Shown: in pieces, positions 1 through 64,000 of the stretch | How the letters are laid out: each line of letters opens with the position of its first letter | Numbering within the stretch: the first letter of the stretch is position 1 | Assembly (NCBI RefSeq): GCF_015751905.1 | Contig: NZ_JADOUF010000001.1 | Span: 372,001 to 436,000 of the forward strand | Length of the DNA: 64,000 nt | Reading direction: 5' to 3' | Source of the DNA: Longispora fulva | Lineage (GTDB): Bacteria; Actinomycetota; Actinomycetes; Mycobacteriales; Micromonosporaceae | Notes under the pieces: model-generated | Told to the model about the DNA's origin: nothing | The model's input: the letters and a program-made list of their open reading frames with translations, nothing else | The model's database searches: none | Position numbers and translations under genes: made by a program

Positions 1-2739
1 GGCGGACTGCGGGCCTTCGACGCCCAGGCCCGAGTGGCCGGACCCGCTGCGCTGTCGCTGGTCCCGGAGGCGCAGGCGACGAGACTGTGGTACCCGACCC
101 CGGCCGCCGAGTCGGCGATCATCACCCAGGGCCTGCCCGTCGGCAACGGTCGCATCGGTGGCCTGATCGGCGGGGACCCGTCGCGGGACTTCCTGTGGCT
201 GACCGACACCACGCTGTGGACCGGCGGCCTCAACGCGTCGCTGGGCGGGGACGGGCAGTTCCCGTACGACAGCGCGAGTTTCGGCACCTTCACGATGCTG
301 GCCAAGGCATACGTCTCCGTACCGGCGCACACGATCGGCGCGATCAGCGGCTACCAGCGGGCCCTCGACCTGAGCAACGGCATCGTGACCACGTCCTACA
401 CGTACCAGGGTGTGACGTACCGGCGGGAGATGTTCGCCAGCTACCCCGACGACGTGATCGTGATCCGCCTGACCCAGACCGGCGGTGGGTCCTACACCGG
501 CTCGGTCAGCCTCAACGGGATGCACGGCGAGACGACCACCGCCGACGGGACCACCAGGACCGCCTCCTTCTCCGCCACCCTGTCCAACGGCCTGCGGTAC
601 GCCGCCGCCGTCACCGCTGCGGGCACCGGCGGAACGGCCGCGACGAGCGGTAACACCGTGACCTTCACCGGCTGCTCCGAGGTGGTTGTCGTCGTGTCCG
701 GTGGCACGAACTACACGCCGGACGCCGCTGCGGCGTTCAAGAACGCGGCCCTGGACCCCTGGGCCGTCGCGGTGTCCAAGGCGACCACGGCGAAGAACAT
801 CGCCGGCGCGACGTTGCTGGCCACCCACACCGGCGACTACCAGGCCCTGCACGACACGGTCACCGTCAACCTCGGCGTGTCCTCGGCGACCCAGACATCC
901 AAGGACACCTGGGCGAGACTGCAGGCGCGCGCGTCCTCCGGCATTCCCGACCCGGAGCTGGAGGCCAGCTACCTGCACTTCGGCCGCTACCTCGCGATCA
1001 CCTCCTCGCGCGGCAGTGTCCCCACGAACCTGCAGGGCATGTGGATCGACCGCCCCGACCCGGACTGGATGAGCGACTACCACACCAACATCAACCTGCA
1101 GATGAACTACTGGCTCGCCGACCGCGCCGGCCTGGCCCCGACGTTCATGGCGCTGGCCGACTACTGCGTGTCCCAGCTGTCGTCGTGGACCACCCAGACG
1201 CAGCGCTTCTTCAACGACTCCCGCAACCGCTACCGCAACTCCAACGGCCGGATCGCCGGCTGGACCGTGGCCACCTCCGCCAACATCTACGGTGGCCTGG
1301 GCTGGGACTGGAACGCGCCAGGCAACGCCTGGCTGTGCATGAACCTGTGGGAGCACTACCAGTACACGAACGACGCGGCCTACCTGAACAAGATCTATCC
1401 GCTGCTCAAGGGCGCCGTCCAGTTCTGGGAGGCCCGGCTGATCACCACCACCGTCAACGGGGCAACGGTCCTCATCGACGACACCGACTGGTCCCCGGAA
1501 CACGGCCCGTACGTCAAGGGCGTCACCTACGCCCAGGAACTCGTCTGGGCCCTGTTCGACCTCTACCGCAAAGCCAGCGCGGCCCTGGGCCGCGACGTCG
1601 CCTACGCGCAGACCATCGCCGGCCTGCAGAACCAGCTCTACCTGCCCGTCGTCAGCCCCACCACCGGCTGGCTCGAGGAGTGGATGTCCCCGGACAACCT
1701 CGGCGAGACCCAGCACCGGCACCTGTCCCCGCTCGTGGGCCTGTTCCCAGGCGACCGGATCACGGCCGACGGCAGCCCGGCGGCACTGCTCACCGGCGTG
1801 CGCAACCTGCTCACCGCCCGGGGCGAGGGCGGCTACGGTTGGGCCACGGCATGGCGGTCCGTCTGCTGGGCCAGGCTCAAGGACTCCGCCAAGGCCTATC
1901 AGATGCTGATGGTCAACCTGCGGCCGTCGATCAACGGCAGCGCCGGCACCTCGCAGAACTTCTTCGACATCTACGGCGGCGGCAGCAAGCCCATTTTCGA
2001 GATCGACTCCAATTTCGGTACCCCCACGGCCATGGTCGAGATGCTCCTCTACAGCCGCCCCGGCCTGATCGAACTCCTCCCCGCCCTCCCCGGTGCCTGG
2101 GCCGCGTCCGGCAGCGCGACCGGCCTCGGCGCACGCGGTGGCTTCACCGTCGACCTGGCGTGGCAGAACGGGAAGGTCACCACCGCGACGATCCGCAGCA
2201 CCACCGGCACCGCGACCACGGTGAAGGCGGGGACCTGGAGCCAGCAGATCAGCCTCCAGCCCGGGCAGTCCGTCACGGTCACCCCGACGTCCACGCCCAC
2301 GCCCGGCCGGATCCCGCAGTCGCAGCTGTCCGTCCGCTACGTGGACAGCCAGGAAACCTCCGGCGAGAACGCGCCGGGCACGAACGTGCTCGACGGCAAC
2401 CCCGCCACGTTCTGGCACACCCAGTGGTCGGGGGCCAACCCGACGCCGCCGCACGAGATCCAGCTCGACCTCGGCGCCAGCTACTCGGTGACCAACCTGT
2501 ACTACCTGCCCCGGCAGAACATGGCCAACGGCCGGATCGCCAACTACGAGGTGTACGTCTCCACCGACGGCACCACCTGGGGCACAGCGGTGAAGACCGG
2601 CACCTTCGCCAACAACACCACCGAACAGGCCGCCACCTTCACAGCCAAGACCGGCCGCTACGTGCGGCTGCGTGCCCTGAGCGAGGTCAACGGCAACCCG
2701 TGGACCTCCATCGCCGAACTCAACGTCGGCACCGGATAG
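1..2739 (+). CDS. GH95 alpha-L-fucosidase with C-terminal F5/8C domain (5' end outside window)
   Basis: Predicted secreted glycoside hydrolase family 95 enzyme, which hydrolyses alpha-L-fucosyl (or related galactosyl) linkages on glycans. The frame is open from base 1, so the start and probable signal peptide lie upstream; GTG at 34 is only the first in-window start codon. Seen: a GH95 N-terminal region beginning TRLWYPTPAAESAIITQGLP, the active-site stretch YHTNINLQMNYW, the family-typical HRHLSPLVGLFPGDRI, and EIDSNFGTPTAMVEMLL, which carries the conserved Asp. The last ~135 residues form an F5/8 type C (CBM32-like) carbohydrate-binding domain. The gene converges on xylA and ends at a strong hairpin. 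Family assignment is firm; the exact sugar specificity is inferred from the family. Confidence 0.9.
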   Translation, partial: GGLRAFDAQARVAGPAALSLVPEAQATRLWYPTPAAESAIITQGLPVGNGRIGGLIGGDPSRDFLWLTDTTLWTGGLNASLGGDGQFPYDSASFGTFTMLAKAYVSVPAHTIGAISGYQRALDLSNGIVTTSYTYQGVTYRREMFASYPDDVIVIRLTQTGGGSYTGSVSLNGMHGETTTADGTTRTASFSATLSNGLRYAAAVTAAGTGGTAATSGNTVTFTGCSEVVVVVSGGTNYTPDAAAAFKNAALDPWAVAVSKATTAKNIAGATLLATHTGDYQALHDTVTVNLGVSSATQTSKDTWARLQARASSGIPDPELEASYLHFGRYLAITSSRGSVPTNLQGMWIDRPDPDWMSDYHTNINLQMNYWLADRAGLAPTFMALADYCVSQLSSWTTQTQRFFNDSRNRYRNSNGRIAGWTVATSANIYGGLGWDWNAPGNAWLCMNLWEHYQYTNDAAYLNKIYPLLKGAVQFWEARLITTTVNGATVLIDDTDWSPEHGPYVKGVTYAQELVWALFDLYRKASAALGRDVAYAQTIAGLQNQLYLPVVSPTTGWLEEWMSPDNLGETQHRHLSPLVGLFPGDRITADGSPAALLTGVRNLLTARGEGGYGWATAWRSVCWARLKDSAKAYQMLMVNLRPSINGSAGTSQNFFDIYGGGSKPIFEIDSNFGTPTAMVEMLLYSRPGLIELLPALPGAWAASGSATGLGARGGFTVDLAWQNGKVTTATIRSTTGTATTVKAGTWSQQISLQPGQSVTVTPTSTPTPGRIPQSQLSVRYVDSQETSGENAPGTNVLDGNPATFWHTQWSGANPTPPHEIQLDLGASYSVTNLYYLPRQNMANGRIANYEVYVSTDGTTWGTAVKTGTFANNTTEQAATFTAKTGRYVRLRALSEVNGNPWTSIAELNVGTG

Positions 2740-2756
2740 GCGCGGCGATCTGACAG

Positions 2757-2799
2757 CCACCTCGCCCGGCCCGACGCAACCGCGCGCCGGGTGAGGTGG
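2757..2799. terminator. Hairpin terminator between convergent GH95 and xylA
   Basis: Arms at 2757-2770 and 2786-2799 pair at 13 of 14 positions around a 15-base loop. It sits 17 bases after the GH95 stop and 40 bases beyond the xylA stop on the other strand, so it may serve both. There is no clear U-tract, which is common in GC-rich actinomycetes. Confidence 0.75.
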
Positions 2800-2839
2800 G
2801 CGGTCAAGGGCCGTCGGCCGGCTCAGGCGGTGGGAGACG

Positions 2840-4036
2840 TCAGCGGACGCCGAGCAGGTGTTCTGTCGCGAGCTGGTCGAGGCGCTCGTAGCCGCAGCCC
2901 TGGGCGGCGGCGGCCCGCACGTCGAAGCGTCCGAAAGCGTGTGATCGCAGGTCGTCGAGGGATTCGCCGGCTCCCAGGGTCGGCAGGGCGAGTTGGTCGG
3001 CCCGCGCCGCCGCGTACGCGTAGGCGACCTCGGGATCGGCCCGGAACGCGGCGGCCTTCGCCCTGAGGATGCGGTAGTTGCGCATGCAGCCGGCCGCCGA
3101 TTCCCACACCCCGGTCATGTCCTCGGTGCGGGGTGGTCTGACGTCGAAGTGCCTCGGGCCGGTGTACCCGCCGGTCTCCAGCAGGTCCACCAGGAAGAAA
3201 GCTCTCTTCACGTCGCCGGCCCCGAAGCGCAGGTCCTGGTCGCGGCGGGCACCGTGCCGGCCGTTGAGGTCGATGTGGAAGAGCTTGCCGCTCCACAGCG
3301 CCTGGGCGATCCCGTGCACCACGTTCATGCCCGCCATCTGCTCGTGGCCGACCCCGGGGTTCACGCCGACCATGTCGGGGTGTTCGAGCCGGTCGATGAA
3401 CGCGATCACGTGGCCGATCGTGGGCAGCAGCAGGTCGCCGCGGGGCTCGTTCGGCTTGGGCTCCAGGGCCAGGCGCATGTCGTACCCGCTGCTGAGCAGG
3501 TAGTCGCAGAGGATGTCGACGGCCTCCTTGTACCGGTCGAGTGCGGTCCGGATGTCCTTGGCAGCGTCGGACTCGGCTCCTTCGCGCCCGCCCCACAGGA
3601 CGTACGTGCGCGCGCCGAGCTCGGCGGCGAGGTCGATGTTGCGCATGACCTTGGCCAGGGCGTACCGGCGGATGTCGCGGTTGTTCGCGGTGAAGCCGCC
3701 GTCCTTGAACACGGGATGGCTGAACAGGTTCGTCGTCGCCATGGGCACCACCAGACCGGTGGAGTCGAGTGCATCCCGGAACCGGGTGACGTGCTTGTCG
3801 CGCGCCGCGGGTTCGGACCCGAAGGGGATCAGGTCGTCGTCGTGGAACGTGACGCCGTAGGCCCCGATCTCGGCCAGGCGGTGCACGGCCTCGACCGGGT
3901 CGAGTGCGGGTCGGACGGCGTCGCCGAACGGGTCGCGGCCCTGCCAGCCCACGGTCCACAGGCCGAAGCTGAACCGGTCCGCCGAGGTCGGCTGGTAGGG
4001 GTCGTGGCCCAACCCCGCCAGGCTCAGCGGGGACAC
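2840..4036 (-). CDS. xylA: Xylose isomerase
   Basis: Interconverts D-xylose and D-xylulose (also glucose and fructose) in the cytoplasm. The 398-residue product matches the length and order of actinobacterial class I enzymes. Visible landmarks: [17 protein letters not shown] near the N-terminus, the catalytic His/Asp stretch [13 protein letters not shown], the metal-binding Glu in [19 protein letters not shown], and the Asp ligands in [18 protein letters not shown] and [14 protein letters not shown] at 4036 is chosen because GGAAGGAC lies a few bases upstream. It is downstream of and co-oriented with the sugar ABC importer (112-base gap), so it may be transcribed with it. No xylulokinase is seen nearby. 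Confidence 0.95.
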
Positions 4037-4113
4037 GTCAGTGTCCTTCCGCAGGGGTCCTCGGTGTGGTCGAGGACGACGGACGCGAGGCGGCGGAGTC
4101 GGGATCTGGCCAT
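4024..4113 (-). CDS. Possible 29-residue leader ORF ahead of xylA
   Basis: An ATG at 4113 preceded by AGGAGA opens a 29-codon frame beginning [16 protein letters not shown]. It ends at a TGA overlapping the first codons of xylA in another frame, which would allow translational coupling. No family is recognised. It could be a true small ORF, a remnant of a longer N-terminus, or chance. Confidence 0.25.
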
Positions 4114-4148
4114 CGGATTCTCCTGTTCAGATCAGCGGGTGTCGCTGT

Positions 4149-5156
4149 CTAGTCCTGGGCTTTCCCACTGGTGACGCGCGCCAGTACCAGTGCGGTGAGG
4201 ATGATCGCGCCGTAGATCGCCTGGATCCATTCGGCGGAGACACCGGCAAGGGTGAGGATGTTGTTGATCAGGCCCAGGACGATGACGCCGCACAGGGCCC
4301 CGAAGAGCGTGCCCTTGCCGCCGTCGAGGCTGACTCCGCCGATGACGGCCGCGGCGAACACGGTGAAGATCATGCCCTGGCCCTGGGCGGCGGCGACGGA
4401 ACCGAGCCGACCTGTCATCAGCACGCCCGCGAGGGCGGCGAGCATGCCCGCGACGATGAGAGTGGTCCACACCACCCGGTCGATGCGGATGCCGCCGGAG
4501 CGGGCCGCGTCGGCGTTGCCGCCGATGGCGTACAGGGCCCGGCCGCTGCGGAAGTACCCGAGGACGGTGATGCCGACGCCGAAGGCCACGCCCGCGATCC
4601 AGATCGACGCCGGTAGTCCCAGCCAGGTGGTGCTGCCCAGGTAGCTGAACGAGGAGGGCACTTCAAAGAGTGTCTTGCCGCCGGTGATGCCGACCTGAAG
4701 GCCGCGGAGCACGATGAGCATGCCGAGGGTCACGATGAACGCGGACAGCCGGAACTTCAGGATCAACAGTCCGTTGAACGCTCCGATCAGGAGCCCGACG
4801 AGCAGGCACAGGACCAGCGCCAGACCCGGCGGCAGTTCGGTTCCCAGGCCGCCGTTGACGGCGGGTACGACAAGGCCGATGGCCAGCGCCGGTGCGAGGC
4901 CGACCGTCGACTCCAGCGACAGGTCGAACCGGCCCGATATCAGCACGATCGCTTCGGCGAGTACGACCAGTGCCAGTTCGGTCTGTTGCTGCAGTACGTT
5001 GATCACGTTTTCAGGGGACAGGAACACCGGGTCGACGAACGCGCCCGCGACGACGAGGGCGAGGATCGCGGGTACGAGCGCGAAGTCTCGCAGGCGGTGC
5101 AGACGCGGTCTCGGGACGCGGGGTCCGGTCGCCAGGGTGCTCACGTTGTGGTTCAT
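4149..5156 (-). CDS. Ribose/xylose-type ABC transporter permease
   Basis: Inner-membrane permease of the RbsC (BPD_transp_2) family. The 335-residue product has many hydrophobic helices and the family-typical LAEAIVLISGRFDLSLESTV near the N-terminus, plus FRLSAFIVTLGMLIVLRGLQ and AAAVIGGVSLDGGKGTLFGA. The frame extends further upstream, but ATG at 5156 is chosen because it overlaps the stop of the ATPase gene as ATGA, like the other joints in this operon. It is the membrane channel for the importer formed with the next two genes. The substrate is unproven. Confidence 0.9.
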   Translation of the reverse strand: MNHNVSTLATGPRVPRPRLHRLRDFALVPAILALVVAGAFVDPVFLSPENVINVLQQQTELALVVLAEAIVLISGRFDLSLESTVGLAPALAIGLVVPAVNGGLGTELPPGLALVLCLLVGLLIGAFNGLLILKFRLSAFIVTLGMLIVLRGLQVGITGGKTLFEVPSSFSYLGSTTWLGLPASIWIAGVAFGVGITVLGYFRSGRALYAIGGNADAARSGGIRIDRVVWTTLIVAGMLAALAGVLMTGRLGSVAAAQGQGMIFTVFAAAVIGGVSLDGGKGTLFGALCGVIVLGLINNILTLAGVSAEWIQAIYGAIILTALVLARVTSGKAQD

Positions 5157-6679
5157 CGCCCGAGTACGCCTTCCATCGCGGCCACGAGGTCGGCGTCCGC
5201 CCAGCCGCGTGACATTTCCCTGACGATGTGCCCTTTGACCATCACCAGTACCCGATCGCACAAACGCAGGTCGTCGAGTTCGTCGGACACCATGACGACT
5301 CCGGTACCCCGGCTGGCGGTCTCGGCGACCACTCCGAGGAGGAACTCCTTCGAGCGCACGTCCACACCGGCGGTGGGCCCGATCAGCACCAGTGCGCGGG
5401 GCGCACTGGCCAGGGCTCGCGCCATGACCACCTTCTGGGCGTTTCCCCCGGACAGTGTTCCGACGGGTTGGTCGGGTCCGTCGGTCTTGATGGCGAGGTC
5501 GCCGATCATCCGCTCGGCCAGGGCACGCCGGCGCCGGGGCGGGATGAATCCGGCCGGGCCGAACTCGTGGGCGATGGTCAGCGTGGCGTTCTCGGCGACG
5601 GACATCGACGAGACGAGCCCCTCGCGGTTGCGGTCCTGCGGCACGAACCCGATGCCCATGTCCAGCGCTTCCCGGACATCGCCGGGCATGACCTCCAAGC
5701 CGCTCGCCCGGACAGCGCCGTGGGTGGCGCGGCGCAGTCCGGCGATCGTTTCGGCCACGGCCGCCTTGCCACTGCCTCCGCCACCGGCGAGTCCGACGAT
5801 CTCCCCGACGCGGACTCTCAGGGACACGTCCGTGTAGTGCCCCGGCAGTGTCAGGTCCGACACCTCGAGTGCGGCGAAGGCGGCTTCGTCGATGCGGCGC
5901 GCGGCCGTGTGTCCGTTGACGCGCCGTCCCTCGCCGGTCATGGCCTCCACGAGGCCCGTGGCCGGCAGGTCCGCCACGGGAGTGGTCAGGACATGGCGGG
6001 CGTCACGGTAGACGGTGACGTCCTGGCACACCTCGTAGATCTCCTGGAGGTGGTGGGAGATGAACAGGAACGTCACCCCCTGGCTCTGCAGATCCCGCAT
6101 GCGTTGGAACAGGCCGGCGATGGCCGCGCCGTCGAGTTGGGCGGTGGGCTCGTCCAGGACGATGAACCGGGCCCCGAACGACAGCGCCCGGGCGATCTCG
6201 ACCATCTGGCACTGTTCGACGGTCAGGTCCCCGGCGAGCGCGCGCGGGTCGACGGGCACGTCGTACTGGTCGAGCAGATCCGTGGCACGACGGCGCAGCG
6301 CCCCCCAGCGGATCGGGCCGCGCACCGACTGACGGTTGAGCAGCAGGTTCTCGGCGACCGACAGTGACGGGATGATGGTCGACTTCTGGTACACGCAGGC
6401 GACGCGCCGGCGCCAGCCGTCGCGGTCGGACAGCGCCGGGGCGGGTGCGCCGTCAAAGGTGACCAGGCCGTCGTCTGGACGCTGCAGCCCGGTGAGGATC
6501 GACACCATGGTGGATTTGCCGGCCCCGTTGCGCCCGACGAGAGCGTGGGTGCGCCCGGCGTGGACGACGATGCCGGCGTCGTCGAGCGCCACGGTGCCCG
6601 CGTAGCGTTTGGTGACATTGCGGGCCTCGGCGACCGGGACGTGCGTCGGCGCCGAGGCGGCGTGGGTCGACGGGGTCAT
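5153..6679 (-). CDS. Sugar ABC transporter ATP-binding protein, two fused NBDs (RbsA type)
   Basis: A tandem-ATPase protein of 508 residues that powers the ribose-type importer. NBD1 has a normal Walker A (GRNGAGKST) and Walker B (FIVLDEPTAQLD), but its signature is degenerate (LTVEQCQM). NBD2 has an altered Walker A (GGGGSGKAA) and a good signature (LSGGNAQKVV). Its Walker B region reads LVLIGPTAGVD, with Gly-Pro where Asp-Glu-Pro is usual, so site 2 probably hydrolyses poorly. Asymmetric NBDs are known in this family; the loss of the acidic pair is more pronounced here. ATG at 6679 overlaps the binding-protein stop as ATGA. Confidence 0.92.
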   Translation of the reverse strand: MTPSTHAASAPTHVPVAEARNVTKRYAGTVALDDAGIVVHAGRTHALVGRNGAGKSTMVSILTGLQRPDDGLVTFDGAPAPALSDRDGWRRRVACVYQKSTIIPSLSVAENLLLNRQSVRGPIRWGALRRRATDLLDQYDVPVDPRALAGDLTVEQCQMVEIARALSFGARFIVLDEPTAQLDGAAIAGLFQRMRDLQSQGVTFLFISHHLQEIYEVCQDVTVYRDARHVLTTPVADLPATGLVEAMTGEGRRVNGHTAARRIDEAAFAALEVSDLTLPGHYTDVSLRVRVGEIVGLAGGGGSGKAAVAETIAGLRRATHGAVRASGLEVMPGDVREALDMGIGFVPQDRNREGLVSSMSVAENATLTIAHEFGPAGFIPPRRRRALAERMIGDLAIKTDGPDQPVGTLSGGNAQKVVMARALASAPRALVLIGPTAGVDVRSKEFLLGVVAETASRGTGVVMVSDELDDLRLCDRVLVMVKGHIVREMSRGWADADLVAAMEGVLGR

Positions 6680-7719
6680 GTGCCGACCTTGTTGCCCCAG
6701 AGCGTCGGCTCGTCGACGTTCGCGGCGTTGACCAGCGGCGCGTCGAGCTGGTCTTCGAGGGTGCCGTTGCCGACGTCGACGATCGTGGAGTTGTGGTCGG
6801 TCGGGCCCGTGGTGAACTTCTTGCCGTCCAGGGCCGCCTTGGCGTAGATCAGTGCCCACTTCGCGTACAGGTCCGCGGGCTGGGAGACGGTCGCGTCGAT
6901 GTCGCCGCGGCGGATGGCGGCGAACTCCTGCGGGATGCCGTCGTTGGACACGATCGAGATGTGCCGGGAGTCGCCCGGCGGTACCAGGAGGTTCTTCTGC
7001 TTGAGGACCTGCAGTGTGGGGGCGAGGAACACGCCGCCGGCCTGCATGTAGATGCCCTTGATGTCGGGGTGCTGGGCCAGTCGTGTCTGCAGGGCCGCAG
7101 CGGCCTTGGCCCCGTCCCAGTCGGTGGGTTCGGCGAACAGGGTGATCCCGGGGTAGTTCTTCGTGAGGCAGTCGGCGAACGCCTCGGACCGGTCACGGCC
7201 GTTGATCGAGGTCAGAGCCCCCTGGAACTCGATCACCTTGCCCTTGCCGCCGAGCTTGTCGCCGAGGAACCTGCACGCCTTTTCCCCGTAGGCCCGGTTG
7301 TTGGCGCGCACGACCATGAAGACGTTGCCCTGGTCGGGACGGGTGTCCACCGCCACCACCGGGATCTTCTTCTGGGCGAGCACCTGCAGTGTGGACGAGA
7401 TCGCGGCGGTGTCGTGCGGGGCCAGCACGATCGCCTTGGCCCCCTGGCTGGCCATGGCCTGAGCGTTGGCGGCCTGCTTGGCCACGTCGTTCTGCGAGTT
7501 GGTGGGATTCATCAGGTTGATGCCCAGCTCGTTCGCGTACTGCGGGACGTACTTGGCGTAGGAGTTCCAGAAGTCGGAGTCTGACCGGGGCAGGTCGACA
7601 CCGATCTGCGGGTTCTTGGCCACTCCGGCGGCTGGCGAGGAGCTTCCGCAGGCCGTCGCTGTCGCTGAGACCGTAGCCAGGCATAAGAGTGCCGCGACGG
7701 TACTGATTCGTGAGTTCAT
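6676..7719 (-). CDS. Sugar ABC transporter substrate-binding lipoprotein (RbsB-like)
   Basis: Extracellular solute-binding lipoprotein of the periplasmic-binding-protein type 1 (ribose-like) group, 347 residues. The signal peptide MNSRISTVAALLCLATVSAT ends in a lipobox-like TACG. The mature part has the two-lobe pattern, including IGVDLPRSDSDFWNSYAKYV and AIVLAPHDTAAISSTLQVLA. It is the first gene of the importer set and is followed by the ATPase and permease with 4-base overlaps. The upstream dehydratase and aldolase suggest a sugar acid or sugar as substrate, which is an inference from context. Confidence 0.9.
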   Translation of the reverse strand: MNSRISTVAALLCLATVSATATACGSSSPAAGVAKNPQIGVDLPRSDSDFWNSYAKYVPQYANELGINLMNPTNSQNDVAKQAANAQAMASQGAKAIVLAPHDTAAISSTLQVLAQKKIPVVAVDTRPDQGNVFMVVRANNRAYGEKACRFLGDKLGGKGKVIEFQGALTSINGRDRSEAFADCLTKNYPGITLFAEPTDWDGAKAAAALQTRLAQHPDIKGIYMQAGGVFLAPTLQVLKQKNLLVPPGDSRHISIVSNDGIPQEFAAIRRGDIDATVSQPADLYAKWALIYAKAALDGKKFTTGPTDHNSTIVDVGNGTLEDQLDAPLVNAANVDEPTLWGNKVGT

Positions 7720-7760
7720 CGGTGCCTCGTTCGTTGTGGGTAGGAGTCGCGATTGCCCGG

Positions 7761-8444
7761 TCAGAGGATGCCGTGGCGGTCCCAGACGCCGCGGAGGGTT
7801 TCGCCCGCGAGGAGTTCGGCGAGGACCGTGGTCTCGGCCCGGGCGCGGGCCCTGGCGCGGTCCAGCACGTCGTGGGCGACGTCGTACGGGATGACGACGA
7901 CGCCGTCGTCGTCGGCGAGGACGAGGTCGCCGGGGCGGATGGTCACCCCTCCGAGGACCACGGGCAGCCTGCTGCCGGTGACGCGCATTCGGGCCCTGAA
8001 GTCGGCTGGCTGACGGGCGCGGGAGAAGGCCGGAAAGTTGAGGCCGGCGATCTTCGGGGTGTCCCGCAGGCAGCCGTCGGTGATGACGCCGGTGACGCCG
8101 TGGCCGAGTGCGGCGGCGCTGAACAGCTCACCCCAGAAGGCGGACCGGTGACTGTTGTCAGTCGCCACTACGACAAGCTCACCGGCCTGTAGGGAGTCGA
8201 TGAAGGAGATGGCGTCGGCGTACGGATCGTCCGGGTCCTCGCAGGTGGGCGCGAACTGCACGGTGGCCGCGACGCCGAACGCCCGGGTGCCCGGCAGTAG
8301 CGGCAGGAGATCGGCGGCCACCACCTGGGCGCGAAGCCCGATCGCGTCGAGCGCGTCGGAGATCATCGGGCTGGTCAGGCGTTCGTCGCCCGCGCGGGAC
8401 CGAAATGCTTCGCGCGTACCGGCGGCGATCTCAGCGGATGACAT
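7761..8444 (-). CDS. RraA-like family protein, putative 4-hydroxy-2-oxo acid aldolase
   Basis: Member of the RraA / HMG-CHA aldolase fold, 227 residues. Seen: SPMISDALDAIGLRAQVV near the N-terminus, the family motif GVITDGCLRDTPKIAG with the Arg-Asp pair used by HMG aldolase, and GDLVLADDDGVVVIP near the C-terminus. Family enzymes cleave 4-hydroxy-4-methyl-2-oxoglutarate or related 2-oxo acids to pyruvate; others act as RNase E inhibitors. The start overlaps the end of the enolase-superfamily gene by 14 bases, so the two are translationally coupled. A role cleaving the 2-keto-3-deoxy acid made by that dehydratase is an inference. ATG at 8444 is the natural start. Confidence 0.85.
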   Translation of the reverse strand: MSSAEIAAGTREAFRSRAGDERLTSPMISDALDAIGLRAQVVAADLLPLLPGTRAFGVAATVQFAPTCEDPDDPYADAISFIDSLQAGELVVVATDNSHRSAFWGELFSAAALGHGVTGVITDGCLRDTPKIAGLNFPAFSRARQPADFRARMRVTGSRLPVVLGGVTIRPGDLVLADDDGVVVIPYDVAHDVLDRARARARAETTVLAELLAGETLRGVWDRHGIL

Positions 8445-9630
8445 GGCCCGCCCCCGGCTGGAAGGGAAAGGCGTCCTCGAGCTGCGGGGTCAGGCGCACT
8501 CCCAGCCCGGGCGCGGTGGGCGTGGCCAGCATTCCGTCGCGCAGGTCCGGAGGCGAGACGAGCAGCGCGTCGCGGAGCGGGTTGGGCAGGGTGCAGTACT
8601 CGAACAGTCGGACGTTCGCGTGGCTCAGCGACGCGTGCAGGTTGGCCATGAGCGTCACTCCGCTGCCCCACACGTGGGGGACGCAGTCCACGCCGTGGGC
8701 CGCGGCGAGGTCGGCCACGGCATGGAACGCGCGGAAGCCACCGACGAAGGTGACGTCGGGCTGGGCGATGTCCACGCCGCCGGCCGTGATGAGTTCGCGG
8801 AACTGTTCGAACGTTCCGTGCGATTCCACGCCGGAGATCGCCACCGGCAGCGCCGCGCGGACAGTCACGTAGCCGGCGACGTTCTCCGCCCGGCAGGGCT
8901 CCTCGTACCAGCGACCCCCGTGCGCGGCCACGGCCTCGCCGACCAGGACACAGTCGCGGATCGCCCACGGTGTCGACGCGCACCCCTGCACCGCGTCGAG
9001 CACGAATCTGGTGCGGGCGGGCAGGCTCGGTACGACGAAGTCCAGGAGCGCGATCGTGGTCGCGGGGTCGCGCATCGCCCGGAATTTCACGGTCCTGAGG
9101 CCGGCGGCGACCTGCTGGTGGGCCCAGTCCTTGATGTGCTCGAAGGTGGTTCCGAGTCCGCCGCTGGCGTAGACCTCGATCTTCTCCCGCACGGTGCCGC
9201 CCAGCAGCGCGTGGGCGGGCACCCCCAGACGTTTGGCCACCGCGTCCACGCACGCGGTCTCCAGCGCGCCGATGGCGCCGGACGTCAGGCCACCGCGGGA
9301 CCAGAAGGCCGTGTGGTCCCGCAGGTGGTCCCCGACGCGCACCGGGTGGGCCAGCGGCACGCCCACCAGGTACCGGCTGAGCTCCTCGACGATGCCGGGC
9401 ACGGCGCGGGCCGCCATGATGCCGGCCCCGACCTCGCCCAGGCCGGTCGTGCCGTCGGACAGCGTGACCTCCACGAGGGCCGCGTCCCAGGAGCGGATCA
9501 CTCCGCCGACCCAGGTGAGCTCCTCGCCCGGCGGATAGACGGCCGACAGCAGCACGGTACGTACCGATTCGACCTGAACAGCCGAATCTCTGTCGATGTC
9601 CGTTGCGTCGAACACGGATGGGGTAGCCAT
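8431..9630 (-). CDS. Enolase-superfamily sugar-acid dehydratase / mandelate racemase-like
   Basis: Mandelate racemase / muconate lactonising enzyme family protein, 399 residues, likely dehydrating a sugar acid. Visible active-site elements: VKFRAM (Lys-x-Arg, residues ~182-184), metal ligands in FVLDAVQG (Asp ~212), RWYEEP (Glu ~243) and ISGVES (Glu ~269), QPDVTFVGG, and the catalytic His in VPHVWGSG (~319). The frame is open farther upstream, but ATG at 9630 has an AAGGAAGG-type ribosome site. It is the first gene of the minus-strand operon and is preceded by a promoter and palindromic operators. The substrate cannot be read from the sequence; fuconate, galactonate and gluconate are candidates. 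Confidence 0.87.
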   Translation of the reverse strand: MATPSVFDATDIDRDSAVQVESVRTVLLSAVYPPGEELTWVGGVIRSWDAALVEVTLSDGTTGLGEVGAGIMAARAVPGIVEELSRYLVGVPLAHPVRVGDHLRDHTAFWSRGGLTSGAIGALETACVDAVAKRLGVPAHALLGGTVREKIEVYASGGLGTTFEHIKDWAHQQVAAGLRTVKFRAMRDPATTIALLDFVVPSLPARTRFVLDAVQGCASTPWAIRDCVLVGEAVAAHGGRWYEEPCRAENVAGYVTVRAALPVAISGVESHGTFEQFRELITAGGVDIAQPDVTFVGGFRAFHAVADLAAAHGVDCVPHVWGSGVTLMANLHASLSHANVRLFEYCTLPNPLRDALLVSPPDLRDGMLATPTAPGLGVRLTPQLEDAFPFQPGAGHVIR

Positions 9631-9680
9631 CGGGGAGCCTTCCTTGTGGGGAGGGAGGACCGGTCGCATCTCCCCTCGTA

Positions 9681-9992
9681 AACCTCGGAGGACTAGCGGT
9701 CCAGACGTGCACGTTATCCCTCGACTTCCGGCAATAGCAAGGGTAGTCCTCGGAGGAGCTGACGTTGGGCGGCGCGTGCACGGGAGTATGTGGGACGCCG
9801 GGGACATAAGTCCGAGCTGCAACCGCGGTCCGAACGCCCGCCTGACGTGGCTCCTCCGAGGTTTCGCTCACCTGATCACTGGAGTAACGGGCGCCCGGGG
9901 GCCCGTGACGTAGATTGCAGGCGTGGGTGACGGAGATTTTGGCTGGTCCGCCCGTGCCATCGCGGTCTCCCGCCTCCGACGTCCTCGGAGGA
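9681..9992. promoter_or_regulatory. Divergent control region with four TCCTCSGAGGA palindromes
   Basis: The 423-base gap between the dehydratase operon and the FadR-type gene holds four near-identical palindromes: 9683-9692, 9747-9757, 9852-9861 and 9982-9992. The flanks often extend as TAGTCCTC. One copy lies just upstream of the predicted minus-strand -35 and one downstream of its start site, as expected for a repressor operator. The adjacent FadR-type protein is the obvious candidate to bind; this is inferred. Confidence 0.6.
9712..9740 (-). promoter_or_regulatory. Predicted promoter of the dehydratase/aldolase/ABC operon
   Basis: On the minus strand, TTGCTA (9735-9740) and ATAACG (9712-9717) are separated by 17 bases, a sigma-70-like arrangement in front of the dehydratase start at 9630. 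It is flanked by two of the TCCTCGGAGGA palindromes. Confidence 0.45.
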
Positions 9993-10053
9993 GGTTCAGT
10001 GTGGCTCCGCGGTGCGGAAGGTGATGGCGCACGCGGACAGGAGGAAGGTGCAC

Positions 10054-10746
10054 GTGACAGTCACGGATCAGGCAATCGATGCGATCAAGGCGATGATCGC
10101 CAGGGGTGAGCTGGCTGCCGGTGACCGGCTTCCCAACGAGGAGATCTTCGCTGAGCAACTGGGTTTGTCACGCAACTCGCTGAGGGAGGCCATGAGGGCC
10201 CTGATCGCGATGGGGATCCTGGTCTCCAAACAGGGGGACGGCACCTACGTCTCGAGCCTGGAGCCGCACGTCCTCCTGGAATCGCTGGCGTTCGCCGCCG
10301 ATGTGTCCAGCAGCAGGGGTGTGTCGCACATGCTGCAGGTGCGTCGGATGCTGGAGCCTCAGGCCACGGCGCTGGCCGCGGTGCGCGTCAGCGATGCAGA
10401 CATCGCCGCACTGCAGGGGTGTATAGACCGGACCGTCGAGGAGATGGGGGTCGAGGACTTCATCACCTTGGACATGGAGTTCCACCGGCGCATCATCGAC
10501 CTGGTCGGCAACCCGGTGCTGTCGATGCTGTTGGAGATCCTCGCCGGGCGGACGGTGCGCACCCGGGTCCTGCGCGGAACCCGGATCGCCGACGCCCAGG
10601 AGGTGATCCGTCGCGAGCACCAGGCGATCCTCGACGCCCTGATCCTGCGGGATCCCCAGCTGGCGGCGGCGGCGGCCGCCATGCATGTCGCCGGCGTCGA
10701 ACGGTGGGCCGCGGAACAGGCGGCACTCTCCGGCGGCGCCGCATAG
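10054..10746 (+). CDS. FadR-family (GntR/FCD) transcriptional regulator
   Basis: DNA-binding regulator of the GntR superfamily, FCD subfamily, 230 residues. The N-terminal winged helix shows GELAAGDRLPNEEIFAEQLG and LSRNSLREAMRALIAMGIL. The C-terminal FCD helical domain contains the ligand/metal His pattern in DMEFHRRIIDLVGNPVL and IRREHQAILDAL. The frame reaches back to GTG 10012, but GTG 10054 is preferred because AGGAGG sits at the right distance (10039-10044). It is divergent from the dehydratase operon and is probably its effector-responsive repressor. It converges, with only 15 bases between, on the next gene. Confidence 0.88.
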   Translation: MTVTDQAIDAIKAMIARGELAAGDRLPNEEIFAEQLGLSRNSLREAMRALIAMGILVSKQGDGTYVSSLEPHVLLESLAFAADVSSSRGVSHMLQVRRMLEPQATALAAVRVSDADIAALQGCIDRTVEEMGVEDFITLDMEFHRRIIDLVGNPVLSMLLEILAGRTVRTRVLRGTRIADAQEVIRREHQAILDALILRDPQLAAAAAAMHVAGVERWAAEQAALSGGAA

Positions 10747-10761
10747 AACGCGGGCGGGGGT

Positions 10762-11610
10762 TCATCCCCAGCGGACTCCGTGGTAGCCCGGCGGCAGGTC
10801 GACGCCGACGAAGTGCAACAGCGTCCCCGCGATCAGGCGCAGCTGGCCCACGTCCCTGAACGGTGAGTTCCGTTCGATGTGCCAGATCCGGTGGGTCTCC
10901 TTGGCCATGGCGGGGTCGGCGAACCGGATGCTCAGGTCGTAGATCTGCCCGGCCTCGTCCAACCATCGGCCGTGGTGGGGGTAGTGGTTTCCCGCCGGCA
11001 GGGTGATCTGGTACTCCACCGGGCAGGTCTCGCCCTGCGCCAGCGGCGCCGGGAGCAGGAGCTCGACTGCGACCAGCCCTGTGGAGCCCTCCACGCGGGA
11101 CCGCCCGATGACGCACCCTTCACCGGCGCGGGCCGCCGGGATGACCCCTCGGTCCGCTTGGTGGTGGACGACCAGGCGGTCGGCGCCGGCGACCCGGGCC
11201 CGCACCGTCAGGCGCACGTGGAGCGTCCAGTCGTAGCGCCCGTGGCCGACCCTCAGGGACTCGTGCGCGACCAGGACGCCCACGGATCCCCGGGCGATTT
11301 CGACCTCCTGGCGTCCGATGGTTCCCGGGCGGCGCGACGTGCTCAGGCTCCGTCGCTGCCGGACGGGCCCCAGTGCCAGTGTGCCGAGTCCGCTCACGCC
11401 CAGGACGTCCTCCAGCGCGCGCAGGACCAGTCGCGAGTTGGGGCGCGTGGGTCGGGCGTTGCCCCGCTGCCAGTTGCTGAGGGTCGACACGCTCACATGC
11501 ACGCCCTTGTCGGCGAGGTGGTCGTGCAGCCGTTGCAGGCTCAGGCGCCGGCTCCGGATGGCCTGGCGTAGCGCCGTGTGAAACGGCGTGCCCGGAAGGC
11601 GGACTGACAT
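10762..11610 (-). CDS. HTH-domain regulator with uncharacterised C-terminal domain
   Basis: A 282-residue protein whose first ~80 residues look like an XRE-type helix-turn-helix (LQRLHDHLADKGVHVSVSTL, then LSNWQRGNARPTRP). The remaining ~200 residues are beta-rich and I do not recognise them. They include VGHGRYDWTLHVRLTVRA and HIERNSPFRDVGQLRLIAG. ATG at 11610 is preferred over the upstream frame start because GGGAGGTGAC precedes it. The gene is divergent from galactokinase, so it may regulate galK or its own promoter; no ligand-binding family can be named. Confidence 0.6.
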   Translation of the reverse strand: MSVRLPGTPFHTALRQAIRSRRLSLQRLHDHLADKGVHVSVSTLSNWQRGNARPTRPNSRLVLRALEDVLGVSGLGTLALGPVRQRRSLSTSRRPGTIGRQEVEIARGSVGVLVAHESLRVGHGRYDWTLHVRLTVRARVAGADRLVVHHQADRGVIPAARAGEGCVIGRSRVEGSTGLVAVELLLPAPLAQGETCPVEYQITLPAGNHYPHHGRWLDEAGQIYDLSIRFADPAMAKETHRIWHIERNSPFRDVGQLRLIAGTLLHFVGVDLPPGYHGVRWG

Positions 11611-11656
11611 GTCACCTCCCGGGTCGGCCGTCGTCACGGGACGTGCGCACTCGTGG

Positions 11657-11676
11657 TTGGATAACGTTAACTCCAA
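11657..11676. promoter_or_regulatory. LacI-type operator-like palindrome upstream of galK
   Basis: TTGGATAACGTTAACTCCAA contains the palindromic core TAACGTTA flanked by TTGGA and its complement TCCAA, with a 2-base asymmetry. The central CG within AT-rich flanks is typical of LacI-family operators. It lies in the AT-rich gap between the HTH gene and galK; no LacI gene is in the window. Confidence 0.4.
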
Positions 11677-11862
11677 CACATTACGACGGGCAAGTCAACG
11701 TATTCAAACACAATGGCACCAGATGCTGGGCGTGGTCATGCTGACGTCGCCCGCCGCTGGCCGTCTCGTACCCGTCGAGGAAATCGTTATTTTCCGGTAG
11801 GGTCGGTCGGTCTTGTTCGATGCCGCTCAGGTTGGTGTGGCAGGCCAGGGAGGGCTCGATCC

Positions 11863-13008
11863 ATGGACATCCTCACCCGCTTCACCGAGCGGTTCGGCGA
11901 GCGCCCCGACGGTGTGTGGGCGGCGCCCGGCCGGGTCAATCTGATCGGCGAACACACCGACTACAACGAGGGCTTCGCCCTCCCCTTCGCGATCGACCGG
12001 CAAACCCGCGCGGCCGCCCGAACGCGTGCGGACAGTATCGTCCGGGTGGCCTCGGCGGCGGCGGGCTTCGCCCCGGTCGAGTTCTCGCTGGACGAGGCCC
12101 AGCCCGGCCGGATCGAGGGCTGGGCCGCCTACCCGCTCGGTGTGCTGCTCATCCTGAAGCGCCTCGGCCACGCGGTGCCCGGCCTGGATATCATGGTCGA
12201 ATCGGACGTCCCTGTCGGTGCCGGGCTCTCCTCCAGCGCGGCGCTCTGCTGCTCGGTGGCGCTCGCCGTCAACGACCTGGCGGGGCTGGAGCTCACCCTC
12301 GAAGCCCTGGTCGAGATCACCCGGCAGGCCGAGAACCACGTGGCCGGTGCCCCCACCGGGCCGCTGGACCAGTCGGCATCACTGCTCGGCGTACCCGACG
12401 CCGCCGTACTGCTCGACTGCCGCACCCTGGCCGCCCGGGCGCTGCCGCTGGGGCTGGATGCCGCCGGGCTGAGTGTCCTGGTGCTCGACACCCGGGCTGA
12501 GCACGCGCACCACGACGGCGGCTACGCCGCCCGGCGAGACGGCTGCGAGCAGGCCGCGCGGGTCCTCGGGATCGGTGCACTGCGAGACCTCGGGACAGAG
12601 GAACTGACGGGCCGGGCCCAGAAGGTGCTCGACCCCGGGGCCTATCGGCTGGTGCGCCATGTGGTGACCGAGAACGCCCGGGTACTGGAGACGGTGGCCA
12701 TGCTCGACAGCGGCGGCCCGGCCACGATCGGCCCGCTGCTCACCGCCTCACACGCCTCGCTGCGCGACGACTTCCAGGTTTCCTGCGCCGAGCTCGACGC
12801 CGCGGTGGAGGCGGCGCTCGGCGCGGGCGCACTGGGTGCCCGGATGACCGGCGGCGGCTTCGGCGGCTCGGCGATCGCCCTGGTCAGCGCTGATGCGGCC
12901 CCGGCGGTGGCCGAGGCCGTGACCGCGCGCTTCGCGGCAGAGGGCTTCGCGGTGCCCGCCGTCTTCCCGGTGCGGGCGTCGGCCGGCGCGCACCGGGTGG
13001 ACGTCTGA
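11863..13008 (+). CDS. galK: Galactokinase
   Basis: GHMP-family kinase that phosphorylates D-galactose to galactose-1-phosphate in the Leloir pathway, 381 residues. Motif 1 GRVNLIGEHTDYNEGFALPF (galactokinase signature), the ATP-binding GHMP motif VGAGLSSSAALCCS, and the C-terminal motif ARMTGGGFGGSAIALV are all present. ATG at 11863 follows AGGGAGG. The partner genes galT and galE are not adjacent, so the gene stands alone here. Its upstream region holds a LacI-like palindrome, so control by a distant regulator is possible. Confidence 0.95.
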   Translation: MDILTRFTERFGERPDGVWAAPGRVNLIGEHTDYNEGFALPFAIDRQTRAAARTRADSIVRVASAAAGFAPVEFSLDEAQPGRIEGWAAYPLGVLLILKRLGHAVPGLDIMVESDVPVGAGLSSSAALCCSVALAVNDLAGLELTLEALVEITRQAENHVAGAPTGPLDQSASLLGVPDAAVLLDCRTLAARALPLGLDAAGLSVLVLDTRAEHAHHDGGYAARRDGCEQAARVLGIGALRDLGTEELTGRAQKVLDPGAYRLVRHVVTENARVLETVAMLDSGGPATIGPLLTASHASLRDDFQVSCAELDAAVEAALGAGALGARMTGGGFGGSAIALVSADAAPAVAEAVTARFAAEGFAVPAVFPVRASAGAHRVDV

Positions 13009-13065
13009 CCCGGGTGGCGCCCGCCAGGCGGCGGGAAGGCTGACGGCACCAGGGCGACGGGTCGG

Positions 13066-13809
13066 TCAGCGGGCCACCAGGCTCAGTTCGAAGGAGTAGA
13101 GGGACGCGCGGTAGACGTGCGCGCCGTACTCGACCGCCCGGCCGCCGTGGTCGTAGGCCGTCCGGGCCATGGTCAGCAGGGGCGCGCCCCGGCTCTCGGT
13201 CAACAGTTGCGCCTCGGCGGCGGTGGCCCGGCGCGCGCCGATGGTCTGGTCGGCCACGCGGAGGCGTACCCCCGCGTCGCGGAGAATCTGGTAGAGCCCG
13301 TGTGCCTGCAACTGTTCGGCGGTGATGTCGGCGAGGCCGACCGGCAGGTAGTTGTGCAGTAGGGCGAGGGGCTCGTCCTGGGCGTACCGCAGGCGTTCGA
13401 TCGCGACGACGTCCGTGTCCGGCGGGATGTGCAGGGCCGCCGCGACCTCCTCGGACGCCGGGACGACGCCGAAGGACAGCACGTCGGTGCGGGGCTGGCG
13501 CTGGGCACGGTCGAGGTCGTCGTAGAGGCTGGACAGTTCGACCTGGCGGCGGATGCGGGTGTGGGCCACCTGGGTGCCGACGCCGCGCTTGCGGACGAGC
13601 ATGCCCTTGTCGACGAGGTACTGGATCGCCTGCCGCATGGTCGGCCGGGCCAGCCCGAGCTGGTCGGCGAGGGCGATCTCGTTCTCCAGCCGGGCACCCG
13701 TGGCCAGCTGGCCCGTCTCGATCAGCTCCTCCAGGCGTTGGGCGACCTGGAAGTACAGCGGGACCGGGCTGGACCGGTCGAGGCGGATCAGCGGAGCTAC
13801 GGGTTCCAT
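13066..13809 (-). CDS. GntR-family regulator with UTRA domain, likely repressor of the inositol operon
   Basis: A 247-residue HutC-type GntR regulator. The N-terminal winged helix begins SSPVPLYFQVAQRLEELIET and contains LGLARPTMRQAIQYLVDKGM. The C-terminal UTRA ligand domain runs from about residue 80 (VVAIERLRYAQDEPLALLHN, APLLTMARTAYDHGGRAVEY). ATG at 13809 is used; the frame extends upstream without a better start. It is transcribed divergently from iolG, and a perfect palindrome lies between them, so control of the inositol genes is a strong contextual inference. The effector could be an inositol catabolite. Confidence 0.9.
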   Translation of the reverse strand: MEPVAPLIRLDRSSPVPLYFQVAQRLEELIETGQLATGARLENEIALADQLGLARPTMRQAIQYLVDKGMLVRKRGVGTQVAHTRIRRQVELSSLYDDLDRAQRQPRTDVLSFGVVPASEEVAAALHIPPDTDVVAIERLRYAQDEPLALLHNYLPVGLADITAEQLQAHGLYQILRDAGVRLRVADQTIGARRATAAEAQLLTESRGAPLLTMARTAYDHGGRAVEYGAHVYRASLYSFELSLVAR

Positions 13810-13849
13810 GACCCCATTATGCCGATGCCAGGTAATCCGCACGTCCATA

Positions 13850-13894
13850 TGTCTAGACAAACTCTTGACGGCCACGTGTGAACTGGGTTACAAA
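13850..13894 (+). promoter_or_regulatory. iol operon promoter with TGTCTAGACA operator
   Basis: A perfect 10-bp palindrome TGTCTAGACA (13850-13859) abuts a -35 TTGACG (13865-13870). A -10 TACAAA (13889-13894) follows after an 18-base spacer. The palindrome is of the type bound by GntR/HutC proteins and lies where a bound repressor would block RNA polymerase. The iolG start codon is 57 bases downstream. Confidence 0.6.
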
Positions 13895-13950
13895 GATGTG
13901 ACGAACAAGGTCGCCCTTGCGGCCCCTGACCTGGTAGGAGGCCTCACCCC

Positions 13951-14949
13951 ATGCGGATAGGACTGATCGGCGTCGGCCGGATCGGCAGTTTGCACGCACA
14001 GACCCTGGCCGCGCTTCCGGCCGTCGACGGCGTGGTCATCACCGATGCCGACACCGCGCGGGCCCGGGCCGTCGCCACCGACACGGGCGCCGAGTTCGCC
14101 GGCTCCGTCGAGGAACTGCTCGGCGCGGGCATCGCCGGGGTGGTGATCGCCGCGCCGACCTCCGCGCACGCCGAACTCGTCCGTGCCGCCGCCGCAGCCG
14201 GGGTCGCGGTGTTCTGCGAGAAGCCGATCGCCTCCGACGTCGCCGGTACCCGCGCGGTGCTCGCCGACGTCGCGGCGGCCGGGATCGCCCTGCACGTCGG
14301 GTTCCAGCGCCGCTTCGACGTCGGCTTCGTCGCCGTCCGCGACGCCGTGCTGGCCGGGAAGCTCGGCTGGCTGCACACCCTGCGGTCCTGCACCTCCGAC
14401 CCCGCCCCGCCGCACGCCGACTACATCCCGAACTCCGGCGGCATCTTCCGCGACTGCGCGGTGCACGACTTCGACGTGGTCCGTTGGACGACCGGCCGCG
14501 AGGTCGTCGAGGTGTACGCGACCGGAGCCAACCGGGGCGAGGCGTTCTTCGGCGCGGCCGGCGACGTCGACACGGCCGCCGCGCTGCTGACCCTCGACGA
14601 CGGCACCCTGGCGGTGTGCACGGCCACCCGGTACAACGGGGCCGGCTACGACGTCCGGCTCGAGGCCTGCGGGTCGGAGGGGATGCTCACCGCCGGGCTC
14701 GACGACTCCTCGGCGCTGCGTTCGGCCGAAGGCGCCCCGTGGCCGGCCGGTCCGGCCCACGATGGCTTCATGTCCCGTTTCGCCGCCGCCTACCGCGCCG
14801 AGCTGGCCGCGTTCTGCGAGGTCGCCGCCGGTACCCGCCCGAGCCCGTGCACAGGGGAGGAGGCCGTCGCGGCGCTGCTCGTCGCGGAGGCCGCAGACCT
14901 GTCGCGCCGGGAGAACCGTCCGGTCCGGATCACGGAGGTCGACCAGTGA
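13951..14949 (+). CDS. iolG: Inositol 2-dehydrogenase (Gfo/Idh/MocA family)
   Basis: NAD-dependent oxidation of myo-inositol to 2-keto-myo-inositol (scyllo-inosose), the first catabolic step. The 332-residue protein has the N-terminal Rossmann motif IGLIGVGRIGSLHAQTLA, the EKPIASDV catalytic Lys motif, GFQRRFDVGF, and the conserved SGGIFRDCAVHDFDVVRW with the catalytic Asp/His. It is the first gene of the inositol operon. TAGGAGG precedes the ATG. Its stop overlaps the next GTG start. Assignment is reinforced by the complete pathway that follows. Confidence 0.93.
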   Translation: MRIGLIGVGRIGSLHAQTLAALPAVDGVVITDADTARARAVATDTGAEFAGSVEELLGAGIAGVVIAAPTSAHAELVRAAAAAGVAVFCEKPIASDVAGTRAVLADVAAAGIALHVGFQRRFDVGFVAVRDAVLAGKLGWLHTLRSCTSDPAPPHADYIPNSGGIFRDCAVHDFDVVRWTTGREVVEVYATGANRGEAFFGAAGDVDTAAALLTLDDGTLAVCTATRYNGAGYDVRLEACGSEGMLTAGLDDSSALRSAEGAPWPAGPAHDGFMSRFAAAYRAELAAFCEVAAGTRPSPCTGEEAVAALLVAEAADLSRRENRPVRITEVDQ

Positions 14950-15809
14950 GGATCGCGGGAGCCCCGATCTCGTGGGGCGTGTGCGAGGTGCCCGGCTGGG
15001 GCCATCAGATCTCCGCCGACCGGGTGCTCGCGGAGATGCGCGACTCCGGGCTCACCGCCACCGAGTTCGGGCCCGACGGGTTCCTCGCCGCGGATCCGGC
15101 GGCCCGGGTCACCCAGCTTGACGGGTACGGGCTCGGCGCCGTCGGCGGCTTCGTACCGGTCGTCCTGCACGATCCCGGCCACGACCCGGTACCCGGCGTC
15201 GAAGCCCTGCTCGACGGGTTCCTCGCCACCGGGGCCGGCGTTCTTGTGTTCGCCGCCGCGACCGGCACCGACGGCTACGACACCCGACCCGACCTCGACG
15301 AGCACGGCTGGAAGACGTTGCTGGCCAACCTGGACCGGCTCGCCGCGCTCGCCGTCCGGCACGGCCTCACCGCCACCCTGCACCCGCACGTCGGCACGAT
15401 GGTCGAACGCTCCGACGAGGTCCGCCGGGTGCTCGCCGGCTCCGCGATCCCGCTCTGCCTGGACACCGGGCACCTGCTCATCGGGGGCACCGACCCGGCG
15501 GCGCTGGCGGCGGAGTTCCCGCACCGGGTCGCGCACGTGCACCTCAAGGACGTCGACGCCGCCTGGGCCGACCGGGTGCGCTCCGGCGAGGTCGCCTACA
15601 CCGCCGCCGTCGCGGCCGGCATGTACCGGCCCCTCGGGCAGGGCGACGTGGACATCGCCGGCATCGTTGTCGCCCTCACCGACGCGGGCTACGACGGCTG
15701 GTACGTCCTCGAACAGGACGCCGTGCTCGCCGCCGAACCCGCCCCCGGCAGGGGACCCGTCTCCGACGTGCTGGCGAGCCTGGCCTACCTGAGGACGGTG
15801 TCGCCGTGA
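14946..15809 (+). CDS. iolE: Inosose dehydratase-like TIM-barrel protein (IolE/IolI family)
   Basis: A xylose-isomerase-like TIM barrel (AP endonuclease 2 family), 287 residues, expected to dehydrate 2-keto-myo-inositol to a trihydroxycyclohexanedione. Seen: the IolE-like opening ISWGVCEVPGWGHQI, TEFGPDGFL, TATLHPHVGTMVER, IPLCLDTGHLLIGGTDPAAL, and HVHLKDVDAAWADRV with metal-ligand His and Asp, then YDGWYVLEQD. GTG at 14946 overlaps the iolG stop as GTGA. It is the only gene of this fold in the operon, so IolE is the best assignment; an IolI-type isomerase role cannot be excluded. Confidence 0.85.
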   Translation: MRIAGAPISWGVCEVPGWGHQISADRVLAEMRDSGLTATEFGPDGFLAADPAARVTQLDGYGLGAVGGFVPVVLHDPGHDPVPGVEALLDGFLATGAGVLVFAAATGTDGYDTRPDLDEHGWKTLLANLDRLAALAVRHGLTATLHPHVGTMVERSDEVRRVLAGSAIPLCLDTGHLLIGGTDPAALAAEFPHRVAHVHLKDVDAAWADRVRSGEVAYTAAVAAGMYRPLGQGDVDIAGIVVALTDAGYDGWYVLEQDAVLAAEPAPGRGPVSDVLASLAYLRTVSP

Positions 15810-16759
15810 ACCCGTTCGACGTGCTCGTGATCGGCCGGCTCGGCGTGGACCTGTACCCGGACCAGACCGGGGTGGGCCTCGCCGACGTGGAGACGTTCGG
15901 CAAGTACCTGGGCGGGAGCGCCGCCAACGTCGCGGTCGCCGCCGCCCGGCACGGCCGGAGCGTGGCGCTGGTCAGCCGGACCGGCGCGGACCCGCTCGGG
16001 GAGTACCTGCACCGGGAACTGCGCGGCTACGGCGTCGACGACCGCTGGGTCACCGACGTGCCCGGCCTGCCGACCCCGCTGACCCTGTGCGAGATCTTCC
16101 CGCCCGACCACTTCCCGATCTACTTCTACCGCTGGCCCAAGGCCCCCGACCTGGTGATCCACCCCGAGGAACTCGACCTCGACGCGGTCGCCGCCGCGCG
16201 GCTGCTGTGGCTGACCGGCACGGGACTGTCCGCCGAACCGAGCCGGGCGGCGCACCTCGCCGCCCTGCGGGCCCGCGACCGCGCCGGGCACACCGTGCTG
16301 GACCTGGACTACCGGCCCGTGCTCTGGGGCTCCCCGGAGGAGGCCCGCGCCGCGCTCGAGGAGGCGTTGCCGTACGCGACGGTCGCCGTCGGCAACCTCG
16401 ACGAGTGCGAGGCGGCGGTCGGGGAACGCGACCCGCACCGTGCCGCCGAGGCGCTGCTCGACCGGGGCGTCACGCTGGCCGTCGTCAAACAGGGGCCCGA
16501 GGGGGTGTACGCCAGCACCGCCGACGAGGCCGTCCGGGTGCCGCCCACCCCCGTCCGGGTCGTCAACGGGCTCGGCGCCGGGGACGCGTTCGGCGGAGCC
16601 CTGTGCCACGGCCTGCTCGCCGGCTGGAACCTGGAACGGATGATCCGGTTCGCGAGCGCCGCCGGCGCGATCGTCGCCGGGCGGCTGGCCTGCGCGCCCG
16701 CCATGCCGACCACCGCAGAGGTGGAGACATTCGAATACCAGGGGGTGCTCGATGCGTGA
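15806..16759 (+). CDS. iolC: 5-dehydro-2-deoxygluconokinase
   Basis: PfkB-family kinase that phosphorylates 5-dehydro-2-deoxy-D-gluconate, 317 residues. Seen: VIGRLGVDLYPDQTG, the substrate-binding GKYLGGSAANVAVAAARHG typical of IolC, and the ATP-site/catalytic-Asp motif NGLGAGDAFGGALCHGLL near the C-terminus. GTG at 15806 overlaps the upstream stop as GTGA, and the 3' end overlaps the aldolase start. Unlike longer fused IolC proteins, it lacks a C-terminal aldolase-like (DUF2090) domain; that function is supplied by the next gene. Confidence 0.93.
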   Translation: MNPFDVLVIGRLGVDLYPDQTGVGLADVETFGKYLGGSAANVAVAAARHGRSVALVSRTGADPLGEYLHRELRGYGVDDRWVTDVPGLPTPLTLCEIFPPDHFPIYFYRWPKAPDLVIHPEELDLDAVAAARLLWLTGTGLSAEPSRAAHLAALRARDRAGHTVLDLDYRPVLWGSPEEARAALEEALPYATVAVGNLDECEAAVGERDPHRAAEALLDRGVTLAVVKQGPEGVYASTADEAVRVPPTPVRVVNGLGAGDAFGGALCHGLLAGWNLERMIRFASAAGAIVAGRLACAPAMPTTAEVETFEYQGVLDA

Positions 16760-17624
16760 CCTCGACCGGGCCATGCTCGTCGACACCCGGGCCGCGAGCC
16801 CCGGGGCGGTCGCGGAGGCGGCCCACCGCCGGCCGCGCCGCGACGTCCGGCCTGACGGCCGGCTGATGCTGATCGCCGCCGACCACCCGGCGCGCGGGTC
16901 CCTCGGCGTCGGCGACCGGCCGCTGGCCATGGCCAGTCGGGTCGAACTCCTCGACCGGCTTCTTGTCGCGCTGTCGCGGCCCGGCGTCGACGGGGTGCTC
17001 GCCACCCCCGACGTGCTGGAGGACCTGCTGCTGCTCGGCGCGCTCGACGGCAAGCTGGTGATCGGCTCCATGAACCGGGGCGGGATCCCCGGCACGGCGT
17101 TCGAGTTCGACGACCGGTTCACCGCCTACGACGCGGCGTCGATCGAGGACATGGGCTTCGACGGCGGCAAGATGCTGCTCCGGATCGACCCCACCGACCC
17201 GGCGACGGCCCGGACCCTCGAAGGCTGCGCGCACGCGGTCACCGACCTGGCCGCCCGCGGACGCCTCGCCATGGTCGAGCCGTTCTGGGTCCGCCGCGAC
17301 GAGGACGGCGCGCGCCGCAACGACCTGTCACCGGAGGCGATGATGCGCGCGGTGGCGATCGCGCAGGGGCTCGGCGCGACCTCGGCGTACACGTGGCTGA
17401 AGGTGCCGGTGGTCGCCGACATGGAGCGGGTGATGGAGGCCTCGACGCTGCCGGCGCTGCTGCTCGGCGGGGACCCGTCCACCGCCCCCGAGGAGATCTA
17501 CGCCGACTGGGCGAAGGCGTTGCGGCTGCCCACGGTCCGCGGACTGGTCGTCGGCCGGGCCCTACTGTATCCGCCGGACGACGACGTCGCCGCCGCGGTC
17601 GACACCGCCGTGGGGCTGCTGTGA
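16752..17624 (+). CDS. Cgl0159-type (beta/alpha)8 aldolase, probable inositol-pathway aldolase
   Basis: A 290-residue TIM-barrel protein of the deoxyribose-phosphate-aldolase-like group found in actinobacterial inositol clusters. Seen: RLMLIAADHPARGSLGVG near residue 40, LVIGSMNRGGIPGTAFEFDD, GFDGGKMLLRIDPTDPAT with a candidate Schiff-base Lys, and TSAYTWLKVPVVADMERV. It probably replaces IolJ and cleaves 6-phospho-5-dehydro-2-deoxygluconate to dihydroxyacetone phosphate and malonate semialdehyde. No classical class II IolJ is present in the operon, which supports this. The function is inferred from family and position. Confidence 0.8.
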   Translation: MRDLDRAMLVDTRAASPGAVAEAAHRRPRRDVRPDGRLMLIAADHPARGSLGVGDRPLAMASRVELLDRLLVALSRPGVDGVLATPDVLEDLLLLGALDGKLVIGSMNRGGIPGTAFEFDDRFTAYDAASIEDMGFDGGKMLLRIDPTDPATARTLEGCAHAVTDLAARGRLAMVEPFWVRRDEDGARRNDLSPEAMMRAVAIAQGLGATSAYTWLKVPVVADMERVMEASTLPALLLGGDPSTAPEEIYADWAKALRLPTVRGLVVGRALLYPPDDDVAAAVDTAVGLL

Positions 17625-18469
17625 CCCGCCCGGGGGAGTGCCACCTGCCGCGCGGGGCCGCCGCGAACGGTCCGTTCGCCGTGGACGTCGCCATGGGGTA
17701 CCCGTCGCTGCGTGTTCTTGACCTGGCCCCCGGGGCCTCCCACGTCCTGGACACCGGGGACGAGGAGGTGATCGTCCTGCCGCTGGCCGGCGCGGCCACC
17801 GTGGACTGCGAGGGGCAGAGCATCGCACTGGCTGGCCGGGCCGACGTGTTCGCCAGGGTCCCCGACTTCTGCTACCTGCCCCGGGGCGTCACGGCGACGC
17901 TGACCAGCACGGCCGGCGGCCGGTTCGCACTCTGCGGTGCCCCGGCGCTGAGGGACCTGCCCGTGCGGTACGGCCCGGCGGCCGACGTCCCCGTCGAGCT
18001 GCGCGGCGCCGGCGGGTGCAGCCGGCAGGTCAACAACCTGGCCGCGGCCGGCGGGTTCGAGTGCGACCGCCTGATCGTCGTGGAGGTGCTCACGCCGGGC
18101 GGCAACTGGTCCAGCTACCCGCCGCACAAGCACGACGAGCACACCGCCACGGAGTCCGAACTGGAGGAGATCTACTACTTCGGGGTCCGCGGCGGCGGCG
18201 TCGGCTACCAGCGCGTCTACGGCACGGCCGAGCGCCCCATCGACGTCCTCGCCGAGGTCCGCGACGGCGACGTGGTGCTCGTCCCGCACGGCTGGCACGG
18301 TCCGTCGATCGCCGCGCCCGGCTACGACCTGTACTACCTCAACGTGATGGCCGGCCCCGCCCCCGAGCGGGCCTGGCGGATCTGCGACGACCCCGACCAC
18401 GCCTGGATCCGGGACACGTGGGCCGACCAGCCCGCCGACCCCCGGCTCCCCCTTACCGGAGGTGCCTGA
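17621..18469 (+). CDS. iolB: 5-deoxy-glucuronate isomerase
   Basis: KduI/IolB cupin-fold isomerase, 282 residues, converting 5-deoxy-glucuronate to 5-dehydro-2-deoxygluconate. Seen: the bicupin metal motif YPPHKHDEH, followed by ELEEIYYFGVRGGGVGYQRV and DVVLVPHGWHGPSIAAPGYD, which carry the His and Glu ligands, and YLNVMAGP. The GTG start overlaps the aldolase stop as GTGA; the stop shares one base with the iolD ATG (TGATG). Confidence 0.93.
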   Translation: MTRPGECHLPRGAAANGPFAVDVAMGYPSLRVLDLAPGASHVLDTGDEEVIVLPLAGAATVDCEGQSIALAGRADVFARVPDFCYLPRGVTATLTSTAGGRFALCGAPALRDLPVRYGPAADVPVELRGAGGCSRQVNNLAAAGGFECDRLIVVEVLTPGGNWSSYPPHKHDEHTATESELEEIYYFGVRGGGVGYQRVYGTAERPIDVLAEVRDGDVVLVPHGWHGPSIAAPGYDLYYLNVMAGPAPERAWRICDDPDHAWIRDTWADQPADPRLPLTGGA

Positions 18470-20304
18470 TGCCCAGCCTGACCGTGGCCCAGGCCCTCGT
18501 GGAGTTCCTGGCCGCCCAGCACACCGAACGCGACGGGGTGCGCCGCCGCCTGTTCGCCGGCTGCTTCGGCATCTTCGGGCACGGCAACCTCGCCGGACTC
18601 GGCCAGGCGCTGATGCAGGCCGGTGACCGGCTGCGGTACCACCAGGCCCGCAACGAACAGGCGATGGTGCACACGGCCGCAGCCTACGCCCGGATGACCG
18701 ACCGGATGTCCACGTTCGCGTGCACCGCGTCGGTGGGCCCCGGCTCGACGAACATGCTCACGGCCGCCGCCGGCGCGACCATCAACCGGTTGCCCGTCCT
18801 GCTGCTGCCCGGGGACACGTTCGCCACCCGGGTCGCCGACCCGGTCCTGCAACAGCTGGAGGCGCCCTACGCCGGCGATGTCTCCGTCAACGACTGCTTC
18901 CGCCCCGTGTCCCGCTACTTCGACCGGATCACCCGCCCGGAACAGCTCGTCGACGCCGCCCTCAAGGCGGTGCGGGTCCTCACCGACCCGGTGGAGACCG
19001 GGGCCGTCACCCTGGCGCTCCCGCAGGACGTGCAGGCCGAGGCCTACGACTGGCCGGAGGAGTTCCTCGCCGAGCGGGTCTGGACGATCCGCCGACCCCC
19101 GCCCGAACCTGACGTCCTCGCCGAGGCGGCCCGCCTGATCCGCGCCGCCCGCCGCCCGCTGATCGTCGCCGGGGGAGGCGTCATCTACGCCGGGGCCACC
19201 GAAGCACTGTCCGCGCTGGTCACGGCCACGGGAATACCCGTCGCCGAAACCCAGGCCGGCAAGGGCTCCCTGCCGCACGGGCACCCCGGGGCGCTCGGCG
19301 CGATCGGGGCCACCGGCACCACGGCCGCCAACGCCGTGGCCCGCGAGGCCGACCTGGTGATCGGCATCGGCACCCGCTACAGCGACTTCACCACCGCCTC
19401 GCGGACCCTGTTCGCCGACCCGGGCGTGCGGTTCGTCAACGTCAACGTCGCCGCCCTCGACGCGCACAAGCAGGCCGGACTCGCCGTCGTCGCCGACGCC
19501 CGCGAGGCGCTGACCGCGCTGACCGGCGCACTGCACGGCTGGCGGGTCGGCGCGGATTACGAGAACCGGACGGCCGCGCTCATCGCGGACTGGACGGCGA
19601 CCGTGGACGCCGCCTACGCCCTCGACCGGCCGCTGCCGGCCCAGAGCGCCGTGGTCGGGGCCGTCAACGCCGCGGCCGGCACCGACGGGGTCGTGGTCGC
19701 CGCCGCCGGTTCCCTGCCCGGTGACCTGCACAAACTGTGGCGGCCGGCGGACCCGAAGCAGTACCACGTCGAGTACGGCTACTCGTGCATGGGCTACGAG
19801 ATCGCCGGCGGACTCGGGGTCAAGATCGCGGCCCCCGACCGGGAGGTGTTCGTCCTGGTCGGCGACGGCTCGTACCTGATGATGGCCCAGGAGATCGTCA
19901 CCGCCGTCGCCGAGGACCTCAAGCTGATCGTCGTCCTCGTCGAGAACCACGGCTTCTCCTCGATCGGCGCGCTGTCGGAGACCGTGGGCGCGCCGCGCTT
20001 CGGGACCTGGTACCGCGACGTCACCGGCGGCCGGCTGCCCACCGACCTCGCCGCCAACGCCGCGAGCCTCGGCGCGGACGTCCTGCGGGTCACCACCATC
20101 GGGGAGCTCGCCGCCGCGCTCGCCGAAGCCCGCCGCTCGACCCGCACCACGGTCGTGCACATCGAGACCGACCCGCTCCTGCCCGCGCCGGCCTCCGGGG
20201 CCTGGTGGGACGTCCCGGTCGCCGCGACCTCCACCACCGAAGCCACCCGCGCGGCCCGCGCCACCTACGACGACGCCAAGCGCCACCAGCGCGTCCACCT
20301 GTGA
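18469..20304 (+). CDS. iolD: 3D-(3,5/4)-trihydroxycyclohexane-1,2-dione hydrolase (TPP enzyme)
   Basis: Thiamine-diphosphate-dependent ring-opening hydrolase, 611 residues. Seen: the N-terminal TPP domain GCFGIFGHGNLAGLGQAL and HQARNEQAMVHTAAAYARM with the catalytic Glu, a central domain (RPLIVAGGGVIYAGATEAL), and the C-terminal TPP-binding motif starting GDGSYLMMAQEIV near residue 464 and closing with ENHGFSSIG. An upstream frame extension is rejected because ATG 18469 follows GGAGGTG and touches the iolB stop. Length and domain order match the family. Confidence 0.94.
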   Translation: MPSLTVAQALVEFLAAQHTERDGVRRRLFAGCFGIFGHGNLAGLGQALMQAGDRLRYHQARNEQAMVHTAAAYARMTDRMSTFACTASVGPGSTNMLTAAAGATINRLPVLLLPGDTFATRVADPVLQQLEAPYAGDVSVNDCFRPVSRYFDRITRPEQLVDAALKAVRVLTDPVETGAVTLALPQDVQAEAYDWPEEFLAERVWTIRRPPPEPDVLAEAARLIRAARRPLIVAGGGVIYAGATEALSALVTATGIPVAETQAGKGSLPHGHPGALGAIGATGTTAANAVAREADLVIGIGTRYSDFTTASRTLFADPGVRFVNVNVAALDAHKQAGLAVVADAREALTALTGALHGWRVGADYENRTAALIADWTATVDAAYALDRPLPAQSAVVGAVNAAAGTDGVVVAAAGSLPGDLHKLWRPADPKQYHVEYGYSCMGYEIAGGLGVKIAAPDREVFVLVGDGSYLMMAQEIVTAVAEDLKLIVVLVENHGFSSIGALSETVGAPRFGTWYRDVTGGRLPTDLAANAASLGADVLRVTTIGELAAALAEARRSTRTTVVHIETDPLLPAPASGAWWDVPVAATSTTEATRAARATYDDAKRHQRVHL

Positions 20305-20317
20305 GAGGAACACCCTG

Positions 20318-21805
20318 ATGCGACGCATCGAGCACGTCATCGCCGGCCAACTGACCTCCGGAACCCGGTGGGCCCCGGTGTTCAACCCCGCCACCGGGGC
20401 GGTCCAGGCCGAGGTGGCGCTGGCCACCGCCGCCGACGTCGACGCCGCCGTCTCGGCCGCCCGCAAGGCGTTCGACGCCTGGCGGGACACGTCGCAGACC
20501 CGCCGGGCCCGGCTGATGTTCGCCTTCCGGGACCTCCTCGAAAAGCACGAGGACACCCTCGCGGCACTGATCTCCGACGAGCACGGCAAGGTCCTCGACG
20601 ACGCCCGGGGCGAGGTGATCCGGGGCCGCGAGGTCGTCGAGTTCGCCTGCGGCATCCCCACCCTGCTCAAGGGCGGCTACTCCGACCAGGTGTCCACTGG
20701 CGTCGACGCGTACTCCTTCCGCGAACCGGTCGGGGTGTGCGCCGGGATCACGCCGTTCAACTTCCCGGTCATGGTGCCGTTGTGGATGCACCCGGTCGCG
20801 ATCGCCTGCGGCAACACGTTCGTGCTCAAGCCCAGCGAACGCGACCCCTCGGTGTCGAACGTGATCGCCGAGATGTACGCCGAGGCCGGCCTGCCCGACG
20901 GCGTGTTCAACGTCGTGCACGGCGACCGGGTGGCCGTCGACGCGCTGCTGGACCACCCCGACGTGGCCGCCGTGTCCTTCGTCGGCTCGACCCCGGTCGC
21001 TCGGCACGTCCACCAGCGGGGCACGGCCGCCGGCAAGCGGGTGCAGGCGCTGGGCGGCGCGAAGAACCATGCCGTGGTACTCCCCGACGCCGACCTCGAA
21101 GACGCCGCCCGGCAGATCACGGCCGCGGCGTACGGCTCCGCCGGCCAGCGGTGCATGGCGATCTCCGCCGTGGTGGCCGTCGGCGGCGCGGCCGACCCCC
21201 TCGTCGAACGGCTGGCCGCGCACGCCGCCGCTATCCGGGTCGGCCCGGGCCGCTCGGCCGGCAGCGAGATGGGCCCGGTCGTCACGGCCGAGTCCCGCGA
21301 CCGCGTCCTCGGCTACGCGGCCCGGGGCGAGCGGGCCGGCGCCACCCTCGTCGTCGACCGCCGCGACACCACCGTGGACGGCCACCCCGATGGCTACTTC
21401 GTCGGCCCGGTCCTCCTCGACGGGGTCACGACCGACATGGACGTCTACACCGACGAGATCTTCGGACCAGTCCTCGTCGTCCTGCGGGTCGACTCCCTGG
21501 ACGAGGCCGTCGACCTCGTCAACTCCAACCCCTACGGCAACGGCGTGGCCGTGTTCACCGGCAGCGGCGAGTCCGCGCGTCGGTTCCAACGCGCCGTGAC
21601 CGTAGGCATGATCGGTATCAACGTGCCGATACCCGTCCCGATGGCCTTCTACTCGTTCGGGGGCTGGAAGGCATCCCTCTTCGGCGACACCCACGTCCAC
21701 GGACCCGAGGGCGTGTCGTTCTACACCCGCGCCAAGGCGGTCACCAGCCGCTGGCCCACCGGCCCGGCCGGCCGCGCGGACCTGCGATTCCCGACCGCCT
21801 CCTGA
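20318..21805 (+). CDS. iolA: CoA-acylating methylmalonate-/malonate-semialdehyde dehydrogenase
   Basis: Aldehyde dehydrogenase family enzyme (MmsA/IolA), 495 residues, turning malonate semialdehyde into acetyl-CoA and CO2 with NAD and CoA. Seen: GVCAGITPFNFPVMVPLWM, FVLKPSERDPSVSNVIAEM, FVGSTPVARHVHQRG, LGGAKNHAVVLPDADLE, and the catalytic Cys in SAGQRCMAISAVV. The C-terminal INVPIPVPMAFYSFGGWK is typical of MmsA. It lies 13 bases after iolD, with GAGAGG ahead of ATG, and completes the inositol pathway. It could also serve valine catabolism (mmsA). Confidence 0.93.
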   Translation: MRRIEHVIAGQLTSGTRWAPVFNPATGAVQAEVALATAADVDAAVSAARKAFDAWRDTSQTRRARLMFAFRDLLEKHEDTLAALISDEHGKVLDDARGEVIRGREVVEFACGIPTLLKGGYSDQVSTGVDAYSFREPVGVCAGITPFNFPVMVPLWMHPVAIACGNTFVLKPSERDPSVSNVIAEMYAEAGLPDGVFNVVHGDRVAVDALLDHPDVAAVSFVGSTPVARHVHQRGTAAGKRVQALGGAKNHAVVLPDADLEDAARQITAAAYGSAGQRCMAISAVVAVGGAADPLVERLAAHAAAIRVGPGRSAGSEMGPVVTAESRDRVLGYAARGERAGATLVVDRRDTTVDGHPDGYFVGPVLLDGVTTDMDVYTDEIFGPVLVVLRVDSLDEAVDLVNSNPYGNGVAVFTGSGESARRFQRAVTVGMIGINVPIPVPMAFYSFGGWKASLFGDTHVHGPEGVSFYTRAKAVTSRWPTGPAGRADLRFPTAS

Positions 21806-21841
21806 CAGCGGCCGGCCCCCACCACATCTCCAGGAGAAGAC

Positions 21842-22813
21842 ATGAAGGTCACCAGACGTCTCGGCGTCGCAACGGTCGCGCTGGCCACCGTCGCACTCGC
21901 CCTCACCGGGTGCAGCGGCAAGAACGACGCCGGCGGCAAGACGTCGGACGCGTCCGGCCGCAAGTTCGCCGTGATCACCCACGGCTCGGCCGGCGACGCG
22001 TTCTGGGACGTCGTGAAGAAGGGCGCTGAGCAGGCCGGCAAGGACCTGGGCGCGTCCGTGTCCTACCAGGGCTCCGGCAAGGCCGACGAGCAGGCCAACC
22101 TGATCAACTCGGCGATCGGCGACAAGGTGAACGGGATCGTCGTCTCGATGGCGAACCCCGACGCGCTCGCCGAGCCGATCAAGCGGGCCATCGCCGCCGG
22201 CATCCCCGTCATCACCATCAACTCCGGCCAGGCCAAGTCCGCCGAACTGGGCGCGCTCGCCCACGTCGGCCAGGACGAGAGCGTCGCCGGGGAGGGCGCA
22301 GGGCGCAAGCTCGCAGGCGCCGGGGTGAAGAAGGTGCTCTGCGTCGTGCACGAGGCCGGCAACATCGGCCTCGAGCAGCGGTGCGGGGGCGCACGGACCG
22401 GACTCGGCGGCGAGGTCGTGAACCTGCAGGTCAGCATCTCCAACATCGCGGAGGCGCAGAACACCATCGCGTCGAAGCTGCAGGCCGACAAGTCCATCGA
22501 CGGGGTACTGGCCCTCAACCCCGCCATCGGCGTCGCCGCCGTCGACGCGGTCACCAAGGCCGGCTCCTCGGCCAAGGTCGCCACGTTCGACCTGTCCGCC
22601 GACGTGATCGACGCCGTGTCCGCCGGCAAGATCCTGTTCGCGGTCGACCAGCAGCAGTACCTGCAGGGCTACCTGCCGATCGTGATGCTCAACCTGTACG
22701 CCACCAACGCCAACACCGTCGGGGGCGGCAAGCCGGTCTACACCGGTCCGGGCTTCGTCACCAAGGAGAACGCTGCCACGGTCAAGGACCTCGCAGGCAA
22801 GGGCACCCGCTGA
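21842..22813 (+). CDS. Inositol/sugar ABC transporter substrate-binding lipoprotein
   Basis: Periplasmic-binding-protein type 1 lipoprotein, 323 residues. The signal peptide has a lipobox (LALTGCSG). The mature part has [52 protein letters not shown] and [24 protein letters not shown] precedes the ATG. Its position inside the inositol operon makes myo-inositol (or scyllo-inositol) the likely ligand; this is inferred. Confidence 0.9.
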
Positions 22814-22872
22814 CACCACCCCTCCGGGGCGGGCGCGTCGTCGCCCGCCCCGACCCGACACAGGAGGTACCG

Positions 22873-23913
22873 ATGGCCAAGGTCGCAACCGTCCCCACGG
22901 ACGAGCGCCTCGCCACCACGGGGCTGGCCCGCAGGCTGCTGACCCGACCAGAGCTCGGCGCGGCCGTCGGTGCGGCGGCCGTGTTCACGTTCTTCGCGCT
23001 GTACACCGAACAGTTCGCCACCTCCACCGGCGTGGCGAACATGCTCGACCCGGCGGCGACGCTCGGCATCATGGCAGTGGCCGTGGCACTCCTCATGATC
23101 GGCGGCGAGTTCGACCTGTCGGCGGGCGTGACCACCGCCAGCTCGGCGCTCATCGTCGGCATGCTGGCCACCGAACTCGGCCTGAACGTCTGGGCGGCCC
23201 TCGGCGTCGCCATCCTGTTCGGGGCGTGCGTCGGCCTGCTCAACGGCATCCTCGTGGTCCGCACCGGGTTACCGAGCTTCATCGTCACCCTCGGCACCTT
23301 CCTGATGCTGCAGGGGCTCAACCTCGGGATCACCAAGCTCGTCACCGGCACGGTGCAGGTGCGCGGGCTGAAGACCGCGGACGGGTACGCGTCCGCCCAC
23401 GCCGTCTTCGCGTCCACCTGGAAGATCGGCGGCGGCGAGTACCGGGTGACGATCCTGTGGTGGCTGCTCGCCACGGCCGTGGCCACCTGGGTGCTGTTGC
23501 GGACCCGCGCAGGCAACTGGATCTTCGCGGTGGGCGGCAACGCCACGGCGGCCCGCACGGTGGGCGTGCCCGCCGCGCGTACCAAAATACTGTTGTTCGT
23601 GACGGTGTCGGTCACCGCGTCGATCGTCGGCGCGATGCTCCTGCTGCGGCTCACGTCGGTGCAGGCCAACGCGGGGATCGGGGAGGAGTTCCAGTACATC
23701 ATCGCCGCGGTGATCGGCGGCTGCCTGCTCACCGGCGGCTACGGCTCGGCGATCGGCGCCGCCATCGGGGCTCTCATCTTCGGAATGGCCAAGCAGGGCA
23801 TCGTGTTCGCCGGCTGGGACAGCGACTGGTTCCAGCTGTTCCTCGGCCTGCTGCTGGTGCTGGCCACGCTCCTCAACCTGTACGTCCGGCGTCGCGCGGA
23901 GGCGAAGAAATGA
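22873..23913 (+). CDS. Inositol/sugar ABC transporter permease
   Basis: RbsC-type membrane permease, 346 residues with about nine hydrophobic stretches. Family landmarks: [59 protein letters not shown] and [23 protein letters not shown] 22873 follows CAGGAGGTACC, a strong ribosome site, so the longer open frame upstream is ignored. The stop overlaps the ATPase start as ATGA. Together with its neighbours it forms a three-gene importer dedicated to the inositol pathway. Confidence 0.92.
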
Positions 23914-24692
23914 GCCCGCTCCTGGAGGTCAGGGACCTCGGCAAGACCTACGGCAACATCATCGCCCTGTCCGGGGTGTCCACGGTCGTCGAGGCCGGGT
24001 CGGTGACCTGCGTGCTCGGCGACAACGGGGCCGGCAAGTCGACCCTGATCAAGATCCTGGCCGGGGTGCACCAGCACGACGAGGGCGCGCTGCTGTTCGA
24101 CGGCACACCGATCTGGTTCTCCGGGCCGCGCGATGCACTCGACCGGGGCATCGCGACGGTCCACCAGGACCTCGCCCTCGTGCCCCTGATGTCGGTGTGG
24201 CGGAACTTCTTCCTCGGCAACGAACCCACGAAGGGCTTCGGCCCGTTCCGGCGCTTCGACGTCGCCGCCGCCAAGGAGACCACCCGGGCCGAACTCGCCG
24301 CCATGGGCATCGACATCCGCGACCCCGACCAGCCGATCGGGCAGCTGTCCGGCGGGGAACGCCAGTCGGTGGCCATCGCCCGGGCCGTGCACTTCGGCGC
24401 CCGGGTGCTGATCCTCGACGAGCCGACGTCCGCGCTCGGCGTCCGGCAGGCGGGGGTCGTGCTGCGCTACATCGCGCAGGCCCGGGCCCGGGGACTGGCC
24501 GTCGTGTTCATCACGCACAACCCGCACCACGCGTACCCGATCGGGGACCGGTTCCTGGTCCTCAAGCGGGGGCGCAGCCTGGGGAACTTCACCAAGGCGG
24601 ACCTGACCCGGGACGAGCTGATCCACCTGATGTCGGGCGGCGCGGAGCTGGAAGCCCTCACCCACGAGCTGGGTCTCGACCCGCCGGCCTGA
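23910..24692 (+). CDS. Inositol/sugar ABC transporter ATP-binding protein (single NBD)
   Basis: ABC ATPase of 260 residues with Walker [11 protein letters not shown]-loop region [20 protein letters not shown], signature [20 protein letters not shown], Walker [13 protein letters not shown] and switch His in [13 protein letters not shown]. It has one NBD, unlike the double-NBD RbsA in the first sugar operon of this window, so it must work as a homodimer. ATG overlaps the permease stop. It is the last gene of the inositol operon and is followed by a hairpin. Confidence 0.93.
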
Positions 24693-24707
24693 CCCGGAGG
24701 CCTTCCG

Positions 24708-24760
24708 CCGACCACCCACGCCCCGCCCGCCCGGTTCAGGCGTTGGCGTGAGGCGGTCGG
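24708..24760 (+). terminator. Hairpin after the inositol operon
   Basis: CCGACC (24708-24713) pairs with GGTCGG (24755-24760), and CACGCC (24717-24722) with GGCGTG (24745-24750), separated by small internal loops, 15 bases after the ATPase stop. There is no U-tract. Confidence 0.5.
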
Positions 24761-24934
24761 TCAGAGTCGGAGCGTGAGCTTGCAGATGTTCGCCGCGTAC
24801 GCCGTGGCCATCCCGACCGACTGATATAGGTGGTGCGGGACAGCGGGGCGGCTCTCCGGTTGCGGCGGAAGTCGCCCCGGCGGGTGCCGATCTGACTGAG
24901 AATGGGGGCACCACCAACCGATCAGGGGGCGCGG

Positions 24935-26428
24935 GTGACGCACGCAGCGGCGACGGGCGGCGAACAGGCCGGCCTCCTCGACGAGTTGGGCCGCCTGATC
25001 CGCGCGGGCCGACCGGCGGACGCGGTCGTGCTGGCCGACGGGGCACTGGACGGAGGGCTGCCGGACCGGACCGCGGCCACGGTGCTGTTGTACAAGCTCA
25101 GCGCGCTGCTCAACCTCGATGACGTCGAGCGGTGCCCGGCCACCGTCGACGCCGTGCACGCACTGCTCGAGCGGTTCGACGATCCGGTGGTGGTGGGGGA
25201 GTTCCATGCCCTCGCGGCCCGGGTCACCCAACGACTGGGCGCCCTGGAGCTGTCGGTCCAGCACCTGGTGCGCGGGGTCCGGGCGCTGGAGCGCGCACCG
25301 TCCGGGTTCGCGTCGGCGACGGCCTGGCTGGACGTCGCCGTCACGTACTCCTATATCGGTTTCCACACCGAGGCCGTGGAGGCCCTGGCCCGGGCGCGAC
25401 GGATCGCGGCGACCGCCGGTCTGGAGCCCGCGACGTTCTCCCATCCGGAGATCCGGGTGCGCTACGCCCTGTGGCTCGACCAGCAGGGCGACACCGCCGG
25501 ATGCGTGCGCGAACTCCTCCGGGTGAACATGACGCTCGGTCCGCAGGACATCCAACCCCAGGAAACCCCCTTCCTCGTGTACGCCGCAGCCCGGCTGGCC
25601 GCCCTGGGAGTACGGGCGCACCGCCAGGTCACCGTGTTCACCGACAACTACGAGGCGACCTCGCCGGAGGCCGTCGCGGTCATGCTCGCGGCCGACGCGT
25701 GCCTGGCCATCGCCGCGGGCGACCCGAAACGCGCGCTGGCCCTCCTCACGGCGGTGGAGGAGGACGGCCACGTCCCGGAGGCCGAGGTGTACCGGCTGCG
25801 CGCGCTGGCCTACGCCCGCGACGGTGAACTCGCCGCAGCGTTGGCCTCCGAGCGGATCGTGCACCGCGGGATGCGGGACCGCTCCGCCCGCCTGCACAGC
25901 CTGTACGTGGAGGGCGTCGCGGCCCGCCTCGACCAGGACGACCTGCGCCAGACCGTTACCCGATACTCCGACGAGGCGCACACCGACCTGCTGACCGGCC
26001 TGCCCAACCGCCGCAACCTGGACAGGTTCGTCGGCGACCTGATCAGCGAGGGGAGGCACGGCACACTGGTCGTGGCCGGCCTCGACGACTTCACGACCGT
26101 CAACACCGTCCACGGGCGGCTGTCGAGCGACGAGGTGCTGCGCCAGGTCGCCGCGATCCTCGGCCGGCTCCTGCGCGGCAGCGACTTCCTGGCCCGCTAC
26201 GGCGGCGACGAGTTCGTCATCGTCCTTCCTGACACCCCGCTGGCCGCCGCGTCCGACGTCACCGGTCGGCTCGCGGCCGCCGTCAACAGCTTCGACTGGG
26301 CCATCCTGGTCCCGGGCACGCCGGTCACGGTCACGATGGGCCTGGCGGAGCTGAGCCCCGGTACGGACATGGTCGCCGCGTTCCAGGCCGCCGAACAGGC
26401 CCGGTCCCGGCGGAAGGCCGGCCGCTGA
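24935..26428 (+). CDS. Diguanylate cyclase (GGDEF) with N-terminal helical repeat region
   Basis: Cytoplasmic protein of 497 residues; no membrane segment is seen. The first ~330 residues are Ala/Leu-rich helical repeats resembling TPRs. The C-terminal ~165 residues are a GGDEF domain opening with the DAHTDLLTGLPNRR-type motif (here EAHTDLLTGLPNRRNLDRF) and containing an intact GGDEF at about residue 423. An RGSD I-site lies five residues before it, so c-di-GMP product inhibition is expected. GTG 24935 is chosen because a G-rich ribosome site (AGGGGG) precedes it; an in-frame ATG at 24902 has none. It converges on the methyltransferase gene with only six bases between. Confidence 0.88.
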   Translation: MTHAAATGGEQAGLLDELGRLIRAGRPADAVVLADGALDGGLPDRTAATVLLYKLSALLNLDDVERCPATVDAVHALLERFDDPVVVGEFHALAARVTQRLGALELSVQHLVRGVRALERAPSGFASATAWLDVAVTYSYIGFHTEAVEALARARRIAATAGLEPATFSHPEIRVRYALWLDQQGDTAGCVRELLRVNMTLGPQDIQPQETPFLVYAAARLAALGVRAHRQVTVFTDNYEATSPEAVAVMLAADACLAIAAGDPKRALALLTAVEEDGHVPEAEVYRLRALAYARDGELAAALASERIVHRGMRDRSARLHSLYVEGVAARLDQDDLRQTVTRYSDEAHTDLLTGLPNRRNLDRFVGDLISEGRHGTLVVAGLDDFTTVNTVHGRLSSDEVLRQVAAILGRLLRGSDFLARYGGDEFVIVLPDTPLAAASDVTGRLAAAVNSFDWAILVPGTPVTVTMGLAELSPGTDMVAAFQAAEQARSRRKAGR

Positions 26429-26434
26429 CCCTGG

Positions 26435-27217
26435 TCATGCGGCCGGCTTGCGGCCCCATGCCGACACCGTGAGGTACGAGGACACCGCGAAGCGCGGATC
26501 CGCGAGTACCCGCCGGAACCCGGCCAGGTCCTCGGCCGTCACCTGTCCCGTCCCCACCAGCCGCGACTCCAACTGCCACGAGTTGATCTCGTGCAGCCGC
26601 GCGCCCGGGGACCCCGACCGCCAGGGTTCGGCGTGCGCCGTCGCGTTGATGTCGACGAGGCCGTGCCTGCCGAGCGCGCCGTAGATCCTGCTGCCCCAGG
26701 CCAGGTCGGCGCCCGCCGCCTTCAGCAGTGCGAGCATCGCCGCGTTGACCCGGGTGAACAGTGCTGCCGCCTCCTCGTCCGGCGCGGACAGCACGGGCAG
26801 CCACGTGCAGTCGAACTCCTCGAACAGCAGCCAGCCGCCGGGTTTGAGGGCCCGGACGAGTTTCGCGAGAACCTGCTCGCGAGCCGGCAGGTGCAGCAGT
26901 ACCAGTCGGGAGTGGATCAGGCCGAACGACTCCGCCGGCAGCGGGTCGGTGGTGATGTCGTGCGCCAGGACCTCGAACGGGCCGTCGAGGAGGTGCGGCT
27001 TGATGTCGGTGGCGACCACGGACCCGGTGGGCGCGACCCGCTCGGCCAGCGCCCGCGCGATGGAGCCGGCCCCGGCGCCGACCTCCAGGCACCGCCAGCC
27101 CGGGCCGACGTCCAGCCGGTCGAGGTTGGCGAGCGTGATCGGATCCAGGCAGGTCTGCAGGCTGGCGAGCTGGTCGACGGCCAGGTCCTCGGCATTGTCG
27201 AACGCGTACGTGGTCAC
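26435..27217 (-). CDS. Class I SAM-dependent methyltransferase, last gene of the Liv-type operon
   Basis: A 260-residue methyltransferase with motif I LEVGAGAGSIARALAERV, the motif II acidic residue region SVVATDIKPHLL, VLAHDITTDPLPAESFGLIH, and LVRALKPGGWLLFEEFD. The substrate is unknown; the small-molecule methyltransferase 25 group is the nearest type. GTG 27217 overlaps the stop of the LivF-like gene as GTGA, so it is translationally coupled to an importer operon, an unusual partner. It may modify the imported compound or belong to an unrelated function. Confidence 0.85.
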   Translation of the reverse strand: MTTYAFDNAEDLAVDQLASLQTCLDPITLANLDRLDVGPGWRCLEVGAGAGSIARALAERVAPTGSVVATDIKPHLLDGPFEVLAHDITTDPLPAESFGLIHSRLVLLHLPAREQVLAKLVRALKPGGWLLFEEFDCTWLPVLSAPDEEAAALFTRVNAAMLALLKAAGADLAWGSRIYGALGRHGLVDINATAHAEPWRSGSPGARLHEINSWQLESRLVGTGQVTAEDLAGFRRVLADPRFAVSSYLTVSAWGRKPAA

Positions 27218-27885
27218 GGCGGTGCCTCTCCGGTGGGTGGGGTCAGTTTTCCGTCGGCCAGGAATGTGACCCGGTCGGCGACGGCCGTGGCGAGCTCGAC
27301 GCGCTGCTCCACCAGCAGGACGGTGGCGCTGGCCCGGGCCAGCTCCGGCAGCAGCGCCGCCACCCGGGCCGTCACGGCCGCGGCCAGGCCCTCGAACGGC
27401 TCGTCGAGGAGCAGCAGCCTCGGCCGGAGAAGGAGGGCGCGGGCCAGGGCGAGCATCTGCTGCTCGCCGCCGGAGAGCCGGTCGGCGCGCTGGGCCAGGC
27501 GGTCGCCCAGCCGGGGGAACAGGGCGAGGACGTCGGCGCGGTCGGGCCCGGGACGCCCGTCCCGCCGGCGGCGTCCGGCGAGGGTCAGGTGCTCGGCCAC
27601 GGTCAGGGGGGCGAAGACCCGGCGGCCCTGCGGTACCAGGGCCATGCCGGACCGGGCGAGCCGGTGGGTGGCCAGGCCGGTGGCGTCGGCCCCGTGCACG
27701 TGCACCGTGCCGGCCGTGGGACGCAGGAGGCCGAACAGGGCGTGCAACAGGGTGGTCTTGCCCGCGCCGTTGCGGCCGAGCAGCGCCAGGACCGTCCCGG
27801 CCGGCACGTCGAGGTCCAGCCCGCGCAGGACGGTCGAGCCGGCGTACCCGGCGGACAGGCCCCGGACCCACAACGCGGCCGTCAC
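27214..27885 (-). CDS. Branched-chain amino acid-type ABC transporter ATPase (LivF-like)
   Basis: ABC ATPase of 223 residues: Walker A LGRNGAGKTT, RSGMALVPQGRRVFAPLTVA (LivF-typical), signature LSGGEQQMLALARALLLRPR, Walker B LLLLDEPFEGLA, and VLLVEQRVELATAVADR. GTG 27885 overlaps the stop of the LivG-like gene as GTGA. It pairs with LivG as the second NBD of a HAAT-family importer. Confidence 0.9.
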   Translation of the reverse strand: MTAALWVRGLSAGYAGSTVLRGLDLDVPAGTVLALLGRNGAGKTTLLHALFGLLRPTAGTVHVHGADATGLATHRLARSGMALVPQGRRVFAPLTVAEHLTLAGRRRRDGRPGPDRADVLALFPRLGDRLAQRADRLSGGEQQMLALARALLLRPRLLLLDEPFEGLAAAVTARVAALLPELARASATVLLVEQRVELATAVADRVTFLADGKLTPPTGEAPP

Positions 27886-28613
27886 GGGCGCACCCCTGCG
27901 AACGCGTCCCGGACGACCGGTGACGACCGGACCTCCGCCGGGGTGCCGGTGACCAGGTGCCGGGCGTTGTCCAGGACGGTGACGGTGTCGGTGAGGCCGA
28001 AGACCAGGTCCAGGTCGTGCTCGACGATCAGGACGGTGGTCGCGGCGGGCAGGTCCGCCAGGAGCCGGGCGAGGCGGTCGACCTCCGCGGGTGCCAGGCC
28101 CGCGGCCGGCTCGTCGAGCAGCAGCAGGCGCGGGTCGGTGGCGAGCGCGGCGGCGAGTTCCACGCACCGGCGTTCGCCGTAGGACAGTGCCCCGGCGGTC
28201 ACCGTCGCCCGGTCGACGAGGCCCACGGTGGCGAGGGCCTCGGTGGCGCGGGCGGTGAGAGCGCGGCGCAGGGCCGGTCGGAGCGCGGCGCGCAGCGGGC
28301 CCGCCTGCCGGTAGAGGCCCAGGAGCACGTTGTCCAGAGCCGTGAGGGTCGCGCAGGTGGCCGCCTGCTGGTGGGTGCGGCCGACGCCGAGCCGGGCCCT
28401 GCGGTGCGGGGGCAGGCCGGCCAGCTCCCTGCCCGCCAGCAGGCAGCCGCCCCGGGCGGGCACCGTGCCGGCGATCGCGGCGAGCAGAGTGGACTTTCCG
28501 GCCCCATTCGGGCCGATCAGGCCGTGCCGGCTGCCCGCCGCGATCCGCAGGGACACGTCGTCGACGGCGACAACCGGTCCGAAGGAGACGGTGACGCCGG
28601 CGAGGATCAACAC
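27882..28613 (-). CDS. Branched-chain amino acid-type ABC transporter ATPase (LivG-like)
   Basis: ABC ATPase of 243 residues: Walker A GPNGAGKST, the LivG-type GRTHQQAATCATLTALDNVL, signature LSYGERRCVELAAALATD (Tyr in place of Gly, common in LivG), Walker B LLLLDEPAAGLAP, and VLIVEHDLDLVFGL. The start is GTG 28613, or TTG 28610, which would overlap the permease stop as TTGA and match the other joints; the two differ by one codon. Confidence 0.9.
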   Translation of the reverse strand: MLILAGVTVSFGPVVAVDDVSLRIAAGSRHGLIGPNGAGKSTLLAAIAGTVPARGGCLLAGRELAGLPPHRRARLGVGRTHQQAATCATLTALDNVLLGLYRQAGPLRAALRPALRRALTARATEALATVGLVDRATVTAGALSYGERRCVELAAALATDPRLLLLDEPAAGLAPAEVDRLARLLADLPAATTVLIVEHDLDLVFGLTDTVTVLDNARHLVTGTPAEVRSSPVVRDAFAGVRP

Positions 28614-29548
28614 CCCAACCCCCTATTTGGGTACCGGGCGCCCGGTCGCCGGCGGAGGCCGGCGAGGCCCCGGGGCAGCGTGTACACCGCGACCAGGCAG
28701 GTCACGCCCAGCAGGAGGCCGTTGTGCGCGCCGAGGAGGCCCTGGTCGCGGAGCACCACCAGCAGGGCGGCCCCGGCGCACGCGCCCCACATCGAGCCCG
28801 TTCCGCCGATGACGACGGCGAGGAGGGCGAGGGCGGAGACGTCGAAGCCCAGGTCGGCCGGTGAGAAGTAGCGTTGCGCGGAGACCGTGAGCGCGCCGGC
28901 CGCGCCCGCCAGGCCACCGGCGACGCCCTGCGCGAGGAGCCGGTACCGGAAGACAGGGTAGCCGTGCGCCCGCATCCGTGGCTCGTGGTCCCGGACACCG
29001 CGCAGGACGAGGCCCACGGGTGAGCGGACGAGCGCGGCCACGAGAGCGGCGAGCAGGGCGAACACGGCCAGGACGTAGTAGTAGACCTGCCCGTCGAGGG
29101 GGAGCGGGGGAAGGCCCCAGAACGGGACCACATCGCCGATGCCGGCCAGGCCGTCGGTGCCGCCGGTCACGGGCGTCCAGCGCACGGCCGCCTCGTGGAG
29201 GAGTTCCCCCACCGCCAGGGTGACCATGATGGCGACGATGCCGTGCGAGCGGGCCACGACGGTACCCGTCACAAGGGCCGCCGCCGTGCCCGCCGCCACC
29301 GCCGCGAGGAGCTGGACCACTCCCACCGGCGTCACGGCCCGGGCGACGGTCGCCGCCGCGTAGCCGCCGACGCCGAGATAGGCGGCCTGGCCGAGCGTGG
29401 GCAGACCGGTGACGCCGGTCAGCAGGTTCGCGCTCATGGCGAGCAGGCCGAGGATCAACGCGTGCGAGAGCATCAGGACCGGGTAGGGGCCCAGCACCCA
29501 GGGCACGGCCAGCGCGGCGACGACCCCGACGACGGCGACGGCCCTCAT
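28607..29548 (-). CDS. Branched-chain amino acid-type ABC transporter permease (LivM-like)
   Basis: Membrane permease of 313 residues with about eight to ten hydrophobic segments. Seen: LSHALILGLLAMSANLLTGV, GLPTLGQAAYLGVGGYAAAT and SALALLAVVIGGTGSMWGAC, all typical of LivM. ATG 29548 overlaps the LivH stop as ATGA; the much longer open frame upstream is a shadow. Confidence 0.9.
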   Translation of the reverse strand: MRAVAVVGVVAALAVPWVLGPYPVLMLSHALILGLLAMSANLLTGVTGLPTLGQAAYLGVGGYAAATVARAVTPVGVVQLLAAVAAGTAAALVTGTVVARSHGIVAIMVTLAVGELLHEAAVRWTPVTGGTDGLAGIGDVVPFWGLPPLPLDGQVYYYVLAVFALLAALVAALVRSPVGLVLRGVRDHEPRMRAHGYPVFRYRLLAQGVAGGLAGAAGALTVSAQRYFSPADLGFDVSALALLAVVIGGTGSMWGACAGAALLVVLRDQGLLGAHNGLLLGVTCLVAVYTLPRGLAGLRRRPGARYPNRGLGC

Positions 29549-30420
29549 GTCGCCCGGACCGCGGGGACCAGGCCGCCGGGCCGGGCGGCCAGCACCGTGA
29601 GCATGACGCCGAACAGCAGGAACGGCGCGTACGACGGCGCGAGGCGCACCCCGAGGGTCTGCACCTCGCCGACCAGCAGGGCCGCGAGGAACGCGCCGGG
29701 CAACGAACCCACGCCGCCGACGACGACCACGACCAGAGACAGCACCAGCACCGTCCGGTCGACGCCCGGACCGGCGCCCAGGATCGGCGCGCCCAGCACC
29801 CCGCCGAGCACGGCCAGGGCCGCGCCGGCCGCGAAGACCGCGCCGACGACCAGCCGGGTGTCGACGCCCATCGCGCGGACCATGTCCCGGTCGGCGACGG
29901 TGGCGCGGACCAGGGCGCCCAGGGACGTGCGGGCGAGGGCGAGCTGCCCGGCGACGGCCAGGGCGAGGGCCACGGCGATGAACACCAGGCGGTACACCGG
30001 ATAGGCGTGTCCGAACACGGGCACCGACCCGGCCAGGGCCGCCGGCGGTGAGGCCGGTTTCGCGTCGCCGCCAAACGCCGTGGCGAACAGGTCCGCCGCG
30101 ACGTAGGCGAGGCCGAGGGTCGCCAGCGCCTGGTCGAGGTGGCCCCGGTGCGCCAGGGTCCTGGTCAGCGCGGACATGGCGAGCCCGCCGAGCGCGCCGG
30201 CCACCACCCCGCCGCACACCGCGAGGGCCAGGCCCCGCCAGCCGCCGTCGGCGAACAGGTAGGTCACATACGCCCCGGCGAGGTAGAGCACTCCGTGCGC
30301 CAGGTTGAGCACGTCCAGGACGCCGAAGACGAGGGACAGACCGGCGGCGACGGTGTACAGCAGAAGCCCGAAGGCCACGCCGTCCACCGCCGTCACCAGG
30401 TATCCGCCCACGGCCGTCAT
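29545..30420 (-). CDS. Branched-chain amino acid-type ABC transporter permease (LivH-like)
   Basis: Membrane permease of 291 residues: GLSLVFGVLDVLNLAHGVLY near the N-terminus, TSLGALVRATVADRDMVRAM and LSLVVVVVGGVGSLPGAFLA, the LivH landmarks. ATG 30420 overlaps the binding-protein stop as ATGA. It works with LivM as the heterodimeric channel. Confidence 0.9.
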   Translation of the reverse strand: MTAVGGYLVTAVDGVAFGLLLYTVAAGLSLVFGVLDVLNLAHGVLYLAGAYVTYLFADGGWRGLALAVCGGVVAGALGGLAMSALTRTLAHRGHLDQALATLGLAYVAADLFATAFGGDAKPASPPAALAGSVPVFGHAYPVYRLVFIAVALALAVAGQLALARTSLGALVRATVADRDMVRAMGVDTRLVVGAVFAAGAALAVLGGVLGAPILGAGPGVDRTVLVLSLVVVVVGGVGSLPGAFLAALLVGEVQTLGVRLAPSYAPFLLFGVMLTVLAARPGGLVPAVRAT

Positions 30421-31619
30421 CCGCCGACGGTGCCGAGCTCCTGCACCAGGACGTTCGACAGCGTCGCGCCGTCCTTGCGGACCTGGCGCAGGTACCACTT
30501 CTGCACCGGGGTGTGCCCGGCCGCGTCGAACTGCCACGGGCCGCGCGGACTGCTGATCTGGCCCACCTTGCCGATGGCGTCGTTGAGCGTCTGCGACGTC
30601 AGTTTCCCGCCGGCGGCGGCGATCGCCTTGTCCAGCACGGCCGCCGCGTCGTAGGTCGCCATCGCGAAGGTGGTGGGCTGGCCGCCGAACTTCTTCTGGT
30701 ACTCCGACGTGAACGTGCGGTTCGCCGGGTTGTCCAGGTCGGGGGAGTAGTTCAACGAGTTGTAGATGTTCGCGGCGGCGTCGCCCTCGGCGGTCAGCAC
30801 GCCGCCCTCGGTCAGGAAGCCGGCGGAGTACAGCGGCACCTTCCCCGCCAGCCCGAACTGCTGGTACTGCTTGACGAAGTCCACCGCCGCCCCACCCGCG
30901 TAGAAGGTGTACACGGCCTTCGCGCCGGACTCGGCGATCGGCGCGAGGAAGGGCTGGAAGTTCTTCGTCGCCGGGAACGGCGTGTACGCGGGCTTGCCGT
31001 CCGGGTTCGCCAGCTTCCCGCCGGCCTTCGTGAACGCCTCCACGAAGCCGCCGATCTCGTCCCAGCCGCCCTGGTAGTCGGGGCCGATCACGTACACCGG
31101 ACCGTCGACGGCCTTGTGGACGTACTCGCCCATCACCAGGCCCGGCTCGGTGCTGACGTAGGACGTGTGCCAGACCCACGCCGGGTCGGCGAGCTTGGTG
31201 GGCCGGCCGTTCGCGCCGACGAGCGGAACCTTGTTCGCGTCCAGCAGCGGCTTGACGGCGGCCACCGAACCCGCGCCGACGACACCGGCGAGGGCGAGAA
31301 CCTTGTCCTGCTTGATCAGCCGCTCGGCGGCCGGGCGGGCCGTGTCCGCGCCGTCGCCCTCGTCCGCCGTGACGACCTCCACCGGGTGGCCGCCCAGCTT
31401 GCCGCCGTTGAGCGCCAGGTAGAGCTGGAAGCCGTTGCGCATGTCGTCACCGACCGACTTGTACACCCCCGACTGCGACACCAGGAGCCCGATCTTGACG
31501 GTCGAAGCCGGCGCGTCGGTGCTCCCGCCCAGGCTGGAGCCGCTGCAACCGGCGGAGATGGCGAGCGCGAGCAGGGCCACGAACGGCCGGGCCGCAGTAC
31601 CGCGGAACGAGGGACGCAT
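30417..31619 (-). CDS. Branched-chain amino acid-type ABC substrate-binding lipoprotein (LivK-like)
   Basis: Extracellular receptor of the Peripla_BP_6 group, 400 residues, first gene of the Liv-type operon. The signal peptide carries a lipobox (ISAGCSGS). The mature part has VKIGLLVSQSGVYKSVGDDM, VEVVTADEGDGADTARPAAE and a lobe with VYVIGPDYQGGWDEIGGF. ATG 31619 is preferred over the upstream frame start, which has no signal peptide. Ligands of this group include branched-chain amino acids, amides, urea and aromatic acids, so the substrate is open. Confidence 0.9.
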   Translation of the reverse strand: MRPSFRGTAARPFVALLALAISAGCSGSSLGGSTDAPASTVKIGLLVSQSGVYKSVGDDMRNGFQLYLALNGGKLGGHPVEVVTADEGDGADTARPAAERLIKQDKVLALAGVVGAGSVAAVKPLLDANKVPLVGANGRPTKLADPAWVWHTSYVSTEPGLVMGEYVHKAVDGPVYVIGPDYQGGWDEIGGFVEAFTKAGGKLANPDGKPAYTPFPATKNFQPFLAPIAESGAKAVYTFYAGGAAVDFVKQYQQFGLAGKVPLYSAGFLTEGGVLTAEGDAAANIYNSLNYSPDLDNPANRTFTSEYQKKFGGQPTTFAMATYDAAAVLDKAIAAAGGKLTSQTLNDAIGKVGQISSPRGPWQFDAAGHTPVQKWYLRQVRKDGATLSNVLVQELGTVGG

Positions 31620-31657
31620 GCGACCGTCTCTTTCGGACTCGGGGAGTTGCCGCGAGA

Positions 31658-31687
31658 GTTGTATCCCGAAGAAGGTGAACACGTCAA
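31658..31687 (-). promoter_or_regulatory. Predicted sigma-70-type promoter of the Liv-type operon
   Basis: On the minus strand, TTGACG (31682-31687) and TACAAC (31658-31663) are separated by 18 bases, placing the transcription start roughly 30 bases before the binding-protein ATG. Confidence 0.55.
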
Positions 31688-31713
31688 GATCCGGAATTTC
31701 AGTTAAATGTTAT

Positions 31714-31732
31714 GGGAAATCCTGGACTTCCC
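31714..31732. promoter_or_regulatory. 19-bp palindrome in the divergent gap before the conservon kinase
   Basis: GGGAAATCCTGGACTTCCC is an inverted repeat of two 9-base arms with one mismatch around a central T. It lies in a relatively AT-rich stretch between the Liv-type operon and the sensor kinase, so it could control either. Confidence 0.4.
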
Positions 31733-31797
31733 CCACGGCCCGTAATCATGGTAGGACTCTCGGGATCTCTTTTCGCCCCTGACTCAAGGATCATCCG

Positions 31798-34473
31798 GTG
31801 AGCCCGGCACCCACCGCATACCCGCCGCATCGACGTGGCACCCTCGCCTTTCTCCGCGACGTCCGCATCCGTTCCAAGCTGGCGCTGATCCTCACCGTCC
31901 CCTTCCTGCTCATCGTCGCCCTCGCGGTGGGTCAGCTCCTCGCCCTCGGCGAACAGGCGGGCCAGGCCAGCCAGCTGACGACCCTCGCCACGGTCAACCG
32001 CCAGGTCGCCGCGGTGATCCAGCAACTCCAGCTGGAACGCTCGGCCGCCGCGGCCTCGCTCACCGGGGTCGTCGAGGACGCGTCCTATCTGGAGCAGGCC
32101 CGGCGGACGGACGTGGAGATCGCGAAGTACGCCGCGCTGGGCGCCCGCCGGCTCCCCGGGCTCACTGCCGGCGCTGCGGCGCTGCTGCGGCGCGTCGACG
32201 ACCAGGTCCAGGGGCTCGGGCCGCTGCGCCAGCAGGTCGCCCCCGGGCACGCCGTGGCGCTGTCGACGGCGGCGTTTCGGTACCGGACGCTGATCGCCGA
32301 CCTCATCTCCTACCGGGGCTCCCTCGCCCAGGCCGGGGTGCGCCCCGACATCGCCGACCAGACCCGTGCGGCCGTCGCGCTGTCGTCTGCGAAGGAGTCC
32401 GTCCAGCAGGAGCAGGTGGTGGTGCTGCGCGCGCTCGCGTTCGGCCGACTCGACCCGGCCCAGCAGCGCGACTTCGTCGCCACCACCACCGGCTACTCCG
32501 AGAGCCTGCTGGCCTTCACCTCGGCGTCGAGTCCCGGGCAACGGGACCTGCTCGACCAGACCGTGCAGGGCGCCGACGTGCTCCAGGCCCAGCGCTTCGA
32601 GGGCGCGGTGACCCGGACCCTGCCGAACACGCCGCTGAGGCTCACAGGCACCGCGCTGGACTGGCGCCGGGTGATGTCGGCCCGCGCGGAACTTCTGCGC
32701 ACCGTCGAGGACCGGGTCGACGCCGATGTGATCGGATCCCTGTCGACCTACCGCGACGCCCAGACCCGCCAGGCCGTGACGTCCGGGGCGATCGTCCTGC
32801 TGGTCCTCCTGCTGGCGGTCATGGTCGCGCTCGGCATCGCCCGGTCGATGCTCGTGCCGCTCCGGCAGCTCCGCGAGGGCGCGCTGACCGTGGCGTACGC
32901 GTCGCTGCCCGCCGCCGTCGCCCGGCTCCGCGACCTCGACGCGTATGACGGGCCGGCCGACCGGCAGATCACCGTCGCCGAGTCCCCGATCGACATCACC
33001 GGCCGCGACGAGATCGCCCAGGTCGGCGAGGCGTTCAACGTGGTGCACCAGGAGGCGGTGCGGATCGCCGCCGAACAGGCCGCGCTGCGCGCCGGGATCT
33101 CCCGACTGTTCGTCAGCCTCGCCCGCCGCAGCCAGCTCCTGGTCGACCGGCTGATCGGGCAACTCGACCAGCTCGAACAGAACGAGAAGGACCCCGACCA
33201 GCTCGAGGCCCTGTTCGGCCTCGACCACCTGGCCACCCGGATGCGGCGCAACAACGAGAACCTGCTGGTCCTCGCCGGCACCGAGGGCGGCAGGACCGGT
33301 ACCCGGCACACCCCGTTGTCGGACGTGGTCCGGGCGGCCCAGTCGGAGATCGAGCGGTACACCCGGGTCGAGATCGGCGTCACCGACGTCGGCGTGGAGC
33401 TCCTGCCACACGCCGTCAACAACGTCGTGCACCTGCTGGCCGAGCTCCTGGACAACGCCACCAGCTTCTCCCCGCCGGACACCACGGTCCTCGTCGAGGG
33501 CCGGCGGGTATCCGACCAGGTCGTCGTCACCATCGAGGACCGGGGGCTCGGCCTGGACCCGGGCCAGCTCGCCGAACTGAACACCCAGCTGGCGCACCCG
33601 CCGGCGATCGACACGTCCGTGCGGCTGCTGGGCATCATCGCCGTCGGCCGCATCGCCACCCGGCTCGGCATCACGGTCCGGCTCCGGGCCCGCCCCGAGG
33701 GTGGCACGATCGCCGAGGTGCACCTGCCGCCGACCCTGCTCTCCCTGGGCGCCAGGCACTCGCGGACCGCGCCAGCCCCGGCGGAGCCCGCACGCCGCGC
33801 GCCGGTGGTGCCGCAGTGGGACGTGTTCAGCAAGGGCGTCGCGAGCCTGCGCGCGGCGGGCCGGCCAGTGCCGGGCGACGCTGCCGGCGTAGCCCCGGCG
33901 TCGCGGGCCATCCCGGCCGGCGCGGAGCCCGTGCCGAGCACCGTCGGCGGACCGGTGCCACCCGGGCCGGTTCCCTTCCCGGACCTGACCGCCGCCGCTT
34001 CAGGACCGGTCCCCCCGTTGGATCCGGGTCCGGCGGCCACCCCGGTCGACGGGTCCGAGCCGGTCCCCGCGCCCGTGCCGCCGGGCCCGTCGCCGGCAGG
34101 GTTCGACGCGGACGCGACGCGGGAGCTGCCGATCTTCCGCCAGGTGGAGACCGCCTGGTTCTCGCGCGGGGACACCGGCGCCGTGCCGGCGCAGCGCGAC
34201 ACTGCCTGGGCGACCGCCGCCGACCCCGGCTGGGCGGCGGCAGCGTCGGCGGCGGAACCCCGGCCGCTGGAGGACACGACGGCCGGACTGCCCCGGCGCG
34301 CGCCGATGGCCCAACTGGTCCCCGGGCGGGTCGACGCCGACGAGCCGGACACGCCGATCACCCGGACAGCCGACGCCATGCGGGCATCGTTGACCGCCTT
34401 CCAGCACGGCGCCGTACGTGGGCGCGTACCCACCGACGTCCCAGCACCGCGCGCCGAGGAGCACCGAGCATGA
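31798..34473 (+). CDS. NIT-domain sensor histidine kinase-like protein (CvnA type)
   Basis: Membrane sensor of 891 residues in the actinobacterial conservon family. Order: cytoplasmic N-terminus, TM helix ~27-49 (LALILTVPFLLIVALAVGQL), extracytoplasmic helical NIT (nitrate/nitrite-sensing-like) domain ~55-320, TM helix ~330-348, HAMP-like linker, then a dimerisation region containing LDHLATRMRRNNENLLVLAG. A HATPase domain follows with N-box LLAELLDNATSF (~545) and DRGLGLDPGQLAEL (~580). A Pro/Ala-rich tail of ~200 residues follows. A classical phospho-acceptor H-box is not obvious, as usual for CvnA. GTG 31798 is used; its 3' end overlaps the Roadblock gene. Confidence 0.88.
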   Translation: MSPAPTAYPPHRRGTLAFLRDVRIRSKLALILTVPFLLIVALAVGQLLALGEQAGQASQLTTLATVNRQVAAVIQQLQLERSAAAASLTGVVEDASYLEQARRTDVEIAKYAALGARRLPGLTAGAAALLRRVDDQVQGLGPLRQQVAPGHAVALSTAAFRYRTLIADLISYRGSLAQAGVRPDIADQTRAAVALSSAKESVQQEQVVVLRALAFGRLDPAQQRDFVATTTGYSESLLAFTSASSPGQRDLLDQTVQGADVLQAQRFEGAVTRTLPNTPLRLTGTALDWRRVMSARAELLRTVEDRVDADVIGSLSTYRDAQTRQAVTSGAIVLLVLLLAVMVALGIARSMLVPLRQLREGALTVAYASLPAAVARLRDLDAYDGPADRQITVAESPIDITGRDEIAQVGEAFNVVHQEAVRIAAEQAALRAGISRLFVSLARRSQLLVDRLIGQLDQLEQNEKDPDQLEALFGLDHLATRMRRNNENLLVLAGTEGGRTGTRHTPLSDVVRAAQSEIERYTRVEIGVTDVGVELLPHAVNNVVHLLAELLDNATSFSPPDTTVLVEGRRVSDQVVVTIEDRGLGLDPGQLAELNTQLAHPPAIDTSVRLLGIIAVGRIATRLGITVRLRARPEGGTIAEVHLPPTLLSLGARHSRTAPAPAEPARRAPVVPQWDVFSKGVASLRAAGRPVPGDAAGVAPASRAIPAGAEPVPSTVGGPVPPGPVPFPDLTAAASGPVPPLDPGPAATPVDGSEPVPAPVPPGPSPAGFDADATRELPIFRQVETAWFSRGDTGAVPAQRDTAWATAADPGWAAAASAAEPRPLEDTTAGLPRRAPMAQLVPGRVDADEPDTPITRTADAMRASLTAFQHGAVRGRVPTDVPAPRAEEHRA

Positions 34474-34871
34474 CAGCCGCCAACAGCACCACGGATCTCG
34501 GTTGGCTCCTGGCCGACCTCGCCGACCGGGTACCGGGCGTCGCGCACGCCACCGCCGTGTCCGCCGACGGCCTGCTGATCGCCGCGTCCGAGCAGTTGCC
34601 GGACGGCCGGGCAGGTCAGCTGTCCGCGATCATCGCAGGTCTGGTCAGCCTCACCTACGGGGCGACCAGGGTGATCGAGTGGGGCGACGTCGTGCAGAGC
34701 GTGATCGAGATGGACAAGGGGTTCATGTTCCTGATGGCCATTGGGGACGGCTCGACCCTGGGCGTCCTCGCCGCGCACGGCTGCGACGTGGGCCAGGTGG
34801 CGTTCGAGATGGCCCGGTTGACCGCCCGGGCGGGCGGGAAGCTCGACCCGTCACCCCGGTCGGCACCGTAG
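34470..34871 (+). CDS. Roadblock/LC7 domain protein (CvnB type)
   Basis: A 133-residue Roadblock/LC7 protein with DLGWLLADLADRVPGVAHAT, AVSADGLLIAASEQLP and MDKGFMFLMAIGDGSTLGVL, the standard CvnB pattern. In complete conservons it works with a DUF742 protein (CvnC) and a small Ras-like GTPase (CvnD) at the membrane. ATG 34470 overlaps the kinase stop as ATGA. Neither CvnC nor CvnD follows: 90 bases downstream a lipase gene ends on the other strand. Confidence 0.9.
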   Translation: MTAANSTTDLGWLLADLADRVPGVAHATAVSADGLLIAASEQLPDGRAGQLSAIIAGLVSLTYGATRVIEWGDVVQSVIEMDKGFMFLMAIGDGSTLGVLAAHGCDVGQVAFEMARLTARAGGKLDPSPRSAP

Positions 34872-34960
34872 CGCCGCCGATGCCTGCGAGTCGACGTGGT
34901 TCCCGGGTACTGGTCCCGTCGACGCGGCCGTCTACGACAGCGCCACAGTAGTCGCCAGGT

Positions 34961-36055
34961 TCATGATCGCGTTCGGTCCGAGTTCGTGGCGATGCGGTGA
35001 GTTGGGTGTGTCGCCAGGAGGTCGTGGGCCCACCGCGCGCTGTCGTGCGCCGTGGTGGGGAGGGCGGACAGGTGATTCACGCCTTCGTAGCAGCGAAACG
35101 TGGCGTCGGTACCACACTCGCGTAGTTGGGTTTGGAGTCGCGCTGTGCTCTTCGGGGGCGAGAGGATGTCCCGGGTGGTGGTGCACAGCAGCAAGGGCGG
35201 GTGGTATCGGGTGACCGGGGGCCGGGCCTCGGCGAGAAGGCATTGGATGTCGAGGCGTCGCATCATGCCGCTGACTCCGAGGTCACTGTTGCGGAACGGT
35301 GCCATGGCGGCCCGCATCTGTGGCATGGACGCGGTGGCCGCCACCTCGACCAGTCGGTTCCCGTGGTCGGTCAGGAAGTCGCGAGGCTCGAAGGTCGGGC
35401 TGTGTGCTCGCATGCCGGCGAGCAGCATCGGTACCAGCTGCTCGACAGGGGAGTCCTCATCCTTGGTGACGGCGGTGAAGAACGTCGGATAGTCCAGCGG
35501 GGCCAGGGCGACCGTCCCACGGAAGTCCAACTCCGGTGCGTGGGACTGCCACAGGAGTGCGGCGTACAGCGCCACGTCGGCGCCTTGGGAGAAGCCGGCG
35601 GCGATCACCGGAGCGTCGATCGGCGCTCCGAGGTCTTGGACGGCCCGGGCGATGTCGAGGATGTCGCTGGCGAGCGGCTCCCCGTAGGGGTAGGGAGTGA
35701 TGCCATGGGCATCGAGCCCCAGGTAGTCCGCCGCGGCCACCACGAACCCTCGTCGCAACCAGGCGGTGAGGTGGACGCGTTCGAGACGGGGCAGACCTCC
35801 CAACGACGGAGCGTTCGACCCCCCGATCCCGACCATGCAATGCGCCCAGGTCACGATCGGCCAACCCGTCCCGGACGGCTCGGCCTCGGGAAGGAACACC
35901 GAACCTGAGGTCAGCCGTCCCCTGCTCCAGTACCGTAGCCGCATTCCCTGCCGGCTACCCTCGGGCCACAGATCAGCGGGAAGCGCCGAGACGTCGGCCA
36001 GAGTGCCTGATGTCCCCGCGAGGACGTGTGGCCGGGCTGAATCGACGAGAGTCAT
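34961..36055 (-). CDS. Alpha/beta hydrolase, secretory-lipase (LIP) family-like
   Basis: A 364-residue serine hydrolase. Seen: GTVALAPLDYPTFFTAV, the oxyanion-side TWAHCMVGIGGSNAPSLG, FVVAAADYLGLDAHGITPYP, and the nucleophile elbow IAAGFSQGADVALYAALL. A late Asp in LLLCTTTRDILSPP and His in YEGVNHLSALP complete a plausible triad. No signal peptide is evident from ATG 36055, unlike classical secretory lipases. It is a paralogue of the next gene and probably co-transcribed, 45 bases downstream of it. Substrate is likely an ester or acylglycerol. Confidence 0.8.
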   Translation of the reverse strand: MTLVDSARPHVLAGTSGTLADVSALPADLWPEGSRQGMRLRYWSRGRLTSGSVFLPEAEPSGTGWPIVTWAHCMVGIGGSNAPSLGGLPRLERVHLTAWLRRGFVVAAADYLGLDAHGITPYPYGEPLASDILDIARAVQDLGAPIDAPVIAAGFSQGADVALYAALLWQSHAPELDFRGTVALAPLDYPTFFTAVTKDEDSPVEQLVPMLLAGMRAHSPTFEPRDFLTDHGNRLVEVAATASMPQMRAAMAPFRNSDLGVSGMMRRLDIQCLLAEARPPVTRYHPPLLLCTTTRDILSPPKSTARLQTQLRECGTDATFRCYEGVNHLSALPTTAHDSARWAHDLLATHPTHRIATNSDRTRS

Positions 36056-36100
36056 GCTGGACCGCCGGTCGCACCGAGCGTGCCCATGCAGGAGTGTCGG

Positions 36101-37711
36101 TCAGGCACGGCCGAAGAGCCAGTAGCCGGGGGCCTCAGGATTCTTGCCGAGACAGAAGTCGCGGATGCTGGCGACGATCTCCGTCACGTCGAGGCTGCCG
36201 TCGCGGTTGGTGTCGAGTTCGGCGAGAATCTCGCCCGATTCGTTCTCCCCGACGCCGCACCCGGCGAGCAGGGCGCGGAACTTCTCCCGGGTGAGCACCT
36301 GGCCGTCGGGTTCGACGAGTGCGATGACCGCTCTGGCGAGGGACTCCACTGTGGTGTCGAATTCCGGCGAGGTGGCGACGTCGGATGAGGCAAGGAACTC
36401 TTCGAGACTGATGGTGCCATCGCCGTCGATGTCGAGCTGTTCTCGCAGCACGCGCCAGAGTGCGCGGTATCCCGCACGGATCTGCCTGGCCAGCGGCGCA
36501 CCAGGGGCCTGGCCGAAGCGTTGTACCAGCCGCAGCGCCAGTGCCTCGAAGTCGCCGGCACTGAGGTGGCCGTCGCCCGTGGCGTCGAGGACCCGAAACC
36601 GCCTGTCCCTGCCGGAGTCCCTCCCCACTGCCGGTCGGAGATCACCGGATGCGGTGTCGACCAGCGCACGGGCCCAGGCGGAGGCGTCCAGCCCTGCGGG
36701 TTTCAACAGTTCGAGGTGGTCGGCGCCGTCATAGCCGTGGAAGGTGACGTCGTTGCCGGCGGTCTTCATCTCCCCTGCGAACGCCGCGGCCTGCGCCGCG
36801 GGCAGAATGGGGTCGAGCTCTCCGGCACCGATGAACAGCGGACGATCACATCGGGTGACCGGCAGGTCGGCGTACGCGAGGAGGAGCTGCACCTCGCGGC
36901 GCTCGGTGAGGCCGGTGAAGCCGGCGTCGTCGTTGCTCGTGGTCGCCGCCGCCTCCTCGACGGCACCCATCGACTGCGTTGCCGCCAGGTTCAACAGACG
37001 CATGCCCTTGTCCGTGAGGAACCGTTCGGCCGCGAACTCGGGGTGCGTCACCTGTAGTCCGGCCAGGACCACGGGAACGAGAGCATCGACGAGCTCGTCG
37101 CCCTTGGTGGTCCTGAGCGCGATGAAGTCGATGAACCGCACCGGCGGGGCCAGGGAGACGGTGCCGCGCAGGTCCAACTCGGGGGCGTAGGAGGTGCACA
37201 TGATGGCCGTGTAGAGCGCACCGTGGCCGCCCTGGGAGAACCCCCCGATCACGGTGCGGGTGTCCACCGAGACATCGAGCTGGTGGACCGCGCGAACGAT
37301 GTCGACGATGTCGTCGGCGATCGCCTCACCGTTGAGGTACGGGTGCGGCTCCGGAGTCCCCAGACCCTCGTAGTCGCTGGCGGCCACGACGAACCCTTGC
37401 CGCAGCCAATCGGAGAGGTGTTCACGCTCCGCGGGAAGCAGGCCCACCCGGGATGGTGCGTTGTTGCTGTTGAGCCCGACCGTACAGTGCGCCCACCCCA
37501 ACACCGGCCGGGTCGCCCCCGCCGACCCGGCCTCGGGCACGAAGACCGAACCGGCGACGGAACGCGACCTCCCGAGGTAGTCCACGCCCTGGTACTCGAT
37601 GCGGAAAGCGTCCGCCGCGCCCACCGGCCACAACTCCCGGGGCAGCTTCTCGGCATGGAGAAGCGTTCCAGGCTTGCACTCGGAACCAGACAGCCGCACC
37701 TCGGACCGCAT
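36101..37711 (-). CDS. Alpha/beta hydrolase (LIP-like) fused to a four-EF-hand calcium-binding domain
   Basis: A 536-residue two-part protein. Residues ~1-355 are a LIP-like hydrolase paralogous to the downstream gene, with nucleophile Ser159 in IGGFSQGGHGAL, Asp ~300 in GAGELDPILP and His ~332 in DGADHLELL. Residues ~365-520 hold EF-hands: loops at 376-387 (DATGDGHLSAGD), 427-438 (DIDGDGTISLEE) and 500-511 (DTNRDGSLDVTE), plus a degenerate third near 466-476. The EF part resembles actinobacterial CalD-like proteins. ATG 37711 is chosen for its GGAGGG site; a longer upstream frame lacks one. No signal peptide is seen. Calcium control of the esterase is an inference. Confidence 0.82.
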   Translation of the reverse strand: MRSEVRLSGSECKPGTLLHAEKLPRELWPVGAADAFRIEYQGVDYLGRSRSVAGSVFVPEAGSAGATRPVLGWAHCTVGLNSNNAPSRVGLLPAEREHLSDWLRQGFVVAASDYEGLGTPEPHPYLNGEAIADDIVDIVRAVHQLDVSVDTRTVIGGFSQGGHGALYTAIMCTSYAPELDLRGTVSLAPPVRFIDFIALRTTKGDELVDALVPVVLAGLQVTHPEFAAERFLTDKGMRLLNLAATQSMGAVEEAAATTSNDDAGFTGLTERREVQLLLAYADLPVTRCDRPLFIGAGELDPILPAAQAAAFAGEMKTAGNDVTFHGYDGADHLELLKPAGLDASAWARALVDTASGDLRPAVGRDSGRDRRFRVLDATGDGHLSAGDFEALALRLVQRFGQAPGAPLARQIRAGYRALWRVLREQLDIDGDGTISLEEFLASSDVATSPEFDTTVESLARAVIALVEPDGQVLTREKFRALLAGCGVGENESGEILAELDTNRDGSLDVTEIVASIRDFCLGKNPEAPGYWLFGRA

Positions 37712-37849
37712 AGTCGCCAACCCTCCACACGCTGCTCCGCAGGGTGGCTCCCTCTTCGGCCAGCCCAGCAATTTGGACAAACTATACCGTAACGTCGTCT
37801 GGCGCGCCTGTCCGCCCTGCCCGTCATGTACCACTAAACTCTTTTCCTG

Positions 37850-38842
37850 ATGATTGACTACGATCCGAAAAACTGGGCATCGGTCGTGGTGCGGTTCCAC
37901 GGAACGATCGCACCGCGGCTGGTTGTACGAGTGGGCATCGCAGCCGGCCTTGGCCTCGTGGCGGCGCTGCTCAACACGCGAGGGTTCAAGATGTCGGCCA
38001 CCGCGCACACGCTCATCGGTGTCGCTCTGGGGTTGCTGCTGGTGTTCCGCACCAACGCCTCGTATGAGCGGTACTGGGAGGGGCGGAAGCTGCTCGGTGT
38101 GATGATCACCCGCTCACGGGACCTCGCACGGCAGGTGACCTCTTTCCCCCACAGTGATCTGCCATGTGTGCAGCCCGCGGTGGCTGATGTCTGCCGGTAC
38201 CTGAGCGCGTTCTTCAAGCTCGGCATGCAGAGCTTGCGAGGCGAGCGGGACCTGGCCGCACTCGGCGACCTTCTGACCGCCGAGGAACGGAGTGTCCTCC
38301 AGCCTCACGCGGCCCGCGCGCCGATGATGACCTCCCTGATGTCGGCCCGCATCGCGGAGTTGGCGCGTGCCGGTGCGCTCGAACCCCATCACGTCATGGT
38401 GATGGACGCGAACATCACCGCGCTTCAGGACGCTTTTGGCGGATGTGAACGCATCGTGCGAACCCCCGTGCCGTTCGCCTACGCGCAGCACATCAAACTG
38501 GCGCTGCTGCTGTTCACGGCCACGGTGCCGTTCGCGATCGCCGACACGACCCGTTGGTTGACGCCGATAGCAAGCGCCTTCATCGCATACGCCCTCATCG
38601 GCATCGATGAGATCGGGGTCGAGATCGAAGAGCCGTTCGGGCATGATCCCAATGACCTGCCCATCGACAAGATCGCCCAGGCGATCGCGGACGGCGTGGA
38701 AGACATCTCCAGCGCCTCGGTCATGGCCCGGCGACTCACGGCCGGAGGCGACTCGTCCGTCGAGGTGCCGACTGTCATGCCCAAGGCGAAGAACGTTTCA
38801 CACCCTGAAGGTGCCATGGCTCAGGAGGGGGCGCGTGCCTGA
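37850..38842 (+). CDS. Bestrophin-like chloride channel family protein
   Basis: Bestrophin/UPF0187 membrane protein of 330 residues. Seen: MIDYDPKNWASVVVRFHGTI at the start, LIGVALGLLLVFRTNASYER, YWEGRKLLGVMITRSRDLAR, and LLLFTATVPFAIADTTRWLT followed by IGIDEIGVEIEEPFGHDPND. These are family landmarks, including the acidic C-terminal region after the last helices. No ribosome site precedes ATG 37850; a TAAACT ten bases upstream hints at a leaderless mRNA. It is divergent from the EF-hand hydrolase. It probably conducts anions; bacterial members vary in selectivity. Confidence 0.88.
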   Translation: MIDYDPKNWASVVVRFHGTIAPRLVVRVGIAAGLGLVAALLNTRGFKMSATAHTLIGVALGLLLVFRTNASYERYWEGRKLLGVMITRSRDLARQVTSFPHSDLPCVQPAVADVCRYLSAFFKLGMQSLRGERDLAALGDLLTAEERSVLQPHAARAPMMTSLMSARIAELARAGALEPHHVMVMDANITALQDAFGGCERIVRTPVPFAYAQHIKLALLLFTATVPFAIADTTRWLTPIASAFIAYALIGIDEIGVEIEEPFGHDPNDLPIDKIAQAIADGVEDISSASVMARRLTAGGDSSVEVPTVMPKAKNVSHPEGAMAQEGARA

Positions 38843-38898
38843 CCCCCTGTTTCGGGTACTCCTATGCCGGCGGACGAAAGCGCTCGACGGAACGATGC

Positions 38899-39034
38899 CT
38901 AGCCGCCCTCGGACGGTCCAACGCCTCGATGACCCGCGCGCTCGTCATCGAGCACGTCTCCCGCGTCTTCAGCGAACGTGGCCTGGACCAGGCAGGGGAA
39001 CGGACCTTGACAGTGGCTATCCAACGCCCGGTGT
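38899..39034 (+). pseudogene. Remnant of a LuxR-type regulator C-terminus
   Basis: A start-less frame reads AALGRSNASMTRALVIEHVS then RVFSERGL. This resembles the HTH of LuxR/NarL proteins (usually GRSN-AIA-LV-EKHVS-IF-LGL) with about six residues missing between ALVI and EHVS. No start codon or upstream receiver domain exists. It is a decayed fragment. Confidence 0.5.
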
Positions 39035-39247
39035 GATCCTGGCCGTGGACGCACCTGTGGGCTGGCGGTCGATGAAGCCGGCGCGGTAGGCCCACACGAC
39101 GGCCTGGGTGCGGTCGCGTACCTCCAGCTTGGCCGGCAGGTTCCTGATGTGGCTCTTGACGGTTTCCAGGGTGACGTACACCGACCGGGCGGTCTCCGCG
39201 TTGACCCCGGCGATGCCGGGTCGCTGCCTGCGCGGCCGACGTGGCAC
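39017..39247 (-). pseudogene. Remnant of a second LuxR/NarL response regulator
   Basis: On the minus strand a short frame contains YVTLETVKSHIRNLPAKLEV followed by RDRTQAVVWAYRAGFID, the recognition helix and C-terminus of a NarL-type regulator. About 25 unrelated residues precede it and no receiver domain is present, so the gene is truncated. It lies tail to tail with the fragment on the opposite strand. Confidence 0.65.
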
Positions 39248-39250
39248 CGC

Positions 39251-40286
39251 CGGATTCCGGCTGTTGCCGTGCGCGGAGATGTGGAGCCGGCTATGTCGGC
39301 GAGCGGCGGGAAATTGCAGTGTTCACCTGGCGGGACAGTGTCGGCGGTCAATGTCGCGCCTCAAATTCATCATCCACAGTGGTGTCGTGGCGAAAGGGCA
39401 CAGTGGATGTCAGAGTTTCGATGACTGCCCCTACAGGGACTGGCTGGTTCGCGGCCGGACCATATTCGCGACCATTGGGCGGCCGGCTCGACGATGACGG
39501 CGTGCCCGCGGCGGAGCGGCCGCTTGCGGGCCTGGGTGAAGTTGTTTGCAGCAACCAAGCGCCGGCGGGCTCGGGCGTCCTCCGGGACGGTCAGGCCCCG
39601 TGTGGTCGAGCGCGATCCGGCGGCCATGGGCGATGCCCGCTATTCAATTTTCCCACTGAGAGTGGCTCGCGCGAGTTATCTTGCCCTTTCCTTTCCGGTG
39701 CCGCCGGCGACTTTATCGGTGCGGACTTCCAGCGCACACCTACGTTATTGTCACCCTGCCCGGAGATTGTGAATTCGGAATGGGCTCGCCATTGTCGCGA
39801 CCGCTTGTAGGGCGGGCATTGGATTTCGGCTTCGGTTGATCATTCCTCGCGGGACGAGTGGTGCTCGCGTCATCGACTCGGGCGTCCGGGGCATCCCGGA
39901 GAGTGGGATCACGGCCAGGTATTTTTCCCTATTTGGTCGGGTGTTTGGGGATAAATGGGACGCCTCGGCAAGCTTGGTCCTTCCGTGAATGCCCCTGAAC
40001 CCTTCGAGGTTGGTCGATATGTTGGGCGGTGGCTGCCTGCAATTGCATCCCACCTGCTTTGCCGCTTTTATTTTGGACATACCGTCCATTGTCATTGAGA
40101 GATGTTGATCATTACGAGATACTCAAGATCCAATGTTGCGGTCTTGATTTCTCGCACGCTACGCTGTCGCCCGTCAATATCGCCATGGCGGCAAACGTTT
40201 CGTGGCGCCCCCGCAGTGCACATGCCGAGCTCCCCTCGAATGGGGCGAAGCCGGCTGTCGGGGATGCCTATCGAGGAGAGCATTCA
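39251..40286. other. Gene-poor, lower-GC stretch upstream of the biosynthetic operon
   Basis: About 1 kb in which no frame has convincing codon usage or a recognisable family. From roughly 39640 the base composition is clearly less GC-rich than the surroundings. Two small perfect inverted repeats lie at 39653-39665 (CCACTGAGAGTGG) and 39666-39675 (CTCGCGCGAG). The last 150 bases hold a likely promoter for the operon. It looks like an insertion boundary or decayed DNA. Confidence 0.5.
40136..40165 (+). promoter_or_regulatory. Predicted promoter of the hydrazine-type biosynthetic operon
   Basis: TTGCGG (40136-40141) and TACGCT (40160-40165) are spaced by 18 bases. This gives a leader of about 115 bases before GTG 40287. 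The match is moderate. Confidence 0.35.
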
Positions 40287-41564
40287 GTGAGCCCACATAC
40301 ACACGGAGCTAGTGAGCGCCCACTCCTGGTCGTCGTCAGCAGCCTGGGTCAGAGCACCCGCGAGCCCTTCCTGGCCTCCCTGGCCGGGCACTACCGGGTC
40401 TGGCTCTTCATCGGCGGCCCCGGCCGCGCCGACGAGCCCAGCTGGGAGGTGCCGTACCTGACCGGGCACACCGTGGTCGACACCCTCGACGCCGACGCGA
40501 TGCTCGCGGCGGCGCAGAAGCTGGCCGCCGAGGAGACCATCACCGGGATCCTCACCTACGACGAGGCACGCGTCGTGCCCACCGCCGTCGTCGCCACCGC
40601 GCTGGGCCTGCCGACGAGCGAGCCCGAGGCGTTCGCCCGCTGTCGCGACAAGACGGCGTCCCGCGAGGCACTGGCGGCCTGCGGGGTGCCGCAGGCGACC
40701 TCCGTCTCCGTGCGCTCCCTCGACCACGCCCGCGAAGTGGCCGCCGAGCTGGGGTATCCGGTGGTCGTGAAGCCCCGCCACCTCGCCACGAGCATCGCGG
40801 TGATCCGGGCGGACTCGCCCGCGGACCTCGAGGTCGCCTACGACGCGGCCCGGTCGGCGACCCTGCCGGAGACCCCCGCGTACTACGAGTTCGGGGTCCT
40901 GGTCGAGGAGTTCCTCGACGGGTACGAGATCAGCGTCGACTCCGCCTGCTTCGACGGGCGCGTGGTTCCGCTGGCGGTGGCGCGCAAGGCGACCGGCTAC
41001 GCACCGTCCTTCGAGGAGACCGGGCACGTCGTCGACGGCCGGGTCGACTGGGCCGCTGACGACGAGCTGATGGACGTCCTGGTCCGGGCGCACGCCGCCG
41101 TCGGCCTGCACACGGGCACGTCGCACGTGGAGCTGAAGTACACCTCGAGCGGGTTGAAGGTTGTGGAGATCAACGCCCGACTGGGCGGTGACCTCGTGCC
41201 CTACCTGGGACAGCTGGCCACCGGGGTGGACCTGAGCCTGGCCGCGGCCGCGATCGCCACCGGAGCGCCGGTGGACCTCGAGCGCACCGAGAGCCGGGTC
41301 GCGGCGATCCGGTTCTACTACCCCGCGACCGAGGTGACCGTCCGCTCGGTCGACTTCGACCGGTCGCTGTTGCCGGCGGGCACCGAACGGGCCGTCCCGC
41401 TCGCCCAGCCCGGCCAGGAGATGCTGCTCCCGCCGCGTGGCTTCGGCTGGATGTCCCGGCTGGCGCACGTCGTCGTCGTGGCCCCCGACACCGAGACCGC
41501 GGCGGCGGCCCTGGACGCCGCCGCCGGCGCACTGCTGGTCGTCACCGAGGAGAGCACGCTATGA
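40287..41564 (+). CDS. ATP-grasp carboxylate-amine ligase (first of two)
   Basis: A 425-residue ATP-grasp enzyme that probably forms an amide or peptide bond through an acyl-phosphate. Seen: LGYPVVVKPRHLATSIAVIR (ATP-binding Lys), VLVEEFLDGYEISVDS, TGTSHVELKYTSSGLKVVEI and NARLGGDLVPYLGQLATGVD with the metal-binding Glu/Asn. A C-terminal ~100-residue extension follows. The frame is open well upstream, but GTG 40287 follows GAGGAGAG. It is the first gene of the operon, and its stop overlaps the MFS start. Substrates are unknown; an amino acid or hydrazino acid is suggested by context. Confidence 0.87.
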   Translation: MSPHTHGASERPLLVVVSSLGQSTREPFLASLAGHYRVWLFIGGPGRADEPSWEVPYLTGHTVVDTLDADAMLAAAQKLAAEETITGILTYDEARVVPTAVVATALGLPTSEPEAFARCRDKTASREALAACGVPQATSVSVRSLDHAREVAAELGYPVVVKPRHLATSIAVIRADSPADLEVAYDAARSATLPETPAYYEFGVLVEEFLDGYEISVDSACFDGRVVPLAVARKATGYAPSFEETGHVVDGRVDWAADDELMDVLVRAHAAVGLHTGTSHVELKYTSSGLKVVEINARLGGDLVPYLGQLATGVDLSLAAAAIATGAPVDLERTESRVAAIRFYYPATEVTVRSVDFDRSLLPAGTERAVPLAQPGQEMLLPPRGFGWMSRLAHVVVVAPDTETAAAALDAAAGALLVVTEESTL

Positions 41565-42823
41565 GTGGTTCCACCGTCGAGCAGGCCGGCCCCTGGGTGA
41601 CGTTCCGCGAGTTGAGCGGCACGGTGCGCCTGGCGATGCTGGGTGTGTTCGTCAACCAGTTCGGCTTCTTCCTGCAGGCGTTCCTGGTGCTGTACCTGAC
41701 CCATCGTGGCTTCTCCGAGCAGAAGGCCCTGTATGCGATGGCGGCCTACGGCCTCGGCGCGGTCATCGGGCTGCTGTTCGGCGGTCAGCTCACCGACCGG
41801 GTGAGCCCACGCACGACGATCATCCTGTCGATGGCGGCCACGACGGTGCTGCCGCTGACGATCACGTTCATGTCGAGTTACCCGGCGATCGTCGCGGTGG
41901 TCGTGCCCGCCGGGATCATGGCCCAGCTGTACCGGCCGGCCTCCAGCGCCATTCTCGCGGCACTGGTTCCACCGGCGCGGCACGTGATGGCGTTCTCGAT
42001 GAACCGGATCGCGATGAACCTGGGCGTGGTGTTCGGGCCGCTGGCCGCAGGCCTGCTGATCGCCGCGAACCTGTGGGACCAGCTGTTCTGGGTCACCTCC
42101 GTCACCTCGGCGATCTATGCGCTGATCGCCGTGTTCTTCCTGCCCAAGGGCCGCATCGGCGAGGAGTCCGCAGCGTCGGGCGGCGAGGCGGCCACGGAGC
42201 GCCGCAGCATCCTGCGGGACGGCCGGTACATGGTGTTCCTGTTCGCGGTGCTGGCCAACGCGCTGGTCTACGTCCAGTCATACGCGCTTCTGCCGCTGAC
42301 GCTCAAGGACCGGGGCCACTCCGACCAGTTGTTCAGCCTGATCCTGACCGTCTCGGCGCTGGTCCTGATCTCCTGTGAGCTGCTGATCACGAAGATCACC
42401 CAGACCTGGCAGGCCCGGTTCGCCGCGGCGGCCGGACTCGCACTGCTGGGCATCGGCATGGCCGCCTACGGGCTGCCGGTCGGCGGGCTGGTGGTCGTCT
42501 TCCTCGGCGCGGCGGTCGTCGTGTTCGGGCAGATCATCGGCGGCCCGAGCATCTTCGCCTATCCGGCCAAGGTTGCCCCGCCGGGAACCATCGGCCGGTA
42601 CATGGGCGGCTTCTTCGCCGCCTTCGGCCTCGGCCAGGCTCTCGGCCCGATGCTCGTGGCCCCGGCCCACCAGTGGTTCGGGGAGTCCCTCTGGTTCGCC
42701 ATCGGAGGCCTGTCGTTGATCGCCGGGCTCGCGGCCCTGGTCGGCATGCGCGGCGCGGCCGTCCAGCCCCCGACCCCTGACGCCGCCACGGAGCCGGCGG
42801 ACTCCGCCCCGGCTACGGCCTGA
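41561..42823 (+). CDS. MFS transporter, probable product exporter
   Basis: Major facilitator of 420 residues with about twelve hydrophobic segments. Seen: GVFVNQFGFFLQAFLVLYLT in TM1, the loop 2-3 motif LFGGQLTDRVSPRTTII, and AILAALVPPARHVMAFSMNR. ATG 41561 overlaps the ATP-grasp stop as ATGA, so it is co-translated with the biosynthetic genes. Export of, or self-resistance to, the final product is the natural reading. Confidence 0.88.
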   Translation: MSGSTVEQAGPWVTFRELSGTVRLAMLGVFVNQFGFFLQAFLVLYLTHRGFSEQKALYAMAAYGLGAVIGLLFGGQLTDRVSPRTTIILSMAATTVLPLTITFMSSYPAIVAVVVPAGIMAQLYRPASSAILAALVPPARHVMAFSMNRIAMNLGVVFGPLAAGLLIAANLWDQLFWVTSVTSAIYALIAVFFLPKGRIGEESAASGGEAATERRSILRDGRYMVFLFAVLANALVYVQSYALLPLTLKDRGHSDQLFSLILTVSALVLISCELLITKITQTWQARFAAAAGLALLGIGMAAYGLPVGGLVVVFLGAAVVVFGQIIGGPSIFAYPAKVAPPGTIGRYMGGFFAAFGLGQALGPMLVAPAHQWFGESLWFAIGGLSLIAGLAALVGMRGAAVQPPTPDAATEPADSAPATA

Positions 42824-42875
42824 CCCCCTTCCGACCCCTCGGCGCGGCGGCCACGCCGCGCGGCAAGGACCCCTC

Positions 42876-43232
42876 ATGCGCACATTCACCAGTCACGACG
42901 CCGCTTTGACCAACGAGTACGGCATCCAGGTCGGCCGCTGGTCGCAGTACGAGAACCTGTCCGGGCTGCCCTTCGACGCGATGTGGTGCGTCATCGAGCC
43001 CGGCGGCTCCACCACCGAGCACGGCCACCCCGAGGTGGAGTACATGGTGGTGCTCAGCGGCTCCGGCCGGCTCACCACCCCGAACGCGGTGACGGAGGTC
43101 GAGCCGGGAACGGTGCTCCTCCTCGACAGCGACGAGACGCACGTCATCGACAACCTCTCCGACTCCGAGCGACTCGTCCTGCTCAGCACCTACTGGCTGC
43201 CCGGGGCGAGCCAGGAAGGCCCGTCCGCGTGA
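42876..43232 (+). CDS. Stand-alone cupin, putative N-N bond-forming (hydrazine synthetase) subunit
   Basis: Single-domain cupin of 118 residues with a metal site: HGHPEVEYMVVLSGSGRL gives His49, His51 and Glu55, and DETHVIDNLSD gives His89. In known hydrazine synthetases (Spb40 of s56-p1 and homologues in triacsin and formycin clusters), a zinc cupin domain joined to a MetRS-like domain rearranges an N-hydroxylysine-amino acid ester to make the N-N bond. Here the cupin is separate, and its stop overlaps the MetRS-like start as GTGA. AAGGA precedes the ATG. Function is inferred from this exact gene company. Confidence 0.8.
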   Translation: MRTFTSHDAALTNEYGIQVGRWSQYENLSGLPFDAMWCVIEPGGSTTEHGHPEVEYMVVLSGSGRLTTPNAVTEVEPGTVLLLDSDETHVIDNLSDSERLVLLSTYWLPGASQEGPSA

Positions 43233-44596
43233 GCGCCGAGGCGCGCGGCCTGACGCTGATCACCGCGATCCAGCCGACCCCGAACGGTCCGCTGCACCTC
43301 GGGCACCTGTCCGGCCCGTACGTCGCGGCGGACATCGCGGCGCGGGCGGCCAGGGCGGCCGGCCGGGACGTCATGATCATGGGCGGGCTCGACACCCACC
43401 AGAACTACGTGCTCACCCGGGCCGAGGCCGACGGCCGGACGGGCGCGGAGAGTTGCACCGCGTACTCCGACCTGATCCGCCGGGGCATGGCCGCCGCGCG
43501 GCTGGAGTACGACCTGTTCCTGGACCCGCAGACCGACGGGTCCTACCGGCGGGGCGTCGCGGCACTGTTCACCGAGCTGGTCGATGGCAAGGTCATCCCG
43601 GTCGGCGAGGCCACGCTCGCCACCTGCGCGGACTGCGCGAGGGTCGTGCACCACGCCAGGGTGTCGGGGCGGTGCCCGCACTGCGGTCAGGGCGCCAGCG
43701 GCGGGACCTGCGAGGGCTGCGGGAGCTTCCTGACCGCGCTGGACCTGCTTGACGCGACCTCGACCTGCCACGGGACGGCGCTGGTTCCGGCGGCGTTCCG
43801 GGTGCCGGTGCTCAAGCTCGAGGACCACCGGTCCCAGCTGGCCGAACACTGGGCGAAGTCGGTCATGCCGCCCAGGGTCCGCACGCTGCTCGCCGGCTAC
43901 CTGGCCACCGGTCTGCCCGAGATTCCACTCGCGTACCCCAGCGACTGGGGCATCGCGTGGGACTGCGACGGCGCGGAACTGCGGATCGACGTGTGGGCGG
44001 AGATGGCCCTGGGCTACCTGTACGCGGTGTCCCGGCACCTGGACGCCGACGCCCCCGCCACCCTCGTGGCCTGCGTGGCCGGCTGGGCGGGCGTCGGGGA
44101 GATGTGGAACTTCTTCGGCATCGACAACGCCTTCTACCACCTGGCGCTGATCCCGGCCGTGCTCCAGGCCGCCGGCCTGCGGTCCGGGCCACGGATGGGC
44201 CTGGTGGTCAACGAGTTCTACCTCCTCGACGGGATGAAGTTCTCCACCAGCCGTGGCCACGCGATCTGGTCGCACGAACTGCTCGCCACCGAGGACCCGG
44301 CCGTCGTCCGCGCCTACCTGAGCTGGGACCGGCCCGACACCCACGGCACCGACTTCACCCTGGCCGGGTTCACCGCGTTCAAGGAGTACCTGGGCCGAAT
44401 CCTCGCAGGGGTCGACGCCTCCCCGCTGCCGGCGGCGCTCGCCGACGCGGAGCTGGAGCGGGCCCTGCGGGCGCTGCGGCTGGAGACCTTCGACGTGGCG
44501 GCGGCGGTACGGGGCGCGGTGAACGCGCACGCGGCCCGACCCGAGGGGGCCCGGCGGGTCCTGGACGCGGTGTTCGGGATCGGGCAGCCCGGATGA
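43229..44596 (+). CDS. Methionyl-tRNA synthetase-like ligase, hydrazine synthetase partner
   Basis: Class I aminoacyl-tRNA-synthetase-like protein of 455 residues. Landmarks: a HIGH-type motif HLGH (residues 23-26) in [20 protein letters not shown], a Cys-rich zinc knuckle with Cys at about 133, 136, 149, 152, 161 and 164, and a KMSKS-type motif KFSTSRG (~337). It is shorter than housekeeping MetRS and its anticodon-binding region is reduced or absent, arguing against a translation role. By analogy to characterised hydrazine synthetases it should activate an amino acid (often glycine) and ester-link it to N-hydroxylysine for the cupin. GTG 43229 overlaps the cupin stop. Confidence 0.85.
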
Positions 44597-45672
44597 GAGT
44601 GGGCATCGTCGGGGACGGGATCGCCGGCACGCTCCTGACCTGGCAGCTCGCCCGGACCCACCGGGATCTGGACCTCACACTGTTCCCCGGTGCGACCGTC
44701 GGGCACCCGCCCGCGGTGGTGACCGCCTCGGCGGCGTCCGGCGGACTCGTCCGGGGCTTCGAGGCCGACCCACGCTCGCGCGCCCACGCGACGGCGGCTC
44801 TGACCGAGTTGTTGGCCAGCCCGACCCTGCGCCGCTGGTCGCGGTACACCGAAACGGGTTCGGTGTATGTGCTCACACACGGTCGGATCGCCGCCGACGG
44901 CGCGGACGAGCTCGACCGGTCGGTGCGGGACTCGGTCGAACTGGTCGACGGAGCGGCCCTGCGGACGAGGTACGGCTTCGAGGGGCTGCCCGCGCACGCG
45001 GTCGGCGTCGCCGAACGGCGGGCCGGGTACGTTTCCCCGGCGCACTGGCGGGACGCCGTCCTGACCGAGCTCGGCTGGCTGGGCGTGACGGTGGCCGCGC
45101 CGGTGTCCGCGCTCGCGGCCGGTCCTGTGGCCGCCTGCGATGTCGTGATCGTGGCAGCCGGCGCATGGACCGCCCCACTGCTGTCCGCCGCAGGGTTCCC
45201 GGCCGGCGGACTGCGCACCAAGATGATCCAGTACGGCGTCTACCCGGCCTCGGGGCTCCTGCCGCCGTGCTTCGTCGACGACACCAGCGGCCTGTACGGC
45301 CGGCCGGCGCCCGGGGGCATGCTGCTTGGACTGCCCACCGAGGGCTGGGACGTGGCACCGGAGGACGTGCGCGCTGACGCCGGGCTCGCGGACCACGTGG
45401 GCGCCGCGTCGGCGCTGCGGCTGCCGGGGCTGCGGCTCGACGGGCGGCCCAGGCTGGTCGCGGCCACCGACTCCTATCACGACGCGCCGGGCCTTCGGCT
45501 GCGCCGGGTCGGCGACGCGCACGTGTACACCTTCGCCGGCGGCAGCGGGGGTGCCGCCAAGACCGTGCTCGCGGCCAGCGCAGAAGCCGCTGGGCACCTC
45601 GTCCGGGGACTGCGGTCGAGTACGACCACCACCATCGGCACCACAGCGGGAGACGACTTTCGTGGCAACTGA
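44593..45672 (+). CDS. FAD-dependent amine/amino-acid oxidase-like protein
   Basis: DAO-family oxidoreductase of 359 residues: N-terminal FAD motif VGIVGDGIAGTLLTWQLA, substrate-domain pieces RRAGYVSPAHWRDAVLTELG, VIVAAGAWTAPLLSAAG, and a C-terminal FAGGSGGAAKTVLAASAE FAD contact. In the known pathway a flavoenzyme (Spb39/Tri27 type) oxidatively cleaves the lysine-glycine hydrazine to release hydrazinoacetate; this gene sits in the corresponding place. ATG 44593 overlaps the MetRS-like stop as ATGA, and its 3' end overlaps the N-hydroxylase by 11 bases. Confidence 0.83.
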   Translation: MRVGIVGDGIAGTLLTWQLARTHRDLDLTLFPGATVGHPPAVVTASAASGGLVRGFEADPRSRAHATAALTELLASPTLRRWSRYTETGSVYVLTHGRIAADGADELDRSVRDSVELVDGAALRTRYGFEGLPAHAVGVAERRAGYVSPAHWRDAVLTELGWLGVTVAAPVSALAAGPVAACDVVIVAAGAWTAPLLSAAGFPAGGLRTKMIQYGVYPASGLLPPCFVDDTSGLYGRPAPGGMLLGLPTEGWDVAPEDVRADAGLADHVGAASALRLPGLRLDGRPRLVAATDSYHDAPGLRLRRVGDAHVYTFAGGSGGAAKTVLAASAEAAGHLVRGLRSSTTTTIGTTAGDDFRGN

Positions 45673-46933
45673 CATTCCGGAATATCACGCGGTAGGCATC
45701 GGCGCCGGCCCGGCCAACCTGAGCGTGGCCGCTCTGTTCGACAAGGTGGGACCGGGGCGGGAACTGGCGCTGTTCGAGAGCCAGAGCGCCCCGGGCTGGC
45801 ACGACACCATGCTGCATGCCGGGGTGCGGATGCAGACCGGGTGGCTCAAGGACCTGGTGTCGCTGCTGGACCCGACCCACCACCTGTCCTTCCTGAACTA
45901 CCTCGTCACCACCGGCCGGGTGTTCGGCCTGATCGGTGCGGGGTTCGACACGATTCCCCGGATCGAGTTCACCCAGTACCTGGAGTGGGCCGCCCAGCAG
46001 CTGCCCCGGATCAGCTACGGGGTGCGCATCGACCAGGTGTCCTTCGAGGACGGCCGGTTCGTCAGCCACAGCGGGGGCAGGGCCGTGGCCCGGTCCGAGC
46101 ACCTGCTGGTGGCCACCGGAACCCGGCCGCAGATGCCGAACTGGTTCGCCGCGCTGCCGGCCGACCGGGCGATCATCGCCGACGGGTTGTCGCAGCGGCT
46201 CGCCGACCTGCCCGCCGACCTGGACGCGCCGATCCTCGTGGTCGGCAGCGGGCAGACCAGCGCGGAGTGCGTCAACGTCCTGCTCGGGCGGGGCCACACC
46301 GACATCCGGTGGGTGGGCCGGCGGTCCTGGTTCGCGCCGCTGGAGGACTCGCCCTCGGCGAACGACCTGTACCGGCCGGCCTACCAGGAGTACTTCCTCG
46401 GACTGCCGCGTCAGGCCCGCCGGGACCTGGTGGGTTCGCAGATCCTCACCAGCGACGGCATCTCCCCGGGCACGCTCAGCGGCCTGTACCAGAGCAACTA
46501 CGAGTCGCGCCTGCGAACCGGCCGGTTCCCGGTGACGATCCTGCCTGCCCGCGACGTCGTCGAGGCCCGGATGGTGGGCGACGAGATCGAGCTCGGGTGC
46601 GACACGCCCGGGGGCCGCGACGCGCAGCGGGGCGTGTTCGTGGTGCTCGCGGCCGGCCGGACGACCGCGCCGCTGCCGTTCGACGCCGAGCTGGCGCGGG
46701 AGGTCGACGTGTCCGACGCCGGCGAGCCGATCATCGAGGGCGACTACTCGCTGCGGTGGAAGGGCGCCGACCGCAACAAGATCTTCCTGCTCAACCGGGG
46801 CCGGTACGTCCAGGGCCTGGTCGACTCGAACCTGAGCATCCTGCCGATCCGCAGCGCCATGATCATCAACTCGATGGCGCAGCGCTCGGTGTACACCTTC
46901 CGCGACGACTATGTGAGCACCCGGTGGAGCTGA
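45662..46933 (+). CDS. Lysine/ornithine N-monooxygenase (SidA/IucD/PvdA family)
   Basis: Flavin- and NADPH-dependent N-hydroxylating monooxygenase of 423 residues. Seen: FAD motif AVGIGAGPANLSVAALFDKV, MQTGWLKDLVSLLDPTHHLS typical of the family, NADPH motif ILVVGSGQTSAECVNVLLGR, and a C-terminal VLAAGRTTAPLPF. In hydrazine pathways the family member makes N6-hydroxylysine, the first intermediate; ornithine is the alternative and no siderophore synthetase is present here. GTG 45662 is preceded by GGGAGACG and lies inside the 3' end of the oxidase gene. Confidence 0.9.
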   Translation: MATDIPEYHAVGIGAGPANLSVAALFDKVGPGRELALFESQSAPGWHDTMLHAGVRMQTGWLKDLVSLLDPTHHLSFLNYLVTTGRVFGLIGAGFDTIPRIEFTQYLEWAAQQLPRISYGVRIDQVSFEDGRFVSHSGGRAVARSEHLLVATGTRPQMPNWFAALPADRAIIADGLSQRLADLPADLDAPILVVGSGQTSAECVNVLLGRGHTDIRWVGRRSWFAPLEDSPSANDLYRPAYQEYFLGLPRQARRDLVGSQILTSDGISPGTLSGLYQSNYESRLRTGRFPVTILPARDVVEARMVGDEIELGCDTPGGRDAQRGVFVVLAAGRTTAPLPFDAELAREVDVSDAGEPIIEGDYSLRWKGADRNKIFLLNRGRYVQGLVDSNLSILPIRSAMIINSMAQRSVYTFRDDYVSTRWS

Positions 46934-46938
46934 AGCCG

Positions 46939-47277
46939 ATGATCAACTATGACGGGAAGTCGTTCCGGTCCTCGGCCGCCGAGACCAGCCGCGGCAGAAC
47001 GGTTCCGGTCGGCCACTACCACCAGGACGGCGACCTGGTGTGGGCCGAGTTCGCCGGGGGAGCCGTCCGCAACGGGTTCCTGGTGGGCACCGCCGACGCC
47101 GACGGCATCATCACCCTGTCCTACTCCCAGGTACTCGACACCGGCGAGGTGATCTCCGGCCGCTGCACCACCACGCCGACGCTCCTGGAGGACGGCCGGC
47201 TCCGGCTCCGGGAGGAGTGGCACCGGTTCGGCTCCGAAGCCTCCGGTGTGTCCTATATCGACGAGGTAAGGGTGTGA
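46939..47277 (+). CDS. Small beta-rich conserved protein of unknown function
   Basis: A 112-residue protein (GTG 46924 is an alternative start overlapping the N-hydroxylase). The pattern of short alternating strands (YHQDGDLVWAEFAGGAVRNG, GIITLSYSQVLDTGEVISGR, RLRLREEWHRFGSEASG) suggests a small calycin-like beta barrel. Database homologues of this type are often mislabelled N-acetylglutamate synthase; no acetyltransferase motif is seen here. It is locked between the N-hydroxylase and the second ATP-grasp gene, so it probably handles or binds a pathway intermediate, which is an inference. Confidence 0.65.
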   Translation: MINYDGKSFRSSAAETSRGRTVPVGHYHQDGDLVWAEFAGGAVRNGFLVGTADADGIITLSYSQVLDTGEVISGRCTTTPTLLEDGRLRLREEWHRFGSEASGVSYIDEVRV

Positions 47278-47279
47278 GC

Positions 47280-48521
47280 ATGCGCGTACTCGTCCTCAAC
47301 CGGTTCCTGCTGCGGTTCATCCCGTACAGCGGCTACGACACCGGGGACAACGAACTGGTACTGATCACCAGCGCGTCCGGGATCAGCCCCGATCCGGCGC
47401 AGCGGGAGAAGGACCTGGCGGGGTACGCCAGGGTCGTGATCGTGGACAACCCGCTGAACTCCGCGGAGTTCGAGTACCAGGCGAACCTGTTGCACGCGGA
47501 GTTCGGCTTCGGCGCGGTCGTGGCCCTGGCCGAGGCGGACCTGCTCACCGCCGCCCGGCTCCGTACCCGTTGGGGCATCGCCGGGCAGAACTGGGACGCC
47601 ACGGTGCCCTACCGCGACAAGCTGGAAATGAAGCGGGTGCTGTCCGCCGCGGGCATTCCCGTGGCCCCGTTCGCCCGCGTCGACAACGTCACCGACCTGC
47701 TGGGCTTCGTCGACCAGGTCGGCTACCCGGTGGTCGTCAAGCCCCGGCGGAGCAGCTCCTCGCTCGGCGTCCGGGTGCTGCGCGACACCGCGGACCTGGC
47801 GGCGTTCGTCGGCGTGGACACCCCGCTGCGGGGTGACGTGCCCCCGGACTACCTGGCCGAGCGGTACATCCCGAACGAGATGTACAACGTTGACGGGATC
47901 GTCACCGGCGGCGAGGTCACGCTGTGCTGGCCCTCGGCGACGACCTCCTGCCTCGGCTTCGCCGACGACGAGATCCTGCTCGCGGCTGGCCTGGAGCCCG
48001 GCGAGGACTGGCAGGCCGACCTCGTCGACCTCGTCCGCCGCACCATGGCGGTACTGCCCACGGAGACCGAGACCCTGTTCCACGCGGAGGTCTTCCGCAC
48101 CCCCGACGGCCGCCTCGTCCTCAACGAGATCGGCTGCCGGATGGGCGGCGGAAGGATCTGGGAACAGTTCCTGATCTCCTTCGACATCGACATCATCGCC
48201 GCCCACCTGCGCCGGCTGCTCGGTTCGAAGGATCCGGCCCCGGTGACCAGAACCGAACCGGCGCCGCAGACCGGATGGGCGCTCATGCCGCCCCGCCCGG
48301 GCACGGTGGCCGCCGTCCCCACCGACTGTCCGGTACCGGGGATCCGGCACTTCGACACCGGCCTGAAGGTCGGCGCCGAACTCGGCCGGCCCCAGTCGAG
48401 CGTCGACGCGATCGCCTCCTTCGTCGCGGCGGGCGCGACCCGCGCCGAGGTTCAGGCGGCGCTGACCGCGGCGGCGGAATGGTTCTACGCGGAACTCAAA
48501 CTCGAGGAGCCCTTGGCCTGA
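47280..48521 (+). CDS. ATP-grasp ligase (second of two)
   Basis: A 413-residue ATP-grasp protein distinct from the first. Seen: RDKLEMKRVLSAAGIPVAPF, QVGYPVVVKPRRSSSSLGVR (ATP Lys), LAERYIPNEMYNVDGIVTGG, and metal ligands in RLVLNEIGCRMGGGRIWEQF. Its N-terminal ~90 residues form a pre-ATP-grasp domain (MRVLVLNRFLLRFIPYSGYD). ATG 47280 is preferred over GTG 47274 by ribosome-site spacing to GAGGTAAGG. It is the last gene of the operon. Two dissimilar ligases imply at least two amide/peptide bonds in the product. Confidence 0.87.
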   Translation: MRVLVLNRFLLRFIPYSGYDTGDNELVLITSASGISPDPAQREKDLAGYARVVIVDNPLNSAEFEYQANLLHAEFGFGAVVALAEADLLTAARLRTRWGIAGQNWDATVPYRDKLEMKRVLSAAGIPVAPFARVDNVTDLLGFVDQVGYPVVVKPRRSSSSLGVRVLRDTADLAAFVGVDTPLRGDVPPDYLAERYIPNEMYNVDGIVTGGEVTLCWPSATTSCLGFADDEILLAAGLEPGEDWQADLVDLVRRTMAVLPTETETLFHAEVFRTPDGRLVLNEIGCRMGGGRIWEQFLISFDIDIIAAHLRRLLGSKDPAPVTRTEPAPQTGWALMPPRPGTVAAVPTDCPVPGIRHFDTGLKVGAELGRPQSSVDAIASFVAAGATRAEVQAALTAAAEWFYAELKLEEPLA

Positions 48522-48663
48522 GCAACGCGTCGGCGTCGTTGGTGAGGAGGCTTTCGGCGTCGTCGCTCCGCGGTCGGGCTCGGGATACAGCACCCGTCCA
48601 GAGAAGATCAAGTAGGTCCGCCTAGCGTCTCCGGCTGATCCACATCAGACGGAAGGAAAGCAG

Positions 48664-49029
48664 ATGTCCGTTCGCACATTCGTCCGCGCGGCCGCCCTGG
48701 CCGCCACCATGTCCGGCCTGGCACTGGCGGCCACCGCCAACCCGGCCAGCGCCGGCTCCGAGATCTACTGCGATGGTGGCAGCAGCTGCGTCAGCGCGCA
48801 GACCCTGGCGTCCAACAGCAACCACCAGGTCTGCTTCGGCGGCACCCTCAACACCTGGAGCCTGAGCTTCGGAACCGTGGAGCTGTGGGATCTCGACACC
48901 GCCACCAAGGTCGGCACCCAGAACATCTATTCCCAGGCGTACAAGTCCTCGTGCGTCGGCGGCCTGTACGGCCGGAACTACTACGTCGTGGGCAGGGGCA
49001 CCAACGTCCGCGCGGAGGCATGGAACTAG
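48664..49029 (+). CDS. Small secreted protein, function unknown
   Basis: A 121-residue protein with a clear signal peptide (basic MSVRTFVR, hydrophobic core AAALAATMSGLALAATA, likely cleavage after NPASA). The mature ~90 residues hold four Cys (IYCDGGSSCVSAQTLA, HQVCFGG, SSCVGGLYG), possibly two disulfides, and are rich in aromatic and small residues. GGAAGGAAAG precedes the ATG, and a TAGCGT -10-like element lies at 48624-48629. I do not recognise a family. It is separate from the operon upstream by 142 bases. Confidence 0.7.
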   Translation: MSVRTFVRAAALAATMSGLALAATANPASAGSEIYCDGGSSCVSAQTLASNSNHQVCFGGTLNTWSLSFGTVELWDLDTATKVGTQNIYSQAYKSSCVGGLYGRNYYVVGRGTNVRAEAWN

Positions 49030-49358
49030 TACCGCGACGGCATGTGCCGGGTGACGCCGGTGCTGGTGGAGCGTTGTTCAGCCCGTGAGGGATGTCGACG
49101 TTCGGGCCCGGTCGGATGAGGTTGACGGTGATGCGGGCGGATCGCTGGTCGGTTCGCCCGCGCCCGGCCGGGTATGTGCGGGGCTGGACCTCCGCGTGGT
49201 CGGCCGCCGCGAAGCGCACCTGCCCAGGCGGGCGTGCTCTCACGCCATGCTCGGGCCGATCCACCGCAGGCCAGGGCTCGCCAACGGCGAGTTACTCCGG
49301 AGTCGGCCGATGACCATGACACGGTCCGCGCCGTCACCCTGATCCGGGGGAGGGGGCG
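49030..49358. other. Intergenic stretch without a supportable gene
   Basis: Between the small secreted protein and the end of the minus-strand GntR gene. Several frames are open, as expected in GC-rich DNA, but none has a good start, ribosome site or recognisable family. Confidence 0.5.
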
Positions 49359-50147
49359 TCAGTGAGCGCGCGCGGGGCTGTGGGCTGCCGACGGAGTCCA
49401 GCGAACAGACACGCCGGCAGCGGCTCGCTCGGTGCGAATCTCCATGAACCGACTGTGGATGAAAGCCTCATCCCACACGAGCACGTCGCCGGACACGCCA
49501 TAGGTGACCCGTTCGCTGCGGAACACCGAGGTCCCCGCCGCCAGTCCGAGAAGTTTGGCGACGGCGGCGGTGGCGGCTGCTATGCGGATCGTCTCGGTGG
49601 CGGTGTTGACGCCCTGGCCGATGTCGGCCAGCGCGGCGTAGAGGGCCACCGACTGAAGGTCCACGTTCTCGATCTGTGATCCGTAGGGTTCCGCGACCCA
49701 CGAAACCTGGTGGATGGCGGGCTTGCCGTTGATGAGCCTCAGGCGCTTGACCTGCAACGCCCGCCCGTCCGGCCCGGCCTCTAGGTCGGGGAGTGCCGCG
49801 GGTGTCTTGCGTCGACCGACGCCGAGGACCTGCGTGATGACCTGCTGGCCCTGCTCGCGGAGGTCGTCGGTGAGGCTGCGCAGCGCGCTGAGGCGGTAGG
49901 CCGACTGCGGAGGGGCGACGAAGGTGCCTTTGCCCTGCTGCTGGACGATCAGGCCCTGATCGCTCAGGATCAGGAGTGCCCGACGCAGCGTCATGAGGCT
50001 GACGCCGTAGCTGAGGCTGAGTTCGTTCTGCGGTGGCAGCGCCTGGCCCGGCCGATACGAACCCGACCTAATCTTTTCGAGCAGATCCGATGCTATCAGC
50101 TCATATTGGGAACTTTTCCGCCCAACTGCGCCGCTATGCGTTGTCAT
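49359..50147 (-). CDS. GntR-family regulator with UTRA domain
   Basis: A 262-residue HutC-type regulator. The winged helix covers about residues 12-80 (QYELIASDLLEKIRSGSYRP, LPPQNELSLSYGVSLMTLRR). The UTRA ligand domain follows (VKRLRLINGKPAIHQVSWVA, SVFRSERVTYGVSGDVLVWD). ATG 50147 is chosen where homology to the family begins; upstream in-frame residues have no matching pattern. It is divergent from the carbamoyltransferase remnant and ADIC-synthase-like gene, and a pair of direct repeats lies between, so it may control that gene. Confidence 0.88.
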   Translation of the reverse strand: MTTHSGAVGRKSSQYELIASDLLEKIRSGSYRPGQALPPQNELSLSYGVSLMTLRRALLILSDQGLIVQQQGKGTFVAPPQSAYRLSALRSLTDDLREQGQQVITQVLGVGRRKTPAALPDLEAGPDGRALQVKRLRLINGKPAIHQVSWVAEPYGSQIENVDLQSVALYAALADIGQGVNTATETIRIAAATAAVAKLLGLAAGTSVFRSERVTYGVSGDVLVWDEAFIHSRFMEIRTERAAAGVSVRWTPSAAHSPARAH

Positions 50148-50350
50148 CGCATCGCCTTGTAGCGCTCGATCGTCACCCCGGAAGTCTACTGGTGGGTAGC
50201 TGTTCGCCTGCTTGCAGGGGATGACCGCGCACCTGGCGCGTGGCTCTCCGGTTCGCGTCGGACGACCCGGAACGACGGTCCGTTGAGAGGCCCGAGTGAT
50301 CCAGGTCACCGGCTCTTGACCAGGGAACCTGCCCGGTTGAGCATGAGTCC

Positions 50351-50380
50351 TCTATAAGTATCTGGCGGATCTTCTATAAG
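50351..50380 (+). promoter_or_regulatory. Direct repeats TCTATAAG spaced two helical turns apart
   Basis: TCTATAAG occurs at 50351-50358 and again at 50373-50380, a 22-base period in AT-rich sequence upstream of the ADIC-synthase-like gene. Such phased direct repeats are bound by SARP-type or GntR-type regulators; the divergent GntR is the nearest candidate. Confidence 0.45.
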
Positions 50381-50425
50381 ACGGCCACGCTACAGTGCTG
50401 GTCCGGACGGAGTCCCAGACTGGCG

Positions 50426-50604
50426 TCCCTTCTCGAGGTGTTCGAGGAGTTGACCGGTGTTCCATGCCTGGTCAACACCTCGTTCAACGTGGCGGAGGAG
50501 CCGGTGGTCTGTTCCCCGAGGACGCGTTGCGCTGCTTCCCCGGTACCGGAAATGACTATCTTGTCTTGGAAGACTTCCTCGTCGCAAAATCCGAAGGTCA
50601 CTGA
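50426..50604 (+). pseudogene. C-terminal remnant of a NodU/CmcH-type carbamoyltransferase, frameshifted
   Basis: One frame reads LLEVFEELTGVPCLVNTSFN then VAEEPVVCSP, the conserved C-terminal motif of O-carbamoyltransferases. A single missing base near 50517-50520 shifts the reading frame, which continues EDALRCFPGTGNDYLVLEDF and ends LVAKSEGH at TGA 50602. The N-terminal ~90% of the gene is absent. Family members carbamoylate natural products, so this is a relic of a larger pathway. The stop lies two bases before the next gene's ATG. Confidence 0.75.
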
Positions 50605-50605
50605 C

Positions 50606-52399
50606 ATGCCTGGTACCGAGCCGCAGCCCTACTGCCTGTTCCACGCGAACGGTCGCACCCGCCACGCCACCGGCGAGGTGCGGTACACGACACTGCTGGC
50701 GGACATGCCCCGCCCCACCGGGCTGCCGGTGATCAGCATGGTGCCGTTCACCCAGCTCCGGGAGCGCGGATTCCTGCTGCACGACGGCGGCGAGCCCATC
50801 ATCTCGCTGGTGGCCACGGAATGCCGCGACGTGGACCTCGACGCGGTGCTGACCGGTCCCGAGCCGACCTTCGGCCTGTCCGAGGTCGTCTTCGACGTGA
50901 GCGACGAGGAGTTCGCGGAGAAGGTCCGGCTGGCGATCTCGGAGGAGATCTGTCGCGGCGAGGGATCCAACTTCCTGATCTCGCGACGGGGCCAGGCGAA
51001 GATCGAGGGCTTCTCGCCGGAGGTGGCCCGGGTCATCTTCCGCCGCCTGGTGCTCAACGAGCCCAACGCCTACCTGACCTTCGTGTTCTTCGACGGTGAG
51101 CGCTACTTCATCGGGTCGTCCCCGGAGCGCCACCTCACCTTCGAGCGCGACGTCGTGACGATGAACCCGATCTGCGGCACCCTGCCGAAGGCCGCGCTGA
51201 CCAAACGGGCGGACCTCATCGAGTTCCTCACCGACCCCAAGGAGATCAACGAGCTGTTCCAGGTCGTCGACGAGGAACTGAAGATGATGTCGCGGATCTG
51301 TTCCGAGGGCGGGGTCGTCAAGGGCCCGTACCTGAAGGAGATGAGCGCGCTGATCCACACGGAGTACGTGCTCGTCGGGCACAGCCACATGGACAAGGTC
51401 GACGCCTTCCGCGAGTCGATGTTCGCGGCCACGATGATCGGCAGCCCGCTGGAGAACGCCGCCCGGATCATCCACAAGTACGAGGACCGGTCCCGGCGCT
51501 ACTACTCCTCGGCCATCGTGCTCAACGGGATCGACGACGGGGGCGAGGAGTACCTCGACAGCGCGATCACGATCCGGACCATGGAGGTCACCACGTCCGG
51601 CGACGTGTTCGTGCAGAGCGGCGGCAGCGTCGTGCGCGACTCCTCCCCGGAGAAGGAGACCAAGGAGGTGCACGCGAAGGTGGCCGGCCTGCTGCGCGCC
51701 ATCACCTCCGCGGAACGGTCGGAGCCCAGGCTGGGGCTGTACCTCGATCCGACGGTCGAGGAGATCCTGCAGTCGCGGAACAAGTACCTGTCCCGATTCT
51801 GGACCGACAGCCAGGAGAACGTCGCGGCCCCGGCCGAGGCCCCGACCGGGTCGATCCTCGTGGTGGACAACGAGGACGAGTTCACCCGGATGCTCGGTCA
51901 CGTCCTGACCCACCTCGGCTTCGACGTGACGGTCCGCGACTACGACGACCCCGCGCTCACGCTGGCCGGGGCGGACCTGGTGCTCGTCGGCCCAGGTCCC
52001 GGCGATCCGACCGATCCGGACGACCCGAAGATGCGCCGGGTGCGCGAACTGGTGGGCGAACTACTCGCCAACAAGACGAAGTTCCTCGCGGTCTGCCTTG
52101 GCCACCAGGTCGTGTGCCAGATGCTCGGCATGGACATCGTCGCGGTGGACCCGCCGCTGCAGGGTGTCCAGCAGTCGGTGAACCTGTTCGGCCGCCAGGA
52201 GCCGGTCGGGTTCTACAACACCTACTTCGCCCAGCTACCGGACGTCGCGCCGACCGGGGTGCAGATCGCCGCCGAGGCGGACGGCAGGGTCGTGGCGCTG
52301 CGGTCGGAGAACTTCTGCACCTTCCAGTTCCACGTGGAATCCGTGCTCACCAGCAACTGCGTGTCCATCCTGAGAGAGGCGTTGACGTGTCTGCAATGA
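50606..52399 (+). CDS. Fused anthranilate synthase / ADIC synthase-like enzyme (TrpE-TrpG, PhzE-like)
   Basis: A 597-residue chorismate-utilising enzyme with an N-terminal TrpE-like synthase (~1-390) and a C-terminal class I glutamine amidotransferase (~405-597). Seen: FVFFDGERYFIGSSPERHLT, NPICGTLPKA, SHMDKVDAFRESMFAATMIG, and for the amidotransferase GPGPGDPTDPDDPKMRRVRE, the nucleophile Cys in AVCLGHQVVCQMLGMD and a His-x-Glu in FQFHVES. The fusion and motifs resemble PhzE, which makes 2-amino-2-desoxyisochorismate. GAAGG precedes ATG 50606. No phenazine or other ADIC-using genes follow, so the pathway seems incomplete here or finished elsewhere. Confidence 0.88.
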   Translation: MPGTEPQPYCLFHANGRTRHATGEVRYTTLLADMPRPTGLPVISMVPFTQLRERGFLLHDGGEPIISLVATECRDVDLDAVLTGPEPTFGLSEVVFDVSDEEFAEKVRLAISEEICRGEGSNFLISRRGQAKIEGFSPEVARVIFRRLVLNEPNAYLTFVFFDGERYFIGSSPERHLTFERDVVTMNPICGTLPKAALTKRADLIEFLTDPKEINELFQVVDEELKMMSRICSEGGVVKGPYLKEMSALIHTEYVLVGHSHMDKVDAFRESMFAATMIGSPLENAARIIHKYEDRSRRYYSSAIVLNGIDDGGEEYLDSAITIRTMEVTTSGDVFVQSGGSVVRDSSPEKETKEVHAKVAGLLRAITSAERSEPRLGLYLDPTVEEILQSRNKYLSRFWTDSQENVAAPAEAPTGSILVVDNEDEFTRMLGHVLTHLGFDVTVRDYDDPALTLAGADLVLVGPGPGDPTDPDDPKMRRVRELVGELLANKTKFLAVCLGHQVVCQMLGMDIVAVDPPLQGVQQSVNLFGRQEPVGFYNTYFAQLPDVAPTGVQIAAEADGRVVALRSENFCTFQFHVESVLTSNCVSILREALTCLQ

Positions 52400-52509
52400 G
52401 GATCCCGCTGGCTGCACCCTGTTCGCGACGGCTGCAGTTGCTTTCCGGGCTCGCCGCCGACGGTCGAGCCGAACTGTACAAGTTCGTCGACTTCCTCGCC
52501 GGCACCTGA
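52396..52509 (+). CDS. Possible 37-residue ORF coupled to the ADIC-synthase-like gene
   Basis: ATG 52396 overlaps the preceding stop as ATGA and opens a 37-codon frame ending RAELYKFVDFLAGT. The joint is like those of real operon partners, but the product is too short to assign. It may be the N-terminus of a deleted downstream gene or a true small protein. Confidence 0.3.
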   Translation: MRIPLAAPCSRRLQLLSGLAADGRAELYKFVDFLAGT

Positions 52510-52588
52510 GGGGCCCGGAGGAGGGAACTGAGGAATCTGCCACCGACCTGGCCTACGTCATCGACACCTCAGGTCCTGGAGAACTCAG

Positions 52589-52604
52589 CTCTGACGGGTC
52601 AGAG
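52589..52604. repeat. Perfect 7-bp inverted repeat with 2-base loop
   Basis: CTCTGAC and GTCAGAG flank GG, forming a 16-base palindrome upstream of the next gene. It could be an operator or a short terminator hairpin for the ADIC-synthase-like transcript. Confidence 0.35.
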
Positions 52605-52665
52605 TCGCGGCCGAGGCGGGCGCCGTGACCGACACGCCCGCCGGATGGTTGATAGCGTGATCGTC

Positions 52666-53226
52666 ATGACGGAGTTGGAAGAGCTGGTCCTGACTCCCGG
52701 CGAGCGCGCCCAGCAGGTCCCGGTCGACAGTGTGACGTTCACGATGGACTGGACCGGCGAGGACGAGCCAGGCCAGCTGGCGGCGTTCGTGGCGTGCCGG
52801 ATCCGGGCCTTCGGTGCTGAACCGACGGACGTCGACACCGACGTCGTCCACCGCACGGCCGACGATGATCCGACTCTGCGCCGCGGTGATGCCCCGGTCC
52901 GCCAGCTCGACCATCTGTCTGATGTGGTGGCACGCCTCGGCTACACGATGGTGGTGCGCGACAGTGGCACCGACACCTACGAGGTCCTGGTCGCGCGAAC
53001 CGGCGGGCGCGAGCTGACCGGCTTGGCGCACGAGGGCGTGCCGGTACGGGCCTGGGGCTCCGAGCCCGAGGAGTCCCTGGTGAGTCTGAACTGTCCGAAC
53101 TGTTCGGAGATGCTGGTCTGGGAGCTGCCGGCGGGCCAGACCCTCGCCGACGAGCGCTGCGAGTGCGGTGCCGCGTTGTTCGACGGTGCTGGTCGCCCAC
53201 TGCCAGGTGTCAGTCTCCACGACTGA
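52666..53226 (+). CDS. Uncharacterised protein with C-terminal zinc-ribbon-like motif
   Basis: A 186-residue protein from ATG 52666; an in-frame ATG at 52645 would add seven residues. TAGCGT lies 9-14 bases ahead of ATG 52666 with no ribosome site, suggesting a leaderless mRNA. The N-terminal ~125 residues are acidic and unrecognised (VTFTMDWTGEDEPGQLAAFV, LGYTMVVRDSGTDTYEVLVA). The C-terminus has paired cysteines, NCPNCSEMLVWELPAG then DERCECGAALF, a CxxC...CxC zinc-ribbon-like arrangement. No functional family can be named. Confidence 0.65.
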   Translation: MTELEELVLTPGERAQQVPVDSVTFTMDWTGEDEPGQLAAFVACRIRAFGAEPTDVDTDVVHRTADDDPTLRRGDAPVRQLDHLSDVVARLGYTMVVRDSGTDTYEVLVARTGGRELTGLAHEGVPVRAWGSEPEESLVSLNCPNCSEMLVWELPAGQTLADERCECGAALFDGAGRPLPGVSLHD

Positions 53227-53370
53227 GCGCCAGCGGTGGGTTGCGGACAAGAGTCCACGTTTCGCCGCGAGGCGTTGGGGCGTGGGCGCCGCCAGAAAGA
53301 AAGCGCCGCCGCATTCGATGCGGAGCTGCGGCCTGACACCCTGGCGTTCAGGGTGTGTGACGGGGGTGCG

Positions 53371-54612
53371 GTGGTTGTCCGTTTCGTGTCGTCGATCGTG
53401 GGGACGTTCGCCACCTGGCGTCGACTACCGCGCGCGGTCTGGCTGTTGACCGCCGCGCGGGCCGTCAACCGGCTGGGCGCATTCACTCTGGCGTTCCTGA
53501 CCATCGCCGTGACCGCCCGGGGGTTCACGGTCGCCGACGCGGGGCTGTTGATGTCGGCGTTCGGGCTGGCGGCCATCGTCTCCCGGCTGATCGGCGGCCG
53601 GTTGGCGGACCGGATCGGGCGACGTGCCACGATCGTGGGCGGCCTGGTCGCGACAGCCGCCGCGCAGCTGGCCCTGGCGGCCTCGACGTCGCGTCTCGCC
53701 CTGGCCGTCGCGGTGATCGCCGTCGGTCTGGCGTTCGAGATCTACGAGCCGGCCAGTCAGTCGCTGATCGGCGACGTCACCGAACCCGCCGACCGCCCCG
53801 TCGCCTACGGCCTGTTCGGTGCGGCGCTGGCCTGCGCGGGGATCGCCGCCGGCGCGCTGGCCACGCTCCTGGGCGGCCTGGACGTGCGGTGGCTGTTCGT
53901 CGCCGACGCGGTCACCTGCCTACTGTGCGCCGTGCTGATCGCCGCCACCCTGCCCGGAACGACCAGGACGACGCCGCCGACCCGCGGCACCGCACCGACC
54001 GGCCGGAACCCGTGGCGCGACCCCCTCCTGCGTGCGTTCCTTGCCACGGGCACCGTCTTCGCGGTCCTGTATATGCAGCTGCTGACCACGTTGCCGCTGA
54101 CCCTGGCCCGCCACCATCTCGGCGCCGGCGCGTTCGGCCTGCTGCTGACCCTGTCAGCGATCACCATCGTCGCCGGCCAACCGCTCCTCGCGGCACCGTT
54201 CACCTCCATGACAGCCATGACCGCCGGGTACGTCCTCCTCGGCGCCGGCTTGGCCCTGAACGCGGCGGCGGCGAATCTGGCGACGTTCATCGCGGCCACC
54301 GTGGTCTGGAGCACCGGAGAAGTGCTGCTCCTCGGCCACGTCTACGCCCTCGTCGGCGACCTCGCTCCCGCCACGGCCAGGGCACACTACCTGTCCGTCT
54401 ACGGCATCAGCTGGGGCATCGCGACCCTGGTCGGCCCCTTCGCCGGAACCCAGGCCCTCGCGCACGCCGGTCAGGCCTGGCTGTGGACCGCCGCCGGAGC
54501 GTGCAGCCTGGCCCTGGCTGCCATCCAGCCCCGACTACACCGCAAAGCCCGGCAGCGCACCGACGCCCACCAGCCCGCTCCGGTGAGCGCCTCGCTGGAG
54601 ATCCTTTCGTGA
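53371..54612 (+). CDS. MFS transporter
   Basis: Major facilitator of 413 residues with about twelve hydrophobic segments. Seen: the TM2-TM3 motif IGGRLADRIGRRATIVGG, which matches the canonical G-x-x-x-D-R-x-G-R-R loop, and IYEPASQSLIGDVTEPADRP, common in drug-efflux members. GTG 53371 follows GGGGGTG and gives the usual short N-terminus; the longer frame upstream carries polar non-membrane sequence. It stands alone between two hypothetical genes. Substrate unknown. Confidence 0.85.
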   Translation: MVVRFVSSIVGTFATWRRLPRAVWLLTAARAVNRLGAFTLAFLTIAVTARGFTVADAGLLMSAFGLAAIVSRLIGGRLADRIGRRATIVGGLVATAAAQLALAASTSRLALAVAVIAVGLAFEIYEPASQSLIGDVTEPADRPVAYGLFGAALACAGIAAGALATLLGGLDVRWLFVADAVTCLLCAVLIAATLPGTTRTTPPTRGTAPTGRNPWRDPLLRAFLATGTVFAVLYMQLLTTLPLTLARHHLGAGAFGLLLTLSAITIVAGQPLLAAPFTSMTAMTAGYVLLGAGLALNAAAANLATFIAATVVWSTGEVLLLGHVYALVGDLAPATARAHYLSVYGISWGIATLVGPFAGTQALAHAGQAWLWTAAGACSLALAAIQPRLHRKARQRTDAHQPAPVSASLEILS

Positions 54613-54850
54613 CACCTGCACCGAGGCGGAACCAATACCAACCGTCGCTGCAGGAGCTCGATGCCCGGCGAGGTCCCGGATAGCGGAGCGGCCTCATGAC
54701 GCCGGGGCGGGCGAAATTTGCTCGACGTCACCGTCAACGATGGGCTCCCAGCCCTGGCTGACCGGACACGACAGAGCCGGCGGCGACGGTAGGCGGCTGG
54801 GAGGGTTAGATGGTCCCGATTGACCCAACGAAGTAGGGAGTGGATGGATC

Positions 54851-55132
54851 GTGTCGAACGTGGTTCTCATCGCGGGCACAACGGAGACGCCGCCGGCGGG
54901 TATCGCCGCCGCGAACGGGGTTGAGTCGGTGCAGGCGTCGGTGCACAACCTGAGCACGCTGCTGGCGGTGCTGGCCAGCGAAGGGGTGGAAAGCGGCTAC
55001 GTGTCCGGCTGGAACGGGCAGCAGGGGGACTACGTCCTGCGTAGCAACGGAGCGATCGCCCCGTACGACGAGCACGCGAACGACACCGGGCACGCCTTCG
55101 TGGTGCAGCCGCAGGCGCCCGGAACGGACTGA
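54851..55132 (+). CDS. Small protein of unknown function
   Basis: A 93-residue ORF from GTG 54851 (GGGAG eight bases before). It reads MSNVVLIAGTTETPPAGIAA followed by a helix-prone stretch (NLSTLLAVLASEGV) and GWNGQQGDYVLRSNGAIAPY. No signal peptide or known domain is seen. The strong hairpin right after its stop supports a real transcript. Confidence 0.5.
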   Translation: MSNVVLIAGTTETPPAGIAAANGVESVQASVHNLSTLLAVLASEGVESGYVSGWNGQQGDYVLRSNGAIAPYDEHANDTGHAFVVQPQAPGTD

Positions 55133-55139
55133 GTCCTGC

Positions 55140-55169
55140 GGGCCGCCCGGAAATCCGTCCGGGCGGCCC
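55140..55169 (+). terminator. Perfect 12-bp hairpin after the 93-residue ORF
   Basis: GGGCCGCCCGGA (55140-55151) pairs exactly with TCCGGGCGGCCC (55158-55169) across a six-base loop, eight bases after the stop. Confidence 0.75.
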
Positions 55170-55239
55170 GGCCCAGGCTCGTCGCCGCCCAGCCGGTGCT
55201 GGCCGTGCCGACCGCCCTGCGGCCTGCCCGAGGTGCCGA

Positions 55240-55270
55240 GGCCGCCGGGTGATCGAACTCCCCGGCGGCC
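55240..55270 (-). terminator. Perfect 10-bp hairpin after ligA
   Basis: GGCCGCCGGG (55240-55249) pairs with CCCGGCGGCC (55261-55270) across eleven bases. It lies 15 bases beyond the ligA stop on the minus strand. Confidence 0.7.
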
Positions 55271-55284
55271 CTTCGCGCTGAGTG

Positions 55285-57552
<2,268 letters not shown>

Positions 57553-57615
57553 TCACGGGTAGCTTCCCGGCCGTTACGAACAGTTGTGCACTGTACCCGA
57601 GGAGGGCATACAGCC

Positions 57616-58761
57616 TTGAAGCAGAGATTCGTACCAGCCGTGGTGGTCCTCACCGCGGCCCTGGCGGCCACGGCCGGCTGCGCGCGGAGCGGCTCGGACG
57701 GCACGGCGGCCTCCGGCAAGGACTGCACGGTCAAGATCGCGTTCTTCGGTGCCCTGACCGGCTCGAACGCGGCACTCGGCATCAACGTCCGAGACGGGGC
57801 GAAGCTGGCGATCGACCAGTACAACGCGTCGCGGCAGGACACCTGCAAGATCGAGCTGGACAACCGCGACTCCCAGGGGGACGAGAAGGTGGCCCCCGGC
57901 GTCGCCGACGCGGTGATCCCGGACCAGAAGATCATCGGCGTGGTCGGTCCGGCGTTCTCGGGCGAGTCCAAGGCCGCCGCCGGCAAGCTGTCCGAGAACG
58001 GCCTGACGATGATCACCATCGCCACCAACCCGAGCCTGTCCACCAAGGGCTGGAAGACGTTCCACCGCGCGTTGGGCAACGACGCCACCCAGGGGCCGGC
58101 CGCCGGGCGGTACATGCAGACCGCGTTGAAGGCGGAGAAGGTGTTCATCGTCGACGACACCTCCGAGTACGGCAAGGGCCTGGCCGACGAGGTCCGCAAG
58201 GTCGTCAAACCCGTGGCGACCGGTACCACCAGCAAAGGGCAGACCGACTTCTCCGCCCTGATCTCGGCCATCAAGGCGTCGAGCGCCGACGCGGTCTACT
58301 ACGGCGGCTACTACGCCGAGGCCGCGCCGTTCCTCAAGCAGTTGCGCGGCCAGGGCGTCAAGGCGGCCTTCGTCACCGGCGACGCCGTCAAGGACGACAA
58401 GTTCGTCGAGGGCGCGGGCAAGGAGGCCGCCGAGGGTGCCATCATCACCTGCCCGTGCGTGCCGCCGGAGAAGTCGGGTGGCACGTTCGCCGCGGACTTC
58501 AAGAAGGCGTTCGGCGGCGAGCCGGGCACCTACAGCGCCGAGTCCTATGACGCGGCCAGCATCTTCGTGGCCGGAGTGAAGGCTGGCAAAACCACCCGCA
58601 AGGACATGGAGGCGTTCGTCGACGCCTACAAGGGCCAGGGCGTGACCACGACCTTCGCGTTCACCGCCAACGGTGAGATCGAGCTGTCGGCTGTCGCGGT
58701 GTGGGCGTACCGGGTCGAGAACGGCCGGATCGTCGCCGTGCAGGAGATCCCCAAGTCCTAG
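57616..58761 (+). CDS. Branched-chain amino acid-type ABC substrate-binding lipoprotein, orphan
   Basis: Peripla_BP_6 receptor of 381 residues. The start is TTG 57616, supported by an excellent AGGAGGG nine bases upstream; no ATG or GTG gives the signal peptide. The signal (KQRFVPAVVVLTAALAATAG) ends in a lipobox with Cys. The mature part includes VKIAFFGALTGSNAALGINV, KIIGVVGPAFSGESKAAAGK, VFIVDDTSEYGKGLADEVRK and GTYSAESYDAASIFVAGVKA. No permease or ATPase genes adjoin it, so it either serves a distant Liv system or the Liv-type operon 27 kb away in this window. Confidence 0.9.
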   Translation: MKQRFVPAVVVLTAALAATAGCARSGSDGTAASGKDCTVKIAFFGALTGSNAALGINVRDGAKLAIDQYNASRQDTCKIELDNRDSQGDEKVAPGVADAVIPDQKIIGVVGPAFSGESKAAAGKLSENGLTMITIATNPSLSTKGWKTFHRALGNDATQGPAAGRYMQTALKAEKVFIVDDTSEYGKGLADEVRKVVKPVATGTTSKGQTDFSALISAIKASSADAVYYGGYYAEAAPFLKQLRGQGVKAAFVTGDAVKDDKFVEGAGKEAAEGAIITCPCVPPEKSGGTFAADFKKAFGGEPGTYSAESYDAASIFVAGVKAGKTTRKDMEAFVDAYKGQGVTTTFAFTANGEIELSAVAVWAYRVENGRIVAVQEIPKS

Positions 58762-59530
58762 GTCGCCGCTGACCGACGCGCTTGCGGCGTACCCGGCGGC
58801 GGGAGCAGGACCTCGACGTTCGTCGTGGCCGTTCCCGCCGCCGCAGCGCTACTCGACCAACGCGGGACGAGCGTCCTGAAACTCGCCAGCACCCGAGGGC
58901 GGACGCTGCTGGTCCCGCGGCAGGTTCTCTCCTACTTCGATCGGCCGTTCGCGCGCCTGGTCGTGACCACGACGTCCTCGGGCACGTCGTCGCCCTCGCG
59001 CAGCATCATCGGGCCCGCGATCCCCACCACGGAGAGCCGTACCCGGATCGTGCGCGCCGTCTGGCCACCCCTTCAATCGCTCACTGAAGTTAATGGTGGC
59101 TTAACGCCGACCTCTCACACCGACTCCTCAAGCATCGGGGTCGGATTTTTGAGGTTTCCACACCCTTTGCGATAGCGGCCTGGACATTGATGTATCGAGA
59201 CTATTGCCTGTGGACCGGCCGCCGTATAACGTCAGCGCCCTAGTAAGAACGTTGACTGAACAAACCTGTGGCCCGCACCGTTTCCGCTGCTCCGGCAACG
59301 ACTGGCCACCTTCTCCCGGTCTGCCAGGGCAGCCAGCCCGGGAGCACCCCGCGACCAGCCCTCGACCCGCACGCTGTTCCCCTGTGAGCCGGTTGTCAGC
59401 CCCATGCCGCTCACCCGCACCCGACGCCGGCTAACCCGCCGGGCATCCCATGCGGCCCCGCCAGGCCGATGCCCGAGGGCCCGGCCGACTGACGCCGCCG
59501 ATACCCATCCCCTCGAATCGGAACGGAACG
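58762..59530. other. Intergenic region with terminator and long leader before the GH20 gene
   Basis: No frame here has convincing family similarity. It contains a U-tract hairpin near 59120-59149 and moderately AT-rich sequence around 59155-59260, where TATAAC (59225-59230) could be a -10 for the downstream GH20 gene, implying a leader of about 300 bases. Confidence 0.5.
59120..59149 (+). terminator. Rho-independent terminator
   Basis: CCGACTCC (59120-59127) pairs with GGGGTCGG (59137-59144; one G-T pair) over a nine-base loop, followed directly by ATTTTT. CTCAA in the loop side can alternatively pair with TTGAG just after the T-run. It is the only hairpin noted in the window with a classical T-run. 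Confidence 0.65.
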
Positions 59531-61846
59531 ATGAGCAGACTCCTCAGAAGGGCGGCGACCGCCCTCCTCGCCGCAGCCGTGGCCGCGATCGCGCTGTCCG
59601 GCACGCCGGCCTCAGCCGCCGCAACGAACCCGAAGCCGACGACCATCCCCGCGTTGCAGGAGTGGACCGGCGGCACCGGCAGCTACGCCTTCGGCGCCGG
59701 TACCCGGATCGTCCGGGCGACCGGTGACGCCGCCGCCCTGGCGACGACGAGCCAGGTGTTCGCCGACGACCTCAAGGCGCTCACCGGCCTGACGATCGCG
59801 CAGACCACCGGCACCACCACCGACCTGGGGCCCGGCGACATCTACCTCGCCCTGGGCTCGACCGACACGGCCCTGGGCACCGAGGGCTACGCGCTGTCGG
59901 TGACCGACCGGGTGACCGTCACCGCCCGCGACGACAAGGGCGCGTTCTACGGCACCCGTACCATTCTGCAGCTCCTCAAGCAGGGCACCACGATCCCGCA
60001 GGGCACCGCGCGGGACTGGGCGCTCAAGCCCGAGCGCGGCCTGATGGTGGACAACGGGCGCAAGTTCTTCACGGCGCAGTGGCTGCGCGACCACGTGAAG
60101 GAACTCGCGTACCTGAAGATGAACTACTTCCACCTGCACTTCTCCGACAATCAGGGTTTCCGGATCGAGTCGACCTCGCACCCGGAGGTCGTCTCCGCCG
60201 AGCACCTGTCCAAGCAGGAGGTCACTGACCTGATCGCATTGGCGGCGAAGTACAAGGTGATGGTCGTGCCGGAGCTCGACGCGCCCGGCCACATGGACAC
60301 CATCCTGGCCGCGCACCCGGACCTGAAGCTCAAGAAGAGCGACGGCACCCCCGACAACGGCAACATCGACCTGTCCAAGCCTGAGGCCTACACCCTGATC
60401 AAGGACCTCTACCAGGAGTACCTCGCGCTGTTCCCCGCCCCGTACTTCCACATCGGCGCCGACGAGTACGGCGCGGACTACGCGGCCAACCCGCAGCTGC
60501 TGGCCTACGCCAAGGCCACCTACGGAGCCAACGCCGTCGCCAAGGACTCCTACCTCGGGTTCGTCAACTGGGCCAACGGAATCGTGCGCGCCGCCGGCAA
60601 GACCACCCGGGCCTGGAACGACGGCATCGGTGGTGGCACCGCCGTGACCGTGAACGCCAACGTCGTCCTGGAGTTCTGGTACAACTACGGCAAGTCCCCC
60701 CAGCAGCACATCGACGAGGGTCACCTGATCTCCAACGAGAGCTGGGACCCGACGTACTACGTGCTCTACGGCGGCGGCCCGGGCGGCCCCGGCAGCCAGT
60801 GGGGCTACGACACCTGGACCCCGGACCTGTTCCAGGGCAGCCAGACCATCACGGCGGCCTCGCAGTCGAAGAACCTCGGCTCGAAGATCCACGTCTGGTG
60901 CGACAACCCCGCCGTCGCCACCGAGCAGCGGATCGCCTCCGACATCCGCAACGGGCTGCGGATGCTGGCCCAGCAGACCTGGGGCTCGCCGAAGATCGCC
61001 GCCGACTACAACGCGTTCCTCCCGGTGATCACCACCATCGGACGCAACCCGGCCTGGCCGCAGACGACCCAGCCGGGCAACCTCGCCGCCGGCAGGCCCG
61101 TCACCGTCTCCAGCAACGAGACCTCGGGACTGGTCGGCGTGAACGCGGTCGACAGCGACTACGGCACCCGGTGGGCCAGCGGCTACACCAACGGCGAGTG
61201 GATCACGGTCGACCTGGGCTCCAGCCAGTCCATCAACCGGGTGAAACTGTTCTGGGAGGCGGCCTACGGCAAGGGGTACAAGATCCAGATATCGAACGAC
61301 AACGCCACCTGGACCGACATCTACGCCACCGCGACGGGTGACGGCGGCACCGACGACCTGACCGGGCTCTCCGGCACCGGCCGCTACGTGCGGATGCAGG
61401 GCGTCACCCGGGGCACGAGCTGGGGATACTCGCTCTTCGAGTTCGAGGTCTACGGTGGACCGGCCGACCTGGCCCGAGGAAAGGTGGCCACCGCGTCGAG
61501 CACCGAGACGGTGAACTTCCCGGCCGGCAACGCCGTGGACGGCAACGCCGCGACCCGGTGGTCGAGCGCCTACAGCGACCCGCAGTGGCTGCGGGTGGAC
61601 CTCGGCGCGAGCTACTCCGTCAGCCACGTCAAGCTGAGCTGGGAGGCCGCCTACGGCCGCGGCTACCAGGTCCAGCTGTCCACCGACGGCACCACCTGGA
61701 CCACCATCTACAGCACGACGACGGGCGACGGCGGGGTCGACGACCTGACCGGGCTCACCGGCACCGGTCGCTACCTGCGGATCAACGGCACGTCCCGGGG
61801 CACCGGGTACGGCTACTCGCTCTGGACGGTCGAGGCGTACTCCTGA
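59531..61846 (+). CDS. Secreted GH20 beta-N-acetylhexosaminidase / lacto-N-biosidase-like with two F5/8C domains
   Basis: A 771-residue secreted glycosidase. The signal peptide MSRLLRRAATALLAAAVAAI is followed by a GH20b N-terminal domain and the GH20 barrel: LMVDNGRKFFTAQWLRDHVK, YFHLHFSDNQGFRIES, VVPELDAPGHMDTILAAHPD, and the catalytic Asp-Glu pair in FHIGADEYGADY (~311-312). Two tandem F5/8 type C domains occupy the last ~260 residues (both contain the DGGxDDLTGL-like repeat). Family enzymes release GlcNAc/GalNAc or lacto-N-biose; which one is not decided here. ATG 59531 is fixed by the signal peptide. Confidence 0.92.
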   Translation: MSRLLRRAATALLAAAVAAIALSGTPASAAATNPKPTTIPALQEWTGGTGSYAFGAGTRIVRATGDAAALATTSQVFADDLKALTGLTIAQTTGTTTDLGPGDIYLALGSTDTALGTEGYALSVTDRVTVTARDDKGAFYGTRTILQLLKQGTTIPQGTARDWALKPERGLMVDNGRKFFTAQWLRDHVKELAYLKMNYFHLHFSDNQGFRIESTSHPEVVSAEHLSKQEVTDLIALAAKYKVMVVPELDAPGHMDTILAAHPDLKLKKSDGTPDNGNIDLSKPEAYTLIKDLYQEYLALFPAPYFHIGADEYGADYAANPQLLAYAKATYGANAVAKDSYLGFVNWANGIVRAAGKTTRAWNDGIGGGTAVTVNANVVLEFWYNYGKSPQQHIDEGHLISNESWDPTYYVLYGGGPGGPGSQWGYDTWTPDLFQGSQTITAASQSKNLGSKIHVWCDNPAVATEQRIASDIRNGLRMLAQQTWGSPKIAADYNAFLPVITTIGRNPAWPQTTQPGNLAAGRPVTVSSNETSGLVGVNAVDSDYGTRWASGYTNGEWITVDLGSSQSINRVKLFWEAAYGKGYKIQISNDNATWTDIYATATGDGGTDDLTGLSGTGRYVRMQGVTRGTSWGYSLFEFEVYGGPADLARGKVATASSTETVNFPAGNAVDGNAATRWSSAYSDPQWLRVDLGASYSVSHVKLSWEAAYGRGYQVQLSTDGTTWTTIYSTTTGDGGVDDLTGLTGTGRYLRINGTSRGTGYGYSLWTVEAYS

Positions 61847-61852
61847 CCTGCC

Positions 61853-61884
61853 CACCGCCGGCCCCCGCGAGGGGGTCGGCGGTG
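61853..61884. terminator. Strong hairpin between convergent GH20 and hypothetical gene
   Basis: CACCGCCGGCCCCC (61853-61866) pairs at 13 of 14 positions with GGGGGTCGGCGGTG (61871-61884) over a GCGA tetraloop, seven bases after the GH20 stop. It probably serves both strands. Confidence 0.8.
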
Positions 61885-61942
61885 CGTCACCCAGGTGTCA
61901 ACGCTGAAGCCCGCTGATCTGGCGAGGGTGGACGGCCGGCGA

Positions 61943-62407
61943 TCAGCCCTGCCCGGCGTCGACGATGCGCCACGTGCCGCGGTCCCGCGTGCGGTCGAGG
62001 TAGTAGTTCCGTCCGACCGGTCCGTCCGCCGACCCGGATTCCGCCTCGTCGAAAGACGTCTGGGTGTACTGGGCGGTGACCCGCACCCGGTCCTCCGTCA
62101 CGGACACCGCGGCCACGCGCACGTCCTGGATGGACCGTATGTTGCAGCTCTTCCCGTCCACGCCACCCGGATACAGTTCCTGCGCGGTGGACCGGTCGTG
62201 GGCACTCAACGCCCGTAGGTAGGTCCGGACGACGACGTCGGGTCCGGCATCGTCAGCGGGTACGGGGACGTGTCCGGCCCCCACCACGCAGCTCCACTGT
62301 CCTGGGTAGAACACCCGGATCCCCACCACCGCGCCGGCCACGGCGATCAGCACTGCGGCACCGACAAGCCAACGACGTCGCGACAGCATGATCGACATTC
62401 CCGGCAC
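61943..62407 (-). CDS. Membrane-anchored protein with NTF2-like extracellular domain, function unknown
   Basis: A 154-residue protein with a short basic N-terminus (MLSRRRW) and one hydrophobic helix (LVGAAVLIAVAGAVVGIRVF). About 120 outside residues follow, containing DVVVRTYLRALSAHDRSTAQ and GRNYYLDRTRDRGTWRIVDA. That pattern resembles small SnoaL/NTF2-like or lumazine-binding-like domains in actinobacterial surface proteins. The start is GTG 62407 or ATG 62398. The role is unknown. Confidence 0.65.
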   Translation of the reverse strand: MPGMSIMLSRRRWLVGAAVLIAVAGAVVGIRVFYPGQWSCVVGAGHVPVPADDAGPDVVVRTYLRALSAHDRSTAQELYPGGVDGKSCNIRSIQDVRVAAVSVTEDRVRVTAQYTQTSFDEAESGSADGPVGRNYYLDRTRDRGTWRIVDAGQG

Positions 62408-62459
62408 GATACGCCAACGCGGCGATCGCGGTCAGGCTCACGCCACCGACCCGGCCCTG

Positions 62460-62640
62460 TCAGGTCCACCGGTCGGCGAGCCAGTTGCCGTGGAAGCCCT
62501 GCGGGACCCGGCCCGGCAGGTGGACGGACGCGACCGGCGGTGCGGCCAGGTCGTCCGCGTCGAGGATGACCAGGTCGCTGCGGTCGGTGGTCGTGTCATG
62601 GACGTAGGTCATCAGCCAGCCCGCGCCGCCAAGGCGTTCC
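62460..62640 (-). pseudogene. C-terminal remnant of a carotenoid oxygenase
   Basis: A start-less minus-strand frame reads GAGWLMTYVHDTTTDRSDLV, ILDADDLAAPPVASVHLPGR and VPQGFHGNWLADRWT before a stop. This is the C-terminal end of RPE65/apocarotenoid-oxygenase proteins, including the iron-ligand His in GFHGNW. Nothing upstream continues it, so more than four fifths of the gene has been lost. Confidence 0.75.
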
Positions 62641-62719
62641 CGGGCCGAACAGAGCCTACCGCCGACGATCGATGACCCGGAGACCTTGCAGAAGGCGGCC
62701 TACCTGATCCGTACGGCCC

Positions 62720-64000
62720 CTAGGCCGTCACCTGACGAGCCGCCCGCCAGTACTCTCGTACCTCGGCGGTCCCCGGCTCGTCGGCCGGAAGCTGGTCCAG
62801 AAGGCCAGTGAGCCGCTGGGTCACTCGGCTGGAGTCGACCCCGGCGGCGGCGTCGATGGCGGCCCGGGCGCTCGCCATGGCCTCGTCCAGCCGGCCCGCG
62901 CTGAGGCTGGTCTCCGCGATGCGGACCAGGTACAGATTCCGGTCCCGGGTCGCGGCAGGTGACAGGGTGGCCAGTCCGGCGTGTAGCAGCTCGTCGGCGT
63001 GGCTGAGCTGCCGAAGGTTGATCATCGCCGTGCCGGCCTCGGCGGTCAGGCTGGGTTGAGGCATCCAATAGACCCAGTCGGGATCGTCCCCGTCCCGCCG
63101 GTTGGCCCAGAGATCGTCAGCCCGGTTTAGGAGCTGGGATGCCTGGCGCTGCTCGCCGAGGATGGCGTGGGCCCGGACCTGCCAGGCGTCGAGCATCGCG
63201 GCGACGATCCGGTGAGCGGGGTCGAGCTGGGCGCGGGCCGCTTCGAGCAGGTCGACGGCGGTCCGGCCGTCCCCGGCGTAGATGGCCTGAAGGGCGAGGT
63301 TGGACAGGATGTAGATCCCTTGCACGGTGTCGTGGGCGGCGTGTGCGGCCCGTAGCGCGCCGTGCCAGTACCGCTGGGCGGCGGCAAGGTGCCCGCAGTC
63401 GAAGGCGGCCCAACCTGCGAACCGGGCGAGGCTCGCGGCCGTTGACAGCAGCTCGCGGCCAACCGGCCCGGTGTGTCGGGCCTGGCGTAGTAGTGCGTCA
63501 ACCATCCGTAGGTCTGCGGCGGCGGCCTGGAGGCACGAGCCCCCGCCGAGGGTGTCGTCCAGCCGCCAGAGTTCGGCCACCCGAAGTTGGAGACCGGCTA
63601 TCGCGTTGGTGCCGACCCGACCGCCATCGAGACCATCGGCGATCGGTTCGGGTGGAGTATCGGCCCAGCCTGCGGCGATGCTGGACAGCGCCGACCCGCC
63701 GTAGATGAGAAATCCTCGCCGATCCGTGCTTCCTGACTCTACGAGCGCCGCCAGGACTTTACGAGCGTTCTCGATGGTCCATTCGCCGTCGTCCGCCGGC
63801 GTGGTCGCCGTCGCCAGATGAAGCCACCCGGGCCAGCCGATCGCGTCCACGGCCGTCTGATCGACGCCGAGCGCGTCGGCCAGGGCGTACTGAGCCGTCA
63901 TCTCCGGGACCACGCCGCGTTCCCAGCGGTAGACCTTCTGCCGCCAGGTGGCCATGTTCAGGCCCGAGCCGCGTTGGACCAGCTCGGCGACCTCCCGCAG
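62720..64000 (-). CDS. HTH regulator with TPR-like C-terminal region (5' end outside window)
   Basis: The frame stays open to base 64000, so the true start is outside. The first visible residues (LREVAELVQRGSGLNMATWR, then QKVYRWERG) form the second half of an XRE-type helix-turn-helix. About 360 residues follow, with helical repeats (LQAAAADLRMVDALLRQARH, HLAAAQRYWHGALRAAHAAH, GRTAVDLLEAARAQLDPAHR), as in actinobacterial regulators of the sporulation/secondary-metabolism type. The in-frame ATG at 63955 is internal to the HTH. Its target is unknown. Confidence 0.75.
   Translation of the reverse strand: MREVAELVQRGSGLNMATWRQKVYRWERGVVPEMTAQYALADALGVDQTAVDAIGWPGWLHLATATTPADDGEWTIENARKVLAALVESGSTDRRGFLIYGGSALSSIAAGWADTPPEPIADGLDGGRVGTNAIAGLQLRVAELWRLDDTLGGGSCLQAAAADLRMVDALLRQARHTGPVGRELLSTAASLARFAGWAAFDCGHLAAAQRYWHGALRAAHAAHDTVQGIYILSNLALQAIYAGDGRTAVDLLEAARAQLDPAHRIVAAMLDAWQVRAHAILGEQRQASQLLNRADDLWANRRDGDDPDWVYWMPQPSLTAEAGTAMINLRQLSHADELLHAGLATLSPAATRDRNLYLVRIAETSLSAGRLDEAMASARAAIDAAAGVDSSRVTQRLTGLLDQLPADEPGTAEVREYWRAARQVTA

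What the first reader, a model, noticed from the sequence alone, without database searches (positions are those of the whole stretch)
40287..48521. Compact candidate gene cluster for a hydrazine (N-N bond) natural product
One plus-strand operon contains the enzyme set known to build N-N bonds from N6-hydroxylysine and an amino acid (s56-p1, triacsin and formycin pathways): N-hydroxylase (45662), MetRS-like ligase (43229), zinc-type cupin (42876) and FAD oxidase (44593). It adds two dissimilar ATP-grasp ligases, an exporter and a small unknown protein, but no PKS, NRPS or nucleoside genes. That suggests a small hydrazino-acid peptide or amide of a kind I cannot match to a known product. The enzyme set is seen; the product is inferred.
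Basis: partly seen in the sequence, partly recalled or inferred. Interest (0 to 1): 0.87.

Follow-up and report, generated by a model that had tools for sequence, protein, structure and literature searches.

The report
Compact hydrazine-peptide gene cluster
Eight adjacent bacterial genes carry the known enzyme set for making a nitrogen-nitrogen (hydrazine) bond plus two peptide-bond ligases and an exporter, a minimal cluster that recurs across actinobacteria and probably makes a small hydrazine-containing peptide not yet described.

Summary
In detail: one plus-strand operon (40287-48521) encodes ATP-grasp ligase A, MFS exporter, zinc cupin, MetRS-like ligase, FAD oxidase, N-hydroxylase, a 112-aa protein and ATP-grasp ligase B. 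Motifs, trees and neighbourhoods place the core among cupin/MetRS hydrazine synthetases, not siderophore genes. It falls in a 44-member actinobacterial clade that includes the albofungin cluster, apart from the glycine-type (azaserine-like) reference. (1) The small protein accompanies this MetRS clade in 39 of 44 loci and none of 46 outside it (one outlier set aside), and persists in Kribbella beside a lone MetRS: a clade-specific component of unknown function. (2) Core plus ligase A plus MFS recurs in 14 loci; ligase A is orthologous, but the window's second ligase is a different, RizA-like one. The genome holds two further hydrazine clusters. Best explanation: N6-hydroxylysine plus an amino acid gives a hydrazine, the oxidase frees a hydrazino acid, two ligases build a small peptide, MFS exports it. 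Amino acid, cleavage side and product are inferred; a hydrazinoacetate assignment is not supported by the pocket. New variant of a known kind.

The parts
40287..41564 (+). ATP-grasp ligase A (L-amino acid ligase type); orthologous group conserved in compact hydrazine clusters
   Evidence: Pfam ATP-grasp_4; best PDB BL00235 L-amino acid ligase; 19-row group at 100*; catalytic motifs kept
41561..42823 (+). MFS exporter, 38% identical to the MFS of an azaserine-type cluster
   Evidence: Pfam MFS_1; blastp to L146 MFS
42876..43232 (+). Stand-alone zinc cupin (N-N forming); predicted ligands H49, H51, E55, H89
   Evidence: Pfam Cupin_2; alignment A3: H51, E55, H89 invariant; RHS1/PyrN ligands from PMC8664883
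43229..44596 (+). MetRS-like amino acid : N-hydroxylysine ligase, no anticodon-binding domain; not the housekeeping MetRS
   Evidence: tRNA-synt_1g only, residues 10-382; HIGH/KFSTS motifs; tree; housekeeping MetRS at G000:5669789
44593..45672 (+). FAD amine oxidase (DAO superfamily, sarcosine/glycine oxidase fold), predicted to cleave a C-N bond of the hydrazine adduct
   Evidence: Pfam DAO; AlphaFold2 pLDDT 89 and Foldseek to sarcosine oxidase E 2e-20
45662..46933 (+). Flavin N-hydroxylase, alpha-amino-acid type, predicted L-lysine N6-hydroxylase
   Evidence: Pfam Lys_Orn_oxgnase; clade sister to AzsL-type enzymes; K and N residues as in MbtG/KtzI, absent in diamine enzymes
46939..47277 (+). 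112-aa eight-stranded barrel protein, conserved companion of this MetRS clade, function unknown
   Evidence: 39/44 vs 0/46 loci; hydrazine-associated subgroup separated from general copies; model pLDDT 94.8
47280..48521 (+). ATP-grasp ligase B (RizA-like L-amino acid ligase), not orthologous to the second ligase of related clusters
   Evidence: best PDB 4wd3 L-amino acid ligase, which is RizA; tree
40074..40123 (+). Possible operator/promoter: palindrome TGGACATACCGTCCA followed by a sigma70-like TTGAGA-17-GATACT
   Evidence: consensus scan only, 1 found vs 0.4 expected; weak

Best explanation
A minimal biosynthetic operon for a small hydrazine-containing peptide. The N-hydroxylase makes N6-hydroxy-L-lysine. 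The MetRS-like ligase adenylates an amino acid and esterifies it onto the hydroxylamine oxygen. The zinc cupin rearranges the ester to an N-N bond. The FAD oxidase oxidises one C-N bond of the adduct and releases a hydrazino acid. The two L-amino-acid-ligase ATP-grasp enzymes couple it with ordinary amino acids to a di- or tripeptide, and the MFS protein exports it. The barrel protein assists the MetRS/cupin stage. Shown here: gene content, motifs, homology, conservation of the gene set. Inferred from characterised relatives: the first three reactions. Inferred only from family and context: oxidase regiochemistry, ligase order, product, and role of the barrel protein.
For: Family assignments. 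Cupin keeps H51/E55/H89 with H49 in the fourth position, matching the residues shown to be essential in RHS1/PyrN (PMC8664883). MetRS keeps HIGH/KFSTS and lacks an anticodon domain; a housekeeping MetRS lies elsewhere. N-hydroxylase clade sister to azaserine-type enzymes. Core plus ligase A plus MFS recurs in 14 loci, and Catenulispora has the same kinds of eight genes in a different order. No other assembly enzymes nearby. Precedent for two ATP-grasp ligases making tripeptides around an unusual amino acid: phosphonoalamides (PMC11867202).
Against: No product is known. The MetRS pocket is unlike the glycine-type reference and varies between clusters, so the first amino acid is open. The oxidase is only about 20% identical to the azaserine-type oxidase. 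Ligase A homologues also occur in loci without hydrazine genes. The ATP-grasp protein of the azaserine cluster was judged by its authors as perhaps not involved in biosynthesis (PMC10445470).
Confidence: 0.66

Rival explanations
1. The end product is the free hydrazino acid; the ATP-grasp/MFS pair conjugates and exports it as self-protection rather than building the active product.
For: Azaserine-type clusters carry an ATP-grasp + MFS pair next to the N-hydroxylase, and the ATP-grasp protein was thought not to be needed for azaserine (PMC10445470). A Micromonosporaceae relative (L026) has the same five-gene core followed by a LysE-type exporter and no detected ligase. Ligation as self-protection (tabtoxin, phosphonoalamides) is discussed in PMC11867202.
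Against: Two ligases of different subfamilies are present, and two ligases are also kept in Kribbella, Catenulispora and others.
Confidence: 0.2
2. The operon makes free hydrazine (H2N-NH2), as proposed for albofungin, which is then acylated to a hydrazide by an ATP-grasp enzyme.
For: Same MetRS/small-protein clade as the albofungin cluster, whose pathway is proposed to pass through free hydrazine (PMC11705231).
Against: Albofungin-group loci carry an additional FAD_binding_4/BBE oxidase between the DAO and the small protein that the window lacks; with one oxidase only one C-N bond is expected to be cut (inference).
Confidence: 0.1
3. A hydroxamate siderophore cluster using an ornithine/lysine N-hydroxylase.
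For: Many characterised members of the N-hydroxylase superfamily are siderophore enzymes.
Against: Tree places it with hydrazine clusters, apart from the genome's own siderophore-type enzyme L191; no IucA/IucC or NRPS nearby; cupin and MetRS-like genes unexplained.
Confidence: 0.02

Closest known systems
Albofungin (afn/abf) hydrazine genes, Streptomyces monomycini (L058)
   Same: Stand-alone cupin and MetRS-like genes, DAO-type oxidase and the small barrel protein; same 44-member MetRS clade
   Different: Embedded in a polyketide cluster with asparagine synthase-like gene, halogenase and an extra FAD/BBE oxidase; no L-amino-acid ligases detected
Azaserine azsL-azsN with azsJ/azsK (azs-like cluster on pSA3239, L146)
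   Same: N-hydroxylase, FAD oxidase, cupin+MetRS, adjacent ATP-grasp + MFS; MetRS, cupin, N-hydroxylase and MFS 32-38% identical
   Different: Cupin-MetRS fused with a carrier domain, glycine-type pocket, NRPS and carrier enzymes, saccharopine dehydrogenases, no small protein annotated; oxidase only distantly related
RHS1 / PyrN hydrazine synthetases (PMC8664883)
   Same: Zinc-cupin ligands and essential glutamate; MetRS-like partner; RHS1 is also stand-alone
   Different: Glutamate-specific and clustered with a saccharopine dehydrogenase gene; none here
Phosphonoalamide ligases PnaB/PnaC (PMC11867202)
   Same: Two L-amino-acid-ligase ATP-grasp enzymes as the proposed peptide-forming unit
   Different: Warhead is phosphonoalanine, not a hydrazine; sequence relationship not tested
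RizA (4wd3) and BL00235 (3vot) L-amino acid ligases
   Same: Closest solved relatives of ligases B and A
   Different: Low identity; substrate not transferable

Membership tests
Cupin/MetRS hydrazine synthetase | Cupin with Zn ligands and essential Glu (RHS1 D63/H65/E69/H103) | tested here: met
   H49/H51/E55/H89; E55, H51, H89 invariant in 12 relatives; H at position 49 as PyrN H50. Numbering mapped by alignment and by the PyrN spacing
Cupin/MetRS hydrazine synthetase | MetRS-like domain with HIGH and KMSKS-like motifs, no anticodon domain | tested here: met
   [13 protein letters not shown]; Pfam match ends at residue 382 of 455; clade
Cupin/MetRS hydrazine synthetase | Clustered lysine-type N-hydroxylase | tested here: met
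   K/N residues
Cupin/MetRS hydrazine synthetase | Forms an N-N bond in vitro or in vivo | not testable with these tools
   needs enzyme assay
Hydrazinoacetate (Spb38-40/Tri26-28/AzsLMN) type | Glycine-type MetRS pocket | tested here: not met
   E. coli positions 253/254/256/257/260: azs-like reference W,P,M,S,F; window W,A,M,A,Y; positions 53 and 56 differ too
Hydrazinoacetate (Spb38-40/Tri26-28/AzsLMN) type | Closely related FAD oxidase | tested here: not met
   no blastp hit at 1e-2; profile match at superfamily level, 20% identity
Hydrazinoacetate (Spb38-40/Tri26-28/AzsLMN) type | Fused cupin-MetRS | tested here: not met
   separate, overlapping genes
Albofungin-type hydrazine cassette | Same MetRS clade with DAO and small protein | tested here: met
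Albofungin-type hydrazine cassette | Second FAD (BBE) oxidase and asparagine synthase-like transferase | tested here: not met
   none in the operon or in the neighbouring ORFs scanned
L-amino acid ligases (ATP-grasp) | ATP-grasp fold with catalytic motifs and LAL C-terminal domain | tested here: met
   both proteins by Pfam and alignment; the LAL_C2 match is below its cut-off for ligase A
L-amino acid ligases (ATP-grasp) | Dipeptide ligation | not testable with these tools
   assay needed
Hydroxamate siderophore cluster | N-hydroxylase of siderophore type plus IucA/C or NRPS | tested here: not met

The most novel reading that the evidence does not exclude
The 112-aa barrel protein is a so far unrecognised third component of a clade of hydrazine synthetases, albofungin's included, which holds or passes on the unstable O-acyl-hydroxylamine or its amino-acid adenylate. 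Compact cupin-MetRS-DAO-NMO-barrel operons with exchangeable ATP-grasp ligases would then form a family of NRPS-free hydrazine peptides with varying first and second amino acids.
Probability: 0.3. Interest if true: 0.78.

Novelty: new variant of a known kind. Interest (0 to 1): 0.6.

Why it matters
Few enzymatic routes to N-N bonds are known, and the studied ones mostly sit in large NRPS, PKS or nucleoside clusters. An eight-gene operon without them, belonging to a recurring family with varied MetRS pockets and exchanged ligases, is small enough to express whole and could give a new class of hydrazine peptides. The conserved barrel protein makes a concrete question testable: do these hydrazine synthetases need a third protein? 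The solved but unassigned cupin 5j7m gains a likely function.

Tried and rejected
Single-protein genome-contig scan found nothing; the alignment query worked. Fold search for the barrel protein gave only weak avidin/FABP-like matches, E at best 3.6e-3, so no function was drawn from it. Pfam and NCBIfam have no model for it. No paper found in the held library describes such a compact cluster or the small protein in hydrazine clusters; subscription papers, including the albofungin hydrazine transferase and the 2024 hydrazine synthetase papers, are not held, so absence there is not proof. Siderophore reading rejected. Housekeeping MetRS reading rejected. The secreted 121-aa protein (48664), GntR regulator (49359) and chorismate enzyme (50438) gave no match within the relatives' clusters and were left out. 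Fisher p = 2e-20 for the small protein ignores relatedness of the rows, so only the counts are used.
Full report
OBSERVATION. The operon at 40287-48521 (+) is as described. Eight ORFs with overlapping or nearly overlapping ends encode: ATP-grasp A, MFS, cupin, MetRS-like, DAO-type FAD oxidase, Lys/Orn-type N-hydroxylase, a 112-aa protein without any family, and ATP-grasp B. The window is part of an 8.68 Mb single-contig genome. It is placed in the Micromonosporaceae because a 'same family' genome, G209, has a contig of the same length and match position as Micromonospora tulbaghiae. No siderophore synthetase or NRPS condensation domain lies near. The flanking genes are a secretory-lipase pair and a bestrophin upstream, and a secreted 121-aa protein, a GntR regulator and a chorismate enzyme downstream. 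The downstream genes gave no match within the relatives' clusters, so the operon end is placed at 48521.

CORE CHEMISTRY. The stand-alone cupin carries H49-x-H51-x3-E55 and H89; H51, E55 and H89 are invariant in 12 relatives. These line up with RHS1 D63/H65/E69/H103 and PyrN H50/E56/H90; the RHS1 alanine mutants lose activity (PMC8664883), and the same paper reports an invariant Glu in all cupins studied. The MetRS-like protein keeps HIGH and KFSTS signatures, ends shortly after the catalytic domain and is not the housekeeping enzyme, which lies at 5.67 Mb. In a tree of 93 rows it falls in a clade of 44 (SH-aLRT 99) within the hydrazine synthetases. The N-hydroxylase lies in a 28-row clade of hydrazine-cluster enzymes, sister (support 88) to a clade that holds the azaserine-type N-hydroxylases, and separate from MbtG, KtzI, the diamine enzymes and the genome's own siderophore-type enzyme. 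It keeps the Lys (LKDLV) and Asn (SANDLY) residues seen in MbtG and KtzI and lost in the cadaverine/putrescine enzymes. That these contact the substrate alpha-carboxyl/amino group is my own knowledge of this family, not tested.

DIFFERENCE FROM THE HYDRAZINOACETATE PATHWAYS. An azaserine-type cluster on Streptomyces lavendulae plasmid pSA3239 (L146) served as reference; its gene order matches the published azs cluster. Identities are 35% (MetRS), 32% (cupin), 34% (N-hydroxylase) and 38% (MFS). The oxidase gives no blastp hit and only a superfamily-level profile match. Its predicted structure is of sarcosine/glycine-oxidase type. At the positions that form the amino-acid pocket of E. coli MetRS (choice of positions from my own knowledge), alpha-amino-binding D52 is kept, but the pocket differs from the azs-like reference and varies among the compact clusters. 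The first amino acid is thus open and probably differs between clusters.

RELATION TO ALBOFUNGIN. The 44-member clade contains a cluster of Streptomyces monomycini, the albofungin producer (L058; asparagine synthase, halogenase and glutamine synthetase-like genes found). The albofungin group carries an extra FAD_binding_4/BBE oxidase between the DAO and the small protein. I infer that two oxidases there could cut both C-N bonds and yield free hydrazine, as proposed for that pathway (PMC11705231), while one oxidase here would leave a hydrazino acid.

THE SMALL PROTEIN. It was detected near 39 of 44 MetRS genes of the clade and none of 46 others, setting aside L137, an outlier on a long branch that has it. 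Of the five exceptions, three are on short contigs or at a contig end (L052, L054, L084), one shows none of the cluster's other genes (L050), and one has a shortened, apparently deleted version (L067). The hydrazine-associated copies are separated from general copies of the family (near thiamine or branched-chain amino acid genes, among others) by a branch of 98 support. In four Kribbella genomes a MetRS of this clade stands beside the small protein with no cupin, oxidase or N-hydroxylase within the fetched flanks. This ties it to the MetRS step more than to the oxidase. The model is an eight-stranded barrel of high confidence; fold matches are too weak for a function.

THE LIGASES. Ligase A belongs to an orthologous group of 19 rows (100), present in the compact clusters of Catenulispora, Kribbella, Actinomadura, Labedaea, Dactylosporangium and others; the second ligase in many of these is another orthologous group (12 rows, 100). 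The window's ligase B belongs to neither. It groups with RizA and with ligases from two other hydrazine-type loci, L072 and L105 (95, long branches), and no close relative was found in 395 genomes of the class (best 37% identity). So the second ligase was probably exchanged. Catenulispora carries the same kinds of eight genes in a different order, which argues that they work together. Core plus ligase A plus MFS was found in 14 loci. Ligase A homologues also occur outside hydrazine clusters, so ligase A itself is not diagnostic.

MECHANISM AND RIVALS. The best explanation is a small hydrazine peptide built without NRPS; the phosphonoalamide pathway shows that two such ligases suffice for tripeptides around an unusual amino acid (PMC11867202). 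The main rival is that the ligase/MFS pair serves protection and export of a free hydrazino acid. A five-gene core followed by a LysE-type exporter, without detected ligases, does exist in a Micromonosporaceae relative (L026).

VERDICT. Real, well supported as a hydrazine synthetase cluster, product unknown. It is a new variant of a known kind: not hydrazinoacetate-type by the tests run, albofungin-clade core, no NRPS or PKS, with a conserved uncharacterised component and an exchanged second ligase.

Noticed in passing
L023 (G000:C1:1972000-1991999) and L137 (G000:C1:3182000-3201999): Two further hydrazine-type clusters in the same genome, both with ligase A, the small protein and an MFS gene; in L137 the MetRS (31%), cupin and N-hydroxylase are very divergent while ligase A and the small protein are retained.
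   Followed up: partly
PDB 5j7m; L053, L055, L067, L070: The cupin structure 5j7m, deposited without function, is 79-85% identical over 96 residues to the cupins of Kribbella compact hydrazine clusters, so it is probably an N-N forming cupin.
   Followed up: yes
L060, L063, L064, L068: Kribbella genomes keep a MetRS-like plus small-protein pair without the other hydrazine genes, in a conserved chromosomal setting; a 440-aa protein (F17) precedes or flanks it in several.
   Followed up: partly
L023:3881-5212, L041:1600-2964, L043:14756-17656, L066, L032, L064:8446-9768: A 440-450 aa family, no Pfam match for the one member tested, ATP-grasp-like by eye, recurs beside these clusters but is absent from the window.
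   Followed up: partly
L049:13689-14462: In Streptomyces spongiae the five-gene core is followed by an O6-methylguanine DNA methyltransferase-type gene, suggesting a DNA-alkylating product or intermediate.
   Followed up: no
L026:13325-14023: In a Micromonosporaceae relative the five-gene core is followed by a LysE-type amino acid exporter.
   Followed up: partly
window 50438-52399: Chorismate-binding/glutaminase fusion (anthranilate or ADIC synthase type) whose N-terminus begins with about 31 residues of a carbamoyltransferase C-terminus, likely a relic of a lost gene or a start-site artefact.
   Followed up: no
window 36101-38008 (-): Secretory lipase domain joined to EF-hand calcium-binding repeats in one ORF, next to a second secretory lipase (34961-36055).
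   Followed up: no
L146 (NC_024970.2:119860-144975): The Streptomyces lavendulae linear plasmid pSA3239 carries an azaserine-like cluster.
   Followed up: partly

What the first reader, a model, noticed from the sequence alone, without database searches (positions are those of the whole stretch)
42876..44596. Hydrazine synthetase split into separate cupin and MetRS-like genes
The characterised enzymes, as I know them, are single fused cupin-MetRS polypeptides. Here the two are distinct genes in the order cupin then MetRS-like, joined only by a GTGA overlap, with both metal-site residues (His49, His51, Glu55, His89) and HLGH/KFSTS motifs intact. This could be an ancestral unfused form or a natural fission, and would let the two half-reactions be separated.
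Basis: partly seen in the sequence, partly recalled or inferred. Interest (0 to 1): 0.72.

Follow-up and report, generated by a model that had tools for sequence, protein, structure and literature searches.

The report
Two-gene hydrazine synthetase, already known form
Two neighbouring genes encode the two halves of a bacterial enzyme that probably joins two amino acids through a nitrogen-nitrogen bond; the two-gene form is real here, but it is common, was reported and tested in 2021, and so is an ordinary new member of a known enzyme family.

Summary
A cupin gene (42876-43232) and a MetRS-like gene (43229-44596) overlap by GTGA, with His49/His51/Glu55/His89 and HLGH/KFSTS intact. It is not an assembly error: separate cupin and MetRS-like genes in this order occur in dozens of other genomes, and this genome carries two more such cassettes. 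The premise behind the novelty claim is wrong. Zhao et al. [quoted passage not shown] They characterised the standalone cupin RHS1 (PDB 5UQP), tested gene pairs, and separated the half-reactions. The albofungin cluster also has separate cupin, MetRS-like and FAD-oxidase genes in the same order. In a sample of 91 relatives, 65 are split and 26 fused. Split is the rule in the window's clade, and fusion arose at least twice. Most likely function: MetRS-like ester formation between an amino acid and N6-hydroxylysine, Zn-cupin rearrangement to a hydrazine, then oxidative cleavage by the next gene's product. The pair sits in a probable dipeptide-type cluster with two ATP-grasp ligases and an exporter. 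Verdict: new member of a known kind. The amino acid used, the product and activity are untested.

The parts
42876..43232 (+). standalone zinc-cupin, 118 aa (rearrangement half of the hydrazine synthetase); His49, His51, Glu55, His89
   Evidence: ORF; Cupin_2; aligns to 5UQP/RHS1 with all four zinc-site positions in register; His51/Glu55/His89 invariant in 91 homologues
43229..44596 (+). standalone MetRS-like ligase, 455 aa, HLGH (23-26) and KFSTS (337-341); no anticodon-binding domain matched
   Evidence: tRNA-synt_1g only; all methionine--tRNA ligase models far below cut-off (188 vs 553 bits); family alignment A1
43213..43219 (+). AGGAAGG, likely ribosome-binding site of the MetRS-like gene, inside the cupin gene
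   Evidence: read from sequence; inference
44593..45672 (+). FAD-dependent amine/amino-acid oxidase (DAO; Spb39-like position and role)
   Evidence: PF01266, E 1.2e-11; follows MetRS-like in most split loci of the clade
45662..46933 (+). flavin N-hydroxylating monooxygenase (lysine/ornithine type); start GTG 45662 inferred
   Evidence: PF13434, E 1.6e-68; 66-68% identical in Micromonospora loci
46924..47277 (+). small conserved protein of unknown function, about 113 aa, last gene of the five-gene cassette
   Evidence: no Pfam or NCBIfam match; conserved in cassettes
40287..41564 (+). ATP-grasp ligase, probable amino-acid ligase
   Evidence: ATP-grasp_4; recurs with the cassette in many loci
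41561..42823 (+). MFS exporter
   Evidence: MFS_1, E 1.4e-47; recurs with the cassette
47280..48521 (+). second ATP-grasp ligase with L-amino-acid-ligase C-terminal domain
   Evidence: LAL_C2, ATP-grasp
50606..52399 (+). chorismate-binding + glutamine amidotransferase fusion (anthranilate-synthase-like); membership of the cluster uncertain
   Evidence: PF00425 and PF00117; not found beside the cassette elsewhere

Best explanation
The two genes are the two subunits of a split hydrazine synthetase of the PyrN/Spb40 family. The monooxygenase of the cluster (45662-46933) hydroxylates the side-chain amine of lysine (or a similar amine). The MetRS-like protein adenylates a second amino acid with ATP and passes it to the hydroxylamine oxygen instead of tRNA, giving an unstable O-acyl-hydroxylamine ester. 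The zinc cupin captures the ester and rearranges it to an N-N bonded product. The DAO oxidase then cleaves one C-N bond to release a smaller hydrazino acid, which the ATP-grasp ligases probably couple to another amino acid, with MFS export. Translation of the two halves is probably coupled by the GTGA overlap. Shown here: gene layout, motifs, family membership by sequence, conserved cassette, matched evolution of the two halves. Inferred from characterised relatives: every catalytic step. Unknown: the amino acid used and the final product.
For: Zinc-site residues align with RHS1 Asp63/His65/Glu69/His103 (function of these). The mutated PyrN residues His50/His52/Glu56/His90 have the same spacing. 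The three key ones are invariant in 91 cupins. KFSTS lysine and HLGH are conserved in the clade. Cassette order CUP>METRS>DAO>NMO>SML in 26 loci and variants in others. The albofungin-species locus L099 has cupin, MetRS-like and DAO with ATGA-type overlap, beside asparagine-synthase and ABM genes, matching the published orfDEF order. Cupin and MetRS distances correlate r=0.93 in 65 split pairs, 0 of 999 permutations as high. Standalone pairs are active in published work.
Against: No biochemical evidence for this pair. MetRS-like identity to the tested enzymes could not be measured directly because their sequences are not held, apart from relatives in the sampled loci. The amino-acid pocket differs from its nearest Micromonospora relatives (window His304/Leu305 against Tyr/Ala), so its substrate may differ from theirs. 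The monooxygenase's substrate is not assigned: its best NCBIfam model is far below cut-off. The mirrored distances partly reflect shared species history.
Confidence: 0.88

Rival explanations
1. Assembly or sequencing frameshift that splits one fused gene.
For: Only a 4-base overlap separates the frames; the fused relative in Actinoplanes siamensis has about the same cupin-to-MetRS spacing.
Against: 64 further dereplicated loci show the same split in independent assemblies, and many have 4- or 8-base overlaps. A second split cassette in this genome is 50% identical. Both genes have their natural ends, and a ribosome-binding-like site precedes the GTG.
Confidence: 0.01
2. Recent fission of a fused ancestor in this lineage.
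For: Fused relatives exist, including one inside the wider clade.
Against: All 39 members of the window's own subclade are unfused, and in the wider 49-member grouping only one is fused. A single origin of all fused forms is rejected (p-AU 2.4e-7), so fusion arises repeatedly.
Confidence: 0.04
3. The MetRS-like protein is a true but divergent methionyl-tRNA synthetase beside an unrelated cupin.
For: The annotation models that match it best are tRNA synthetases.
Against: Scores are far below cut-offs (188 vs 553 bits). It has no anticodon-binding match, travels with cupin, DAO and N-hydroxylase, and co-evolves with the cupin. A separate 614-aa-frame MetRS-like gene, the probable housekeeping enzyme, lies elsewhere in the genome.
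Confidence: 0.02
4. A related N-O chemistry other than hydrazine formation, for example the pair stops at an amide or acyl-hydroxylamine.
For: Neither substrate nor product is known; the substrate pocket differs from neighbours.
Against: The zinc site and catalytic Glu that are needed for N-N formation in PyrN and RHS1 are intact.
Confidence: 0.05

Closest known systems
RHS1 and its standalone MetRS-like partner, Rhodococcus jostii RHA1 (PDB 5UQP; Zhao et al. 2021, PMC8664883)
   Same: Separate cupin and MetRS-like genes; zinc-site positions align; family mechanism
   Different: RHS1 has Asp where the window has His49; its cluster was picked for a saccharopine-dehydrogenase-type gene, where the window has a DAO-type oxidase; it uses L-Glu, window unknown
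Albofungin genes Afn8/Afn9/Afn18, or abf orfDEF + abf6 (PMC11705231, PMC9469721); here locus L099, Streptomyces monomycini
   Same: Order cupin, MetRS-like, FAD oxidase; split with a short overlap; the small unknown protein present
   Different: MetRS-like 46% identical; type II polyketide context instead of ATP-grasp ligases; monooxygenase gene elsewhere in the cluster
Fused PyrN, Spb40, Tri28, AzaE/AzsN
   Same: Cupin then MetRS-like order; HxHxxxE...H and KFSTS-type motifs
   Different: Single polypeptide; fused forms lie outside the window's clade in the tree (L148 is the locus of the azaserine producer S. fragilis)
Cellulomonas flavigena D5UDN8/D5UDN9 and other tested gene pairs (Zhao et al. 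2021; Table 2 of PMC11705231)
   Same: Standalone pairs tested in E. coli
   Different: Judging by the related Cellulomonas locus L111, on a different branch, 41% identical to the window

Membership tests
Cupin/MetRS hydrazine synthetases (PyrN/Spb40 family) | Cupin with the metal-site residues His/Asp, His, Glu, His | tested here: met
   His49, His51, Glu55, His89; in register with 5UQP; conserved in 91 homologues
Cupin/MetRS hydrazine synthetases (PyrN/Spb40 family) | MetRS-like catalytic domain with HIGH- and KMSKS-type motifs | tested here: met
   HLGH 23-26, KFSTS 337-341, tRNA-synt_1g
Cupin/MetRS hydrazine synthetases (PyrN/Spb40 family) | Partner N-hydroxylating monooxygenase in the same cluster | tested here: met
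   PF13434 at 45662-46933
Cupin/MetRS hydrazine synthetases (PyrN/Spb40 family) | ATP-dependent N-N bond formation between an amino acid and an N-hydroxylated amine | not testable with these tools
   needs biochemistry
Standalone (two-gene) subgroup of this family | Cupin and MetRS-like encoded by separate genes | tested here: met
Methionyl-tRNA synthetase (housekeeping) | Scores above the curated MetRS cut-off, with an anticodon-binding domain | tested here: not met
   best 188 bits against cut-off 553; no anticodon-binding domain matched

The most novel reading that the evidence does not exclude
The conserved cassette cupin, MetRS-like, DAO, N-hydroxylase and small protein is a distinct pathway module. 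The uncharacterised small protein (46924-47277) would be a working component that protects, hands over or releases the labile ester or hydrazine, and this cluster would make an undescribed hydrazine-containing dipeptide-like product.
Probability: 0.3. Interest if true: 0.4.

Novelty: new member of a known kind. Interest (0 to 1): 0.18.

Why it matters
As a split enzyme it adds little, because standalone pairs are known and tested. It is useful as one more, sequence-distinct pair (nearest relatives about 55-60% identical) with its own substrate pocket, and because one genome carries three split cassettes that could be compared for partner specificity. The constant small protein beside the split cassette has no described role in the papers read here and could be tested.

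Tried and rejected
Frameshift or assembly error: rejected by conservation. Novelty of the split: rejected by literature. First genome-contig scan with the single protein found nothing; the alignment scan worked. A phylum-wide draw of 396 genomes gave only this genome at E<=1e-60, so the family draw was used. Assignment of the amino acid from pocket residues: positions mapped by eye from E. coli MetRS (from memory) and compared, but no key to read them is available here, so no substrate is claimed. L003 was first used as a housekeeping outgroup; it turned out to be a third cassette's MetRS-like gene, so the rooting is not relied on and counts were repeated without it. The test whether the other fused forms are one clade did not finish.

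Full report
Observation. The window has a 118-aa cupin gene (42876-43232) and a 455-aa MetRS-like gene (43229-44596, GTG start) that overlap by the four bases GTGA. The stated residues are there: His49, His51, Glu55 and His89 in the cupin, HLGH (23-26) and KFSTS (337-341) in the MetRS-like protein. Pfam finds Cupin_2 and tRNA-synt_1g. Third-position GC of 0.94 and 0.95 fits real coding frames. An AGGAAGG motif nine bases before the GTG is a plausible ribosome-binding site.

Surroundings. The pair lies in a run of genes on the + strand: ATP-grasp ligase (40287-41564), MFS exporter (41561-42823), cupin, MetRS-like, FAD-dependent DAO oxidase (44593-45672), Lys/Orn-type N-monooxygenase (45662-46933), a small protein without any family match (46924-47277) and a second ATP-grasp with an L-amino-acid-ligase domain (47280-48521). 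A chorismate-binding/amidotransferase gene (50606-52399) follows after a gap and is not seen beside the cassette elsewhere.

Not an artefact. Searching 354 genomes of the same family gave 41 with a close MetRS-like homologue at E<=1e-50. Together with 80 named loci and six plasmid loci, 65 dereplicated loci have separate adjacent genes in the order cupin, MetRS-like and 26 are fused. In 63 of the 65 split loci, window included, the MetRS-like domain begins within 45 bases of the cupin stop. Overlaps of 4 or 8 bases are common. The window's own genome carries a second split cassette at 1.98 Mb, 50% identical, and a third, more distant one at 3.19 Mb with the cupin on the other strand. A further 17 loci have no cupin upstream on the same strand, and 4 have it downstream.

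Phylogeny. In a tree of the MetRS-like domain, the window sits in a 39-member clade with no fused member, which with a neighbouring 10-member clade makes 49 rows of which only Actinoplanes siamensis is fused. The other fused forms, including the locus of the azaserine producer S. fragilis, lie in a separate part of the tree. Holding all fused forms in one clade is rejected (p-AU 2.4e-7). So fusion arose at least twice, and the split state is the background in this clade. The deep root is not secure: the outgroup branches were very long, and one of the two outgroup rows proved to be a third cassette's gene. Cupin and MetRS distances correlate at r=0.93 over 65 split pairs, with no permutation of 999 as high, as expected for obligate partners (in part also for shared history).

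Known work. Zhao et al. [quoted passage not shown] They characterised the standalone zinc cupin RHS1 (PDB 5UQP) and showed that its four metal-site residues are needed. They tested gene pairs from databases and recombined separate PyrN halves in trans. The 2024 review PMC11705231 lists several gene pairs and the separate albofungin genes Afn8 (MetRS-like) and Afn9 (cupin). The albofungin paper PMC9469721 gives orfDEF as cupin, tRNA synthetase and FAD oxidoreductase, the same order as here. Locus L099 from the albofungin species S. monomycini shows it directly, next to asparagine-synthase and ABM monooxygenase genes.

Mechanism. By homology, the MetRS-like protein adenylates an amino acid and transfers it to the hydroxylamine oxygen of N6-hydroxylysine (or similar), and the zinc cupin rearranges the unstable ester to a hydrazine, using the Glu that corresponds to RHS1 Glu69. 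The profile alignment puts window His49/His51/Glu55/His89 at RHS1 Asp63/His65/Glu69/His103. His51, Glu55 and His89 are invariant in 91 cupins; position 49 is Asp in 60 of 65 split and His in 23 of 26 fused forms, so the window, with His, is in the minority of split forms. The DAO oxidase would cleave the product as Spb39 does. ATP-grasp ligases and an MFS exporter recur with the cassette, which suggests a small exported dipeptide-like product. These catalytic steps are inferred, not shown. The substrate amino acid cannot be assigned; the pocket differs from the closest relatives (His304/Leu305 against Tyr/Ala).

Judgement. The finding is correct as a description and confidently a hydrazine synthetase of the standalone subgroup. 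It is a new member of a known kind, and the question it was meant to open has been answered. What remains open is the product and the role of the small protein that accompanies nearly every cassette of this clade but also occurs elsewhere.

Noticed in passing
window 46924-47277; alignment A3; loci such as L099, L074, L044: Small (about 110 aa) protein without any Pfam or NCBIfam match, present in nearly every split cassette of the clade including the albofungin species, not found beside the fused-type clusters outside the clade; the family also occurs elsewhere in other actinomycete genomes. Function unknown.
   Followed up: partly
L162 (G000:C1:3184500-3204000): Third cassette in the same genome: divergent N-monooxygenase, MetRS-like (31% to window), oxidase, ATP-grasp and the small protein on one strand, with MFS and a cupin on the other strand.
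   Followed up: partly
L044 (G000:C1:1973000-1992999): Second split cassette in the same genome: cupin, MetRS-like, DAO, N-monooxygenase, small protein, ATP-grasp, in the same order.
   Followed up: yes
L103 / L049 (Actinoplanes siamensis): Only fused cupin-MetRS protein among the window's relatives in its part of the tree, with a linker of about 20 residues: apparently an independent fusion (draft genome).
   Followed up: partly
L101, L104, L105, L106, L110 (Kribbella): MetRS-like genes of this clade with the small protein next door but no cupin found within the fetched flanks; some have a second MetRS-like gene nearby.
   Followed up: no
window 50606-52399: Chorismate-binding/glutamine-amidotransferase fusion (anthranilate-synthase-like) after a GntR-type gene; may or may not belong to the same cluster.
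   Followed up: partly
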